DNA of 46,445 bases from Aquificaceae bacterium (GCA_027014155.1 JALWEG010000019.1:1-46445); one strand, 5' to 3'. Shown: positions 1 through 46,445, numbered from the stretch's first letter. Made by a program: numbers and translations. The notes: a model not told the origin generated them from the letters alone.

Positions 1-2
1 GG

Positions 3-567
3 GTTGCAGTTATCCCTGGAAAGAAAGGGATTGCGACGAGGGGAAGAGTTATTTCTTAGTAGAGGGAGGAGGTTCCAAGTTGCAGTTATCCCTGGAAAGA
101 AAGGGATTGCGACAATTCCAAAAATTTGTCTCCTGCCCAGTCCTTTTTCACCTCAGGTTGCAGTTATCCCTGGAAAGAAAGGGATTGCGACTCCACGATG
201 CTATACCTACCCTTCATTTCTGCATACTCCACGTGTTGCAGTTATCCCTGGAAAGGAAGGGATTGCGACAAGTCCAGAAGGAAGATAGGTTCAGGGAAGG
301 TTTTAGCGAAGTTGCAGTTATCCCTGGAAAGAAAGGGATTGCGACTCCTTCCCTGCGGTGCTCCTTTGGAGCTTGACATACAAGTTGAAGTTATCCCTGC
401 AAAGAAAGGGATTGCGTCCGCTGGACTTTGACATAAAGTCCATAGATTGCCAGCTTGTTGATGTCATTCCTGCTAACTGAGGGATTAAGACAATCCTATC
501 GCCCGGAGAGTTTTTAGCCCTCGGGCAACCTCATTTGAGTTATCCCTGCGAAACAAGGGATTTGGCA
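3..567 (+). CRISPR. CRISPR array, leader-distal end, 8 repeats (last 3 degenerate)
   Basis: Eight 35-nt repeats start at 3, 79, 157, 235, 311, 384, 457 and 533, separated by spacers of 41, 43, 43, 41, 38, 38 and 41 nt. The repeat begins GTTGCAGTTATCCCTG and ends AAAGGGATTGCGAC. Its ATCCCT/AGGGAT arms form a 6-bp hairpin, leaving ATTGCGAC as a plausible 8-nt Cas6-type crRNA tag. Repeats 1-3 and 5 are identical and repeat 4 has one A-to-G change. Repeat 6 (384-418) has three changes, while repeats 7 (457-491) and 8 (533-567) are heavily diverged but keep the stem. Decay at the right end is typical of the leader-distal side, so the leader and any cas genes should lie left of the window; the + orientation follows from that. 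Small overlapping reading frames here are artefacts of the repeats. Confidence 0.95.
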
Positions 568-571
568 AATG
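423..571 (+). other. Structured tail of the CRISPR array (hairpins in degenerate spacers)
   Basis: The last two spacers each hold an inverted repeat. TGGACTTT/AAAGTCCA lies at 422-429/435-442 (8-bp stem, 5-nt loop), and GCCCG/CGGGC at 501-505/522-526, extended by an AG/CT pair. The last degenerate repeat is embedded in a longer imperfect hairpin with outer arms CATTTG (532-537) and CAAATG (566-571). The outer 3' arm is shared with the boundary of the downstream tandem module. This could be a decayed array tail, a terminator-like element, or a crRNA-like regulator of the next gene; only the base pairing is seen. Confidence 0.45.
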
Positions 572-778
572 TAGAATATGCCTCTGAACATGAGCAAAGG
601 CATTCCGCGGTATATTCGGAACCTTGAGGCCTTAGGCATAGATGTAAAAAGGCTCAGGAACAGCGAGAACGCAAGGTTTTACAAAAGAAAAGAGCTTGCT
701 CTGAGAGTAGGCGAAGAGGAGCTTGATGTTCTGGAAGTTATAGGCAGGACGCTCAGAGAAGGAAGGTGGAAGGAGAAG
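560..778 (+). repeat. Tandem module repeat, constant left end, copy 1
   Basis: This stretch recurs almost base for base at 1517-1735 (offset 957). It covers the putative promoter and the first ~67 codons of gene A. Its left border falls inside the last degenerate CRISPR repeat, at the shared sequence ATTTGGCAAATG. Confidence 0.9.
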
Positions 779-1186
779 GTAAAAACACGATTTCTGATTG
801 ATGACCTCATTGATACTTTCGGAGATTTCGGCAGCTTCCCAAAAGAGGTAAAAAGCTTACTGGAAGGTAAAGAAGAGATAGACAGCTTAACGCTTCACTT
901 TATAAAGAGGAAATACATAGACGGCTGGAACCTCAAGAGCCCTGAAGAACTTGACAAGATGTTCACAAAACACATCAAAGATGCAGAAGCTCTTGTGTAC
1001 AGACAGGGAGACAGGATAGCTCTTGAACTTGGAAGATACGTGGCCGTTATTCACCCACCGGATACAAAGATAACTATCTTTGAACTTGAGGAGCAATACG
1101 AAGACTACGGGGACTATGCAAGACAGACGGGAAAACCTATAATTAGACTATGGCAGTTAAGACATATTCTAAGCAGGCTCTTGTGA
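578..1186 (+). CDS. Module protein A (copy 1); unknown, possible BECR-fold nuclease-like C-terminal domain
   Basis: A 202-residue protein with no family I can name. Residues 1-67 are nearly identical to the second copy (1535-2149). Residues 68-103 differ, then LHFIKRKYIDGWN (106-118) is conserved, followed by a diverged C-terminal half ending in a KITIF strand. The order H-x2-KR, a helix, a VY strand, and a final [IT]-T-[IL]-F strand faintly recalls BECR-fold RNases (colicin D/E5, RelE, EndoU group); that is inference. The NSENARFYKRKEL segment has a weak MerR-like look. A TAGAAT box at 572-577 fits a leaderless start at ATG 590 rather than ATG 578. The 3' end overlaps gene B by 37 bp, suggesting translational coupling. 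Composition is more AT-rich than the housekeeping genes to the right. Confidence 0.75.
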   Translation: MPLNMSKGIPRYIRNLEALGIDVKRLRNSENARFYKRKELALRVGEEELDVLEVIGRTLREGRWKEKVKTRFLIDDLIDTFGDFGSFPKEVKSLLEGKEEIDSLTLHFIKRKYIDGWNLKSPEELDKMFTKHIKDAEALVYRQGDRIALELGRYVAVIHPPDTKITIFELEEQYEDYGDYARQTGKPIIRLWQLRHILSRLL

Positions 1187-1506
1187 AGAACTACCGCACG
1201 ATGGTTTTTGAGTTTGAGAATGTTCCCTTTGACCTTCAGAAGCAGAGAGAGCTTATATACGAGTATAGAGCTGATGAAGATGAAATTACCAAGTTTGCGG
1301 ACAGAGCACTCTTAAGAAGGCTTGCTTATTTCCTAAAAAACTCCCTCAGGTGGCACGGCTTTAAGATAGAGGACGACCCCAGCCAACCCCTTGAAAAGTG
1401 GTGGTGGCACCTAAATAAGATAGCCGAGGGGAAGTATCCCGTAGATAAACTACCCGAGCATTTAAGGGAGATATATAAGGATAAGTACTGCGCCACCACT
1501 CCATAA
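1150..1506 (+). CDS. Module protein B (copy 1); unknown, putative partner or immunity protein of A
   Basis: A 118-residue acidic protein. The last ~42 residues, containing EKWWWHLNKIAEGKYP and LPEHLREIYKDKY, are nearly identical to those of the second copy (2107-2472). The N-terminal two thirds are related only distantly (FEFENVPFDLQ against AEFEDIFFELQ). The start is uncertain: ATG 1150 overlaps the end of A by 37 bp and has no good Shine-Dalgarno; GTG 1183 or ATG 1201 are alternatives. The invariant tail with a variable head, placed directly after a protein with an invariant head and variable tail, suggests that the variable parts of A and B contact each other. Function is not known. Confidence 0.7.
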   Translation: MAVKTYSKQALVKNYRTMVFEFENVPFDLQKQRELIYEYRADEDEITKFADRALLRRLAYFLKNSLRWHGFKIEDDPSQPLEKWWWHLNKIAEGKYPVDKLPEHLREIYKDKYCATTP

Positions 1507-1514
1507 TCCGCTCA
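1383..1514 (+). repeat. Tandem module repeat, constant right end, copy 1
   Basis: This stretch matches 2349-2480 (offset 966) at about 90% by eye. It encodes the constant tail of protein B and continues ~8 bases past the stop into CCATAATCC-x-CTCA. In the second copy that same sequence is the 3' end of pyrB on the opposite strand. Copy 1 therefore carries a fossil of the pyrB terminus, showing that the module duplicated while sitting next to pyrB. Confidence 0.85.
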
Positions 1515-1516
1515 GA

Positions 1517-1735
1517 ATTTGGCAAATGTAGAATATGCCTCTGAACATGAGCAAAGGCATTCCGCGGTATATTCGGAACCTTGAAGCCTTAGGCGTAGAT
1601 GTAAAAAAGCTCAGGAACAGCGAGAACGCAAGGTTTTACAAAAGAAAAGAGCTTGCTCTGAGAATAGGCGAAGAAGAGCTTGATGTTCTGGAAGTTATAG
1701 GAAAGACGGTTAGAGAAGGAAGGTGGAAGGAGAAG
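1517..1735 (+). repeat. Tandem module repeat, constant left end, copy 2
   Basis: Near-identical copy of 560-778, including the TAGAAT box and the ATG-rich start region. It sits directly after the copy-1 right end, so the two modules are head to tail with essentially no spacer. Confidence 0.9.
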
Positions 1736-2149
1736 ATAAGCTCCAAAGCTTTGGAAAAGGAGATTAAAAGGCTCAGGTATAGGTTTGGAACGAACCTGCC
1801 CCGAGAAGTTCAAGAGTTTTTAGAAAATCCGAAGGATAACCTTATGTTGCACTATATCAAGAGGAAGTATATAGACGGCTGGAATATAAAAAGTCCCTCA
1901 GAGCTTGACTTGATGTTTACACGCACGCTTAAAGGTAGGTATTCAAAAATCTTGAAGCAGGTCGGTGGAAGGCTGATAGTTGCTTCAGAAGAACACCTGG
2001 CAGTAGTGGAGGCTCCGAATAAAAGGATTACCTTGTTCTCCTGGAAAGCGAAGTACGCATCTTACGAGGAGTGGTATAAGGAAATAGAAGTGCGTATATT
2101 AAAGACATGGGACATGGAGGAGCTGTTAAAGAAGCTGCAGAGCTTTTAA
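1535..2149 (+). CDS. Module protein A' (copy 2); unknown, paralogue of 578-1186
   Basis: A 204-residue paralogue of the first A protein. Residues 1-67 differ at only a handful of positions. The middle is replaced by a lysine/arginine-rich helix, and LHYIKRKYIDGWN is retained at about 109-121. The C-terminal half is diverged but keeps the strand order, ending in RITLF. As in copy 1, a TAGAAT box (1529-1534) lies 12 nt before the internal ATG 1547, so a leaderless start there is possible. It overlaps B' by 43 bp. Confidence 0.75.
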   Translation: MPLNMSKGIPRYIRNLEALGVDVKKLRNSENARFYKRKELALRIGEEELDVLEVIGKTVREGRWKEKISSKALEKEIKRLRYRFGTNLPREVQEFLENPKDNLMLHYIKRKYIDGWNIKSPSELDLMFTRTLKGRYSKILKQVGGRLIVASEEHLAVVEAPNKRITLFSWKAKYASYEEWYKEIEVRILKTWDMEELLKKLQSF

Positions 2150-2472
2150 TAAATAGATGGGGAGCGGCGGTAGCTGAATTTGAAGATATATTCTTTGAGC
2201 TTCAAGGTATTAGAGAAGAAATTGATAGAGCCGGTCTTAACGATGCTCAGGAGATAAAGTTTTACGACAAGCTCTTCTTTGAAGACATACCGTACTACAT
2301 GGACATCGCCAAGAGAGTATATGGCCTTAGCCTGCAGGACGACGATGGCCAACCCCTTGAAAAATGGTGGTGGCACCTAAATAAGATAGCCGAGGGAAAG
2401 TATCCCGCAGATAAACTGCCCGAGCATCTGAGGGAGATATATAAGGATAAATACTGCGCCGCTACTCCATAA
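2107..2472 (+). CDS. Module protein B' (copy 2); unknown, paralogue of 1150-1506
   Basis: A 121-residue paralogue of B, with a near-identical C-terminal tail (EKWWWHLNKIAEGKYP) and a strongly diverged N-terminal part. ATG 2107 lies 43 bp inside A' and no Shine-Dalgarno stands out, so the true start may be further in. The 3' end overlaps the end of pyrB on the other strand by 11 bp. Function is unknown; see the entry for B. Confidence 0.7.
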   Translation: MGHGGAVKEAAELLINRWGAAVAEFEDIFFELQGIREEIDRAGLNDAQEIKFYDKLFFEDIPYYMDIAKRVYGLSLQDDDGQPLEKWWWHLNKIAEGKYPADKLPEHLREIYKDKYCAATP

Positions 2473-2480
2473 TCCACTCA
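2349..2480 (+). repeat. Tandem module repeat, constant right end, copy 2
   Basis: Matches 1383-1514. In this copy the terminal ~19 bases are also the last codons and stop of pyrB on the minus strand. Confidence 0.85.
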
Positions 2481-3343
2481 AGAACCGCCTTTCTGACGGA
2501 GAGACCGTTTTGAACTTGCTCGTAGATAAGGGACTTGTCCGAGTAAATCAGGTCGCCATCTATGTCCACGTTCCTGTTTACGGGCCCCGGGTGCATAAAT
2601 ACGCCCTTGAAGCTCTCGTGCCTTTCCTTGGTCAGCCCGAACTTCTTGAAGTAGCTTTCCTTTGAGGGTATGTAGCTCTCTTTTTGCCTCTCTTCCTGGA
2701 GCCGGAGCCATACGGCCACATCGGCCCACTCAAGAGCCTCGTCAAGCTCGTCAAACACCTCTTCAAGGCCGAATACTCCCGTTTCCCTGGGAAGGAGCGT
2801 TTTGGGAGCGCACACGGAGACCCTTGCTCCGAACTCCCTCAAAAGCGGAACACCTGAACGGAAAACCCTGCTGAAGAGAATGTCTCCCACGTAAAGGACT
2901 TTTAGGTTCTCCAGTGAGCCGAAGTTTTCCATTAGAGTGAACAGGTCTATCAAGCCTTGCGTAGGGTGCTGATGGGTTCCGTCCCCCGCGTTCACGAGGG
3001 AGAGCTTTAGAGATTGCACCAGGTCTTTGTAGGGATAGAGTACGAAGGGGACCCTAAAGACTACGGCTTTAAATCCGAGCGCCTCAAAGGTCTTTAAGGT
3101 ATCGTAGAAGCTCTCGCCTTTGGTTATGGAGCTTTGGGAGGAGATTACGATGTAGGTGCTCAGGCCTAAATCCTTGGCGGCCTTTTCAAAGGATACCCGC
3201 GTTCTCGTTGATGCCTCAAAGAATAGAAGAGCCAGGTCTCCCTGCAGCTCAACCCTTTTACCCTCTTTGAATTCCCTCGCTCTTTTTAGTATGTCAAGGA
3301 TCTCCTCTCTGCTCAGGTCAAGGCTTGATATGAGGCTACGCAT
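2462..3343 (-). CDS. pyrB: Aspartate carbamoyltransferase catalytic subunit
   Basis: This 293-residue enzyme condenses carbamoyl phosphate and L-aspartate to carbamoyl aspartate, the committed step of pyrimidine synthesis. Seen: the carbamoyl-phosphate motif FFEASTRTR (41-49), the S-x3-KGES loop (~72-78), HQHPTQ (124-129) and MHPGPVNRN near the C-terminus. Length is normal for the catalytic chain; no pyrI or pyrC is adjacent. In Aquifex the catalytic chain is known to associate with dihydroorotase. A TAGAAT box (3361-3356) ends 12 nt before the ATG and no Shine-Dalgarno is visible, so the transcript leader is probably very short. It is divergent from pheT and converges with the B' gene, overlapping it by 11 bp. 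Confidence 0.96.
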   Translation of the reverse strand: MRSLISSLDLSREEILDILKRAREFKEGKRVELQGDLALLFFEASTRTRVSFEKAAKDLGLSTYIVISSQSSITKGESFYDTLKTFEALGFKAVVFRVPFVLYPYKDLVQSLKLSLVNAGDGTHQHPTQGLIDLFTLMENFGSLENLKVLYVGDILFSRVFRSGVPLLREFGARVSVCAPKTLLPRETGVFGLEEVFDELDEALEWADVAVWLRLQEERQKESYIPSKESYFKKFGLTKERHESFKGVFMHPGPVNRNVDIDGDLIYSDKSLIYEQVQNGLSVRKAVLEWIME

Positions 3344-3399
3344 ACTGAAGTCTTTATTCTACCTCAAGCCAGGTAAGGTTAGCGATAGCTTAAGTGTGT

Positions 3400-3405
3400 T
3401 AATAT
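3400..3405 (+). promoter_or_regulatory. Putative -10 box of pheT, leaderless type
   Basis: TAATAT ends 10 nt before the pheT ATG (3416), and no Shine-Dalgarno lies between. The -35 region (around 3377-3382) is weak. Confidence 0.5.
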
Positions 3406-3415
3406 AGATTGGACT

Positions 3416-5734
3416 ATGCGTATCCCCTACTCTTGGCTGTCCGAGTTTGTTGAGCTGTCCGACACAAGTCCGGAGGAGATAGCGGATAGACTCTCACTGC
3501 AGAGCGTAGAGGCGTTCGTTGATACCTTCGGTGTGGAACTAAAGGGTGTGGTTCTGGGTAAGGTGCTTGAGACCCAAGTGCACCCCAAGAGGGAAGACCT
3601 CGTAGTTGTCAAGCTTTCCACTGACAGGGGTCAGTTGCAGGTGATTACCGCAGATACGACCCTTTCCACAGGGGACGTCGTGGTGGTAGCTCCCGTAGGC
3701 GCGAGGGTAGGTGAAAACAGGGTTGAGAAGAGGGTCATTGAGGGTGTAAACTCCGAGGGAGTTCTGCTATCGGCTCAAGACCTGGGACTTGAGGAGTCCT
3801 CTCAGGGGGTCTTAAAGATACGGGAAGAGGTTTCCTTGAACGATAACGTTGAGGAACTCTTAGGTTTAGGGGAGCCCCTGATAGAGCTGGACATAACCCC
3901 CAACAGGGGAGACGTCTTGAGCGTCAGGGGTTTGGCAAGGGACATAGCCGCAGTCTTCGGACTTCCCAAAAGGGAGCCTCGGTATCCTACCTTTGAAATC
4001 TCGGGCGAGCTGAGCTTGAAAGTGGAAGATGCCGATTGTAAAAGGTACAGGGGAGCGGTCATAGAGGGTTTGAAGGTGGAAGAATCCCCCCTGTGGCTTA
4101 AGAGGAGGCTCTGGCAGAGCGGTATCAAGTCCATAAACAACGTGGTGGACATAACCAACTACATACTCCTCAGAGACGGACAGCCTCTCCACGCCTTTGA
4201 TTTGGATAAGCTAAAGGGGGGTATAGTGGTTCGCTCCGCAAGGAAAGGTGAGAGAATACTCGCTTTAGACTCGCGGGAATACGAGCTTTCCGAAGACATA
4301 CTCGTTATAGCCGACGAGTCCGTTCCCGTTGCCATAGCCGGGGTTATAGGGGGTCTGGAGAGTTCGGTATCTTGGGACACGAAGAACGTTCTCTTAGAGG
4401 CCGCCTACTTCTCACCCGAACGGGTCAGGAAAGCTTCCAAAGGCCTGGGCATTCAGACGGACAGCTCTTACAGGTTTGAGAGAAACACGGATATAGAACA
4501 CCTTGAGAAGGCTCAGAACTACGCCTTAGAGCTGATGTTGCACCTTGCCGGGGGAAGCCTTAAGGCGGTAAGAGACCACTATCCGGAACCCTACCGACCT
4601 AAAAGGATATTCCTGAGTGCCGGCAAATACGAAAGATACTCGGGGGAGGACTACGATACTCAGGAGGCCGTGCGTATTCTCAGCTCACTGGAAATTCCCT
4701 GCAGTCCCAAGGAGTGTGGACTTGAGGCGGAGGTTCCGGCTCACAGGAGCTTTGATATCTCCAGAGACGTGGACCTGATAGAGGAGATAATGCGCATCAG
4801 GGGATACGAGAGCTACGAGTCTGACATCCTTCACCTGCCGGTCAAGGGAAAGCTAAAGAGCGAACGCTTGGAAGAACTCAGAAGGCTCTGTAGGGACAAG
4901 GGACTTAGAGAGGTTATAAACATACCCTTTGAGGACGAAAAGCTCTACGAGCTCTTAGGCTTGGAAGTGCCTTCCGTGAGTCTGTTGAACCCCCTCGTTC
5001 CCAGCCAGAGATTTATGCGCTCATCTTTGATTCCCTCCTTGATAAGGAACGCTCGGGATAACCTGAAGAGCCATAATCAAGAGGTAGCCATCTTTGAGAT
5101 AGGGAAAGTTTACTCGCAACAGGGTGAAGAGACGCGTTTGGGAGTTCTTCTATCAGGACTTAAGAGCCTGTATCCCAAAGAGGAGAACTGGTCGCACCTT
5201 GAGCTGTTAGAGCTGCTTTACTCCATCTCGGAGCTGGCGTCTGCAGAGCTTGAACCTGTGCAAGAGAGCCTGCCCTTCATGCACCCCTTTGTGTCGGCCA
5301 CGCTGCACCTGGAAGGCAACAGAGTAGGGTACTTGGGCAAGCTGTCCCCCAAGCTATCTGCCCAGCTTGAGCTGAACTCGGAAGTTTACCTAATGGAGCT
5401 TAACTTAGAACCTCTGCTGAGCGATAAGCTCAAGAGCTACAAACCGATGTCTAAATTTCCCCCTGCTATCAGGGACTTAGCTATTTTGGTGGACAAAGAC
5501 GTCTCCGTGCTTAAATTAATAAATGAGATTAAATCTCATATAAAGGGTACGGTGGAAGAAGTTATGGTTTTTGACTTTTATACAGGAGAGAAGTTAGGGG
5601 AAGGCAAGAAGAGCGTAGGCGTTAGACTGATACTGAGGAGTTATGAGAAAAGCCTAACCGATGAAGAGGTTAACGGGATTATTGATAACCTGTTAAGGAG
5701 GTTGAGAGACTCCTTGGGAGCTACGTTGAGATAG
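3416..5734 (+). CDS. pheT: Phenylalanyl-tRNA synthetase beta subunit
   Basis: A 772-residue cytoplasmic PheRS beta chain, normal length. It pairs with PheS (not in the window) to charge tRNA-Phe and carries the editing site. Seen in order: MRIPYSWLSEFV start, tRNA-binding EMAP-like domain (~40-150), B3/B4 editing region (~200-370, with NNVVDITNYILL and GQPLHAFD), B5 domain (~400-470), catalytic-like core and the C-terminal ferredoxin-fold anticodon-binding domain (~680-772, starting KFPPAIRDLAILV). The ATG lacks a Shine-Dalgarno and follows a -10 box by 10 nt. The 6S RNA gene begins only ~5 nt after the stop, so both may share a transcript. Confidence 0.97.
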   Translation: MRIPYSWLSEFVELSDTSPEEIADRLSLQSVEAFVDTFGVELKGVVLGKVLETQVHPKREDLVVVKLSTDRGQLQVITADTTLSTGDVVVVAPVGARVGENRVEKRVIEGVNSEGVLLSAQDLGLEESSQGVLKIREEVSLNDNVEELLGLGEPLIELDITPNRGDVLSVRGLARDIAAVFGLPKREPRYPTFEISGELSLKVEDADCKRYRGAVIEGLKVEESPLWLKRRLWQSGIKSINNVVDITNYILLRDGQPLHAFDLDKLKGGIVVRSARKGERILALDSREYELSEDILVIADESVPVAIAGVIGGLESSVSWDTKNVLLEAAYFSPERVRKASKGLGIQTDSSYRFERNTDIEHLEKAQNYALELMLHLAGGSLKAVRDHYPEPYRPKRIFLSAGKYERYSGEDYDTQEAVRILSSLEIPCSPKECGLEAEVPAHRSFDISRDVDLIEEIMRIRGYESYESDILHLPVKGKLKSERLEELRRLCRDKGLREVINIPFEDEKLYELLGLEVPSVSLLNPLVPSQRFMRSSLIPSLIRNARDNLKSHNQEVAIFEIGKVYSQQGEETRLGVLLSGLKSLYPKEENWSHLELLELLYSISELASAELEPVQESLPFMHPFVSATLHLEGNRVGYLGKLSPKLSAQLELNSEVYLMELNLEPLLSDKLKSYKPMSKFPPAIRDLAILVDKDVSVLKLINEIKSHIKGTVEEVMVFDFYTGEKLGEGKKSVGVRLILRSYEKSLTDEEVNGIIDNLLRRLRDSLGATLR

Positions 5735-5738
5735 AATT

Positions 5739-5898
5739 CCGCCTGCCCTGTTCGTGGTTTGGAGATTGTAATTGGGGCCTACAAGTGGGCTGAAAGGGAA
5801 CCCGGCTTCGGCGGGGCTCTGAGAGGGCTCTCCGAGAGGGTACCCACCTAAAATTCAGAGGCCCACCTACATCTCTTAAATCACGGCAGGGCGGGCTA
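5739..5898 (+). ncRNA. ssrS: 6S RNA
   Basis: A ~160-nt RNA that mimics an open promoter and sequesters housekeeping RNA polymerase holoenzyme. The terminal stem is GCCTGCCCTG (5741-5750) with CAGGGCGGGC (5887-5896). Inner stems are GTG...GGAGAT with ATCTC...CAC, and GTGGGC...CTGAA (5785-5793) with TTCAG...GCCCAC (5854-5866). Between them is a large central region and an apical part with a CGGCTTCGGCG hairpin. Position directly upstream of the 5-formyltetrahydrofolate cyclo-ligase gene is the classical 6S neighbourhood, and a 6S homologue is known from Aquifex. Ends are set by the closing stem. It lies within 5 nt of the pheT stop and may be processed from a pheT transcript. Confidence 0.9.
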
Positions 5899-5912
5899 AA
5901 GACTTGCCTTCC

Positions 5913-5928
5913 CCTCCTGAAAAGGAGG
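5913..5928 (+). promoter_or_regulatory. Shine-Dalgarno-sequestering hairpin before fthC
   Basis: CCTCCT (5913-5918), tetraloop GAAA (5919-5922), AGGAGG (5923-5928): a perfect 6-bp GNRA-capped hairpin whose 3' arm is the whole Shine-Dalgarno of the TTG-started gene at 5938. The 5' arm is itself an anti-Shine-Dalgarno copy. Translation of fthC should require opening of this hairpin. Confidence 0.65.
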
Positions 5929-5937
5929 TGGAAGATT

Positions 5938-6510
5938 TTGGTATTAAGCAAAAAAGAGCTTAGGACAAAATTAAGAAAGAAGAGAAACTCCCTTGAAAGG
6001 GATAGGGTGCAGGAGCTATCCCAACCCATAAGAGAGAGGCTTCTGCACCTGTCCCATAACTTCCACCGGATCATGCTCTTCTATCCCACCGACGGAGAGC
6101 CTGACGTAAGACCCCTGTTTGACGAGCTCATATCCTCCGGTAAGGAGCTGTTCCTACCTAAGGTTGTAGGCGAGCGGATTCAGGCTTGCCGTGTTGAAAA
6201 CCCCTCGTGGCTGTCGGGGGGTAGGTTCGGCATACCTGAGCCCGAACCCTGCGTTCCTTCCCAACCGAAGGATATAGATATGGTGGCAGTTCCGGGAGTT
6301 GCCTTTGATAGGGAAGGCTACAGGCTCGGTTTCGGCAAAGGGTACTACGACAGGTTCTTATCCCAAACGGAGGCTCTGAAGGTGGGAGTCCTCTACTCCT
6401 TTCAGCTGGTAGATTTCGTCCCGAGGGAGCCGTGGGACGTTCCCATGGATATCCTCATAACGGAGCGTGAGACCATACACACACAAGGAGGTAAGTCATG
6501 GAAGTTTTAA
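5938..6510 (+). CDS. fthC: 5-formyltetrahydrofolate cyclo-ligase
   Basis: A 190-residue cytoplasmic enzyme that uses ATP to convert 5-formyl-THF to 5,10-methenyl-THF. Seen: N-terminal basic helix (KKELRTKLRKKRN), FYPTDGEPDVRPLFDE, and the C-terminal signature VAVPGVAFDREGYRLGFGKG followed by YYDRFL, which carries the nucleotide-binding glycines. TTG 5938 is chosen because AGGAGG lies 9 nt upstream and no better ATG is nearby. Placement after 6S RNA matches the ssrS-ygfA linkage known in many bacteria. The 3' end overlaps rny by 13 bp, and the rny Shine-Dalgarno lies inside this gene. Confidence 0.93.
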   Translation: MVLSKKELRTKLRKKRNSLERDRVQELSQPIRERLLHLSHNFHRIMLFYPTDGEPDVRPLFDELISSGKELFLPKVVGERIQACRVENPSWLSGGRFGIPEPEPCVPSQPKDIDMVAVPGVAFDREGYRLGFGKGYYDRFLSQTEALKVGVLYSFQLVDFVPREPWDVPMDILITERETIHTQGGKSWKF

Positions 6511-8183
6511 TAGCCGTCAGTGCGGTAGTGGGAATAATCATCGGAGGCCTGGTGAGTTTCTTGGTTTTAAAAGGTAAGAAGCCTGAGCCGGAAGTTAAGG
6601 TAGTGGAAAAGGTAGTGGAGAGGGGCATACCTCAAGAGGAGATAGACAGGATAAAGGAGGAGGCCAGACAGGAGGCGAGAGTTATCTTAGAGCAGGCTCG
6701 CAAAGAGGCGGAGGAGATTCGCCAGCGTGTCAGGAAGGAGTACGAGGAGAAGTACGAGAGGGAGCTGGAGAGGCTCAGGGGAGAGTTTGAGGACAGAAAG
6801 AGGGAGATAGAGGAGAAGAGAAGAGAGCTAAAGGAGCTGGAGAGCGGTCTTCTGCAAAAGGAGAGGCAGCTGGATAGAAAGTGGGAGGTCTTTGAGAGAC
6901 GGGAGGAGGAAATCTACAAGAGGGAGAAGGAGGTAAGGGAGTTAGAGAGGCAGGTGGAGCTTAAAGAGATGGAGATCCTTGATAGGGAGAAGAGGCTTAA
7001 GGAGCAGGAAGAGGAGATACAGAAGCTAAAAGAAAAGGAGCTCTTAGAGCTTCAGAGGATAGCTTCCTTGACCATGGAGGAGGCCAGAGAGGAAATCCTG
7101 AGAAAGGTGGAGGAGGAGACCAGACTGGAAGCCATAAAGCTCATGAAGAGCATAGAAGAGGAGGCCATGAAGAAGGCGGACAGAGAGGCCAAGAGGATTA
7201 TCCTTACCTCGGTGCAGCGCCTCTCTCCCCAGATAGCCATAAACTACACCACCACCACGGTGGAACTGCCGAGCAACGAGTTCAAGGGCAGGATAATAGG
7301 AAGGGAAGGCAGAAATATAAGAACCTTTGAGCTTTTAACGGGAGTTGACCTCATAATAGACGACACCCCCGACGTGGTGACCCTATCCTCCTTTGACCCC
7401 ATGCGTCGTGAGATAGCCAAGGAGGCGTTGGAGAGGCTGATTCAAGACGGAAGGATACACCCGGCGAGGATAGAGGAGGTGGTTGACGAGGTTAAGAAGG
7501 ACTTGGACGATAAGATACGCAAGATGGGCGAGGAGGTCGCCTTTGAGCTGGAGCTTCACGATATAGACCCCAGGCTCTACTACTACATAGGCAAGCTCTA
7601 CTTCAGAACCAGCTACTCGCAGAACGTTCTGCTCCACTCCAAAGAGGTGGCTCACATAGCCGGCCTCATGGCGGAGGAACTCGGGCTTGATGCGAAGCTG
7701 GCGCGCAGAGCCGGACTTCTCCACGACATAGGTAAGGCCATATCCCACGAGGTAGGCGGCTCACATACAGACATAGGCGTGGAGCTGTGCAGGAGATACG
7801 GAGAGCCTGACGCCGTGATAAATGCGATAAAGGCTCACCACGAAGAGGAACCCGTAAGGTATCCCGAGGTGGCCTTGGTGTGTGCGGCGGACGCTCTGTC
7901 GGCCGCAAGGCCGGGAGCCAGAAGGGAGACCCTTGAGGCTTACCTAAAGAGACTTGAGAAGATAGAGCAGATAGTTAAGTCCTTTGAAGGTGTGGCCAAC
8001 GCCTACGCCGTTCAGGCGGGAAGAGAGGTAAGGATAATAGTCAACCCGGACCAGGTTAGCGACGAGGATGCCTACGTGCTTTCCAAGGAGATAGCCAAGA
8101 AGATAGAGGAAGAGATGGAGTATCCCGGACAGATAAAGGTGGTGGTTATAAGGGAGTTAAGGAGCGTTGAGTATGCGAAGTGA
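6498..8183 (+). CDS. rny: Ribonuclease Y
   Basis: A 561-residue membrane-anchored endoribonuclease that initiates mRNA decay. Seen: one N-terminal membrane segment (~2-24), a long charged coiled coil (~40-230), a KH RNA-binding domain (~258-320; GRIIGREGRNIRTFE) and an HD hydrolase domain (~370-470; HSKEVAHIAG, LLHDIGKA, AHHEEE), then the conserved C-terminal domain ending VIRELRSVEYAK. Length and order are standard. ATG 6498 follows GGAGG by 6 nt. It is probably co-transcribed with fthC through the overlap. Confidence 0.96.
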   Translation: MEVLIAVSAVVGIIIGGLVSFLVLKGKKPEPEVKVVEKVVERGIPQEEIDRIKEEARQEARVILEQARKEAEEIRQRVRKEYEEKYERELERLRGEFEDRKREIEEKRRELKELESGLLQKERQLDRKWEVFERREEEIYKREKEVRELERQVELKEMEILDREKRLKEQEEEIQKLKEKELLELQRIASLTMEEAREEILRKVEEETRLEAIKLMKSIEEEAMKKADREAKRIILTSVQRLSPQIAINYTTTTVELPSNEFKGRIIGREGRNIRTFELLTGVDLIIDDTPDVVTLSSFDPMRREIAKEALERLIQDGRIHPARIEEVVDEVKKDLDDKIRKMGEEVAFELELHDIDPRLYYYIGKLYFRTSYSQNVLLHSKEVAHIAGLMAEELGLDAKLARRAGLLHDIGKAISHEVGGSHTDIGVELCRRYGEPDAVINAIKAHHEEEPVRYPEVALVCAADALSAARPGARRETLEAYLKRLEKIEQIVKSFEGVANAYAVQAGREVRIIVNPDQVSDEDAYVLSKEIAKKIEEEMEYPGQIKVVVIRELRSVEYAK

Positions 8184-8241
8184 GGTAGTCCCCCGAAGGC
8201 TACCCCTTCCCTTAACTTCCGCTTTCCTTTTTGGATTATTG

Positions 8242-8247
8242 TAATAT
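8242..8247 (+). promoter_or_regulatory. Putative -10 box upstream of the metal efflux operon
   Basis: TAATAT lies 15 nt before the ATG at 8263, in the AT-rich gap after rny. No Shine-Dalgarno precedes that ATG, so the leader would be only about 8 nt. Confidence 0.4.
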
Positions 8248-8262
8248 CATTATTTCTTAGTA

Positions 8263-8607
8263 ATGAGGTTGATAGTCCTTTTGGCAGTTCTCTTGGGCTT
8301 CACGCTCAACTCCTTTGCCGGAGTTTCCGATTACGTGGTGTGTATCCACACCGGCGGCAAGGGGCACATACACGTAGAGAAGCTTGACCTCAAGGACGTA
8401 TCCGAGGAGGAACTCCACATAAAGCTCTTCGGAGACAAGTTCGTAAAGCTGAGCTTAGAGAAGGACGTAAACCTGCTATCGGTAGGCCTTAGCGATATTA
8501 AGCCGGTTTACGGCAAGTATCTCAAGGACTACTCCCACCGTCCCGTTAGGGAGTCCCTAAAACCACCATTAATAACCCTAATAAACTCCGTCAAGCTCAT
8601 CATTTGA
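8263..8607 (+). CDS. Small secreted protein of unknown function, upstream of metal efflux genes
   Basis: A 114-residue protein. An N-terminal signal peptide is clear (MRLIVLLAVLLGFTLNSFAG, cleavage likely after SFA). The mature part starts GVSDYVVCIHTGG and has a single Cys plus His residues in CIHTGGKGHIHVEK, which could hold a metal; that is inference. I do not recognise the family. It is the first gene of the czcCBA-like operon, separated from czcC by 59 nt that contain an inverted repeat, so a periplasmic role in metal handling is plausible. The ATG has no Shine-Dalgarno; see the -10 box at 8242. Confidence 0.75.
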   Translation: MRLIVLLAVLLGFTLNSFAGVSDYVVCIHTGGKGHIHVEKLDLKDVSEEELHIKLFGDKFVKLSLEKDVNLLSVGLSDIKPVYGKYLKDYSHRPVRESLKPPLITLINSVKLII

Positions 8608-8611
8608 TACC

Positions 8612-8638
8612 TTTCTCCATCGTTTAAGGACGGAGAAA
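8612..8638 (+). promoter_or_regulatory. Intergenic hairpin before czcC
   Basis: TTTCTCC (8612-8618) pairs with GGAGAAA (8632-8638), a 7-bp stem with a 13-nt loop. It has no U-tract, so it is more likely an mRNA processing or stability element than a terminator. Confidence 0.35.
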
Positions 8639-8666
8639 TCCCTTCAATCCCGTAGGAGGTAAAGGT

Positions 8667-9848
8667 ATGTTTTTAGTTTTGGTATTTCTAAGTTTGTCGG
8701 CGCTCGGCTTCGGGATAGAGGTGGAACGGGCACTTGAGCTTGCCTTGGAGAAGAACCTGAGAATCAAGGCGATGGAGAGAGAGGCCAAAGTCTTTGATGG
8801 AATGCGCAAAAGCGCCTTGGCCTTCGGGAACCCGGAGCTTACCTTTGAGAGCGGATTTCTGACCACCTCCAAGGGCGGAGGTCCGAGGGAGAGGTTCCTG
8901 AACCTGCTGGAGCTGAGGCAACCCATACCCCTCTGGGGAGTGCGCCAGAAGAGCGCAGGAGTGGTAGAAGAGCAGAGAGAGGCCTTTCTACAGAGCCTTG
9001 AGGTGGCCAAGAGGCAGCTTATAGGGGACACCTACAGGAAGTTCTACGAGGCTCTGTACAGAAAGGAGGTTCTCCGTATATGGCAGGAGGCTCTAAAGAC
9101 CGCTTCCCAGCTTCAGGAGTTCATAGAGAAGTCCTACCAGATGGGAGAGACTACCCAGCTGGAGGTGTTCAGGATAAGGAGGGAGAAGGGATTAATCGGT
9201 GTAAAGGTTAAGGTGGCCAAGGCCGATTACGAGAGCTCCCTGAAGGAGCTTTCCACCCTCTTGAACACGGAGGTCAATGACGTAGAGGGAAGCCTTGAGG
9301 AGGTAAGGAGGCTATACGATGTAAACATAGACCTGCTACCGCAGGTGGCTTCTATAAAAAAGGAAATTAAGAGCCTTGAGAGACGGATAGAGCTGGAAAA
9401 GGCGTTGGCCAAGCCTACCCTGAGCACGGGCGTGATACTGGAGGACTCGGAGGCGGGCTACTACGGCCTGAGGGCAACCTTGAGTGCCGAGATACCCGTC
9501 TTTTACAGGAGACAGGGGGAGATTCTCCAGAGCCTTTACAGGAAGCAGGCCTTGGCAAAGGAGCTTGAAGCTCTCAAGCTTGAGATAAAGAACAGGCTCA
9601 GCTCCGTGAGGCTCAGATACGAGACCCTAATCAAGGAGCTGGGCAGGTTTGACCGGGAGTTGCTCCCGAACTCGGAGAGGGAGCTTGAGCTTGGACTCAA
9701 GAGCTACCGCTTGAGGGCCATAACCCTCTTAGAGCTTTCGGACATAAGGAACAGATATTACGAGCTTCTGATAAGCAGGGCGGAGCTTCTTAGGGAAATC
9801 CACAGAACCTATGCGGAGTTCATCTCCTTAGGAGGTTGGAAGAGATGA
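8667..9848 (+). CDS. czcC: TolC-family outer membrane efflux protein (CzcC/CusC type)
   Basis: A 393-residue outer-membrane channel of a tripartite RND metal exporter. An N-terminal signal peptide (MFLVLVFLSLSALGFG) is followed by two outer-membrane-efflux repeats rich in long amphipathic helices (~20-200 and ~215-390). Residues such as GNPELTFESG and LRQPIPLWG are typical of the CzcC branch. AGGAGG lies 7 nt before the ATG. The stop overlaps the czcB start in an ATGA arrangement. Which metal is exported cannot be read from this subunit. Confidence 0.88.
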   Translation: MFLVLVFLSLSALGFGIEVERALELALEKNLRIKAMEREAKVFDGMRKSALAFGNPELTFESGFLTTSKGGGPRERFLNLLELRQPIPLWGVRQKSAGVVEEQREAFLQSLEVAKRQLIGDTYRKFYEALYRKEVLRIWQEALKTASQLQEFIEKSYQMGETTQLEVFRIRREKGLIGVKVKVAKADYESSLKELSTLLNTEVNDVEGSLEEVRRLYDVNIDLLPQVASIKKEIKSLERRIELEKALAKPTLSTGVILEDSEAGYYGLRATLSAEIPVFYRRQGEILQSLYRKQALAKELEALKLEIKNRLSSVRLRYETLIKELGRFDRELLPNSERELELGLKSYRLRAITLLELSDIRNRYYELLISRAELLREIHRTYAEFISLGGWKR

Positions 9849-10942
9849 GAAAGTTTATCTTGACAGGTTTAGCCTTTAGTCTGATAGCCTTCGCCGGAGA
9901 AGGCCACGAGCACGGACACGGGGAGGAGCACAAAGAAAAGATACACCTTTCCAAGGAACAGGCGAAAGCTTTGGGAATTGAGCTTTACGAGGTCAAGCGG
10001 GAGCCCACCGGGAAAATCCTGAAACTCCCGGCGGAGGTCAGAGAGAACCCCCTCACCAGCTACGCGGTCTATAGTCCCCTTGAGGGCATAATCAGAAAGC
10101 TCTACGTGAAGGAGGGCGACAGAGTCAAAAGGGGAACTCCCGTGGCGGAGATATACTCCCCTGAGCTGGCGAACCTGATAGGCGAGCTGAAGATGGCCAA
10201 GGTTAAGATGGAAAGTTCCAAAAAGGTTTACGAGAGGGACGCACAGCTCTACAGGGAAAAGGTCATAGACTACACCAGATACTACACCTCTATGCTTGAG
10301 TACGAGAGGGCGAAAGGTGAGTACGAGGCTCTGAAGTCCAAGCTGGAGAGCTACGGAGAGGTTAAAGGTTATCATCTGGTTCTCAGGTCTCCCGGTGACG
10401 GATACGTGGTTTCCCAGAAGGTATTTCTCGGGGAGAGCGTAGGCCTTGATAGGGAACTCTTTGAGATACACTCCCACGATACTGTGTGGATTTACGGCTG
10501 GGCGGACGAGGACTCGGCACGCCACGTAAGAGAAGGCTCCCCGGCTACTGTAAAGCTCAAGGGTGCCAACCTGCCTTGCAGGATAGACTTCGTGGGACAC
10601 GAGGTAGACGTAAAGACGAGGAGAGTTAAGGTCAGGTGTATAACGCAGAATAGGGGACACGCTCTAAAGCCGGGCATGTTCGTAAGCCTTGAGGTAAAAA
10701 CGGGCGGAAGGAAGGCGATACTGATTCCCAAATCCGCGGTTCAGGATATAGAGGGCAAGAAGGTCGCCTTCGTATGGGAGGAGGACGGATTCAAGGCACG
10801 CGAGCTTCATCTGGGCGGTGAGATAGACGGCTATTACGTAGTGGAAGAAGGCCTGAAAGAAGGTGAAAAGGTGGCTGTCAGCGGAACTGTGTTCCTAAAG
10901 ACCAAGCTAACGGGAGTTGAGGAGGGTGGACATGCTCACTGA
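9845..10942 (+). CDS. czcB: RND efflux periplasmic adaptor (CzcB/CusB type)
   Basis: A 365-residue membrane-fusion protein linking the inner-membrane pump to the outer-membrane channel. Seen: signal peptide, then a His-rich stretch (EGHEHGHGEEH, ~19-29), a lipoyl-like half (SPLEGIIRKLYVKEGDRV), a helical hairpin (~115-175), the second lipoyl half (LRSPGDGYVVSQKVFLGE) and a beta-barrel domain; the C-terminus ends GGHAH. The His clusters suggest binding of Zn, Co, Ni, Cu or similar. ATG 9845 is preferred over TTG 9836 because AGGAGG (9830-9835) is 9 nt upstream and it gives ATGA coupling with czcC. Confidence 0.9.
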   Translation: MRKFILTGLAFSLIAFAGEGHEHGHGEEHKEKIHLSKEQAKALGIELYEVKREPTGKILKLPAEVRENPLTSYAVYSPLEGIIRKLYVKEGDRVKRGTPVAEIYSPELANLIGELKMAKVKMESSKKVYERDAQLYREKVIDYTRYYTSMLEYERAKGEYEALKSKLESYGEVKGYHLVLRSPGDGYVVSQKVFLGESVGLDRELFEIHSHDTVWIYGWADEDSARHVREGSPATVKLKGANLPCRIDFVGHEVDVKTRRVKVRCITQNRGHALKPGMFVSLEVKTGGRKAILIPKSAVQDIEGKKVAFVWEEDGFKARELHLGGEIDGYYVVEEGLKEGEKVAVSGTVFLKTKLTGVEEGGHAH

Positions 10943-11161
10943 TTGGAAGGCTTGGTTTCCTTCTTATCAAGGTAGTAGGCAACTGCACCGAGTATCAGGT
11001 AGGCAACGAAGAGGATTACTCCACCCGACAGCACCATCCAGATCAGGAAATCCCAGCTTTCTCTATTCTCCATATAGATATAGTATAGAGCCGATATTAC
11101 CAACGCCGAGATTACGAAAGGTCTCCCCAAAGAATTTGCTCAGCTTCTTTAGCTTTTTCAC
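10936..11161 (-). pseudogene. Small two-helix membrane protein, frameshifted by one base
   Basis: On the minus strand, GTG 11161 opens VKKLKKLSKFFG, and the frame breaks at the four-G run (CCCC on plus, 11125-11128). Removing one G joins it to RPFVISALVISALYYIY, then a second membrane segment (FLIWMVLSGGVILFVAYLIL) and a basic tail ending KKETKPSNQ: ~75 residues, two transmembrane helices. The unbroken part alone would start at TTG 11130. TAAAAT (11173-11168) ends 6 nt before the GTG, the leaderless pattern of this genome. The gene fills an otherwise empty 244-bp gap between czcB and czcA on the opposite strand. The break may be a true mutation, programmed slippage or a sequencing error. Function is unknown. 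Confidence 0.5.
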
Positions 11162-11186
11162 ACTTTCATTTTATCGGAGGTAAAAG

Positions 11187-14100
11187 ATGTTCAGGGCGAT
11201 ACTGAAGTTTAGAATCTTGGTTCTGATAGCCCTCGTGGGCACCATAATATACGGAGCCTACAGCTTTAAGAAGCTCCAGATAGACGCGTTCCCAGACCCG
11301 ACACCCGTTCAGGTGAACATATACACGGAGGCTCCCGGACTCTCCGCCGAGGAGGTGGAGATCCTCATAACCATACCCGTTGAGTCGGTGATGAACGGAC
11401 TCAAAGACGTCATACTCGTGCGTAGCGTCTCTCTGCCGGCTCTCTCTTACGTTTCCGTCTATTTCAAGGACGGGACGGACATCTACTTCGCCAGAAGGCT
11501 GGTTATGGAAAAGCTCCCTGACGCAAGGGAGAAGGTTCCAGAGGGCTTTAACCCCGTCATGGGTCCCAACGCCACGGGTCTCGGAAACGCCCTTCTGTAC
11601 GTGATACACGACGAGAAGGGCAGATACACCAACGCCGAGCTAAAGTCCATATTCCAGCAGTGGGTCGCCCGTCCCCTGATAATGAGCGTGGGCGGTGTGG
11701 AGGAGATAGTCCAGTTCGGTCCCGAGCTCGCCTACGTGATAGTCCCCAACCCTGACAAGTTCTTAGCATACGGAATAACCCTTGAGGAGCTCTTAGAAGC
11801 CCTTGAGAGGAACAACCTTCTGGTAGGAGGAGGTTTTTTCCAGTCCGCGGAGGGAGACCTCGTGGTCAGAGGCTTGGGAAGGGTGTATTCGGAGGAAGAC
11901 CTGCTGAGAATCCCCATAAAGGTGGACGAAGAGAAGGGTGTCAGCGTATATCTCAGAGACGTGGCAAGAGTGGTAAAGGGTGAGGTGCCCAACAGAAGAG
12001 GCGCTTTCACCATGAACGGGAAAGAGGTTCAAGGAAACATAGTGGTAAAGAGGATATACGAGAACACCAAGGAGGTGGTGGACAAGGTAAAGAACAAACT
12101 AAAGGAGATACAGAAGATACTCCCCGAGGGTGTGAAGATAGAACACCTCTACGACCAAGCCTACCTGACCGAGAAGGCGGTATCCACCATACAGAAGGCT
12201 CTTTTCAGCGGTATGCTCCTGGTCGCCTTCGTGACAGCCTTTTTGATGGGCAACTTCAGAGCGTCGCTGATAGTCATATCTTCCCTGCCCCTCACACTCC
12301 TTATAGCCTTCATAGTTATGAAAGAAACGGGCATGAGCGGGAACCTCATGACCCTCGGAGGTCTCGCCATAGGTATCGGAATGTTCGTGGACTCCTCGGT
12401 GGTCATAGTGGAGAACATCTACAGACACCTGACGGAGAAAAAGGGTGGACTCAAGTTCTCGGTGGTCTTGGACTCGGTCAAGGAGGTTTGGAGACCCGTT
12501 CTCTTTGCGGTTCTCATAATCGTGATAGTCTTCTCCCCCATATTCGTCTTTGAGTCTATAGAAGGCAAATACTTCAAACCTCTCGCATTGACGCTGATAA
12601 TAGCGCTTTTGGGTTCACTTCTTATAGCCTTCACCTTCATACCGGTTCTGAGCTACTACTTCCTCAGCCCCGGCAAGGAGACCTACAGCAAGTTAATGAG
12701 CAAGATACACAGCGTTTACGACAGAGTCCTTGATGCCACCTTCAAGGTCAGGATTCCCCTCTTCTTGGGTGTTTTCGTCTCCTTTATCCTGAGCCTCTTT
12801 CTGCTCACACGCATAGGGACGGAGTTTGCTCCAGAGCTGGAGGAAGGTGCGGTGATAGTGAAGGCTTTCATGGACCCCAACGTCTCTCTGGAGGAGGGCA
12901 AGAGGGTTGCCATGGCGATGGAGAAGGAAGCTCTAAAGTTCCCCGAGGTCATAAGGACTTACTCCACCATAGGAAGAGCGGAGAAGGGCGAAGCTGCGGA
13001 CGTTAACTACATAGAGACCTGGATAATCCTAAAGCCCCAGAGCGAGTGGGAGAGCTTCAAAACAAGAGAGGAGTTCAACCAGATACTCAGAGAGCGCCTT
13101 GAGTGGCTACCAGCTTCCATAGGCTTCACCCAGCCAATAAAGATGAGGATAGACGAGCTTCTCTCGGGCGTCAGAGCGGACATAGCCATAAAGATATTCG
13201 GTCAGGACCCGGAGCTTCTTAACCAGCTGGCGGACAGGGTCAAGGAGATAGCCGAAGGCGTTCCCGGAGCGGTGGATGTCCAGAAGGAGATACAGGCGGG
13301 AAGGCTTCAGCTAAGGGTCTATCCCAAGTGGGAGACCTTGGAGAGGTACGGAATAACCGTTGAGGAAGTCCTTAATGTCATTAAATACGCCCTCGGCGGA
13401 GCCCAGATGGGCGTCCTACAACAAGATACCTTCCTCTTCCCCATAGTCATGACCCTGCCCGATGAGTTCAGAGGAGAGATAAGCAGGCTGCGGAGCATTC
13501 CCCTCTTTGAAAGGGACGGCAAACTACTGACCTTCGGCGATGTGGCGGAGATAAAGGTGGAACCCGGACTCTTCGTGATAAGGAGAGAGAACAACATAAG
13601 GTTCGCTCTCGTGATGCTGAACGTGGAAGGAAGGGATATAGGAAGCTTTGTGGAGGAGCTTAGGAGTAGGGTGGAGAGGGAGATAAAGATGCCCAAGGGA
13701 TACTTCATAACCTACGGAGGTCAGTTTGAGAATCAACAGAGAGCTATGAAGAGGCTCTCGGTGGCGGTTCCAGTGTCCATATTCCTCATTTTCATAATGC
13801 TCTATCTGAACTTCAACTCCATAAGGGACGCCCTCGTGGTGATGCTGAACGTCCCCTTTGCGGTGATAGGTGGGATTATCGCCCTATACATCTCGGGCTT
13901 TAACCTCTCCGTGCCTTCAGCCATAGGCTTTATAGCCATATTCGGTATAGCTACCCTCAACGGCGTGGTGCTTGTGACCTACATAAGACAGCTCCTTGAA
14001 GAGGGACTTGACATAAGGGAAGCGGTTAAAAGAGCCTCAATCCTCAGGATAAGACCAATTCTGATAACCGCCATAACTACCTTCATGGGACTTATACCTC

Positions 14101-14246
14101 TGCTGGTGATAAGCGACATAGGTTCCGAAGTCCAAAAACCCCTCGCCACCGTCGTCATAGGCGGAATCTTCACCTCAACCCTGCTGACTTTGGTAATCCT
14201 GCCAGCGGTTTATGAGAGTGTGCACAGGAGGTTTAGGAGTGGATAA
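11187..14246 (+). CDS. czcA: Heavy-metal RND efflux pump (CzcA/CusA family)
   Basis: A 1019-residue inner-membrane proton-driven exporter of divalent or monovalent metal ions. Seen: TM1 (~8-28), a large periplasmic porter domain (PDPTPVQVNIYTEAPGLSAE), TM2-6 with the family motif FVDSSVVIVEN (~405-415, where most HME pumps have VDGAVV or VDAAVV), the second periplasmic domain (RADIAIKIFGQDPELL) and TM7-12 ending VYESVHRRF. Length is normal. GGAGG precedes the ATG, but a minus-strand gene sits between it and czcB, so the operon has a 244-bp gap. The motif variant prevents assigning a metal. Confidence 0.93.
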   Translation: MFRAILKFRILVLIALVGTIIYGAYSFKKLQIDAFPDPTPVQVNIYTEAPGLSAEEVEILITIPVESVMNGLKDVILVRSVSLPALSYVSVYFKDGTDIYFARRLVMEKLPDAREKVPEGFNPVMGPNATGLGNALLYVIHDEKGRYTNAELKSIFQQWVARPLIMSVGGVEEIVQFGPELAYVIVPNPDKFLAYGITLEELLEALERNNLLVGGGFFQSAEGDLVVRGLGRVYSEEDLLRIPIKVDEEKGVSVYLRDVARVVKGEVPNRRGAFTMNGKEVQGNIVVKRIYENTKEVVDKVKNKLKEIQKILPEGVKIEHLYDQAYLTEKAVSTIQKALFSGMLLVAFVTAFLMGNFRASLIVISSLPLTLLIAFIVMKETGMSGNLMTLGGLAIGIGMFVDSSVVIVENIYRHLTEKKGGLKFSVVLDSVKEVWRPVLFAVLIIVIVFSPIFVFESIEGKYFKPLALTLIIALLGSLLIAFTFIPVLSYYFLSPGKETYSKLMSKIHSVYDRVLDATFKVRIPLFLGVFVSFILSLFLLTRIGTEFAPELEEGAVIVKAFMDPNVSLEEGKRVAMAMEKEALKFPEVIRTYSTIGRAEKGEAADVNYIETWIILKPQSEWESFKTREEFNQILRERLEWLPASIGFTQPIKMRIDELLSGVRADIAIKIFGQDPELLNQLADRVKEIAEGVPGAVDVQKEIQAGRLQLRVYPKWETLERYGITVEEVLNVIKYALGGAQMGVLQQDTFLFPIVMTLPDEFRGEISRLRSIPLFERDGKLLTFGDVAEIKVEPGLFVIRRENNIRFALVMLNVEGRDIGSFVEELRSRVEREIKMPKGYFITYGGQFENQQRAMKRLSVAVPVSIFLIFIMLYLNFNSIRDALVVMLNVPFAVIGGIIALYISGFNLSVPSAIGFIAIFGIATLNGVVLVTYIRQLLEEGLDIREAVKRASILRIRPILITAITTFMGLIPLLVISDIGSEVQKPLATVVIGGIFTSTLLTLVILPAVYESVHRRFRSG

Positions 14247-14250
14247 CGAC

Positions 14251-14475
14251 CTATTTCTTGGAGGAAGGCTCTCCCAGCGCCCTGTAAAGGAGCTGACGTA
14301 TCTCCCTTATATCGTCTTCAAGCTTGTCCAGTCTTCTATTGATGTCATCAAAGCGCCTGTTTACGTCGTCAAATCTTCTCTCAAGGGTATCTATCCTCTT
14401 GTTTATCAAGAACATGAATATACCCATAAATCCGGCCACGCCGAAGATTATCGTGATAACCTGTCCCCATTCCAT
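14251..14475 (-). CDS. Small membrane-anchored coiled-coil protein
   Basis: A 74-residue protein: an N-terminal membrane helix ([19 protein letters not shown]) followed by a heptad coiled coil with the repeated unit [24 protein letters not shown] 14475 is chosen because a TATATT box (14488-14483) ends 7 nt upstream; a longer in-frame extension to 14577 would be antisense to the divergent gene and has shadow-like composition. Proteins of this shape are common small hypotheticals. It converges with czcA, leaving 4 bp between the stops. Confidence 0.65.
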
Positions 14476-14482
14476 TACTTTC

Positions 14483-14490
14483 AATATACT
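14483..14490. promoter_or_regulatory. Overlapping divergent -10 boxes
   Basis: TATACT (14485-14490) reads right towards the ATG at 14510, which has a GGGAG Shine-Dalgarno. TATATT (14488-14483) reads left towards the ATG at 14475, 7 nt away and without a Shine-Dalgarno. The two boxes share four bases, so the two promoters should exclude one another. Confidence 0.5.
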
Positions 14491-14509
14491 ATCTTTTGGG
14501 AGAAAGCGC

Positions 14510-15151
14510 ATGGCTGAAGAAAAAGATAGATATGAAGAACACGAAGAGGAAGAGTTCGGAGAGCTTATAAAGTTCACCTTTGCGGGTTTTGCCGGTGGGC
14601 TGGGCCTGGGGTGGTTTCTGGACAGGTTGGGCTTTCAGCAGAACCCTATCGGTGAGTGGTTGGTTAGAACCCTTGCAGGTGAAGGAGAGAGCATACTTGA
14701 GGGGTTCTTCGCCGTAAAGAAACGGCTCTCGGGAGCCACATCTTCCCTCGCACAGGCTTACGGCTGGGGGAAGCTCATAGGTATGACCGTGCCTTGGTGG
14801 ATAGACCTCTTTAGCAGACTATTGGGAGTGAACGTTTATGGCTGGGAGGGCTTTTACATACCCTACTTCTACGCCATGAGCGACCAGCTGGGAGCCAACA
14901 TCTCGGGCTTTGTTTACATGTATCGTCAGGAAAAAAGTCTTGGCAGGGCGGCTAAGAGATACCTCAAAAATCCCGTCATGCTCACCAGCCTGCTAATTAT
15001 CCTCATAGTCCCCTTAGGTCTGCTTACCGCAAGGTTGCTGGGCTTTTCTCCGACAACGAACCTCTTTATAGCCCTTGAGACTATAGCCGCCAACCTATGC
15101 TGGCTGCCGCCTTTGGTGGGTATGCTGCTGGAAAGGAAAAAGGACGAATGA
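14510..15151 (+). CDS. Membrane protein of unknown function
   Basis: A 213-residue protein. The N-terminus is highly acidic ([19 protein letters not shown]), followed by probable membrane segments at ~23-42 ([18 protein letters not shown]), ~95-112, ~168-186 ([20 protein letters not shown]) and ~193-210. The tail is basic (ERKKDE). I do not recognise the family. The start is ATG 14510 with GGGAG upstream; longer versions run antisense into the divergent coiled-coil gene. It is followed by yebC after 77 bp containing a perfect palindrome. Confidence 0.75.
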
Positions 15152-15187
15152 AGCCGGCGAAGATTTGGTTGCTCCGGTAGGTTTGGG

Positions 15188-15205
15188 GTAAGATAATTAT
15201 CTTAC
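15188..15205. promoter_or_regulatory. 18-bp perfect palindrome upstream of yebC
   Basis: GTAAGATAA (15188-15196) is followed directly by its reverse complement TTATCTTAC (15197-15205). It overlaps -10-like TA-rich sequence and lies 23 nt before the GTG of yebC, so it is a good candidate operator for a dimeric regulator. Confidence 0.5.
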
Positions 15206-15228
15206 ATCGCCTTTTAGGAGGTTCCAAA

Positions 15229-15978
15229 GTGGCAGGACATAGCCATTGGGCTCAGATAAAGCACAAGAAGGCAAAGATAGATGCACAGAGGGGAAAGCTC
15301 TTCAGTCGGCTTATAAGGGAGATAACCGTTGCCGCACGTTTGGGTGGAGGAAACCCGGAGTTCAATCCGAGGTTGAGGACCGCGATAGAGCAGGCAAAAA
15401 AGGCCAACATGCCCCTTGACACCATAGAAAGAGCCATAAAGAAGGGGACGGGAGAACTTGAAGGGGAGACCTTTGAGGAGGTCATATACGAGGGTTATGC
15501 TCCCGAGGGTGTAGCGGTTATGGTGCTTACCACCACCGATAACAGGAACAGAACCACTTCGGAGATAAGGCACGCCTTTACCAAACACGGAGGGAGCTTA
15601 GGAACGTCCGGTTGCGTATCCTACCTCTTTGATAAGAAGGGATACATAGAGGTCCCGGCCGAAGGTATAACTGAAGAGGAGATATTTGAGAAGGCCATAG
15701 AGGCGGGTGCCGAGGACATACAGACGGGTCAGGAAGTTCACGTGATATACACATCACCGGAGGAGCTTTACGAAGTTAAAGAGAATCTTGAGAAGATGGG
15801 GGTTCCAGTAGAAAAGGCTCAGGTCAGCTGGATACCCAACACGAGTGTCAGTATAGAGGACGTGGACAAGGCCAAAAAGGTGCTAAAGCTGATAGAGGCT
15901 CTTGAAGAGCTGGACGACGTCCAACAGGTTATCGCCAACTTTGATGTCCCAGAAAGCGTCCTAAAGGAGCTATCCTGA
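15229..15978 (+). CDS. yebC: YebC/PmpR (TACO1) family protein
   Basis: A 249-residue protein. Seen: N-terminal signature AGHSHWAQIKHKK, the GNPEFNPRLRTAIEQAK region, YEGYAPEGVAVMV, NRNRTTSEIRHAFTKHGG and the C-terminal LIEALEELDDVQQVIANFD. Members were annotated as transcription regulators; recent work links several to ribosome function during translation of difficult sequences such as proline stretches. GTG 15229 is preceded by AGGAGG at 8 nt. The stop codon abuts the purB start. Confidence 0.95.
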   Translation: MAGHSHWAQIKHKKAKIDAQRGKLFSRLIREITVAARLGGGNPEFNPRLRTAIEQAKKANMPLDTIERAIKKGTGELEGETFEEVIYEGYAPEGVAVMVLTTTDNRNRTTSEIRHAFTKHGGSLGTSGCVSYLFDKKGYIEVPAEGITEEEIFEKAIEAGAEDIQTGQEVHVIYTSPEELYEVKENLEKMGVPVEKAQVSWIPNTSVSIEDVDKAKKVLKLIEALEELDDVQQVIANFDVPESVLKELS

Positions 15979-17280
15979 ATGATAGAGAGATATACGAGGA
16001 AGGCCATAGGCGACGTCTGGTCCGAGCTCAACAAGTTCTGCAAGTGGTGGGAGGTGGAGCTGGCAGTCTGCAAGGCCTGGAACACCTTAGGAAAGATTCC
16101 CGACGACGCGCTTAAGGAAATAGAAGATAAGGTGGTCATAGACGAGGGCACCCTCGGCAGGATAAGGGAGTATGAGAGAACTTACAAACACGACGTTTTG
16201 GCCTTCATATCGGCCGTTTCGGAACAGGTGGGAGAGGCCGGGAGGTATATACATCTGGGACTGACCTCCTCCGACGTTATAGATACGGCTCTCGCTCTCT
16301 TGATGAGGGAGGCCCTGGATATACTCCTTGAAGATGTAAGGCAGGTTCTTGATGTTTTAAAGGATTTGGCCTTTGAGCATAAGAAGACCCTCATGATGGG
16401 TAGAACCCACGGCGTTCATGCGGAACCCATAACCTTGGGTCTTAAGTTCGCCGTTTGGTACGACGAGATGAGGAGGAATTACGAAAGGTTGGAAAGGGCG
16501 AGGGATAGGGTGTCCTACGGGAAGATTTCGGGTGCGGTGGGAACCTACTCCAACATTCCCCCCCAGGTGGAGAGGTTAACCCTTGAAAGCCTCGGTCTAA
16601 AATCCGAACCCGCTTCCACTCAGGTGGTTCACAGAGACAGGCACGCCGAGTTTATGTATGCCATGGCCAGCACCGCCTCTTCCCTTGATAAGTTCGCCAC
16701 CGAGATAAGACACCTTCAAAGGACTGAAGTCTTAGAGGTGCAAGAACCTTTTACCAAAGGCCAGAGAGGCTCCTCCGCCATGCCCCATAAGAAGAATCCG
16801 GTGCATTCGGAAAGGATATGCGGGCTTGCGAGGGTAATAAGGTCTAACCTCATACCGGCTCTGGAAAATATAGTCCTCTGGCACGAGAGAGACATATCCC
16901 ACTCCTCTGTGGAGAGGGTGATACTTCCCGACTCCTCAATAGCCCTTGATTACATACTGAACCTGTTTCTGGAAATCCTGAAGGGTATAGTTGTCAATGA
17001 GAAGAACATGCTCAGGAACATGGAGCTATCCAAGGGGCTGTACTCTTCTTCAAAGGTCTTGGTGGCCTTAACCGAAAAGGGTCTGAGCAGGGACACGGCT
17101 TACGATGTGGTTCAGCGGTGCGCCATGAAGAGCTGGAACTCGGAAATCAGCTTCAAGGAGGCTCTGCTCTCGGACGAGGACGTAAAGAGATACCTGTCCC
17201 CCGCCGAGGTTGAGGAGATTACCGACCCCTGGGGATTCTTAAAAAACATAGACTACGTTTACCAAAAGGTCTTCACTTAA
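15979..17280 (+). CDS. purB: Adenylosuccinate lyase
   Basis: A 433-residue cytoplasmic enzyme that splits SAICAR and adenylosuccinate in purine synthesis. Seen: GLTSSDVIDTALALLMREA, the catalytic-His region TLMMGRTHGVHAEPIT (~138-153) and the flexible signature loop GQRGSSAMPHKKNP (~263-276) with its catalytic Ser. Length is typical. ATG 15979 follows the yebC TGA with no spacer, implying coupling. It overlaps the convergent receiver-like gene by 8 bp. Confidence 0.97.
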   Translation: MIERYTRKAIGDVWSELNKFCKWWEVELAVCKAWNTLGKIPDDALKEIEDKVVIDEGTLGRIREYERTYKHDVLAFISAVSEQVGEAGRYIHLGLTSSDVIDTALALLMREALDILLEDVRQVLDVLKDLAFEHKKTLMMGRTHGVHAEPITLGLKFAVWYDEMRRNYERLERARDRVSYGKISGAVGTYSNIPPQVERLTLESLGLKSEPASTQVVHRDRHAEFMYAMASTASSLDKFATEIRHLQRTEVLEVQEPFTKGQRGSSAMPHKKNPVHSERICGLARVIRSNLIPALENIVLWHERDISHSSVERVILPDSSIALDYILNLFLEILKGIVVNEKNMLRNMELSKGLYSSSKVLVALTEKGLSRDTAYDVVQRCAMKSWNSEISFKEALLSDEDVKRYLSPAEVEEITDPWGFLKNIDYVYQKVFT

Positions 17281-18832
17281 TCAACTCTTCCAATTTCTGC
17301 TTCAGTATCCTGCTGGTTTCCTCTCTTACTATCTTGGCTATGTCTATCTTTGATACAGCCTCAGCGACCGCCTTTTGGACGACCTCCTCAACCTTTTGGG
17401 ATATCTCCGCCTTTATGTTTAAGCCGTCCAGCTTTTCTGCAACCGCCCTTTTGATAATCTCCTCCACGTTGGGCAGAGCCTCTGCGGAAACGCCGGCGGG
17501 CGGAGATGGCACCTCTTTCTCAGCCTCTTTTTGAGTTTGGGATGGCTCGGTGGCCACCTCTTTGGCCAATTCGTCTATGGCAGGTATCTCTATCTCCTCT
17601 TCTATTATTTCCTCTTCGGCCGGCTCCTCAACCTCAATAGAGGGCGGCTCCCCTATATCCTTTTCCAACTCCTCAACTATCTTGTCAAGGTTTTCTAAGG
17701 CGGGTACCTCCTGCTCTTCTACAGCTTGAGCCGCAGGTTCGGCTTGGGGTTCAGAGGGGGGTTCTGCGGGAGTTTCCACGGACGGAGCTTCAACGCTCAC
17801 CTGCGCCTGAGACATCAGCTCTTTTACAGCTTCCTCTATAGCCTCCGCTCCAGCGTCTCTTGAGAGGCTCTTTTTCAGGGACAGAGGTATGTTGTCCACC
17901 TCTATGGGGAAGAGGTCATCTACCAAAATCAGGAAGGGCTTTACGGAAAACTTGGGGTTCTCCGAAAGCTCCGTAAGCCCCCTCTCGGCTATGACACCGG
18001 ATATGGCGTCGTATATTATTAAGGCGCTGTCTTCTCCCGACTCCATAGCTTGACGCACGTTCTTAACGGCCACTATATCGTATTCGCTTCCCAGCTTTGT
18101 CTTTATGGAATCTATCAGGGTGGCATCAAAGGATACGAGGGTTATCTTCCTCTTGCCGCTATCCGCGACCACCGGAGCCTCTTCCACCGGTGGCGGTTCG
18201 GGAACGGGTTGGGGAGCAGGTTCGGGAGCGGTCTCCTCTTGACCTTGAGGGGATTCAAGCTCCTGTGCCAACTCCTCAAGTTTTTGTAGAGCGTCCTCAA
18301 CACTCTCTTGCTCTTGGGGTTTCTCCTGCGGCTGAGCTTCTTCAGTTTCCTCCGCCTGTATCTGAGGCATGGCGGAAAGCTCTAAAAGAGATTCGTCCAG
18401 CGGCGGAAGCTCTTGGGTCTTCTCTTCCTCCGTCCTTTGCTCCTGCAGCTCTGGCTGTACCTGAGGCTGAGGTTGTGTATCCTCTTGAATGAATTCTTCC
18501 GAAGATAGAGCTATCTCCTTTATCTTCTGAGGGGACTCCTCCCTTTGCACCAGCACCTTCTTCTCGGGCAAGAGGTTATCCCTGTTAACCGGGAACAGCT
18601 CATCGTAGAGAATAACGTATCTTGAGTCGGAAAACTTCTTCTGATAGATATTGTTTATGTCCTCTTCGGATATGGCTCCGGATATGGCATCGTAAATCAC
18701 CACATCAACGTGGGTAGGCGCTATCTTAAGAGCCTCCTCACTGTTCTTTACGACTATAACCTCTTCCTTTGAGAAGGCATTTTTCAGCTCTTCTCCCAAC
18801 TTTTTATCAAAGGATATAATCAGTATTTTCAT
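17273..18832 (-). CDS. Tandem pseudo-receiver protein with acidic Pro/Gln-rich linkers and helical tail
   Basis: A 519-residue protein. Two receiver-like domains (~1-110 and ~228-345) share the elements MKILIISFD/KITLVSFD, [VI]IYDAISG and L[YV]D[ED]LFP followed by KK, so they are an internal duplication. The Asp in YDAISG sits at the usual phosphorylation position, but the loop after it is atypical. The linkers (~115-225, ~350-450) are very rich in E, P and Q. The C-terminal ~65 residues (EEIIKRAVAEKLDGL through KQKLEELIK) are helical, like the multimerising tails of PopZ and of some receiver-type polarity proteins; that comparison is inference. A GGGGG run lies about 7 nt before the ATG. Likely cytoplasmic scaffold or signalling role; specific function unknown. 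Confidence 0.8.
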   Translation of the reverse strand: MKILIISFDKKLGEELKNAFSKEEVIVVKNSEEALKIAPTHVDVVIYDAISGAISEEDINNIYQKKFSDSRYVILYDELFPVNRDNLLPEKKVLVQREESPQKIKEIALSSEEFIQEDTQPQPQVQPELQEQRTEEEKTQELPPLDESLLELSAMPQIQAEETEEAQPQEKPQEQESVEDALQKLEELAQELESPQGQEETAPEPAPQPVPEPPPVEEAPVVADSGKRKITLVSFDATLIDSIKTKLGSEYDIVAVKNVRQAMESGEDSALIIYDAISGVIAERGLTELSENPKFSVKPFLILVDDLFPIEVDNIPLSLKKSLSRDAGAEAIEEAVKELMSQAQVSVEAPSVETPAEPPSEPQAEPAAQAVEEQEVPALENLDKIVEELEKDIGEPPSIEVEEPAEEEIIEEEIEIPAIDELAKEVATEPSQTQKEAEKEVPSPPAGVSAEALPNVEEIIKRAVAEKLDGLNIKAEISQKVEEVVQKAVAEAVSKIDIAKIVREETSRILKQKLEELIK

Positions 18833-18853
18833 CTCTATCCCCCTATAATCATT

Positions 18854-19447
18854 TTACTTACTCTCTTTTAAAATGCTGTCAATAACTTTTCTCATCTCCT
18901 TGGCACTCTCTTCCGGGATTATCTTCATGGTGGCGAGGGTGAGCCTGAGAGCCTTTAGTTTGTCCATAAACCTCTCGTCCACGGCAAGTTTAGATTTTGC
19001 CGGAGTCGGTTTGGTCTCTGCGGCTACGTAGAGCATGAGGGATATGAACAGAAACACCGATGCCAAGAGCATTCCCGCATAGACGGGCTTGGAAGCCAGA
19101 AACATCACGTAATCGGTTGGGGTAGGCTTCTTGTAGTAGATTGTGGCCTCCGACTCACCTACGGAAACCCTCACGCTTGAGTAAAAGGTGCTATCAAAGG
19201 GAAGGTTCATGTTGGACGATATGAACCTCTGTCCATCTTTCGTCTTTAAGGCTATAAGGGAGTAGTCCGGGTCGGGCAAGTTTACGAAGTTTCTCCCCTC
19301 TGCGGCGTTTACCATGAAGGTGGCAACGTTCCTTAGAACACTCTTGTGCATCTGAGATGAATACTCCCAGAAGGAAAATATAAAGGTGGCGCCGAAAACT
19401 AACAAAATCACTGCTCCCGCCAGAAATACCAATAATCTCTTCATCAA
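18854..19447 (-). CDS. Membrane protein with periplasmic domain, unknown
   Basis: A 197-residue protein. TM1 (~5-27, VFLAGAVILLVFGATFIFSF), a ~85-residue extracytoplasmic part (SSQMHKSVLRNVATFMVNAA...), TM2 (~118-140, AGMLLASVFLFISLMLYVAA) and a cytoplasmic tail with a helix of KALRLTLATMKIIPEESAKE. The layout resembles a small sensor, but no kinase or HAMP sequence is seen. AGGAGGGG precedes the start. It overlaps the pmbA stop by 4 bp and lies 21 bp before the tandem receiver gene, so the two are probably co-expressed and may work together. Confidence 0.75.
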   Translation of the reverse strand: MMKRLLVFLAGAVILLVFGATFIFSFWEYSSQMHKSVLRNVATFMVNAAEGRNFVNLPDPDYSLIALKTKDGQRFISSNMNLPFDSTFYSSVRVSVGESEATIYYKKPTPTDYVMFLASKPVYAGMLLASVFLFISLMLYVAAETKPTPAKSKLAVDERFMDKLKALRLTLATMKIIPEESAKEMRKVIDSILKESK

Positions 19448-20766
19448 GCCCCTCCTACGGTTAGGTTATGGACGAGGACGGAAGGGGAACCCACGTTTGC
19501 AAAAAACTTCAAGTCTTCCCCTACTGCCTCTATATCGTCCCATAACTTTAATATATTACCCGCAATCGTCACTCCCCTTAAGGTTTTGTAAGGTTTACCT
19601 CCCCTGTAGAGAACCCCGGAGGCCCCGAGGGAAAACTCACCCGATATGGGGTCAACGGTGTGAAGTCCCATCAGGTCTATGACCAAGAACACCTCCCCAA
19701 GGGACAGCATATCCTCAAGGGACTTATCACCCTTTTCTAAGTAAAGGTTCGTTATACCCGACGTGGGTTGAGTTCTGAAATCACCCCGGCTTGAGTTGCC
19801 GGTAGGCTTGAGTCCCAGCTTGGTGGCCGTGTATAGGCTGTGCAGAAAGCCTTTAAAGACGCCCTCGCTTATCACCTCCTTTCTGCCTGTGGGCACACCC
19901 TCGGCATCGTAGGGGTAGGTGGAAAACCCCCCTTGAAGGGTTCCGTCGTCAACCACCGTCAGCAGCTTTGAGCCCACCGAATCTCCCTCTTTTCCCTTGA
20001 GCAAGGTTTTACCCTTTATAAGGGAGTCTCCCAAGAACATAGGGGAGAAGGCCTCCAGCAGCATGGCCGCACTCTCTCTGAAAAGGATAACGGGAAGGCT
20101 TTTAGTATCAAAGCTTGATGGGTTCAATAGGGAGGTTGCCTTAAAGACCACGTCCCGGGCTATATCCTCCACGTCAATATCAGCCAACCTCCTGGCGCCC
20201 CTGTATTCCCAGGATATGCTCGCATCTGAGCCCTCTTTGGCGAGAGCGGAAATCATGGTAACATAGCTGCTACCGGAGTAGCCCAGGTCAAGCCCGTAGG
20301 AGTTCTTAAGGTGCACCTCAAACACCCTCTCGCTCAGAGAGGACTTTCTTACCCCCTTTATTCTCCCGTCCAACCGCTTAGCACTCTTCTCAAGGCTGAT
20401 GGGAATCTCTATCTTTTCCTCTATAGGCCTGCTTACACCTTCCCGGTCAAAGATGGACTCGGCACCGGCGGGCTGCGGCCGTTCCAGAAAGCAGAAACCT
20501 TCGTCCGGGGGTTGAAGCTCGCATATCTCCGTAGCCCTCTTGAGGCACTCCTTTATATCTCCCTCACCCAAGTTGGTGGTGTATGCAAAACCCAGCTTTT
20601 TATCCTTCAGAACCCTTATGCCCACTCCCACCTCTTCAGAGGCGGAGAGGTTTTCCAACTTTTCGTCCTGAACCTCTATCTTATTCTTCTTAACCTCGGT
20701 GAGGAAAATCTCATACTCGTATCCCGGCTTTATGTTCTCCTTTACTACCTTCTCTATCTTTTCCAT
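19444..20766 (-). CDS. pmbA: TldE/PmbA-family metalloprotease-like protein
   Basis: A 440-residue cytoplasmic protein of the TldD/TldE family; TldD/TldE heterodimers process peptides and antitoxins. Seen: EEVGVGIRVLKDKKLGFAYT, PVILFRESAAMLLEAFSP, and the C-terminal LMGLHTVDPISGEFSLGASG and GVTIAGNILKLWDDIEAVG. The zinc HExxxH of TldD is absent, which places it in the TldE (PmbA) branch; no tldD is in view. The ATG lacks a clear Shine-Dalgarno; TAAAAT (20780-20775), inside the end of dnaC, lies 8 nt upstream and could give a separate leaderless transcript. Confidence 0.92.
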   Translation of the reverse strand: MEKIEKVVKENIKPGYEYEIFLTEVKKNKIEVQDEKLENLSASEEVGVGIRVLKDKKLGFAYTTNLGEGDIKECLKRATEICELQPPDEGFCFLERPQPAGAESIFDREGVSRPIEEKIEIPISLEKSAKRLDGRIKGVRKSSLSERVFEVHLKNSYGLDLGYSGSSYVTMISALAKEGSDASISWEYRGARRLADIDVEDIARDVVFKATSLLNPSSFDTKSLPVILFRESAAMLLEAFSPMFLGDSLIKGKTLLKGKEGDSVGSKLLTVVDDGTLQGGFSTYPYDAEGVPTGRKEVISEGVFKGFLHSLYTATKLGLKPTGNSSRGDFRTQPTSGITNLYLEKGDKSLEDMLSLGEVFLVIDLMGLHTVDPISGEFSLGASGVLYRGGKPYKTLRGVTIAGNILKLWDDIEAVGEDLKFFANVGSPSVLVHNLTVGGA

Positions 20767-20769
20767 ACT

Positions 20770-21462
20770 TCAAGATTTTACAAGAATCCTTCTGTCCTCA
20801 CCCTTGATTAGGATTACCTTGGTCATCTCGTATATTCTGGATACCACGTTGGCTCCCAGCCTGTCCTCAAGCAGGAACTTGGGAGTGCCGCTATCATTTT
20901 CCCCCTTTAACTCCCTGAGGCGGTAATTGGAAGTTATGATGGTACTCTTTAGATTGTTGTATCTGTAAGATATTATGTAGCTCAGGATTTCCCTCTGCCA
21001 ATCGGAAAGCCTCTCACTTCCCAGGTCGTCTAAAACTATGAGCTTTGCACCCAGTATGGACTTCAGGAGCTTCATGTCCCTCTTCTCATCTATCAGCATC
21101 TTCATAGTGTAGAGCAGGTCCTTAGTGTCAAAAAATATTCCCCTGACCCGTTTCTTTCTGAAGATTTCCTTAAGGACCCCTACCGCTATGTGGGTTTTAC
21201 CTATACCGGGCTCACCGATTAGTGTGAGACCTTTGCCCTCGGACGGCTTGAAGGTCTCCACGAAGCTTCTGGATTCGGTTATGGCTCTGTGCTGGGAAGG
21301 CGTTTGGGGTTCGTAATTCTCAAGCTCCGCGTGCCAGAATCTTCTGGGAATCCTTAAAACCCTGTTCTCGTCTATGGACTCAAACCTGCAAGGGCAGAAC
21401 TCTACCGTTCCGTCTTCCTTCTTGAGGAAACCGGTTCCCTTACACCTCTCGCACCGATACAT
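20770..21462 (-). CDS. dnaC: DnaC-type replicative helicase loader
   Basis: A 230-residue AAA+ ATPase that delivers DnaB to DNA. Seen: an N-terminal Cys cluster (CERCKGTGF ... FCPCRF, Cys at 4, 7, 23 and 25) that could bind Zn, Walker A GEPGIGKTH (~82-90), Walker B KLIVLDDLG (~144-152), sensor I IITSNY (~175-180) and a C-terminal arginine-finger region LEDRLGANVVSRI. Aquifex has a well-studied DnaC of the same design; transposase-associated IstB proteins are related, but no transposase is nearby. The start overlaps the pgsA 3' end by 23 bp. Confidence 0.9.
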   Translation of the reverse strand: MYRCERCKGTGFLKKEDGTVEFCPCRFESIDENRVLRIPRRFWHAELENYEPQTPSQHRAITESRSFVETFKPSEGKGLTLIGEPGIGKTHIAVGVLKEIFRKKRVRGIFFDTKDLLYTMKMLIDEKRDMKLLKSILGAKLIVLDDLGSERLSDWQREILSYIISYRYNNLKSTIITSNYRLRELKGENDSGTPKFLLEDRLGANVVSRIYEMTKVILIKGEDRRILVKS

Positions 21463-21943
21463 TCATATACCTTTTAATGTAATCATAGGCGGACAGGTAA
21501 GCGAAAACAACCGAGAGCCACAGGATAAAGGAGGACAGGGGCAGTCCCATCAGCAGGCCTATTATGGCTAAGAACTCAAGGAAGGTTTTAATCTTGCCCA
21601 TATTGGAAGCCTCTATTATCAGACCCTTCTGGACCGCTAAGCTTCTGAAGAAGGATATGCTTAACTCTCTGAAGAGTATCAATATCACCACCCCTGAACC
21701 TACAAAACCCTTCTCCAGCAGAGCTATGAGAATGGAAAGGACGAAGACCTTATCTACGTAAGGGTCAAGGAGCTTTCCCAGATCGCTGCCCTTGTTCTCC
21801 TTCCTCGCAAAGTTTCCGTCAAACCAGTCGCTGATGGCCCCCAGAACTATCAGGGGCAAGGCTAAAGCGTAAAGCTCCAGTTTTATCAAAATTACTATCG
21901 GTAGGGTTAGCAGCAGTCTGAAAGCCGTTATAAGGTTAGCCAT
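21440..21943 (-). CDS. pgsA: CDP-diacylglycerol--glycerol-3-phosphate 3-phosphatidyltransferase
   Basis: A 167-residue inner-membrane enzyme making phosphatidylglycerol phosphate. Seen: four or more hydrophobic helices and the CDP-alcohol phosphotransferase motif D-x2-DG-x2-AR-x8-G-x3-D-x3-D in ISDWFDGNFAR and GKLLDPYVDK. MANLITAFR is the typical PgsA start, so ATG 21943 is chosen over TTG 21952; TATTAT (21957-21952) ends 8 nt upstream and no Shine-Dalgarno is present. It is divergent from the chaN-like gene. A second CDP-alcohol phosphotransferase lies at 23692-24285. Confidence 0.9.
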   Translation of the reverse strand: MANLITAFRLLLTLPIVILIKLELYALALPLIVLGAISDWFDGNFARKENKGSDLGKLLDPYVDKVFVLSILIALLEKGFVGSGVVILILFRELSISFFRSLAVQKGLIIEASNMGKIKTFLEFLAIIGLLMGLPLSSFILWLSVVFAYLSAYDYIKRYMNVSVREV

Positions 21944-21951
21944 GTCAAGCA

Positions 21952-21957
21952 ATAATA
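21952..21957 (-). promoter_or_regulatory. Putative -10 box of pgsA, leaderless type
   Basis: TATTAT on the minus strand ends 8 nt before the pgsA ATG (21943); no Shine-Dalgarno intervenes. Confidence 0.5.
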
Positions 21958-21992
21958 AAGCCCCAGAATAAACGCAAGTATTATCTTAGCTT

Positions 21993-22036
21993 CCCGCTCC
22001 GCGGTATGCAACCTAAGGGAATTCCCGGCGAGCGGG
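21993..22036. promoter_or_regulatory. Nested inverted repeats in the pgsA/chaN divergent gap
   Basis: CCCGCTC (21993-21999) pairs with GAGCGGG (22030-22036). Inside lie the palindromes CCGCGG (21999-22004) and GGGAATTCCC (22017-22026). The right arm abuts the chaN -10 box (22038-22043), so a protein bound here would control chaN, or an RNA here would fold strongly. Confidence 0.45.
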
Positions 22037-22037
22037 T

Positions 22038-22043
22038 TAAAAT
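22038..22043 (+). promoter_or_regulatory. Putative -10 box of the chaN-like gene, leaderless type
   Basis: TAAAAT ends 8 nt before ATG 22052, with no Shine-Dalgarno. Confidence 0.5.
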
Positions 22044-22051
22044 TAGAGTCC

Positions 22052-22861
22052 ATGCTCCTCGTGGTGCTTCTCTTGGTCGGCTTCTGTTTCGCCTCCGGGG
22101 AGAGGTTCTTTGTGGAGGCTCCCTTTGAGAGGGTTTTGGAGAAGGCGAAAGCCTCAAGGGTTATATATCTGGGTGAGAGCCACACCAGTGAAAGGGACCA
22201 CAGAATCCAGCTTAAGGTTCTAAGATGGTTGAGAGAGCAAGGGATAGATTTTGTGATACTTATGGAGGCCTTCCAGATACCCTTTCAGGAGTACCTTGAT
22301 GACTACCTTGAGGGCCACATAGACGAGGGGGAGATGATAAGGCTCACCGAATATAAAAGGCGCTGGCGTTTTGATACCAAACTTTACGCACCTATCTGGC
22401 GCTTTTCCAGAGAGGAAGGGATTCCCCTTTACGCTCTGAACGTTCCATCAGAGCTGGTGAGGGAGGTCAGGAAGAAGAGGCTCGCTCAGACAAAGAGCCA
22501 CTACATACCTCCGAAGGAGGTCTATCCGCCTAAGGAGTACGAAGACTTCCTTATGGATACGCTGGGAGAGCACAAGAAGAAGATAAACAGGGAGAGATTC
22601 CTGCGAATTCAAAGCCTGTGGGACAACGGTATGGCTTATAGGATTCTCAAGGTGATGGTGGCGAATCCCGACAAGAGGTTGGTGGTTATAGTGGGCAAGG
22701 GCCACCTTTACAAGGGATACGGGATACCCTACGTTCTGTCCAGATGGGTTAAGGTCAGCCAGAGCGTTCTCTACCCCACGCGAGAGGGCTTTTACCTCCT
22801 GTTCTCAATAGAGCGTTCAAGGGATAGCTCGTCCGATAGCTCTATCAGGGAGCCGAACTGA
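22052..22861 (+). CDS. ChaN-family (DUF399, Tiki-like) exported protein
   Basis: A 269-residue protein with a signal peptide (MLLVVLLLVGFCFASG; the Cys at 12 is not a clear lipobox). Seen: YLGESHTSERDHRIQLKVLR (~46-65), FVILMEAFQ, ALNVPSEL and VVIVGKGHLYKGYGIPY, which carry the conserved Glu/His residues of the ChaN/Tiki fold. Campylobacter ChaN binds haem and is iron-regulated; a haem or iron role here is inference, though a neighbouring haem-rich metabolism fits. The Ser-rich C-terminal tail is encoded antisense to the end of recR (70-bp overlap), suggesting the original stop was lost. Confidence 0.85.
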   Translation: MLLVVLLLVGFCFASGERFFVEAPFERVLEKAKASRVIYLGESHTSERDHRIQLKVLRWLREQGIDFVILMEAFQIPFQEYLDDYLEGHIDEGEMIRLTEYKRRWRFDTKLYAPIWRFSREEGIPLYALNVPSELVREVRKKRLAQTKSHYIPPKEVYPPKEYEDFLMDTLGEHKKKINRERFLRIQSLWDNGMAYRILKVMVANPDKRLVVIVGKGHLYKGYGIPYVLSRWVKVSQSVLYPTREGFYLLFSIERSRDSSSDSSIREPN

Positions 22862-23400
22862 AGTCCCAGGGATACCCTCGTGGCCTTTACACCGGGAAAC
22901 CTGGAGCTTATCAGCTTTATCAGGTAAGAGGCTGTAGCTTCCCCTTCAACGTTGGGATTGGTGGCGATTATAACCTCCTTGACCCGGTTCTCCTGTATCC
23001 TTTCCAGGAGCTTGTCTACGGTCAGGTCTTGGGGCGATACGCCTTCAAGGGGAGCTATCCTCCCACCCAAGACGTGATACACCCCGGTGTATCTTTCCAA
23101 CCTCTCAATGGTATACGCGTCCTGAGACTCCTCCACCACGCAGATAAATCTCTTGCTCCTCTTGGGATTAGAGCACACGGGGCAGGGGTCTGTCTCGCTC
23201 AAGAGGTAGCACTCACCGCAGGGCCTTAGTTTCTGAACCGCAACCAAGAGCCTGTTTACCACTTCCTCCCTCTCCTGAGGGGAGAGCTTCAGGAGGTTGT
23301 ATATGAACCTGCTTGCTCCCCTCTCTCCGTAGGAGGGTATCCTGATAACGCCGTCTATGGCCTCTCTCAGGGATTGGGGAAATATATCATCAAAGGCCAA
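22792..23400 (-). CDS. recR: Recombination mediator RecR
   Basis: A 202-residue protein that helps RecFO load RecA at gaps. Seen: N-terminal helix-hairpin-helix (SLREAIDGVIRIPSYGERGA), a four-Cys zinc motif (CGECYLLSETDPCPVC, ~57-72), the Toprim domain (ICVVEESQDAYTIER, IIATNPNVEGEATASYL) and a C-terminal hydrophobic segment GLQFGSLIELSDELSL. Length is normal. It overlaps ebfC by 11 bp; the ebfC-recR pair is common and usually follows dnaX, which is absent here. It converges on the chaN-like gene with a long overlap. Confidence 0.95.
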   Translation of the reverse strand: MAFDDIFPQSLREAIDGVIRIPSYGERGASRFIYNLLKLSPQEREEVVNRLLVAVQKLRPCGECYLLSETDPCPVCSNPKRSKRFICVVEESQDAYTIERLERYTGVYHVLGGRIAPLEGVSPQDLTVDKLLERIQENRVKEVIIATNPNVEGEATASYLIKLISSRFPGVKATRVSLGLQFGSLIELSDELSLERSIENRR

Positions 23401-23695
23401 GGCCTAAGCCTCCCAGCAGTCCGCCGAACTTTCTATTGAACTCCTCCTTGGCTATATCCCTTGATATGTCTTGGGCCTCGTTTATCAGGTCCATGAGTAC
23501 GGGCTTTAGCCTGTCCCAATCTTTGAGGAGCTCGGGGTCTTTTACCTCTATGTCTATAACCTCCCCCAGTCCGTTAAATACCACCTCAACACCTTCCCTC
23601 TCAATTATCTCCTTCCGGAGTCTCAGCTCCCTCTTTATGTCCTCAACCGCAGACTGGAGGCCCTTAAGCTGCTTGACCATGTCGTAGATGTTCAC
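23390..23695 (-). CDS. ebfC: YbaB/EbfC family nucleoid-associated protein
   Basis: A 101-residue DNA-binding dimer. Seen: N-terminal amphipathic helix (MVKQLKGLQSAVEDIKREL), the three-strand core (EGVEVVFNGLGEVIDIEVKD) and a C-terminal helix (LMDLINEAQDISRDIAKEE) ending in a Gly/Leu-rich tail GGLLGGLGLGL. It overlaps recR by 11 bp and the upstream CDP-alcohol phosphotransferase by 4 bp (ATGA type), so the three genes form one operon. Confidence 0.92.
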   Translation of the reverse strand: MNIYDMVKQLKGLQSAVEDIKRELRLRKEIIEREGVEVVFNGLGEVIDIEVKDPELLKDWDRLKPVLMDLINEAQDISRDIAKEEFNRKFGGLLGGLGLGL

Positions 23696-24285
23696 ATCAC
23701 TCTCCTCTCAAGGCTTTTTCTGACCTGATATACCCTGTAAAGGGCCGTGGAGAGGGCACCTAAGGTTATTATAAGTAGAGCTAAAGGAATGTATTGAGTG
23801 ATTATACCTAAGAGCAGGACTATCCACCTTTCGGTTCTCTCAAAGGCACCTCCGAGTCCGTAAACTCCCAAGGCCTCGGCTCTGGCACGGGTGTAGCTGA
23901 CCATGTAGGAGCTAATCAAGGCCAGAAAGGACAGGAGAACACCCTCCAGCTGTTGATACTCCACGTATAAGGCTCCGAGCGCTACGAAGGGTGCCGCATC
24001 GGAGAGTCTATCAACGGTGGAATCTATAAAGGCGCCGAAGTCCGAGGTTATGCCCCTCTTTCTGGCCAAAGCTCCGTCCACCGCGTCCAGCAGTGCCCCC
24101 GCACCCAAAACCAGGAAGGCGAGAGCGTAGTCCTCCATATACAGAAGGACGGAACCTACCAGCACGAGGGAAAATCCACCGAAGGTTATGGAATTGGGAC
24201 TTACGCCCCTCTTGGAGAGAAGCTCCACTACCGGAGATAGACCCCTCTCAAATACAGGCTTGACCTCTCTGGTGATAAAACTCAT
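23692..24285 (-). CDS. CDP-alcohol phosphatidyltransferase, second type
   Basis: A 197-residue integral membrane enzyme. The catalytic motif is in LLDAVDGALARKRG and FGAFIDSTVDR (D-x2-DG-x2-AR-x8-G-x3-D-x3-D). The N-terminus (ISFITREVKPVFERGLSP, then KRGVSPNSITFGG) resembles archaetidylinositol-phosphate synthase-like and PIS-like members rather than PgsA, so a different acceptor (inositol phosphate or other) is likely; the exact substrate cannot be read. It lies 17 bp after the permease stop and probably starts the ebfC-recR operon or belongs to a longer one. Confidence 0.85.
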   Translation of the reverse strand: MSFITREVKPVFERGLSPVVELLSKRGVSPNSITFGGFSLVLVGSVLLYMEDYALAFLVLGAGALLDAVDGALARKRGITSDFGAFIDSTVDRLSDAAPFVALGALYVEYQQLEGVLLSFLALISSYMVSYTRARAEALGVYGLGGAFERTERWIVLLLGIITQYIPLALLIITLGALSTALYRVYQVRKSLERRVM

Positions 24286-24302
24286 TTACAACTAATATCC
24301 TA

Positions 24303-25574
24303 TCACACCCCCGCACTCCTGAATATGTCTACGGGGTTTAGCCTCGCCGCCCTCCACGCCGGATATATGGAAGCACTCAGGGACATCAGGGTGGCAAATA
24401 GGAAGGCCAAAAGGTAGTAGAGGTTAGACCTGTCAAGTATGAAGCCCTTGGCCCTTAGTATGCCTTCTAAGTCTAACTCTAAGTTGGCTAAATACTCTTG
24501 AGCTAAGAACGCCCCCACCGCACCCAGCAGGCTTCCCAAGATGCCCACCACCAGGCCCTGGAGCAGAAACACTAAGGTTATGTCCCTTTCCGAGAAGCCT
24601 ATCGCTTTGAGTATGGCTATGTCCCTCTTCTTTTCCAGAACCGTCATCATGAGTATGTTGAATATGCCGAAGGCGGATACCAGAAGGATAGCGCCCACCA
24701 CCAGGAAGGTTATGATTCTCTGAATCTTAAAGAGTTGAAGGAAGTTGCTGTAAGCTTCCTGCCAGCTCTGGGCTCTGTATCCCGTCTCCCTCTCCACAGC
24801 TCTTGCCACCTTTACGGCGTCGTTCACGTCCCTCAACCTGAAGACGAGCTCGTTAACCCCGTCCGGTGTATCGGTCAACCTCTGCATGGCCTTTATGTGC
24901 ACGTAGGCTCTGCTCTGGTCTATGGTGGTAATGTTGGAGTTAAAGAAGTCCACCACCTCAAAGACCTCGGCCACGCCTTTAGAGCTGACCAGAATTACCT
25001 TCTGTCCTCTCCTCTTCACGCCCAGGTCTCTGGCCACCAGCTTGCCCAAGATTATCCCCCTCCTGTTCTCCTTCAGCCTCCTGATACCCTCCCTCTCCAC
25101 ATACCTTCCTATGCTGGTGGCTTTCGCCTCCAGTTCCGGCTCAATCCCGAAGAGCTTCACCGTCTTTTCCCTGCTTCCGAACCTCAAAATCGCGCTTCCG
25201 TTCAGGTGGGGAGACACTCCGAGGATTCCGTATCTTCCCGTAAACCTCTGGATAATTTCCCTATAATCCCTTATGGTTTCCCTTATCTCCTTAGGTTTTG
25301 AGCCCAAAACCTCAATGACCGCATCTTTGTAGATTCCTCTAAGAACCCTGCCTTCGTCGTAAACCTCCCTGGGCTTTAGGGACACGTGGGCGTCAAGGTC
25401 TATCACCTGCTTAACGAAGTGCTTCTGGAACCCCAGCATCAGCGAACTCATGACCACGAAGGCGGCCACGCCGATGGAGACCCCCAGCACGGATACCGAG
25501 CTTTGGCGCTTCCTCTCAAGTAAAAACTTTAGGCTGACAAAGAACACGTGGAACATGACTAATAGACTACGCAC
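24303..25574 (-). CDS. ABC transporter permease, FtsX/MacB/LolC type
   Basis: A 423-residue inner-membrane protein: TM1 (~22-45, SVLGVSIGVAAFVVMSSLMLGF), a ~220-residue periplasmic domain, and three C-terminal TM segments with the FtsX-family signature VLEKKRDIAILKAIGFSERD (~310-330) and YPAWRAARLNPVDIFR. No ATPase domain is fused and none is encoded next door. GTG 25574 (AGGAAG upstream, inside the hlyD-like gene) and ATG 25556 are both possible starts. With the upstream membrane-fusion gene it makes a DevBC/MacAB-like or LolCE-like export unit. Confidence 0.9.
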   Translation of the reverse strand: MRSLLVMFHVFFVSLKFLLERKRQSSVSVLGVSIGVAAFVVMSSLMLGFQKHFVKQVIDLDAHVSLKPREVYDEGRVLRGIYKDAVIEVLGSKPKEIRETIRDYREIIQRFTGRYGILGVSPHLNGSAILRFGSREKTVKLFGIEPELEAKATSIGRYVEREGIRRLKENRRGIILGKLVARDLGVKRRGQKVILVSSKGVAEVFEVVDFFNSNITTIDQSRAYVHIKAMQRLTDTPDGVNELVFRLRDVNDAVKVARAVERETGYRAQSWQEAYSNFLQLFKIQRIITFLVVGAILLVSAFGIFNILMMTVLEKKRDIAILKAIGFSERDITLVFLLQGLVVGILGSLLGAVGAFLAQEYLANLELDLEGILRAKGFILDRSNLYYLLAFLFATLMSLSASIYPAWRAARLNPVDIFRSAGV

Positions 25575-26662
25575 CTGCTTCCTGCGGGAACGCTATCCTC
25601 TATCCGGGCAAGCTCCCCTTTGACTTCAAGCACTTTGACCTTCTTCATCTTTCCATCTACCTCTACCAGGACGGTGTTCCCCTTTACAGCCTCCGATGGC
25701 ACGAACTTGGCTCTGTAGCGGGAAACCACCACGTTGCCCTCCACGAGGGAATCCACCGCAAGCTCCTTTGGCAAATCTACCTTTACATCCACCTCAAAGC
25801 TCCTCTTGCTTATCTCGCTTTGGGGAGATACGGACACCACTCTACCCACAAAGGCTCTGTCTGGATAGGCGTCGGAGCGAATCACGACCTCCTGACCTAT
25901 CTTAATCAGTGGAAAGAACTCCTCATCTACACTGAGAACCACCTTCCTCTCTCGGGAAGCCAGCGAAAACATCAGGTTGCCGCCTCCCATAACGTTTACG
26001 TAATCGCCTTCTTGGATAAAACTCTTCAGAAGGATGCCGTCCATCGGACTGCGAACCTCGTACTTTTTTAACTCCTCCTTTAGAGCCTTGTGTTCCTCCT
26101 CAAGAGCCTCCAGTTCCTTCTTTGTCCTCAGTAAGGTATCACTCAGCCTTGCACGGGAAGCTTCCAATTCCCTAAGAGCTATCTCCCGCGCACGCCGGGC
26201 TTCCTCAAGGACCTCCTTAGGTATCACTCCCTTGGCGAAAAGCTCCTCCCTACGTGCAAGCCTACTCTCCGCCGTCTTCAGGTTCGCCTGCGCCGCTCTA
26301 ACCTTGGCCTTGAGAGATTTCAGAAGGCCCGACTCGGGCTCAAGACGCTCTCTCAGAACCTCTATCCTCTTTTTCAGAGCTTCCAGCTTAAAGGAGAGTC
26401 CTCCGTCGTCTATGCGGGCTAAGAGCTGTCCCTTACTCACCCTTTCCCCTTCCCGTGCATAGACCCCACTCACGTAGCCGGAGACGGAAGCCCTAAGAAG
26501 CACCTGCCTCTCACCCCTGACCCTACCGGAGCCGTAAACGGCCTTTACCACCTGCCTCTCAATCACGCGGCACTCTTTGAGCCTTTCAGAGCTTTTTACG
26601 TTTAAAAGAAAATAAACGACGGCTAACGCCGTCGTGAGGAGTATAAAAAGAAGGTATCTCAT
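25559..26662 (-). CDS. HlyD-type membrane-fusion (periplasmic adaptor) protein
   Basis: A 367-residue adaptor. Seen: N-terminal anchor (LLFILLTTALAVVYFLL, 4-20), a biotinyl-lipoyl half (SGYVSGVYAREGERVSKGQL), a long coiled-coil hairpin (~85-200, charged heptads), the second half (VRSPMDGILLKSFIQEGDYV) and a C-terminal beta-barrel (VVSVSPQSEISKRSFEVDV). It is coupled to the permease gene by a 16-bp overlap and to mtaB upstream by 4 bp. The substrate is unknown; DevB, MacA and YknX are the closest functional models. Confidence 0.9.
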   Translation of the reverse strand: MRYLLFILLTTALAVVYFLLNVKSSERLKECRVIERQVVKAVYGSGRVRGERQVLLRASVSGYVSGVYAREGERVSKGQLLARIDDGGLSFKLEALKKRIEVLRERLEPESGLLKSLKAKVRAAQANLKTAESRLARREELFAKGVIPKEVLEEARRAREIALRELEASRARLSDTLLRTKKELEALEEEHKALKEELKKYEVRSPMDGILLKSFIQEGDYVNVMGGGNLMFSLASRERKVVLSVDEEFFPLIKIGQEVVIRSDAYPDRAFVGRVVSVSPQSEISKRSFEVDVKVDLPKELAVDSLVEGNVVVSRYRAKFVPSEAVKGNTVLVEVDGKMKKVKVLEVKGELARIEDSVPAGSRCVVY

Positions 26663-27900
26663 ACCACAACTCTTACCAAGTCCCCTACTTCGCTAAAGCC
26701 CTCCTTCCTCAGGTCTATGTAGTTCTCCGTCAGGAGCCTATTCCTCTCTACCACTATGGCTCTCAGCTCTCTGCCCCTGTTCTTGCGCAGGAACTCCTCC
26801 CTCTTTAGAGCGTCCAGTTCCCTCATGAGCTTGACCCTTTCCTTCTTAGTCCCTTCGCCCACCTTGCCCTCCATCTTCACCGCCTTTGTGAAAGCTCTCT
26901 CCGAGTAAGGAAACACGTGCAGGTAGGCAAAGGGCAGCTCTTTGACAAATCGGTAGCTCTCTTCAAACTCTCCCTCTCCTTCCGTCGGAAAGCCTACGAT
27001 TATGTCCGTGCCCACGGCAGAGAGGGGCCTCTTGGAAATTATGAACTCCACCACCCTCTCGTACTCGCTTTTTGTGTATCCCCTCTCCATCAGGGAGAGT
27101 ATCCTGTCCGAGCCGCTTTGCAGGGACAGGTGGAAGTGGGGAGCTATCCTCTCCTCTGAGACGATGAGATTTAAGATGTTCTCGTCCAATTCTTTTATGT
27201 GCATGGAGGACAGCCTAAACAGCTCTATACCCTTTACCTTTAGAAGCTCCCTAAGAAGTTCGTAAAGGGAGCCTCCCCAATCCCACCCGTACTGGGAGAG
27301 CTGTGTGCCCGACAGGACTACCTCTTTAAAGCCCAGCTCGGCCAGCCTTCTGACCTGCTCCAGAACCTTCTCTACGGGCACGCTCCTGACCTTACCCCGA
27401 GCGTAGGGGATAACGCAAAAGGTGCAGAATTTGTTGCAACCCTCCTGAACCTTGAGAAAGGGCCTTGAGTTCTCAAAGTACAGAACGAGGTCAAAACCCT
27501 TTAATTCCTTTTCCCTGAATATCTCCCCCACCACGGAGCGTTTTTTTCTCTGTTCAAGGAACTCCTCCACTATCTTGAGAACTTCCCTTTTGTGGGTGTT
27601 GCCCACCACCAGGTCCACCTCTTTGAGCTTTGAAAGCTCCCGGGGATTGACCTGAGCGTAGCAGCCCGTGGCCACCACCACCGCCTCGGGATTTCGCCGC
27701 CGAGCCCGGTATATGGCCTGTCTTGAGGCTCTGTCCCCTCCGGCCGTAACGCTGCAGGTGTTTATTACGTAAACGTCCGCTCTATCCTCAAAGGACACCT
27801 TGGCGTATCCTTTTTTGAGGAACTCTTCGGCCATCAGGTATGTATCAAACTGGTTCATTCTACAGCCCAAGGTTTGAAAGGCCACCCGTAGCTTCGGCAT
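26659..27900 (-). CDS. mtaB: tRNA t6A37 methylthiotransferase
   Basis: A 413-residue radical-SAM enzyme that makes ms2t6A37 in ANN-decoding tRNAs. Seen: the N-terminal MTTase domain with three cluster Cys (LGCRMNQFDT, INTCSVT, ATGCYAQV), the radical SAM CxxxCxxC in EGCNKFCTFCVIPYARG (~150-166) and a C-terminal TRAM-like region (ELRAIVVERNRLLTENYIDL). The absence of RimO/MiaB-specific features and the LGCRMNQFDT start favour MtaB. The promoter is the perfect TATAAT at 27912-27907, 6 nt before the ATG, with no Shine-Dalgarno: a leaderless mRNA. Confidence 0.93.
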   Translation of the reverse strand: MPKLRVAFQTLGCRMNQFDTYLMAEEFLKKGYAKVSFEDRADVYVINTCSVTAGGDRASRQAIYRARRRNPEAVVVATGCYAQVNPRELSKLKEVDLVVGNTHKREVLKIVEEFLEQRKKRSVVGEIFREKELKGFDLVLYFENSRPFLKVQEGCNKFCTFCVIPYARGKVRSVPVEKVLEQVRRLAELGFKEVVLSGTQLSQYGWDWGGSLYELLRELLKVKGIELFRLSSMHIKELDENILNLIVSEERIAPHFHLSLQSGSDRILSLMERGYTKSEYERVVEFIISKRPLSAVGTDIIVGFPTEGEGEFEESYRFVKELPFAYLHVFPYSERAFTKAVKMEGKVGEGTKKERVKLMRELDALKREEFLRKNRGRELRAIVVERNRLLTENYIDLRKEGFSEVGDLVRVVV

Positions 27901-27906
27901 GCTTCT

Positions 27907-27912
27907 ATTATA
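27907..27912 (-). promoter_or_regulatory. Consensus -10 box of mtaB, leaderless type
   Basis: TATAAT on the minus strand ends 6 nt before ATG 27900, which puts the expected transcription start on the A of the start codon. It drives mtaB, the membrane-fusion gene and the permease gene. Confidence 0.6.
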
Positions 27913-27915
27913 GGC

Positions 27916-28671
27916 TCACCAACTCGTGGTAAACCCGCTCTCAATGAGAAGAGCCAACCCGAGTGCCAGAACGCTGTAGGAGATAATCACCTTCAGCCTG
28001 CCCGCAGATACCCTCCTGGACAGGTAAAGCCCAGCCAGTATTCCCGAGGGCACCGCCAAGACCGAGCTCATCACGAGCCGCACGTCCATGTGCTCCATAC
28101 CCCCCTGCGTATAGTAGGAGAGCAGTCTGAAGATTATGTTGGAGGTAAAAAATAGCGTCAGCACGAACTTAAATTGGTGAACGTCCCTCAGGACCTGGTT
28201 CAGATAGACCACCGGCGGTGGACCTCCCATACCTACCAAGCCCGCAAACACTCCGGCTGTGAATCCGACACCGATGGTGGTGAGCTTCCTTTCGGAAAGC
28301 TTCAGGTTCACCATTATACCCTTCTGAACGAGCAAATCGTAAAGTCCCATCGCGAGTATGAAGGCTCCTATAATCGCTTTCAAACCCTCCTCGTGAAGCT
28401 TTAGAAGCAGGAAAGTTCCCAGAAATATGCCGGGCACAGAACCGAGTATGAGCTGAAGAACCAAGTCCCAGCGTGGCTTGACCAGCTTGAGCAAAAAGAG
28501 GGACATGAAGGATGTCCCTATAAGATTAACGAGGGCGGAGCTAACTATGACGACGTGGGGACTGTGCACGAGAGACAGCACGCCCACTATGAATATGCCG
28601 GCTCCGAAGCCGGTAAAGGCTTGAAAGAACCAGGCTGCGAAGAACACCAGAAAGTCTAACGCGAGGAACAC
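27916..28671 (-). CDS. TauE/SafE family sulfite/anion exporter
   Basis: A 251-residue membrane protein with about eight hydrophobic helices. Typical features: AWFFQAFTGFGAGIFIVG near the N-terminus and GFTAGVFAGLVGMGGPPPVV (~134-153), the GMGGPP motif of the family. Family members export sulfite, sulfonates or related anions; in a sulfur-oxidising Aquificaceae host sulfite is plausible, but that is inference. GTG 28671 directly follows the TAA of the upstream gene, so translation is probably coupled. Confidence 0.88.
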   Translation of the reverse strand: MFLALDFLVFFAAWFFQAFTGFGAGIFIVGVLSLVHSPHVVIVSSALVNLIGTSFMSLFLLKLVKPRWDLVLQLILGSVPGIFLGTFLLLKLHEEGLKAIIGAFILAMGLYDLLVQKGIMVNLKLSERKLTTIGVGFTAGVFAGLVGMGGPPPVVYLNQVLRDVHQFKFVLTLFFTSNIIFRLLSYYTQGGMEHMDVRLVMSSVLAVPSGILAGLYLSRRVSAGRLKVIISYSVLALGLALLIESGFTTSW

Positions 28672-29133
28672 TTAGGACTTTCCGAAGATAGACTTTATCT
28701 TCCTTATGAAACCTCCGAACTTCTTATTCCACATCAGCTTGAGTTTCTGCACCGTGTTAGAAATCTTCCCGCTCAAGCTTGATACCTTTCTCTTGTCCTG
28801 CAATCTGTTCTCGTACAGGAACTCTTTGAGGATATCGTTTATCCCCTCAAGAGTCTTTATGAACCTGAGCATCACCTCTTCGTTCTCCACATCCAGCTCG
28901 TTTAAGAACTGGTCTATGGTCTTGTCAACGCCGTCTAAAACGGAATCAAAGCAGCGGTTGGCATACTTCATATCCGTCGGATAGGAGGTTATAACCTCCA
29001 GCAGCTTGGCCTTGAGCTTGAGCTTGAAATCCACGAGGTTGTTCTCAAAAGGCTCGCTTCTATCTAATCCCTCAAAGAACTCTCTGACGATAATAATTAC
29101 TTTGTCCTCCATGCTGAGAACTCTATCTTCCAT
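28672..29133 (-). CDS. Hypothetical helical protein with basic amphipathic tail
   Basis: A 153-residue, almost entirely helical protein (MEDRVLSMEDKVIIIVREFFEGL start). The Cys in ANRCFDSV is isolated. The C-terminus KKFGGFIRKIKSIFGKS is a basic amphipathic helix that could touch membranes or nucleic acid. ATG 29133 is chosen because GGAGGT lies 7 nt upstream; the longer frame to 29403 is antisense to the aminotransferase. No family is recognised. It is probably co-transcribed with the TauE-like gene. Confidence 0.75.
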   Translation of the reverse strand: MEDRVLSMEDKVIIIVREFFEGLDRSEPFENNLVDFKLKLKAKLLEVITSYPTDMKYANRCFDSVLDGVDKTIDQFLNELDVENEEVMLRFIKTLEGINDILKEFLYENRLQDKRKVSSLSGKISNTVQKLKLMWNKKFGGFIRKIKSIFGKS

Positions 29134-29162
29134 TCCACAAACCTCCGGGAGAAAAACTAAAT

Positions 29163-29170
29163 TATAAAAT
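29163..29170 (+). promoter_or_regulatory. Putative -10 box of the aminotransferase gene, leaderless type
   Basis: TATAAAAT ends 11 nt before ATG 29182, with no Shine-Dalgarno between. Confidence 0.45.
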
Positions 29171-29181
29171 ATTCCCGAGTT

Positions 29182-30297
29182 ATGGACAGAGCCGATAGAC
29201 TGACCCCTTTCATCGTAATGGACATTCTCCGAGAGGCCAGCGCTCTGGAGGGAGTGATCCACATGGAAATAGGAGAACCCGACCTTGACCCTCCCCCTCA
29301 GGTTTTGGAAGAGCTTCAGAGGGCTATAAGGGACAGAAAGTACTTCTACACGCCGGCTCTGGGATTGCCCCAGCTGAGAGAGAAGGTGGCCGAGTTTTAC
29401 CACCGCAGATACGGCGTTGAGGTGAGTCCCGAGAGGGTAGTCATAACGACGGGGACCTCGGGAGCGTTCTTAACCGCCTACGCGGTTCTACTGAACGAGG
29501 GAGACAGTATTTTGCTCCCAGACCCCGCCTATCCCTGCTATAAGAACTTCGCCCATCTCTTGGACGTTAGGCCGCAGTTCGTAAAGGTGGACAAAGGGAC
29601 CAACTATCAGATAACACCGGAAATGCTTGCGGGAAGAGAGGGAGCGAAGGCTCTGCACGTGTCCTCTCCGGCCAACCCCACCGGAAGCCTTTACAATGGA
29701 GATAACCTCCGGGCGCTTATTGAGAAAGCTCAAGAGATGGGAATGTACTTCATATCCGATGAGATATACCACGGACTCGTTTACGAGGGCGAAGAGCACA
29801 CAGCTCTGGAATTTTCTGAGAACGCCATAGTTATAAACGGCTTCTCCAAATACTTCTGCATGCCCGGTTTCAGATTGGGCTGGTTGATACTCCCGCCCGA
29901 TTTGGTCAGAAAGGCCGAGGTGGTGATTCAAAACGTCTTTATCTCCGCTCCCACCCTCAGCCAGTACGCGGCGTTAGGAGCTTTTGATTACGGCTTTCTT
30001 AATAAGGTCAGGAGCATCTACGAGGAGAGGAGAAACTACCTTTACTCGGAACTCAAAGAGATGTTCCCCATAGACGCCCGGCCGCAGGGAGCCTTCTACA
30101 TCTGGGCCAACGTTCAGGAGTACGCGCAGGACTCCTACGAGTTCTGCAGGAAGGTGCTCAAAGGGGCAAGGGTGGCCATAACGCCGGGGATAGACTTTGG
30201 CAAGAACAACACCCAGAAGTACGTTCGCTTTTCCTATACCAAGGATATGGCTCAGCTCAGAGAGGGAGTAAAAAGGCTCAAGAGCTTCTTGCTATGA
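29182..30297 (+). CDS. Class I/II PLP-dependent aminotransferase
   Basis: A 371-residue fold-type I aminotransferase. Seen: GEPDLDPPPQVL, TTGTSGAFLTAY, SPANPTG (the Asn that contacts PLP), ISDEIYHGLVY with the PLP Asp/Tyr pair, the Schiff-base Lys in INGFSKYFCMPGFRLGW (~215-231) and a C-terminal VRFSYTK with the carboxylate-binding Arg. This subgroup covers aspartate, aromatic and alanine aminotransferases; the exact amino acid cannot be assigned. The 3' end overlaps the next gene by 4 bp (ATGA). Confidence 0.92.
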   Translation: MDRADRLTPFIVMDILREASALEGVIHMEIGEPDLDPPPQVLEELQRAIRDRKYFYTPALGLPQLREKVAEFYHRRYGVEVSPERVVITTGTSGAFLTAYAVLLNEGDSILLPDPAYPCYKNFAHLLDVRPQFVKVDKGTNYQITPEMLAGREGAKALHVSSPANPTGSLYNGDNLRALIEKAQEMGMYFISDEIYHGLVYEGEEHTALEFSENAIVINGFSKYFCMPGFRLGWLILPPDLVRKAEVVIQNVFISAPTLSQYAALGAFDYGFLNKVRSIYEERRNYLYSELKEMFPIDARPQGAFYIWANVQEYAQDSYEFCRKVLKGARVAITPGIDFGKNNTQKYVRFSYTKDMAQLREGVKRLKSFLL

Positions 30298-30965
30298 GGA
30301 TAGCCGTCAGCGCCTGCCTGATAGCGCACCCTTACAGATACAACGCCCAGGACGTATCCTCCGACAGAGTTAAGGTGCTGGGAAAGGACTTTGAGCTGGT
30401 CGCCTTCTGTCCAGAGGTGTGGGCTGGCATGGGCGTTCCCAGAGAGCCCATCAGGTTCGTCAAAAGCGGCACGGGAGCCTACCTTCTGCGCAGTTCGGAC
30501 GGCAGAGCCCTTTACGGGAGGATAAAGAGAGTAGTTCTGGAGTTTCTCAAGAGGAACCCCGACATAAAGGTGTTCATACTCAAGTCCAAATCGCCCAGCT
30601 GCGGGATAGGCAGCGCCAAGGTTTATGAGCACCTAAAGGAGGAGGCGTTTTCCGGTAGGACCTACGGTGTTCTTCCCCGTGAGCTGAAAAGGAGGAACGT
30701 CCTGATGGTGGAAGAGGATTCTGTTGCCGACCCCGATTTTATAGAAGCTTTGTATGCTCTTAAGGAGTTCTACACCCGCAAAGATGCAGCCTCCTTCCAC
30801 AGAGACTTTCGCCGGTTCCTGATGAAGGTATCTCCATACGTGTGCTCTAAGTTGGCCAACCTCACTTCAAGACCTAACGATTACGAGAAGCTCCTGATTC
30901 TCCTGCTCAAAAGGTGGATACGCCTGAGAAGGCTTCAAAAAGGTGAAGATAAACATAGAAAGTAA
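30294..30965 (+). CDS. DUF523 (TudS-like) protein with C-terminal extension
   Basis: A 223-residue protein. Residues 1-145 match DUF523, whose studied member TudS is a [4Fe-4S] 2-thiouracil desulfidase: SACLIAHPYRYN (6-17), FCPEVWAGMGVPREP (~40-54) and KSKSPSCGIGSAKVY (~99-113). The three presumed cluster cysteines are present, but the usual CRYDG is YRYNA, losing its Cys. The ~75-residue C-terminal basic helical extension (FHRDFRRFLMKVSPYV) is unassigned. Coupled to the aminotransferase by ATGA overlap. Confidence 0.85.
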   Translation: MRIAVSACLIAHPYRYNAQDVSSDRVKVLGKDFELVAFCPEVWAGMGVPREPIRFVKSGTGAYLLRSSDGRALYGRIKRVVLEFLKRNPDIKVFILKSKSPSCGIGSAKVYEHLKEEAFSGRTYGVLPRELKRRNVLMVEEDSVADPDFIEALYALKEFYTRKDAASFHRDFRRFLMKVSPYVCSKLANLTSRPNDYEKLLILLLKRWIRLRRLQKGEDKHRK

Positions 30966-31013
30966 GCACACCTTTGCACTAAAATTAAGCAAATCCCTAA
31001 GGGAGGAGAAATT

Positions 31014-33212
31014 ATGTGGAGAGTTATATATACAGGCCACAGGAGCGCGGCCGAGAACGTGGCTCTGGACGCCACACTCCTTGAGCTGAAGGCAGAGGGC
31101 AAGATTCCCAACACGGTAAGGTTTCTTCAGTTTAGACCCGAATGCGTTCTTGTAGGATACCACCAGAGCGTTGAACAGGAGGTTAGGACAGAATACACGC
31201 AGAGGGAAGGCATAGATGTGGGCAGGAGGATAACGGGAGGAGGTGCAATCCTCTTTGACGAGAGCCAGATAGGCTGGGAGATAGTGGCCGATAGAAGGGC
31301 CTTGGGAGACCTGAGCTACGAGGAGCTGACCGCAAAGATATGCAGGGCGGCGGCAAAGGGACTGCGCAAGCTGGGCATAAACGCAGAGTTCAGACCCAGA
31401 AACGATATAGAGGTAAACGGGAAGAAAATCTCCGGAACCGGTGGTGTGTTTGAGGGAAGCGCCTTCCTCTATCAGGGGACGCTCCTTATGGACTTTAACG
31501 TTGAGAGAATGCTAAAAAGCCTCCAGATTCCCGTGGAGAAGCTCACCTCTAAGGGAATAAAGGCGGCGGAGGATAGGGTGAGCTGGGTGAAAAAGGAGCT
31601 TGGCAGGCTTCCCTCAAAGGAAGAAGTGTTTGAGGCCATGCTCAAGGCCTTTGAGGAGGAACTCGGCATAGAGACCCGGTGGGGAGAGCTGAGCGAGGAG
31701 GAGGAAGCTCTCCTGAAGGAGAAGCTCCCCTACTACTCCTCCGAGGAGTGGATTTACCAGGTTCGCAGGCCCATGGAGGAGAGCGAGGCTCTCTTCGGGA
31801 TATACAGGTGTCCCGGTGGAACCTTTCGGGTGTCCGCCAAGGTGGATACCAAGACCAAGGTGGTCAGTCAGGTGGTCATAAACGGAGACTTCTTCATAAA
31901 CCCGAAGCGCCTCGTATACGACCTTGAGGCTTACATAAAGCACACCCACGTTGGAGACATGGAAAAGAAGGTCAGAGAGTTCTTTAAGGGAAGGGAGTTT
32001 GAGGCGGTAAACCTCTCGGTGGACGACTTCGTTGAGGCGGTCATGTTCCCCCTGAGGAAACTGGAGGCGGAGGATTTGGGTTTTGATAAAAAAAAACTCA
32101 ACAGGGTGATAGGTAGCATAGGGGGAGGTCTTAAAGAGAACATAAAGAAGGCCAAGGTTATGTTGCTCCCTTACTGCGCCAAACCCTCCTGGTGCGATTA
32201 CAGGCACACGGACGACTGCGGGGAGTGCGGCGGTTGCTCCGTGGGAGACCTGTACAGAATGGCCTACGAGCGGGACATGATTCCCATAACCATAACCAGC
32301 TTTGAGATGCTCAGGGATACCCTGCAGTGGTGCGGAGAGCACGGCTACACCTACATAGGCCACTGCTGTTATGAGTTTTACGAAAAAAGATACGAGATAT
32401 TTCGCAAGGCCAAGGAGTGGGGTGCCAACGGGGTGCTCATGGACATAGAGGGAACCACCTGCTACGACTTGGGTGTTGAGGAGGAAGAGAAGGCTTACCA
32501 CGGAGAGTTTCAGGTGGAGCTGGACCTTTTTGTTAAAGACTCGGAGAACCTGCTATCCGTAAAGGAAATAAGGAAAGAGAACGTTAGGAAGGTGGGTAAA
32601 GAGAAGCCCGTGCCGACGGAGTTGCTGGAGATATACAAGCCTCCTTACTACAAGATTCCCAAGGTCGCTCCGGGACCCGAGGAGGACAGAACGAGGCTTC
32701 CGGTAATGAGGGATTGCCAAGGAGACAGGAGTTTTGTAAGTGGGAAGGCGGTAAGCCATGAGGAAGCCTTGCGAGAGGCGCTCCGTATGCTCATGCAGGC
32801 ACAGAGGCCTACCATAATCGTGGGGCCCCTCGTGCTCTGGAAGTGGAACCGGGAAAGTGAAGCCAAGAGCCGTATGATAAAAGAGCTTCTTGAGGCATTT
32901 CCGCAACTGAACCTACACCTCCTGCCCGATTACAGGCCCAAGAACAAAAACGTAGACTTCGGCAGGGAGATAGACCCGCCCAATCCGCACCTCTCAATAC
33001 TTCACGGGGAGCACGACCTTACCCTCATGGTGGGCGTTCACTGCTACAGGACCGACTTCGTTATAAGGCTTCTTAGAAAACACACCGACACCAGGATAAT
33101 AACCCTCTGCTCCCTTCACGGACACCCCGAGTCCGATGTCTCTATAGCCGGAGTCAATTCCAAAAGGCTAAAGAGGTTTAGAGAGGAGGCGTCTAAGCTA
33201 CTACGAGGTTGA
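31014..33212 (+). CDS. Fusion: lipoate-protein ligase, DUF116 and CODH-like domain
   Basis: A 732-residue three-part protein. (1) ~1-345, LplA-type ligase: RRITGGGAILFDES (the RRxSGGG motif), NDIEVNGKKISGTGG with the catalytic-type Lys, and an LplA C-terminal domain (FRVSAKVDTKTKVVSQVV). (2) ~375-510, DUF116: MLLPYCAKPSWC, then DDCGECGGCSVGDLYRMAYE, a Cys cluster fit for an Fe-S centre, plus IGHCCYEFY. (3) ~580-732, a Rossmann-like domain (RPTIIVGPLVLWKWN ... HLSILHGEHDLTLMVGVHCY) resembling CODH beta/ACS epsilon-family proteins. GGAGG precedes the ATG. Lipoate attachment plus an Fe-S/CODH-like module suggests a lipoyl-protein redox system such as the sHdr-type sulfur pathway; that is inference. 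It overlaps leuS-beta by 20 bp. Confidence 0.85.
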   Translation: MWRVIYTGHRSAAENVALDATLLELKAEGKIPNTVRFLQFRPECVLVGYHQSVEQEVRTEYTQREGIDVGRRITGGGAILFDESQIGWEIVADRRALGDLSYEELTAKICRAAAKGLRKLGINAEFRPRNDIEVNGKKISGTGGVFEGSAFLYQGTLLMDFNVERMLKSLQIPVEKLTSKGIKAAEDRVSWVKKELGRLPSKEEVFEAMLKAFEEELGIETRWGELSEEEEALLKEKLPYYSSEEWIYQVRRPMEESEALFGIYRCPGGTFRVSAKVDTKTKVVSQVVINGDFFINPKRLVYDLEAYIKHTHVGDMEKKVREFFKGREFEAVNLSVDDFVEAVMFPLRKLEAEDLGFDKKKLNRVIGSIGGGLKENIKKAKVMLLPYCAKPSWCDYRHTDDCGECGGCSVGDLYRMAYERDMIPITITSFEMLRDTLQWCGEHGYTYIGHCCYEFYEKRYEIFRKAKEWGANGVLMDIEGTTCYDLGVEEEEKAYHGEFQVELDLFVKDSENLLSVKEIRKENVRKVGKEKPVPTELLEIYKPPYYKIPKVAPGPEEDRTRLPVMRDCQGDRSFVSGKAVSHEEALREALRMLMQAQRPTIIVGPLVLWKWNRESEAKSRMIKELLEAFPQLNLHLLPDYRPKNKNVDFGREIDPPNPHLSILHGEHDLTLMVGVHCYRTDFVIRLLRKHTDTRIITLCSLHGHPESDVSIAGVNSKRLKRFREEASKLLRG

Positions 33213-34062
33213 CCAGCTTCCCCTTAACGTATATGAGCTTCCTAAGGGATTTGCCCTCTAAGTGCCTTCTGAGCCTCTCCTCGGAGAGGACTATCTCCCT
33301 CACCTTAGCCTCGTCGGCGTCGGAGGGCACCTTGACCTTTGCCCTGAGCTTGCCGTTTACCTGAACCGGAATCTCAATCATATCTTGCTTCAGAGCCTCC
33401 TCATCAACCTCGGGAAAGCTCTCTTCCACTATAAGCCTTTCCTTGTCCAGCTGGGACCACACCTCTTCACATACATGGGGAGCTATGGGCGATAGCATTA
33501 AAGTCATCAGCTCAAAGGCCTCCTTTAGAACCTTTAAGCCCTCCTCGTCTTTGGGTTCAAAGCCCTGCAGGAGGTTTAGCATCTCCATAATGGTGGCTAT
33601 AGCGGTGTTGAACTGGTAGCGCTTCTCCATATCCTGCAGGTACTTGGAGTAATAGGTGTGAACCCTTCTCCTCAGGTCTGCAAGCTCTTGGGAAAGCTCT
33701 TTAAAGTCTTCCCTTCGGTAGCTTACATCTTTTACAAGGGGTATGACCTTCTGAGAGAAGTTCCAAAACCTGTTCAAGAATCTGTAGGCTCCCTGTATGC
33801 CCTCGTCCGTCCACTCAAAGTCCTGCTCGGGGGGTGCGGCAAAGAGTATGTACAGGCGCACCGTATCCGCCCCGTATCTTTCTATGGCCTCTTCCGGGTC
33901 CACCACGTTTGCCTTTGATTTAGACATCTTTGCGCTTTCGCCCAGTTTGGCCTCAACCACGTCCAAATATCTCTGGTAATCTTCATACAGTTCCTTCAAT
34001 AAGAATAGGACGTTGTCCCCTGCGGATATCTGTTTTTCCTGCATTAACTCCTTTATCTTCAT
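33193..34062 (-). CDS. leuS: Leucyl-tRNA synthetase beta subunit (split LeuRS)
   Basis: A 289-residue C-terminal piece of LeuRS. It begins only ~45 residues before KMSKSKANVVDPEE, continues through YGADTVRLYILFAAPPEQDF, the anticodon-binding helical bundle (RFLNRFWNFSQKVIPL) and the C-terminal domain (PVQVNGKLRAKVKVP). There is no HIGH motif or editing domain; these should be on a separately encoded alpha subunit, not in the window. The split heterodimeric LeuRS with a beta subunit of this length is known from Aquifex aeolicus. TAATAT (34075-34070) ends 7 nt before the ATG without Shine-Dalgarno, so this half-gene has its own leaderless promoter. Confidence 0.95.
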   Translation of the reverse strand: MKIKELMQEKQISAGDNVLFLLKELYEDYQRYLDVVEAKLGESAKMSKSKANVVDPEEAIERYGADTVRLYILFAAPPEQDFEWTDEGIQGAYRFLNRFWNFSQKVIPLVKDVSYRREDFKELSQELADLRRRVHTYYSKYLQDMEKRYQFNTAIATIMEMLNLLQGFEPKDEEGLKVLKEAFELMTLMLSPIAPHVCEEVWSQLDKERLIVEESFPEVDEEALKQDMIEIPVQVNGKLRAKVKVPSDADEAKVREIVLSEERLRRHLEGKSLRKLIYVKGKLVNLVVA

Positions 34063-34069
34063 GATTTTT

Positions 34070-34075
34070 ATATTA
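34070..34075 (-). promoter_or_regulatory. Putative -10 box of leuS-beta, leaderless type
   Basis: TAATAT on the minus strand ends 7 nt before ATG 34062; no Shine-Dalgarno is present and the -35 region is weak. Confidence 0.5.
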
Positions 34076-34123
34076 GCATCATGCCCTTTTCAAAGACATA
34101 AATGAGTTCTTTATCAAAAAATC

Positions 34124-34152
34124 TTGACACCTTCGGTGTGTGAATCTATACT
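34124..34152 (+). promoter_or_regulatory. Strong sigma-70-type promoter of nirS with an operator-like inverted repeat
   Basis: TTGACA (34124-34129), 17-nt spacer, TATACT (34147-34152): near consensus. Overlapping the -35 and spacer is ACACC-TTC-GGTGT (34127-34139). The leader is ~35 nt and contains GGGAGGT 7 nt before the nirS ATG. No canonical FNR/NNR site (TTGAT-N4-ATCAA) is seen, although TCAA-N6-TTGA occurs at 34114-34127. Confidence 0.7.
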
Positions 34153-34194
34153 TACAAATATGAGCAATCTCATGATGAGTGGGAGGTACTTAGT

Positions 34195-35829
34195 ATGAGG
34201 GTCAAAAGCGCCTTGGTAGCACTTGTAGTTGGGTTGGTAGGCTTAGGCGGCTCCACATCTATGGGCGGCGACCTTCCTAAAATCACGCCTCAAGAGATGA
34301 AGAAGGCGTCGCAGATTTACTTTGACAGGTGTGCGGGCTGCCACGGAATGCTCAGAAAGGGAGCAACGGGTCCCAAGCTGACACCCGAGGTTACCCGTAA
34401 GAGGGGTATTAAGTACCTGGAAACGGTCATGTACAACGGCCTTCCGGGTGGTATGCCCGACTGGGGTAAGCAGGGAGTTCTCAGTAAAAAGGATATAAAC
34501 CTTCTGGCACGATTCCTGATGCACGAACCGCCTCCACCTCCTGAGAGAGACATGAAGGACATACTCAACTCCTGGAAGCTGTACGTTCCCCCGGAAAAGA
34601 GGCCCAAAAAGCCCATGCACGGCAGGAATTGGCAGAACTTCTTCGGCGTGATTCTGAGGGACGCCGGGAAGGTGGCCATCATAGACGGGGATAAGAAAGA
34701 GTTGGTCAGCCTGGTGGACACCGGATTCGCCGTTCACATACTTAGGGCTTCCGCTACCGGAAGGTACTTCTACTCCATAGGTAGGGACGGTAAGGTAACC
34801 CTTATAGACCTCTGGATGAAGAAGCCCGACAAGGTGGCGGAGGTCAAGGCCTGCTTTGACGCCAGGTCAGTGGACGTCAGCAAGTACGCGGGCCACAGGG
34901 GCAATTACAAGGACAAGCTGGCGGTGGTAGGTTGCTACTGGCCACCCTCCTTTGTGATAATGGACGGCTTGACACTGAAACCTCTGAAGATAATCGGAAC
35001 CAGCGATTACACCTATGACACCAACGAGTTCGTCAGGGAAGCGAGGGTAGCCTCCATAGTGGCCTCTCACGACCAGCCCGAGTGGGTCATAAATATGAAG
35101 GAGACCGGTAAGGTATGGCTCGTTGATTACTCTGACATAAAGAACCTTAAGGTGGCCGTCATAGACGCCGAGAGATTCCTCCACGACGGCGGTTGGGACA
35201 TCTCCAAGAGGTACTTCCTCGTGGCCGCCAACATGAGAAATAAGGTGGTGGTAATAGACACCCTTGAAAAGGAACTGGAGGCAATAATTGAGACGGGAGT
35301 CAAGCCCCACCCCGGAAGGGGAGCCAACGTGTATAACCTAAAATACGGACCTATATGGTGCACGGGACACCTCGGCTCTCCGGAAGTAGCCTGCATAGGG
35401 GTTGATAAGAGGAACCACCCCGAATACGCCTGGAAGGTGGTCAAGAAGATAAGGCTACCCGGTGAAGGTGGAGGAAACCTCTTCGTCAAAACCCACCCCA
35501 GAGCTAAGTACATATTCGCCGACAGAACCCTCAACCCTGACCCCAAGCTCCAGAGGTCTTTCCACGTGATAGATAAGCAGAGCTTGGAAGTGGTGAAGAC
35601 CATAGAGATTCCAAAGAAATATAAGGGAAGGGTTGTCCACTTTGAGTTCAGCGAGGACGGCAAGGAACTATGGGTATCCGTATGGGGCAAGAAGACCAAA
35701 CCCGAGGAGCAAGCCATACTGGTTTACGATGCCGAGACCCTGAAGCTCAAGAACGAGATAACCGGCAAGTGGGTGGTCACCCCTACGGGTAAGTTCAACG
35801 TCCACAACACCCTGAGGGACGTCTATTGA
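34195..35829 (+). CDS. nirS: Cytochrome cd1 nitrite reductase
   Basis: A 544-residue periplasmic enzyme that reduces nitrite to NO. Seen: signal peptide (~1-25), a cytochrome c domain with CAGCH (~46-50) and Met in GGMPDWGKQ, then the eight-bladed d1 propeller (~150-544). Both active-site histidines of NirS have counterparts, in IWCTGHLGS and FVKTHPRAKYIF; FAVHILRASATGRYFY fits the d1-ligating His region. Length is standard. First gene of the denitrification cluster, with its own strong promoter. It needs haem d1 made by the genes that follow. Confidence 0.97.
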   Translation: MRVKSALVALVVGLVGLGGSTSMGGDLPKITPQEMKKASQIYFDRCAGCHGMLRKGATGPKLTPEVTRKRGIKYLETVMYNGLPGGMPDWGKQGVLSKKDINLLARFLMHEPPPPPERDMKDILNSWKLYVPPEKRPKKPMHGRNWQNFFGVILRDAGKVAIIDGDKKELVSLVDTGFAVHILRASATGRYFYSIGRDGKVTLIDLWMKKPDKVAEVKACFDARSVDVSKYAGHRGNYKDKLAVVGCYWPPSFVIMDGLTLKPLKIIGTSDYTYDTNEFVREARVASIVASHDQPEWVINMKETGKVWLVDYSDIKNLKVAVIDAERFLHDGGWDISKRYFLVAANMRNKVVVIDTLEKELEAIIETGVKPHPGRGANVYNLKYGPIWCTGHLGSPEVACIGVDKRNHPEYAWKVVKKIRLPGEGGGNLFVKTHPRAKYIFADRTLNPDPKLQRSFHVIDKQSLEVVKTIEIPKKYKGRVVHFEFSEDGKELWVSVWGKKTKPEEQAILVYDAETLKLKNEITGKWVVTPTGKFNVHNTLRDVY

Positions 35830-35843
35830 TAAGGAGAGAGAGG

Positions 35844-37526
35844 ATGGCTTCCCTCCCTATACCCCGTGCCTTTTTCCTCTCCCTTTTCCTTTTTCCTCTT
35901 TTCTCCTTTTCCTCTGAAGCGGGAAAATCCCTTTACATGAAACACTGCGCCTCTTGTCATCACGAGCAGAGGATAGGCAGGAGTGCACCGCCCCTGATAC
36001 CCCAACTGCTCAGACGCGTCTCCGATAGAAAACTGGAGGAGATTATAAAGAAGGGACTCCCCGCATCAAACATGCCGGCTTTTCCCCAGCTGTCCGATAG
36101 GGAGCTGAGGGAGCTGGTCAAATACCTGAGGAGTCCGGTAGGTGAGGTTAGCTACACAGTAAAAGATATAAAGGAAAGCAGAAAGGAACTCGCTACAAAA
36201 AACAAAAACTTGGGAATAAAAAACGTAAAGAACTTAGTGGTGGTGGTTGAAAAAGGTAAGGGCAGAGTGTGGCTCATGGAGGGGGAGGAGGTTCTGGACA
36301 GGTTTCCTTTCAAGAACGTTCACGGAGGTGTGAAGTTCTCTCCCGACGGAAGGGACTTCTACGTTCCTGCCAGGGACGGGAGGGTGCTCAGGTACAGCCT
36401 TGAGGAGGGAAGGCCAAAGGAAGAGGTTAGAGCTTGCGTTTATCTGAGAAACATAGCCGTTTCCAGAGATGGCAACTTTGTAGTCGCCGGTTGCATACTG
36501 CCGTCCGCCCTGGTGGTGATGGACAGAGGTCTAAATCCCACAAAGCTTATACCTTTTAAGGGACGCCTAAGTGCGGTTTACCAGCTAAACGAGCGAGGGG
36601 GCTTCATCTTCACCTTCAGAAACAAACCTTACGTTGGCTTTCTTGGCGAGGAGTTCAAACTCTCACTCAAGAGGATAGATAGCCCCTTAGAGGACTTCTT
36701 TATAGACCCCTTAGAGATGTATCTGATAGGAAGCTCAAGGGAGGGAAAGGAGATAGCGGTTTACGAGATAAACGGTTTAAAAAAGGTCTATGGGAGGAGA
36801 ATAGACAGCTTGCCCCATCTTTTCTCCTCCTTTTTTTGGTACAAAGACGGTAAATTCTTCTTCGCCACGAGGCACGCCAAGGCGAAAAGAATCAGCGTTT
36901 GGCGTATGTACGACTGGAAGTTAGAGAGGGAGATTGAGACGGAAGGCAGCGGCTTCTTCGTAAGAACGCACCCCCTTACCCCCTACCTCTGGATAGACAA
37001 CTCTTCGGACACACTTCTGCTCGTGGACAAGAGGGATTTCAGCGTTAAGAAGCTAAAGGTGGTTCCCGGCAAGAGGGCCACCCACGTGGAGTTCTCAGCA
37101 GACGGGAGGATAGCCTACATCAGCGTTTACGATAGGGACGGGAATCTCGTCCTGATGGACGCTCAGACCTTAGAGACTATAACCCGGCTTCCTGCAGACA
37201 GACCCGCCGGGAAGTACAACTTCGTTATGAAGGGAAGGAGGTTCTATCCCGCCCTTTTGGGATACGAGGTATTCATGGCAAAGTGCTGGGGCTGCCATCA
37301 TCAGGAGGAGAAAGCCTTTGCACCCTCTTTCAGGTGGATAGCCAACCACAGAGAGCCTGCCCAAATACTCTCTCATATCGCAAATCCCGAGAAAAGCGCT
37401 CCTCTGCTGGGATACAAGAGGAGCGCCATGCCACGCATAGAGCTTTCCAAAGAGGAGGTATATTCTCTATTATCATTTATAGAATCCTTCAAACACAACG
37501 AGGAGGGAAGTCATGGAAGACATTGA
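35844..37526 (+). CDS. nirN: NirN-like d1 protein with an extra C-terminal cytochrome c domain
   Basis: A 560-residue exported protein. After the signal peptide (FFLSLFLFPLFSFSSEA) comes a cytochrome c domain with CASCH (~34-38) and Met in SNMPAFPQ, then a d1-type propeller (~105-465; FVRTHPLTPYLW holds one His), then a second cytochrome c domain (~470-560) with CWGCHH and Met in SAMPRIELS. The NirS active-site His in TGHLG has no equivalent (the region reads KPYVGFLGE), which argues against nitrite reduction and for NirN-type dihydro-d1 dehydrogenase activity. The extra domain looks like a NirC-type cytochrome fused on as a built-in electron acceptor. ATG 35844 has AAGGAG upstream; TTG 35826 is less likely. 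Confidence 0.85.
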   Translation: MASLPIPRAFFLSLFLFPLFSFSSEAGKSLYMKHCASCHHEQRIGRSAPPLIPQLLRRVSDRKLEEIIKKGLPASNMPAFPQLSDRELRELVKYLRSPVGEVSYTVKDIKESRKELATKNKNLGIKNVKNLVVVVEKGKGRVWLMEGEEVLDRFPFKNVHGGVKFSPDGRDFYVPARDGRVLRYSLEEGRPKEEVRACVYLRNIAVSRDGNFVVAGCILPSALVVMDRGLNPTKLIPFKGRLSAVYQLNERGGFIFTFRNKPYVGFLGEEFKLSLKRIDSPLEDFFIDPLEMYLIGSSREGKEIAVYEINGLKKVYGRRIDSLPHLFSSFFWYKDGKFFFATRHAKAKRISVWRMYDWKLEREIETEGSGFFVRTHPLTPYLWIDNSSDTLLLVDKRDFSVKKLKVVPGKRATHVEFSADGRIAYISVYDRDGNLVLMDAQTLETITRLPADRPAGKYNFVMKGRRFYPALLGYEVFMAKCWGCHHQEEKAFAPSFRWIANHREPAQILSHIANPEKSAPLLGYKRSAMPRIELSKEEVYSLLSFIESFKHNEEGSHGRH

Positions 37527-37989
37527 GAAGTATTGGAGTATCCACAGGCCGAAGTTGGGAGACCAGGTGCCCCTGAGCATATTCAGGGCTTTCCGACACT
37601 TTAGCGCGGGCTACGTTGAAGACCTGATGGGTGAGAAGGGGAGCATCACCGTCTTCTACAACGCCGGTAGAACTCTCGGTGCCGAGGTGGGCAAGCGTCT
37701 CGGTGGAAACTCCTTAGATGAGTATCTAAACAAGGTGGTTAACTTTGTAGAGGAACAGAGGATAGGTATCCTCGTGCCCGTGAGCCTTGGCCAGGACCTG
37801 ATGGTGTTCCAACTTGAAGAGTGTATCACCTGCGCGGGAATGCCCAACATAGGTAGGCGGATTTGCCACTTTGAGGCGGGTCTGGTGGCCGGCATAGTGG
37901 AGCACATCTTGGGCCGCAGGGTGGTGGCCAAAGAGACCAAGTGCAACGCCATGGGAGAAGGTGTCTGCGAGGTGAGCGTGAGAGTGTAG
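37513..37989 (+). CDS. V4R (4-vinyl-reductase) domain protein in the nir cluster
   Basis: A 158-residue cytoplasmic protein made of a single V4R domain: SAGYVEDLMGEKGSITVFYNAG, ECITCAGMPNIGRRICHFEAG with Cys at ~102, 105 and ~116, GIVEHILGRRVVAKETKC and a final CEVSVRV. V4R domains bind small ligands or metals and occur in BchJ (chlorophyll synthesis) and in sensor regulators. Standing alone between nirN and nirJ it could bind a tetrapyrrole intermediate, haem or NO; that is inference. It overlaps nirN by 14 bp and is followed by nirJ after 3 bp, so it is surely co-translated with d1-synthesis proteins. Confidence 0.85.
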   Translation: MEDIEKYWSIHRPKLGDQVPLSIFRAFRHFSAGYVEDLMGEKGSITVFYNAGRTLGAEVGKRLGGNSLDEYLNKVVNFVEEQRIGILVPVSLGQDLMVFQLEECITCAGMPNIGRRICHFEAGLVAGIVEHILGRRVVAKETKCNAMGEGVCEVSVRV

Positions 37990-37992
37990 GAG

Positions 37993-39084
37993 ATGCTCAG
38001 GATAAGCGAGTACATAAGGAAGGCTTTGGGGAATGCAAGCAACACCCCCTTCGGGGGTGTGATACTGATATGGAATCTAACGAACCGGTGCAACCTCTAC
38101 TGCAAGCACTGCTACTCGGCGGCAAATCAGGAGGTAGAGGGAGAGTTGTCGTATCAAGAAGCCATTTCCCTTGTCCCTCAGCTCGCCCTGAGCGGTGTGA
38201 AATTCGCAATCCTTTCCGGCGGCGAGCCGCTGCTCAGAGAGGATATATACGATATAGCGAGAGAGCTAAGAAGGGCAGGTATAAGGACCTACCTCTCCAC
38301 CAACGGACTCCTCATAAACAAAGAGAATATCGGAGATATAAAGTCCAGCTTTGATTACGTAGGAATAAGCTTAGACGGCAAGCCTGAGACCCACGATCTG
38401 TTCAGAGGAAAGATGGACTCCTTTGAGAGGGCCCTCCGGAGCCTTGAGCTGTGTATGGAGGAGGGAATCAGGACGGGACTCAGGTTCACGCTTACCCAAA
38501 GCACCGCCAAAGACCTACCCTTTATCTTCAACCTCGCGGAGGAGATAGGTGTACCCAAGCTATACATATCCCACCTTGTGAGCGCCGGTAGAGGTGTAAG
38601 GCTCAGCAACCCCCAAAAGAGGCAGTACAGAGAGCTGGTGAGATTCATAATCTACAAGGCCTTTGAGTTTCATGAAAAGGGGATAGGCATAGACGTGGTC
38701 ACGGGAAACAACGAGGCCGATGCAGTTCTACTCCAGGAGGAGTTCAGTAAGCGATACCCGGACAGAGCGGAAAAGCTCTACGACATACTGCTGAGTTGGG
38801 GAGGAAATCAGGCAGGAGTCAGGTTGGTTAACATAGACCACAGGGGCAACGTAAAGCCCGACCCCTTCTTCAATGATTCCTTGGGCAACGTCAGGGAGCG
38901 GAGCTTTAATCAAATCTGGAACTCCAACGGACTTTTGAGCTTCCTCAGGAAAAGACCTCGGCCTTTGAAGGGCAGGTGTTCCACCTGCAAGTACATAGGA
39001 ATCTGCAACGGAAACTCAAGGGCGAGGGCGTTCTTCTACAGCGGCAACTACGCAGGGGAGGACCCGGCATGCTACCTATCCTGA
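37993..39084 (+). CDS. nirJ: Haem d1 biosynthesis radical SAM protein
   Basis: A 363-residue cytoplasmic enzyme that removes propionates to install the d1 oxo groups. Seen: the radical SAM CxxxCxxC in NRCNLYCKHCYSA (~32-44), SGGEPLLRED, TNGLLI, GISLDG, and a C-terminal Cys cluster (CSTCKYIGICNGNSRARA, then DPAC) for an auxiliary [4Fe-4S] centre, as expected for NirJ. Start ATG 37993 has GGAG just upstream. A strong hairpin (38042-38060) lies ~50 nt into the coding region. It overlaps nirF by 16 bp. Confidence 0.95.
   Translation: MLRISEYIRKALGNASNTPFGGVILIWNLTNRCNLYCKHCYSAANQEVEGELSYQEAISLVPQLALSGVKFAILSGGEPLLREDIYDIARELRRAGIRTYLSTNGLLINKENIGDIKSSFDYVGISLDGKPETHDLFRGKMDSFERALRSLELCMEEGIRTGLRFTLTQSTAKDLPFIFNLAEEIGVPKLYISHLVSAGRGVRLSNPQKRQYRELVRFIIYKAFEFHEKGIGIDVVTGNNEADAVLLQEEFSKRYPDRAEKLYDILLSWGGNQAGVRLVNIDHRGNVKPDPFFNDSLGNVRERSFNQIWNSNGLLSFLRKRPRPLKGRCSTCKYIGICNGNSRARAFFYSGNYAGEDPACYLS
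38042..38060 (+). promoter_or_regulatory. Strong hairpin inside the 5' coding region of nirJ
   Basis: ACACCCCC (38042-38049), loop TTC, GGGGGTGT (38053-38060): a perfect 8-bp stem starting about 50 nt after the nirJ start codon. No U-tract follows. It resembles the ACACC-TTC-GGTGT repeat of the nirS promoter. Confidence 0.55.
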
Positions 39085-40127
39085 TTCTCCTGATTCTGAG
39101 CTTCGCGTGGTCCACCGAAAAGCTCTACGTGGTTCAGAGGGAGCGCTCTTCCCTTGCGGTGGTGCAGAACGGAAAGTTAGTCAAAACCGTAGAAAACCTC
39201 GGCAACCTGAATCACGCGACCCTGAAGTTCAGGGGGAGGTTCGCCTACATCATAAGCAGGGACGGTATCCTGTCCAAGATAGATACGGGGACCGACTCCC
39301 TCGTAAAGAAGGCCAAAGTGGGTAAGAGCGGTATAGGTTTTACCTTCTGCGGAGCCAAGGTGGCGGTAGCCAACTACGAGCCGGACACGGTGGTCCTTCT
39401 GAGCGAAGACCTGGACGTAGAGAAAGAGATAAAAACGGCCTCAAGGAACGTAGGGATAAAGTCTTGGAAGGGACTGCTCGTCTTCTCTTTAATGGACAGG
39501 GACTCGGTTTGGATGGTCAACTGCTCATCGGGAAAGGTAATCAAGAGAGTTGAGAAGGTCGGCAACATGCCCTTTGACGCTCTCCTTTCTGAAGGTAGAT
39601 ACATAGTCGGATTCTTTAAGGAAAGGGGTGTAGGGATACTTGATTTGGAAGGCTTCAGATACAAGAAGGTAAACTTTAAAGAAGGGGGACGGGAGATAAC
39701 CTTCAAGATACCCCACTTCGGCCTGTGGGGAGTTTGGAAGGATACCGCCTACATACCTTCCGTGGGCAGCAGGGAGATTAAGGTGGTGAATCTAAAGAGC
39801 TTCTCTTACCTGGGGAGCATAAAGCTGCCGGGACTGCCCGTCTTCGTCGCCGTGTCTCCGGAGGGAAAGTACTTAGCGGTGAACTACAGCGGGGATAAGG
39901 AGAACTACCTGAGCTTGGTGGATAGGGAGAGGGGCAAGGTGATAAGAACCTCTGAGCTGGGTAAGAGGATAATGCACTTCAGGTTCTCACCTGACGGCAG
40001 GTTCATATACCTGTCCTCTTACTACGAGAACCTTCTTAAGAAGGTCAGGGTGCCAGACCTTTCCGTGGTGGGAAAGGTGAGGGTCGCTACCCCTTCGGGG
40101 GTTTTTCTTTACAAGGGAGGTAACTGA
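39069..40127 (+). CDS. nirF: Haem d1 biosynthesis protein NirF
   Basis: A 352-residue exported protein with a d1-type propeller and no haem c motif. N-terminal signal peptide MLPILILLILSFAWS without a lipobox, so probably soluble periplasmic. Propeller blades are seen as repeated KLYVVQRERSSLAVV, VAVSPEGKYLAVNYSG and MHFRFSPDGRFIYLSS. NirF is needed late in d1 assembly and binds d1 precursors and NirN. ATG 39069 is chosen because the signal peptide starts there; the frame upstream overlaps nirJ and is not signal-like. A terminator-like hairpin sits in its last codons. Confidence 0.9.
   Translation: MLPILILLILSFAWSTEKLYVVQRERSSLAVVQNGKLVKTVENLGNLNHATLKFRGRFAYIISRDGILSKIDTGTDSLVKKAKVGKSGIGFTFCGAKVAVANYEPDTVVLLSEDLDVEKEIKTASRNVGIKSWKGLLVFSLMDRDSVWMVNCSSGKVIKRVEKVGNMPFDALLSEGRYIVGFFKERGVGILDLEGFRYKKVNFKEGGREITFKIPHFGLWGVWKDTAYIPSVGSREIKVVNLKSFSYLGSIKLPGLPVFVAVSPEGKYLAVNYSGDKENYLSLVDRERGKVIRTSELGKRIMHFRFSPDGRFIYLSSYYENLLKKVRVPDLSVVGKVRVATPSGVFLYKGGN
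40089..40110 (+). terminator. Intrinsic-terminator-like hairpin within the 3' end of nirF
   Basis: ACCCC (40089-40093), tetraloop TTCG, GGGGT (40098-40102), then TTTTCTTT to 40110: a UUCG-capped hairpin followed by a U-rich tract, all upstream of the nirE start (40130). It could partly terminate the nir transcript or act as a 3'-end stabiliser, setting lower expression of nirE-nirDL-tetR. Confidence 0.6.
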
Positions 40128-40129
40128 TT

Positions 40130-40906
40130 ATGGGAAAGGTTTACCTTGTTGGAGCTGGCCCCGGAGACGTAGAGCTCCTGACGGTCAAGGCGGTAAGGGT
40201 AATAACGAGCGCGAAAGTAATCCTCTACGACAGACTGGTCAACGAGAGCATACTGGAACTCGCTCCCAAAGACTGCAAGCTGGTTTACGTGGGCAAGAGC
40301 GACGGAAAACACACCCTGCCCCAAGAAGAGATAAACGCCCTCCTCGTGAAGTTCGCCTCTCTGTATCCGGTGGTAGTCAGGCTTAAAGGGGGGGACCCCT
40401 TCATCTTCGGCAGAGGCGCAGAGGAGGCACTCTACCTATCCGAAAGAGGCATAGAGTTTGAGGTGGTGCCCGGGGTCAGCTCCTTTTATGCGGTTCCCGC
40501 CTACGCCGGTATATCTATAACCTTCAGGAAGCTGTCCTCTTCCTTCGCCGTCGTTACGGGACACGAGGCTACCGGGAAGGAGAAGAGTATAGATTGGAAG
40601 GCATTTAAGGATATAGACACCGTGGTGGTGCTCATGGGGGTCAGAAACAGGAGCTTTATATGCAGAGAGCTGATATCGGCGGGTAGAGACCCGTCAGAAC
40701 CGGTGGCCTTCATAGAGAGGGGAACTACGCCCTCTCAGAGGGTAATAATCTCCAACCTGAGGGAGGTGGCTACCTCACCGCCGCAGGTGAACCCTCCCGC
40801 CGTAATGGTGATAGGCAAGGTGGTTGAGCTTCACCATCAACTAAGGGGACTCTTGGCCAACCTCAGGGAGCTTACCCAGAAGCAAAAGGGGGTTTTACAT
40901 GGATAG
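40130..40906 (+). CDS. nirE: Uroporphyrinogen-III C-methyltransferase
   Basis: A 258-residue SAM-dependent SUMT making precorrin-2, the entry step to sirohaem and haem d1. Seen: VGAGPGDVELLTVKAVR (6-22), VYVGKSDGKHTLPQEEIN, RLKGGDPFIFGRGAEEA (~84-100), VPGVSSFYAVPAYAGI and PAVMVIGKVV. There is no CysG dehydrogenase/ferrochelatase domain, so it is CobA/NirE type. GGGAGG lies upstream of ATG 40130. It overlaps nirDL by 8 bp, and that context supports the name nirE. Confidence 0.95.
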   Translation: MGKVYLVGAGPGDVELLTVKAVRVITSAKVILYDRLVNESILELAPKDCKLVYVGKSDGKHTLPQEEINALLVKFASLYPVVVRLKGGDPFIFGRGAEEALYLSERGIEFEVVPGVSSFYAVPAYAGISITFRKLSSSFAVVTGHEATGKEKSIDWKAFKDIDTVVVLMGVRNRSFICRELISAGRDPSEPVAFIERGTTPSQRVIISNLREVATSPPQVNPPAVMVIGKVVELHHQLRGLLANLRELTQKQKGVLHG

Positions 40907-41906
40907 GCTCTTGAAACTGCTTCAGGAAGACCTCCCTCTGGAGAAGGAACCCTTTGAAAGGCTCGCCCGCGACCTGGGCATATCTCAGGAGGAGATTCTC
41001 GGACGCATAAGGGAGTTAAAGGAAGAGAAGCTGTTGCGACAGATATCGCCCATATTTGATACCAGGAGAGCGGGATACGACTCCTCTTTGGTGGCCTTCA
41101 AAGTTCCCCGGGACTACATAGAGGAGGCGGCAGAGCTGGTAAACACGCACCCCGGGGTGAGCCACAACTACGAGAGGAATCACGAGTTCAACCTCTGGTT
41201 CACCTTGGCGGTGCCGCCGGACTCGGAGCTGGGACTTGAGGGCAGTGTGGAGCTGCTGGCAAAGGAGTGCAAAGCCGAGGATTGGGCCCTGCTCAGAACC
41301 GTTAAGACCTTCAAGATAGGCGTAAAGCTAAGCTACGAAAGCCTCTGGGACAGGGAAGAGGTAGAACCGCCGGCTCCCCACGAGCCACAGCCCGTTCCCC
41401 TTACGGATTTAGAAAGGAGGGTGATAAGGATAACCCAGAACGACCTACCCTTATCCACCAGACCCTTCTTGGAGCTTGAAAAGGGATTTGGCATCCCGGA
41501 GGAGGAGATTCTCAATGTGCTGAGGGACTTAAAAGATAAGGGAGTTATGAGGAGGTTCTCCGCGATTCTTCGCCATAGGAGAGCCGGATTTAAGGCCAAC
41601 GGAATGATAGTCTGGAGGGTGGAGAGAGAGCGCGTAGAGGAGGTAGGGAGGTATCTGGCCCGCTTTAAGGCCGTTTCTCACTGCTACGAGAGGACTACGA
41701 GAGGGGGCTGGAACTACAACCTCTTTTCCATGGTTCACGGTAGAGAGAAGGCCCAGGTAGACGAGTTCGCAGAGAAGGTTGCCGGAGAGCTAAGCGTAGA
41801 GGACTTCCAAATCCTCTACTCCCTGCGAGAGTTCAAGAAGAGGAGGATAAGGCTCTTTTCGGAGGAGTTTTATGAGTGGGAAAGCAGGCACCTATCGCTA
41901 TGTTAG
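40899..41906 (+). CDS. nirDL: Sirohaem decarboxylase, fused NirD-NirL
   Basis: A 335-residue protein made of two AsnC/Lrp-like halves (~1-160 and ~172-335), each with a winged HTH (EPFERLARDLGISQEEILGR; RPFLELEKGFGIPEEEILNV) and an RRISP/RRFSAI-type substrate region (LRQISPIFDTRRAGYDS; MRRFSAILRHRRAGFKA), plus His/Tyr motifs GVSHNYERNHEFNLWF and AVSHCYERTTRGGWNYNLF. It converts sirohaem to didecarboxysirohaem in d1 synthesis. A fused NirDL with this activity is known from Hydrogenobacter thermophilus; separate nirG/nirH genes are absent here, so one fusion may do the whole step. It overlaps the TetR gene by 35 bp. Confidence 0.94.
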   Translation: MDRLLKLLQEDLPLEKEPFERLARDLGISQEEILGRIRELKEEKLLRQISPIFDTRRAGYDSSLVAFKVPRDYIEEAAELVNTHPGVSHNYERNHEFNLWFTLAVPPDSELGLEGSVELLAKECKAEDWALLRTVKTFKIGVKLSYESLWDREEVEPPAPHEPQPVPLTDLERRVIRITQNDLPLSTRPFLELEKGFGIPEEEILNVLRDLKDKGVMRRFSAILRHRRAGFKANGMIVWRVERERVEEVGRYLARFKAVSHCYERTTRGGWNYNLFSMVHGREKAQVDEFAEKVAGELSVEDFQILYSLREFKKRRIRLFSEEFYEWESRHLSLC

Positions 41907-42486
41907 CACCAAAGAGCGCATAGACATGGCCGCTCTTCACCTCTTTGCCGAAAGGGGCTTTAAGGGAACTACCATAAAGGACATAGCCAAGGTGGTGGGA
42001 ATAACCGAGGGTGCCATATACAGACACTATAAAAGTAAGGAGGAGATAGTAGAGAACCTGATAGATAGGGTGATAAAGGACCTGGGTAAAAGGCTCAGCG
42101 ATGCCGTGGCAAAGGGCAAGAATCTGACAGAAAAGATAAAGCTCGCGGTGGACACCTTAATCACTTACGCCTTTGAGAAGCCCGACTGTTTCAGGTATCT
42201 GAACATATACCACCTCTTTAAAAAGTCCCCGAAGGATAAGGACAGGAGATTCCCCGGAAAGATTCTCATGGGTCTGTTCAAAGAAGCTTACCGAGCCGGA
42301 GTCATAGCAGTGAAGCCGGAGCTGGCTCTGTGTATAACCGTCGGGACCGTGGAAAGGCTATTCATCTTCAACGAGATAGGACTAATATCAAAGGGAGACA
42401 GGAGCTTTATGGGCGAGGTGGAGGATTCAATCCTTAGAGCCATAGGAATTAAAAATGGAGTTATTAGTAAAAATATCGCTTTATGA
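41872..42486 (+). CDS. TetR-family transcriptional regulator
   Basis: A 204-residue regulator. N-terminal TetR HTH: IDMAALHLFAERGFKGTTIK, then DIAKVVGITEGAIYRHYKSK (~18-57). The C-terminal ligand domain is helical and not assigned. ATG 41872 has GGAGGA upstream and lies 35 bp inside nirDL, so it is the last gene of the nir operon and likely autoregulates nir and/or the norC promoter that follows 116 bp downstream. TetR control differs from the usual FNR/DNR/NnrR control of denitrification. The ligand could be NO, nitrite, haem d1 or a precursor; nothing in the sequence decides. Confidence 0.88.
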   Translation: MSGKAGTYRYVSTKERIDMAALHLFAERGFKGTTIKDIAKVVGITEGAIYRHYKSKEEIVENLIDRVIKDLGKRLSDAVAKGKNLTEKIKLAVDTLITYAFEKPDCFRYLNIYHLFKKSPKDKDRRFPGKILMGLFKEAYRAGVIAVKPELALCITVGTVERLFIFNEIGLISKGDRSFMGEVEDSILRAIGIKNGVISKNIAL

Positions 42487-42519
42487 ATGTGTTATACTCT
42501 CTTTGACGGAACTTATTGA

Positions 42520-42560
42520 TAAGGCGTGGTTTTTATGCGATAAATTCCTATTGCCTGACG
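42520..42560 (+). promoter_or_regulatory. Candidate norC promoter region
   Basis: In the 116-bp gap before norC, TTGATA at about 42517-42522 is followed after 17 nt by GATAAA. A second TTGACG/TTGCCT pair of -35-like boxes also occurs. The assignment is tentative; AAGGAGGAGG directly precedes the norC ATG. No convincing FNR-type or sigma-54 site is seen. Confidence 0.3.
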
Positions 42561-42602
42561 TAAGTAAGCATTTATTTTTTAAGGATAAGGAGGAGGACTG
42601 CC

Positions 42603-43274
42603 ATGAATATAGGGTGGTTGGAGGTTACGGTCGCTGCTTTCGTTCTTACCGTTATCAGCGGTGCCTTTCTGGCACGAGGTCGGAACTGGCTTGAGCCGGG
42701 CTTTTGGAAGGGCTTCGCCATAGGCGGCTCGCTCGTGATGTTCATTCTCCTGTGGATTCTCACCTTTGACACCCTGAAGAAGATTTCCATGGGTTCCGAG
42801 AGGGTTCCATCGCCCACGGTAATCAACCATAAGATAGGCTACGAGTACAACGCCGACAGGAGAATGTACGTGCCCGTCATAGGAGAGGAAGAACCCTTCT
42901 TCGGCAAGAAGTGGAGCGAGAAGGAAGCCTACGAGCTAATCACCAAAGGCAAGCTGGTAATCCAGAGTAGGAACTGTATGGACTGCCACACCTTGCTGGG
43001 AAACGGAGCCTACTACGCGCCTGACCTGACCAAGGCTTGGTTAGACCCCAAGTGGGAGACCATGATTAAGCCCATGCTCAAGGTGGAGACCAGAGAGGAG
43101 GCCATAGCCAAGTGGCTCATGAACACGGACAAGTATCCCACCTGGACCAGGAAGATGCCCAACCTGGGCCTGAGCGAGGACGAGGCCAAGGCTGTGGTGG
43201 CGTATCTGAAATTCATGTCCGCCATAGATACCAACGGCTTTCCCGACCACTTTGGTAAGACGGCAAGCAATTAA
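42603..43274 (+). CDS. norC: Nitric oxide reductase, cytochrome c subunit
   Basis: A 223-residue membrane-anchored subunit that passes electrons to NorB. Seen: an N-terminal membrane helix (~8-25) and a second hydrophobic segment (~38-56), longer than the single anchor of proteobacterial NorC, then a periplasmic cytochrome c with NCMDCHTLLGNGAYYAPDL (~124-142) and Met in TRKMPNLGLS. Start ATG 42603 with AAGGAGGAGG upstream. It is followed by norB after 14 bp. Confidence 0.93.
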   Translation: MNIGWLEVTVAAFVLTVISGAFLARGRNWLEPGFWKGFAIGGSLVMFILLWILTFDTLKKISMGSERVPSPTVINHKIGYEYNADRRMYVPVIGEEEPFFGKKWSEKEAYELITKGKLVIQSRNCMDCHTLLGNGAYYAPDLTKAWLDPKWETMIKPMLKVETREEAIAKWLMNTDKYPTWTRKMPNLGLSEDEAKAVVAYLKFMSAIDTNGFPDHFGKTASN

Positions 43275-43288
43275 TAAGGAGGGTTGCT

Positions 43289-44695
43289 ATGGGTAAACTT
43301 TACGAGTCTCAGAAGTTGGCGCTGTGGTACTTCACGGTGGCCATAGTGCTGTTTGGAGCTCAGCTCCTGTTCGGTCTGCTCGCCGCGTACCAGTATCTAA
43401 ACCCCGACTTCCTTTATGGAGTTCTGGACTTCTCCATAAACAGGATGCTCCACATAAACGCCATGGTCGTCTGGCTCATAATGGGCTTCATCGGAGGCGT
43501 TTACTGGTTTCTCCCCATAGAGACCGGCAGGGAGGTGGTGGGCATAAAGCTGGGAAAGATAGCCTTCTTCGTACTGGTGGCGGCGGTCGCCGTAGTGGTC
43601 CTGGTTTACCTGCTGGTTCAGACGGGTAAGGGAGATTACTTTACCCTGTGGTTTATAACGGAGGGACGAGAGTACATAGAGGCACCACGATGGGCCGACT
43701 GGGGAATAGTTGCGGTGGTTCTCGTCTTTTACTTCAACGTGGTGGCTACAGCTTTCAAGTCCGGAAAGATAACGGGAATACTGGGCGTTCTGATGATAGA
43801 CCTGCTGGCTTTGGCGGGACTCTACCTTGCGGGAATGTACTTCACCCCCAACATATCCGTTGACCAGTTCTGGTGGTGGTGGGTCGTCCACCTGTGGGTT
43901 GAGGCCACCTGGGAGGTTCTGGTCGGTGTCCTGATGGCTTGGTCTCTCATGGCCGTTCTGGGAACACCCAGAAAGATAGTTGAGGCATGGCTCTATCTGG
44001 AGGTGTTCCTGGTCTTCGGAACGGGTATCCTCGGTCTCGGACACCACTACTTCTGGATTGGAACTCCCGAATACTGGCTCGGAATAGGTGGATTCTTCTC
44101 CGCACTTGAGCCCATACCTCTGGTGGCTATGGTGGTTCACGCCATATACGATGCCGGTTCCCACAAACTTAAGGCTGCCAACAAGCCAGCCCTGTTCTGG
44201 ATAATGGCTCAGGCCTTCGGTAATTTCGTAGGCGCAGGTATGTGGGGCTTTATGCACACTTTGCCCCAGATAAACCTTTACAGCCACGGAACCCAGATAA
44301 CCCCCGCACACGGACACTTAGCATTCTTTGGAGCATACGTGGCCGCCAACCTAACGCTCATGTACATAGCTATTCAGGGAGTTAGGGCACCCGAAGGACC
44401 CGCCTTGGACAGCAGAGCCTGGAAGCTTGCCTACGTGGGCTTTGCCATAACCATCTTCGGTATGGTGGGAGCGCTGACCGTTGCAGGATTTGCCCAGATA
44501 TTCGTAGAGAGAGCCGTGGGAGGAGCCACCTGGTCTGCGTACATAGCAGGTCAAGAGCACCCTTGGGTCAGGGAGCCTATGTATTGGAGGTTCGGTTTCG
44601 GAGTACTGTTCTTACTGTCCTACGTTATACTGGTCTATGATATGCTGACCATAGGCAAGAAGGCTGCAACCGTGACGGAGGTAAAACCGGCATGA
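43289..44695 (+). CDS. norB: Nitric oxide reductase, catalytic subunit
   Basis: A 468-residue integral-membrane haem-copper-family enzyme that reduces 2 NO to N2O. About 12 TM helices. Conserved ligands are visible: NRMLHINAMVVW (low-spin haem His), HLWVEATWEV (FeB His with the Glu of NorB), GLGHHYFWIG (two FeB His) and a late GHLAFFGAYVAANLTLMY (haem His). Length fits cNorB and, with NorC adjacent, excludes the quinol-dependent single-subunit type. It overlaps the next gene by 4 bp (ATGA). Confidence 0.96.
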   Translation: MGKLYESQKLALWYFTVAIVLFGAQLLFGLLAAYQYLNPDFLYGVLDFSINRMLHINAMVVWLIMGFIGGVYWFLPIETGREVVGIKLGKIAFFVLVAAVAVVVLVYLLVQTGKGDYFTLWFITEGREYIEAPRWADWGIVAVVLVFYFNVVATAFKSGKITGILGVLMIDLLALAGLYLAGMYFTPNISVDQFWWWWVVHLWVEATWEVLVGVLMAWSLMAVLGTPRKIVEAWLYLEVFLVFGTGILGLGHHYFWIGTPEYWLGIGGFFSALEPIPLVAMVVHAIYDAGSHKLKAANKPALFWIMAQAFGNFVGAGMWGFMHTLPQINLYSHGTQITPAHGHLAFFGAYVAANLTLMYIAIQGVRAPEGPALDSRAWKLAYVGFAITIFGMVGALTVAGFAQIFVERAVGGATWSAYIAGQEHPWVREPMYWRFGFGVLFLLSYVILVYDMLTIGKKAATVTEVKPA

Positions 44696-45030
44696 TACAG
44701 GGTGCTGAAATCCTCTACCTTATAGGAGCCGGACTCGTTTTTATAACCGGAGCGGGGCTTTACGCCCTGCTCTATGCTTACGGAAAGATTAAGGCAAACG
44801 TGCTTTTACAGAGAAGCTCTTACATATTTGCGGTTCTGATGCTCTTGGGCGTCTTTTACATAGTCCAGCATCCGGCCTTTGACACCTTCTGGAAGGGACT
44901 TCTTTTAGTATGCGGCTTTACCTACCTCTTTATCCCCAAGAGCATGCTCTGGGTGATGGAAAGGGTACACGCAAAGGAAGAGGAAGAAAGGAAGAAGGAA
45001 AAACACAACCCCTTCTACATGAACTACTGA
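44692..45030 (+). CDS. Small membrane protein coupled to norB
   Basis: A 112-residue protein with three hydrophobic helices (YLIGAGLVFITGAGLYALLYA, ~8-28; SYIFAVLMLLGVFYIVQ, ~43-59; GLLLVCGFTYLFIPKSML, ~68-85) and a highly charged tail (AKEEEERKKEKHNPFYMNY). ATGA overlap with norB shows that it is co-translated with NorCB, so it is probably an assembly or stability factor of the NO reductase, filling the slot of NorD/NorE/NorX-type genes elsewhere. I do not recognise it as any of these. Confidence 0.75.
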   Translation: MIQGAEILYLIGAGLVFITGAGLYALLYAYGKIKANVLLQRSSYIFAVLMLLGVFYIVQHPAFDTFWKGLLLVCGFTYLFIPKSMLWVMERVHAKEEEERKKEKHNPFYMNY

Positions 45031-45059
45031 TTGCTTAGGCGAGCTTAAGGAAGTATATT
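45031..45059 (+). promoter_or_regulatory. Complete promoter of the DUF2203 gene, leaderless type
   Basis: TTGCTT (45031-45036), exactly 17 nt, TATATT (45054-45059), then 6 nt to ATG 45066. No Shine-Dalgarno is present. The promoter starts at the first base after the norB-coupled gene. Confidence 0.6.
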
Positions 45060-45065
45060 TCTACC

Positions 45066-45455
45066 ATGAAGGTCTTTACCTTAGAAGAGGCAAGGGAACT
45101 GCTTGCCAAGATAAAGCCTCTGATTGAGGATATAAACGAGAAGCGTTCGGAGATGTACCAGCTCCACGGCTCTCTGGAAGAGCAGCAGGACCCTTTAGAG
45201 AAGATGTACATGAAGAGCCGTATGATGGAGCTGGAGAGCGACATAAAGAGAAACTTAGCGAGGATAGAGGAGCTGGGAGGCGTCATTAAGGGACTGGACC
45301 CCATACTGGTTGATTTCCTGTCTTACTCGGGCGGCAGATACGTGTGGCTCTGCTGGAAGGAGGACGAGGATACGATAATGTTCTGGCACGAGCTTGATGA
45401 CGGCTTTGCCGGCCGCAAGCCCATAGAGATTTTGGAAGAAACCGAGCTTATCTGA
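45066..45455 (+). CDS. DUF2203 family protein
   Basis: A 129-residue cytoplasmic protein: a helical N-terminal half (FTLEEARELLAKIKPLIEDI), a central helix ending ELGGVIKGLDPILVDFLSYS, and the family's C-terminal GRYVWLCWKEDEDTIMFWHE. Function is unknown for the family. The start follows a -10 box by 6 nt. It overlaps the convergent transglycosylase gene by 8 bp. Confidence 0.88.
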   Translation: MKVFTLEEARELLAKIKPLIEDINEKRSEMYQLHGSLEEQQDPLEKMYMKSRMMELESDIKRNLARIEELGGVIKGLDPILVDFLSYSGGRYVWLCWKEDEDTIMFWHELDDGFAGRKPIEILEETELI

Positions 45456-46445
45456 GCATCTCCGAATACACGTAGTAGTTGGCCAAAACCCTCTTGACGT
45501 ATTTCCTCGTCTGTGTGTAAGGGATAGTCTCTATAAACAGGAAGTCGTCTTCGTATTCTTTCCACCTCTTTACGTTCCCCTCTCCCGCATTGTAGGAGGC
45601 TATAACCCTGACCAAGTCTCCCTTCCAGAGTCTCTTCAGGTATCTCAGGTAGGCTACGCCGAGGGTGATGTTGGTCTCCGGACGGAAAACATCTCTTACA
45701 TCTTTTCCCAACCTCTTGGCCTGCCAATCCGCGGTGAAGGGCATGAGTTGCATCAGTCCCACCGCTCCCGACACCGAGACCGCCACCGGGTCAAACATAC
45801 TCTCCTGTCTCATGATGGCGTATATCAAGGCGGCATCTATGCCGAACTCTTCGGACAGCCTCTCTACTACGGACTTAAAGGGTATCGGATAGGCGACAGC
45901 TCTGTAAGTCTCCGAGCCGTAGCCGAACCTCTTTGCCGCTACCCGTATGGCTGTGTAAGGGTCTATCCGCGACAGCATAAGCACGTCCCCCTTGGTCAGC
46001 CTATCTTCCCAGAGCTTGACCTCTTTGCGCATGTAGTAAAGAAAACCCAAATCCTTTATCTTCTTAAACCTGTAAGATAGGACCGCTCTGTCCCGGAAAC
46101 TTAGCTGGGGTTTGACCGGCCTCCACACGGGCTCCGATAGAAACACCTTGGAAACCGTTCCGTAAAAGCCCCTATAACTGGCGGCTTTCCTGAGATGTGT
46201 TTCGGAAGCTCTGCCCAGCGCGGATAAGCTTTTGTAAACCCAGAAATGTCCCTGAGCCTTTTCCTTCGGGGAAGCGTAGCCTAAGGCTCTCTTGAACTTC
46301 TTTAAGGCTTTTGAGTACCTACCTCTTAAAAAGTCTATGAGTCCCAGATAAAAGAACTTTTCGTAGGAGTTCTTTGAAGACAGAAAGAGCCTGCGGCTCT
46401 TGCCGAGGTTTCCATCAAAGAAGTAAGCCTTTGCCAGTATAGGAA
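45448..46445 (-). CDS. slt: Soluble lytic murein transglycosylase, 5' end beyond the window
   Basis: An open frame of at least 332 residues; the start lies right of 46445, and the internal GTG at 46146 is not the start because the frame runs on without a stop (NSYEKFFYLGLIDFLRG, RYSKALKKFKRALGY). The upstream part is TPR-like helical repeats, as in the Slt70 superhelix. The catalytic domain has IYAIMRQESMFDPVAVSVSG (catalytic Glu in RQES), GLMQLMPFTA, NITLGVAYLRYL and VIASYNAGEGNVKRW. It cleaves peptidoglycan to 1,6-anhydromuropeptides in the periplasm. Confidence 0.92.
   Translation of the reverse strand, partial: PILAKAYFFDGNLGKSRRLFLSSKNSYEKFFYLGLIDFLRGRYSKALKKFKRALGYASPKEKAQGHFWVYKSLSALGRASETHLRKAASYRGFYGTVSKVFLSEPVWRPVKPQLSFRDRAVLSYRFKKIKDLGFLYYMRKEVKLWEDRLTKGDVLMLSRIDPYTAIRVAAKRFGYGSETYRAVAYPIPFKSVVERLSEEFGIDAALIYAIMRQESMFDPVAVSVSGAVGLMQLMPFTADWQAKRLGKDVRDVFRPETNITLGVAYLRYLKRLWKGDLVRVIASYNAGEGNVKRWKEYEDDFLFIETIPYTQTRKYVKRVLANYYVYSEMLR

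Follow-up and report, generated by a model that had tools for sequence, protein, structure and literature searches.

Tandem A-B modules beside an Aquificaceae CRISPR array are probably orphan toxin-immunity cassettes of a phage MuF gene

In the genome of an Aquificaceae bacterium, two overlapping gene pairs stand side by side with nearly the same ends and strongly diverged middles. Where does such a pair come from, and what would let its core vary while its ends stay fixed? We addressed this question in a stretch of 46,445 nucleotides (the window, by which we mean the whole of the DNA analyzed), where two head-to-tail modules, each made of a gene A and a gene B, lie in tandem directly after a CRISPR array. 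We consider it highly probable that each module is a toxin-immunity cassette orphaned from the 3' end of a phage MuF gene, that the cores have been exchanged as units, and that B has been kept as an immunity bank.

Constant ends and diverged cores of the modules

All features of the two modules are on the + strand. Module 1 consists of A1 (578..1186; 202 aa) and B1 (1150..1506; 118 aa), which overlap by 37 nt, and module 2 of A2 (1535..2149; 204 aa) and B2 (2107..2472; 121 aa), which overlap by 43 nt. The left constant end of copy 1 (560..782), which encodes A1 residues 1-66, returns as a direct repeat at 1517..1739 with 96% identity. The right constant end (1357..1514), which encodes the C-terminal part of B (QPLEKWWWHLNKIAEGKYP..LPEHLREIYKDKY), is likewise repeated directly at 2323..2480 with 87% identity. 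Between these ends, a 60-nt sliding comparison along the alignment of the two modules placed the variable cores at 779..1382 and 1736..2348; in copy 1, the core takes in the putative toxin domain of A1 and the N-terminal part of B1. Identity in this comparison was 0.95-1.00 over 560-739, 0.42-0.75 over 740-1378 (mostly 0.42-0.58, with patches of 0.72-0.75), and 0.88-0.94 over 1379-1514. The patch of 0.72 at 911-970 corresponds to a conserved HxxKRKY..DGWN motif. In the proteins, the core runs from about residue 67 of A onward and as far as about residue 76 of B; A1 and A2 are 55% identical overall and about 36% identical in the core, and B1 and B2 are about 51% identical. This pattern of constant ends around a diverged core exceeds chance by far. 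The repeats were found independently of the initial annotation and confirm its description of two head-to-tail modules with near-identical ends and cores that diverge across the A/B overlap.

The two ends differ in age. Synonymous divergence (dS) between the copies is 0.10 in the constant part of A and 0.43 in the C-part of B, and it is saturated in the core. The left ends are younger than the right ends, and hence one recent duplication cannot account for both. We rejected a mobile element with defined ends because blastn homology between copies is largely confined to the genes themselves; inverted repeats were absent from the first 4 kb of the window.

Mantel tests on a small set of eight cellular modules, several of them partial, showed which parts vary together. 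Distances between A cores correlate with those between B N-parts (r 0.89, p 0.0003), and distances between A constant parts correlate with those between B C-parts (r 0.71, p 0.019), whereas constant parts and cores are uncorrelated within either gene (r -0.01 for A and -0.21 for B). Covariation of core with core and end with end, with no correlation between end and core, matches the prediction for exchange of cassettes that hold a toxin and its matching immunity face. The modules therefore form a mosaic, with cores exchanged between the ends. Of a pattern named early on as counter-evidence, A and B occurring apart and varying independently, only the first half holds: B is often found without A, but the two covary wherever both are present.

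A as the C-terminus of phage MuF proteins, with B downstream

Sequence searches of Pfam, NCBIfam, and PDB with A and B matched no family, and we judged an A2M or PH domain identity (E 0.07-0.23) to be noise. A genome-wide scan with A gave matches in Aquificota records only, and tblastn of A2 and a prophage B against phage records gave none. Viral contigs scanned with a single sequence and with a first A profile yielded no confirmed relative; a B profile located the phage loci. At locus L027 (contig C39 of G016), genes for a Mu Gp27-like small terminase subunit, the large terminase, and the portal are followed by a gene for a 464-residue head protein, interrupted by the contig end, that matches PHROG head morphogenesis (E 2e-30). 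Residues 336-464 of this protein align to residues 1-130 of the A profile (hhalign E 2.4e-51). On two IMG/VR viral contigs, L081 and L082, the portal gene is followed by a gene for a MuF protein of 536 and 526 residues, respectively, and then by a B homolog; the C-termini of the two MuF proteins are homologous to A (E 1.2e-35 and 3.3e-32). The MuF assignment at these three loci leans on the PHROG head-morphogenesis match of L027 and on the post-portal position, the PF04233 match being below the Pfam cut-off in L027 and the MuF domain likewise sub-cut-off in L081 and L082. A portal gene lies directly upstream of the MuF gene in all three and in L084.

Residues 1-66 of A align with the linker that follows the MuF domain in intact MuF proteins. 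Given the homology of A to the MuF C-termini of L027, L081, and L082, the constant N-part of A corresponds to this post-MuF linker and the variable core to the C-terminal domain. In addition, the MuF region of L027 ends in the sequence VPRRxPHPHCLCYLIPV, which is also found upstream in two orphan copies, L028 and L029. The modules are thus of phage MuF origin. In the window itself, neither A1 nor A2 contains a MuF domain, no portal gene lies directly upstream of the modules, and PF04233 has no match in the genome, which is 99.9% complete. The modules are orphans, and the MuF carrier is absent from the genome. Since the window copies have no MuF domain, they fall outside MuF toxins in the strict sense; judged from their sequences, A1 and A2 are best read as cut-off C-terminal ends of a phage MuF head protein, the second, like the first, being a putative toxin fragment.

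MuF polymorphic toxins of temperate phages are encoded directly after the portal gene, carry a variable C-terminal extension, and are followed by a small ORF for a putative immunity protein (Jamet et al. 2017, PMC5576092). The phage homologs of A share the post-portal position, the variable C-terminus, and the small downstream ORF, whereas the window copies are chromosomal with no phage genes around them, and the A and B families have no Pfam or NCBIfam entry. The initial annotation had proposed a possibly undescribed pair of no recognized family; this still applies to A and B as families, but their source is a known toxin class.

The position, size, and overlap of B fit the immunity gene described for MuF toxins (PMC5576092): it is a small ORF directly downstream of A, overlapping it in both window modules, and phage homologs have the same arrangement. 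In further prophages and phages, B homologs also follow MuF genes that end in C-terminal domains other than A (L079, L080, and L083-L087) and, in L076, a MuF gene seen in part only. In an alignment of 34 B sequences, the N-part is variable and the C-part has a near-invariant P..KWWWHL..I..G.YP...LPEHLR block. A phage protein of unknown function, phrog_9741, matches B1 and B2 in their conserved C-part (E 6.4e-6 and 2.1e-5, respectively); the match covers about 32 residues and leaves the N-part outside. B1 and B2 are putative immunity proteins; the B model is all-helical (pLDDT 92), and a Foldseek search of PDB with it found no match.

MuF proteins are head proteins, and B stands directly after MuF in every phage seen, an arrangement that might also be expected if the C-terminal part extended the MuF protein for a structural role or for DNA ejection, with B acting as its chaperone or as a partner in the capsid. 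We regard this as very unlikely, because a variable domain faces a variable partner surface, one B family pairs with different C-terminal domains, and B is kept alone in chromosomes without MuF genes. The BECR-like fold of A, with a PBECR3-like member among the MuF C-termini, argues against it as well.

Predicted fold of A and the proposed exchange of cassettes

The AlphaFold2 model of A1 (mean pLDDT 90, pTM 0.84) has a core of two helices (residues 103-114 and 122-134), a four-strand meander (139-143, 146-151, 154-159, and 164-169), and a short fifth strand (190-193). In its published description, the BECR fold opens with a helical segment at the N-terminus and continues as a meander of four strands, to which a short fifth strand is often added (PMC3482391, Zhang et al. 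2012), and the predicted structure of A1 agrees with this topology. The top three PDB fold matches of A are all chains of CdiA-CT NC101, a BECR toxin that cleaves tRNA (PMC9086364), although these matches are weak (E 0.17-0.22, prob 0.72-0.77; none with E < 0.001). A Foldseek search of viral models with A returned nothing usable. By profile comparison, the A core matches other MuF C-terminal domains (hhalign E 9.5e-5, prob 59), and the MuF C-terminal domain of L083 has a weak PBECR3 match (E 2.2e-4, below the curated cut-off). A faint resemblance to BECR RNases, noted earlier from motif order, has thus been strengthened by the predicted topology, the weak CdiA-CT NC101 match, and the profile link to PBECR3-like MuF C-termini.

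Set beside known BECR RNase toxins (PMC3482391; CdiA-CT NC101, PDB 5I4Q/5I4R; PBECR families), A shares the predicted topology and has its best fold match among them, and the immunity protein of CdiA-CT NC101 is all-helical (PMC9086364), as B is predicted to be. A differs in having no sequence match to any of these toxins, and its fold score is weak. All 11 A sequences compared share H107, K110, R111, and K112, and R146 is nearly invariant; we suggest these five as candidate catalytic residues. A is likely to be a BECR-fold RNase, with the predicted toxin core at about residues 67-202 of A1, and it is plausibly a tRNase.

We suggest the following course of events. The phage MuF head protein ends in the A linker and core, and the small gene B downstream would encode the immunity protein. 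B would bind and block A through its variable N-part, with the conserved C-part as a scaffold. In each module, the left constant end would then be leftover MuF linker, the core a toxin with its matching immunity face, and the right end the conserved C-terminus of B. Recombination in the linker and in the B C-terminus would move cores between loci, each as a unit that joins a toxin domain to its immunity face. That a toxin and a matching immunity surface are swapped between constant ends had been the central idea of the initial annotation, and it is supported both by the phage loci, where homologs of A form MuF C-termini and are followed by B, and by the mosaic covariation. We infer that A would be toxic and act as an RNase, and that B would neutralize it and protect the cell.

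Orphan CdiA and Rhs toxin fragments that lack start signals occur with functional immunity genes (Poole et al. 2011, PMC3150448). Like these orphan cdiA-CT/cdiI and rhs-CT/rhsI pairs, A-B lacks a carrier, keeps a remnant of pre-toxin sequence on the 5' side of the putative toxin C-terminus, and has an immunity gene of its own, in tandem arrangement and apparently without toxin start signals. Unlike them, its carrier is a phage head protein rather than CdiA or Rhs, no full-length carrier is nearby, the constant region also takes in the end of the immunity gene, and the cassettes are dispersed in the genome. With a carrier-less C-terminus, linker, and immunity gene, and with cores exchanged as units, the modules are, as far as sequence tells, orphan polymorphic-toxin cassettes.

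Retention of B and junctions with CRISPR arrays

Homologs were collected from 64 Aquificaceae genomes, as had been suggested at the outset, and B (33 of 64) is far commoner than A (6 of 64). Further copies of A or B are dispersed at unrelated loci. Within the window's genus, intact A occurs only in the window, and nearly every copy retains an intact B; truncated A copies are present among the loci. Among orphan B genes that lack an intact A, dN/dS is mostly 0.07-0.17 and reaches 0.28, which means that the B protein is being maintained by purifying selection; in the A core, dN/dS is about 0.2-0.3. At about 6 of about 14 orphan loci, a tRNA gene is no more than roughly 400 bases away, and the L028 module is flanked by two. 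tRNA genes are a usual attachment site for phages, and this proximity is consistent with an origin from integrated phages. A persists in some copies, but most copies in the genus have lost it, and the chromosomal orphan B genes have probably been kept as an immunity bank against phages with MuF toxins.

The proximity to tRNA genes, the truncated A copies, and the missing MuF carrier would also be expected of mere remnants of decayed prophages, in which A has no present function and selection acts on B alone or not at all. We think this possible, though doubtful: both A copies in the window have uninterrupted reading frames and retain the conserved motif, selection on B is strong, and a tandem pair with exchanged cores is unlike plain decay. 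Less likely still are self-standing addiction modules, in which A and B would be co-expressed from the chromosome and B, as antitoxin, would prevent loss of the module. Such modules would account for overlapping genes, for copies at unrelated loci in several genomes, and for open A1 and A2 genes with a core dN/dS of about 0.2-0.3. They would predict the opposite of what is seen in the genus, where most copies have lost A yet kept B, and the constant part of A is a MuF linker rather than a DNA-binding or regulatory domain. A lack of expression signals for A may also count against addiction: no ribosome-binding site is evident upstream of A1, and no promoter-like site was found on the + strand of the region in a scan limited to sigma-70-type sites. 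Given these missing signals, the A protein may not be produced.

The trailer end of the CRISPR array occupies 1..567 on the + strand and reaches to the very start of module 1. Its 35-nt repeat (GTTGCAGTTATCCCTGGAAAGAAAGGGATTGCGAC) decays toward the module, and the final, degenerate copy at about 533-567 extends into the left constant end. We read arrays within single contigs. Two further junctions of this kind were seen in the genus. First, the C3 array, which adjoins cas genes (type I-B-like as read from ORFs), ends in a perfect repeat; A coding sequence (SPAELDERF) begins within two bases and is followed by an intact B. Second, on contig C93 of genome G063, a single repeat of another type is followed directly by an A tail and an intact B. 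Four array trailers in other genera showed no such junction. Two spacers match A and exceed all shuffled controls. The oldest spacer of the C42 array, flanked by the last good repeat on one side and a degenerate copy on the other, reads LVRSGGWDKFT and agrees in 30 of 37 bases with the A gene of L028. A C3 spacer, present twice, encodes YVQDLEALGVN on its reverse strand against YIKDLEALGVD in the constant part of A, a match at the protein level. Hence, the host lineage probably encountered A as foreign DNA.

Several arrays of the genus (those of the window, C3, and C93) end at A/B, as they might if A and B were CRISPR accessory genes. We dropped this extremely improbable reading, since the CRISPR linkage is restricted to the window's genus, no CRISPR lies close to the homologs from phages or other genera, and spacers that match A mark it as a target and not a helper. 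The three junctions, taken with the two spacers, also raise the idea that arrays of the genus captured phage immunity genes, spacers against the MuF toxin gene having recombined with, or been repaired onto, the targeted locus. On this view, the array trailer would lead straight to the toxin gene and on to an immunity gene that is intact and may be transcribed from the CRISPR leader. We give such capture only a small chance.

Under the preferred reading as orphan MuF cassettes, the MuF class gains a putative toxin and a putative immunity family from heat-loving bacteria. The class itself is known; the A and B families, the orphan MuF arrangement, and the junctions with CRISPR arrays appear to be new. 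The chromosomal cassettes carry a clean signature of exchange of toxin plus immunity face between fixed ends. They also make it possible to test whether toxins at the C-terminus of MuF have an effect inside the infected cell, and whether orphan immunity genes are retained by hosts to guard against such phages.

About two dozen genomes also have a B-family gene that has settled beside pheA; this immunity-like gene has apparently taken on a new role there.

CRISPR repeats next to A and spacers matching A

CRISPR repeats directly abut A, the gene for the predicted RNase toxin, or fragments of it at three places in the window's genus (L004 9994-10533, L066 6994-7424, and window 533-578), and the repeats at these three junctions are of two different types. 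The A family is also matched by host CRISPR spacers from two arrays, on contigs C42 and C3 of genome G000. In the C42 array, the A-matching spacer is the oldest (L231, about 833-869), and the A-matching spacer of the C3 array is present in two copies (L004 9595-9630 and 9661-9696). A second spacer of the C3 array, distinct from the A-matching one, is also duplicated, with its copies consecutive (L004 9327-9461).

B homologues in other neighborhoods

About two dozen genomes, spread over four genera, encode a longer homologue (~140 aa) of B, the predicted immunity protein, immediately upstream of pheA, the gene for chorismate mutase/prephenate dehydratase (L070, L071, L072 at 13459-13833, L074, L075, L077, L078, and L093-L115). 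This appears to be an immunity-like gene that has become established in a housekeeping neighborhood. In a single genome, two B homologues lie in tandem (L072 6841-7554), and no toxin gene was seen upstream of this pair. Within a different family of the same order, a protein of ~487 aa contains a B-like region by profile match, at E ~1e-17 (L139 2703-4169 and L140 1080-2540).

Orphan cassette, distant A homologues, and 6S RNA

At L028, an orphan cassette (6189-7589) is flanked by tRNA-Leu and tRNA-Ser genes, and its remnant of the phage head-morphogenesis protein MuF begins about 30 bases downstream of tRNA-Leu. Weak A homologues, as open frames of ~170 aa (E about 1e-6), occur in two genomes from a different family of the same class (L146 in G112 and L147 in G113). 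The window itself carries a 6S RNA (RF00013) at 5737-5901, between two genes that we take, from reading the ORFs, to be pheT-like and 5-formyltetrahydrofolate cyclo-ligase-like.
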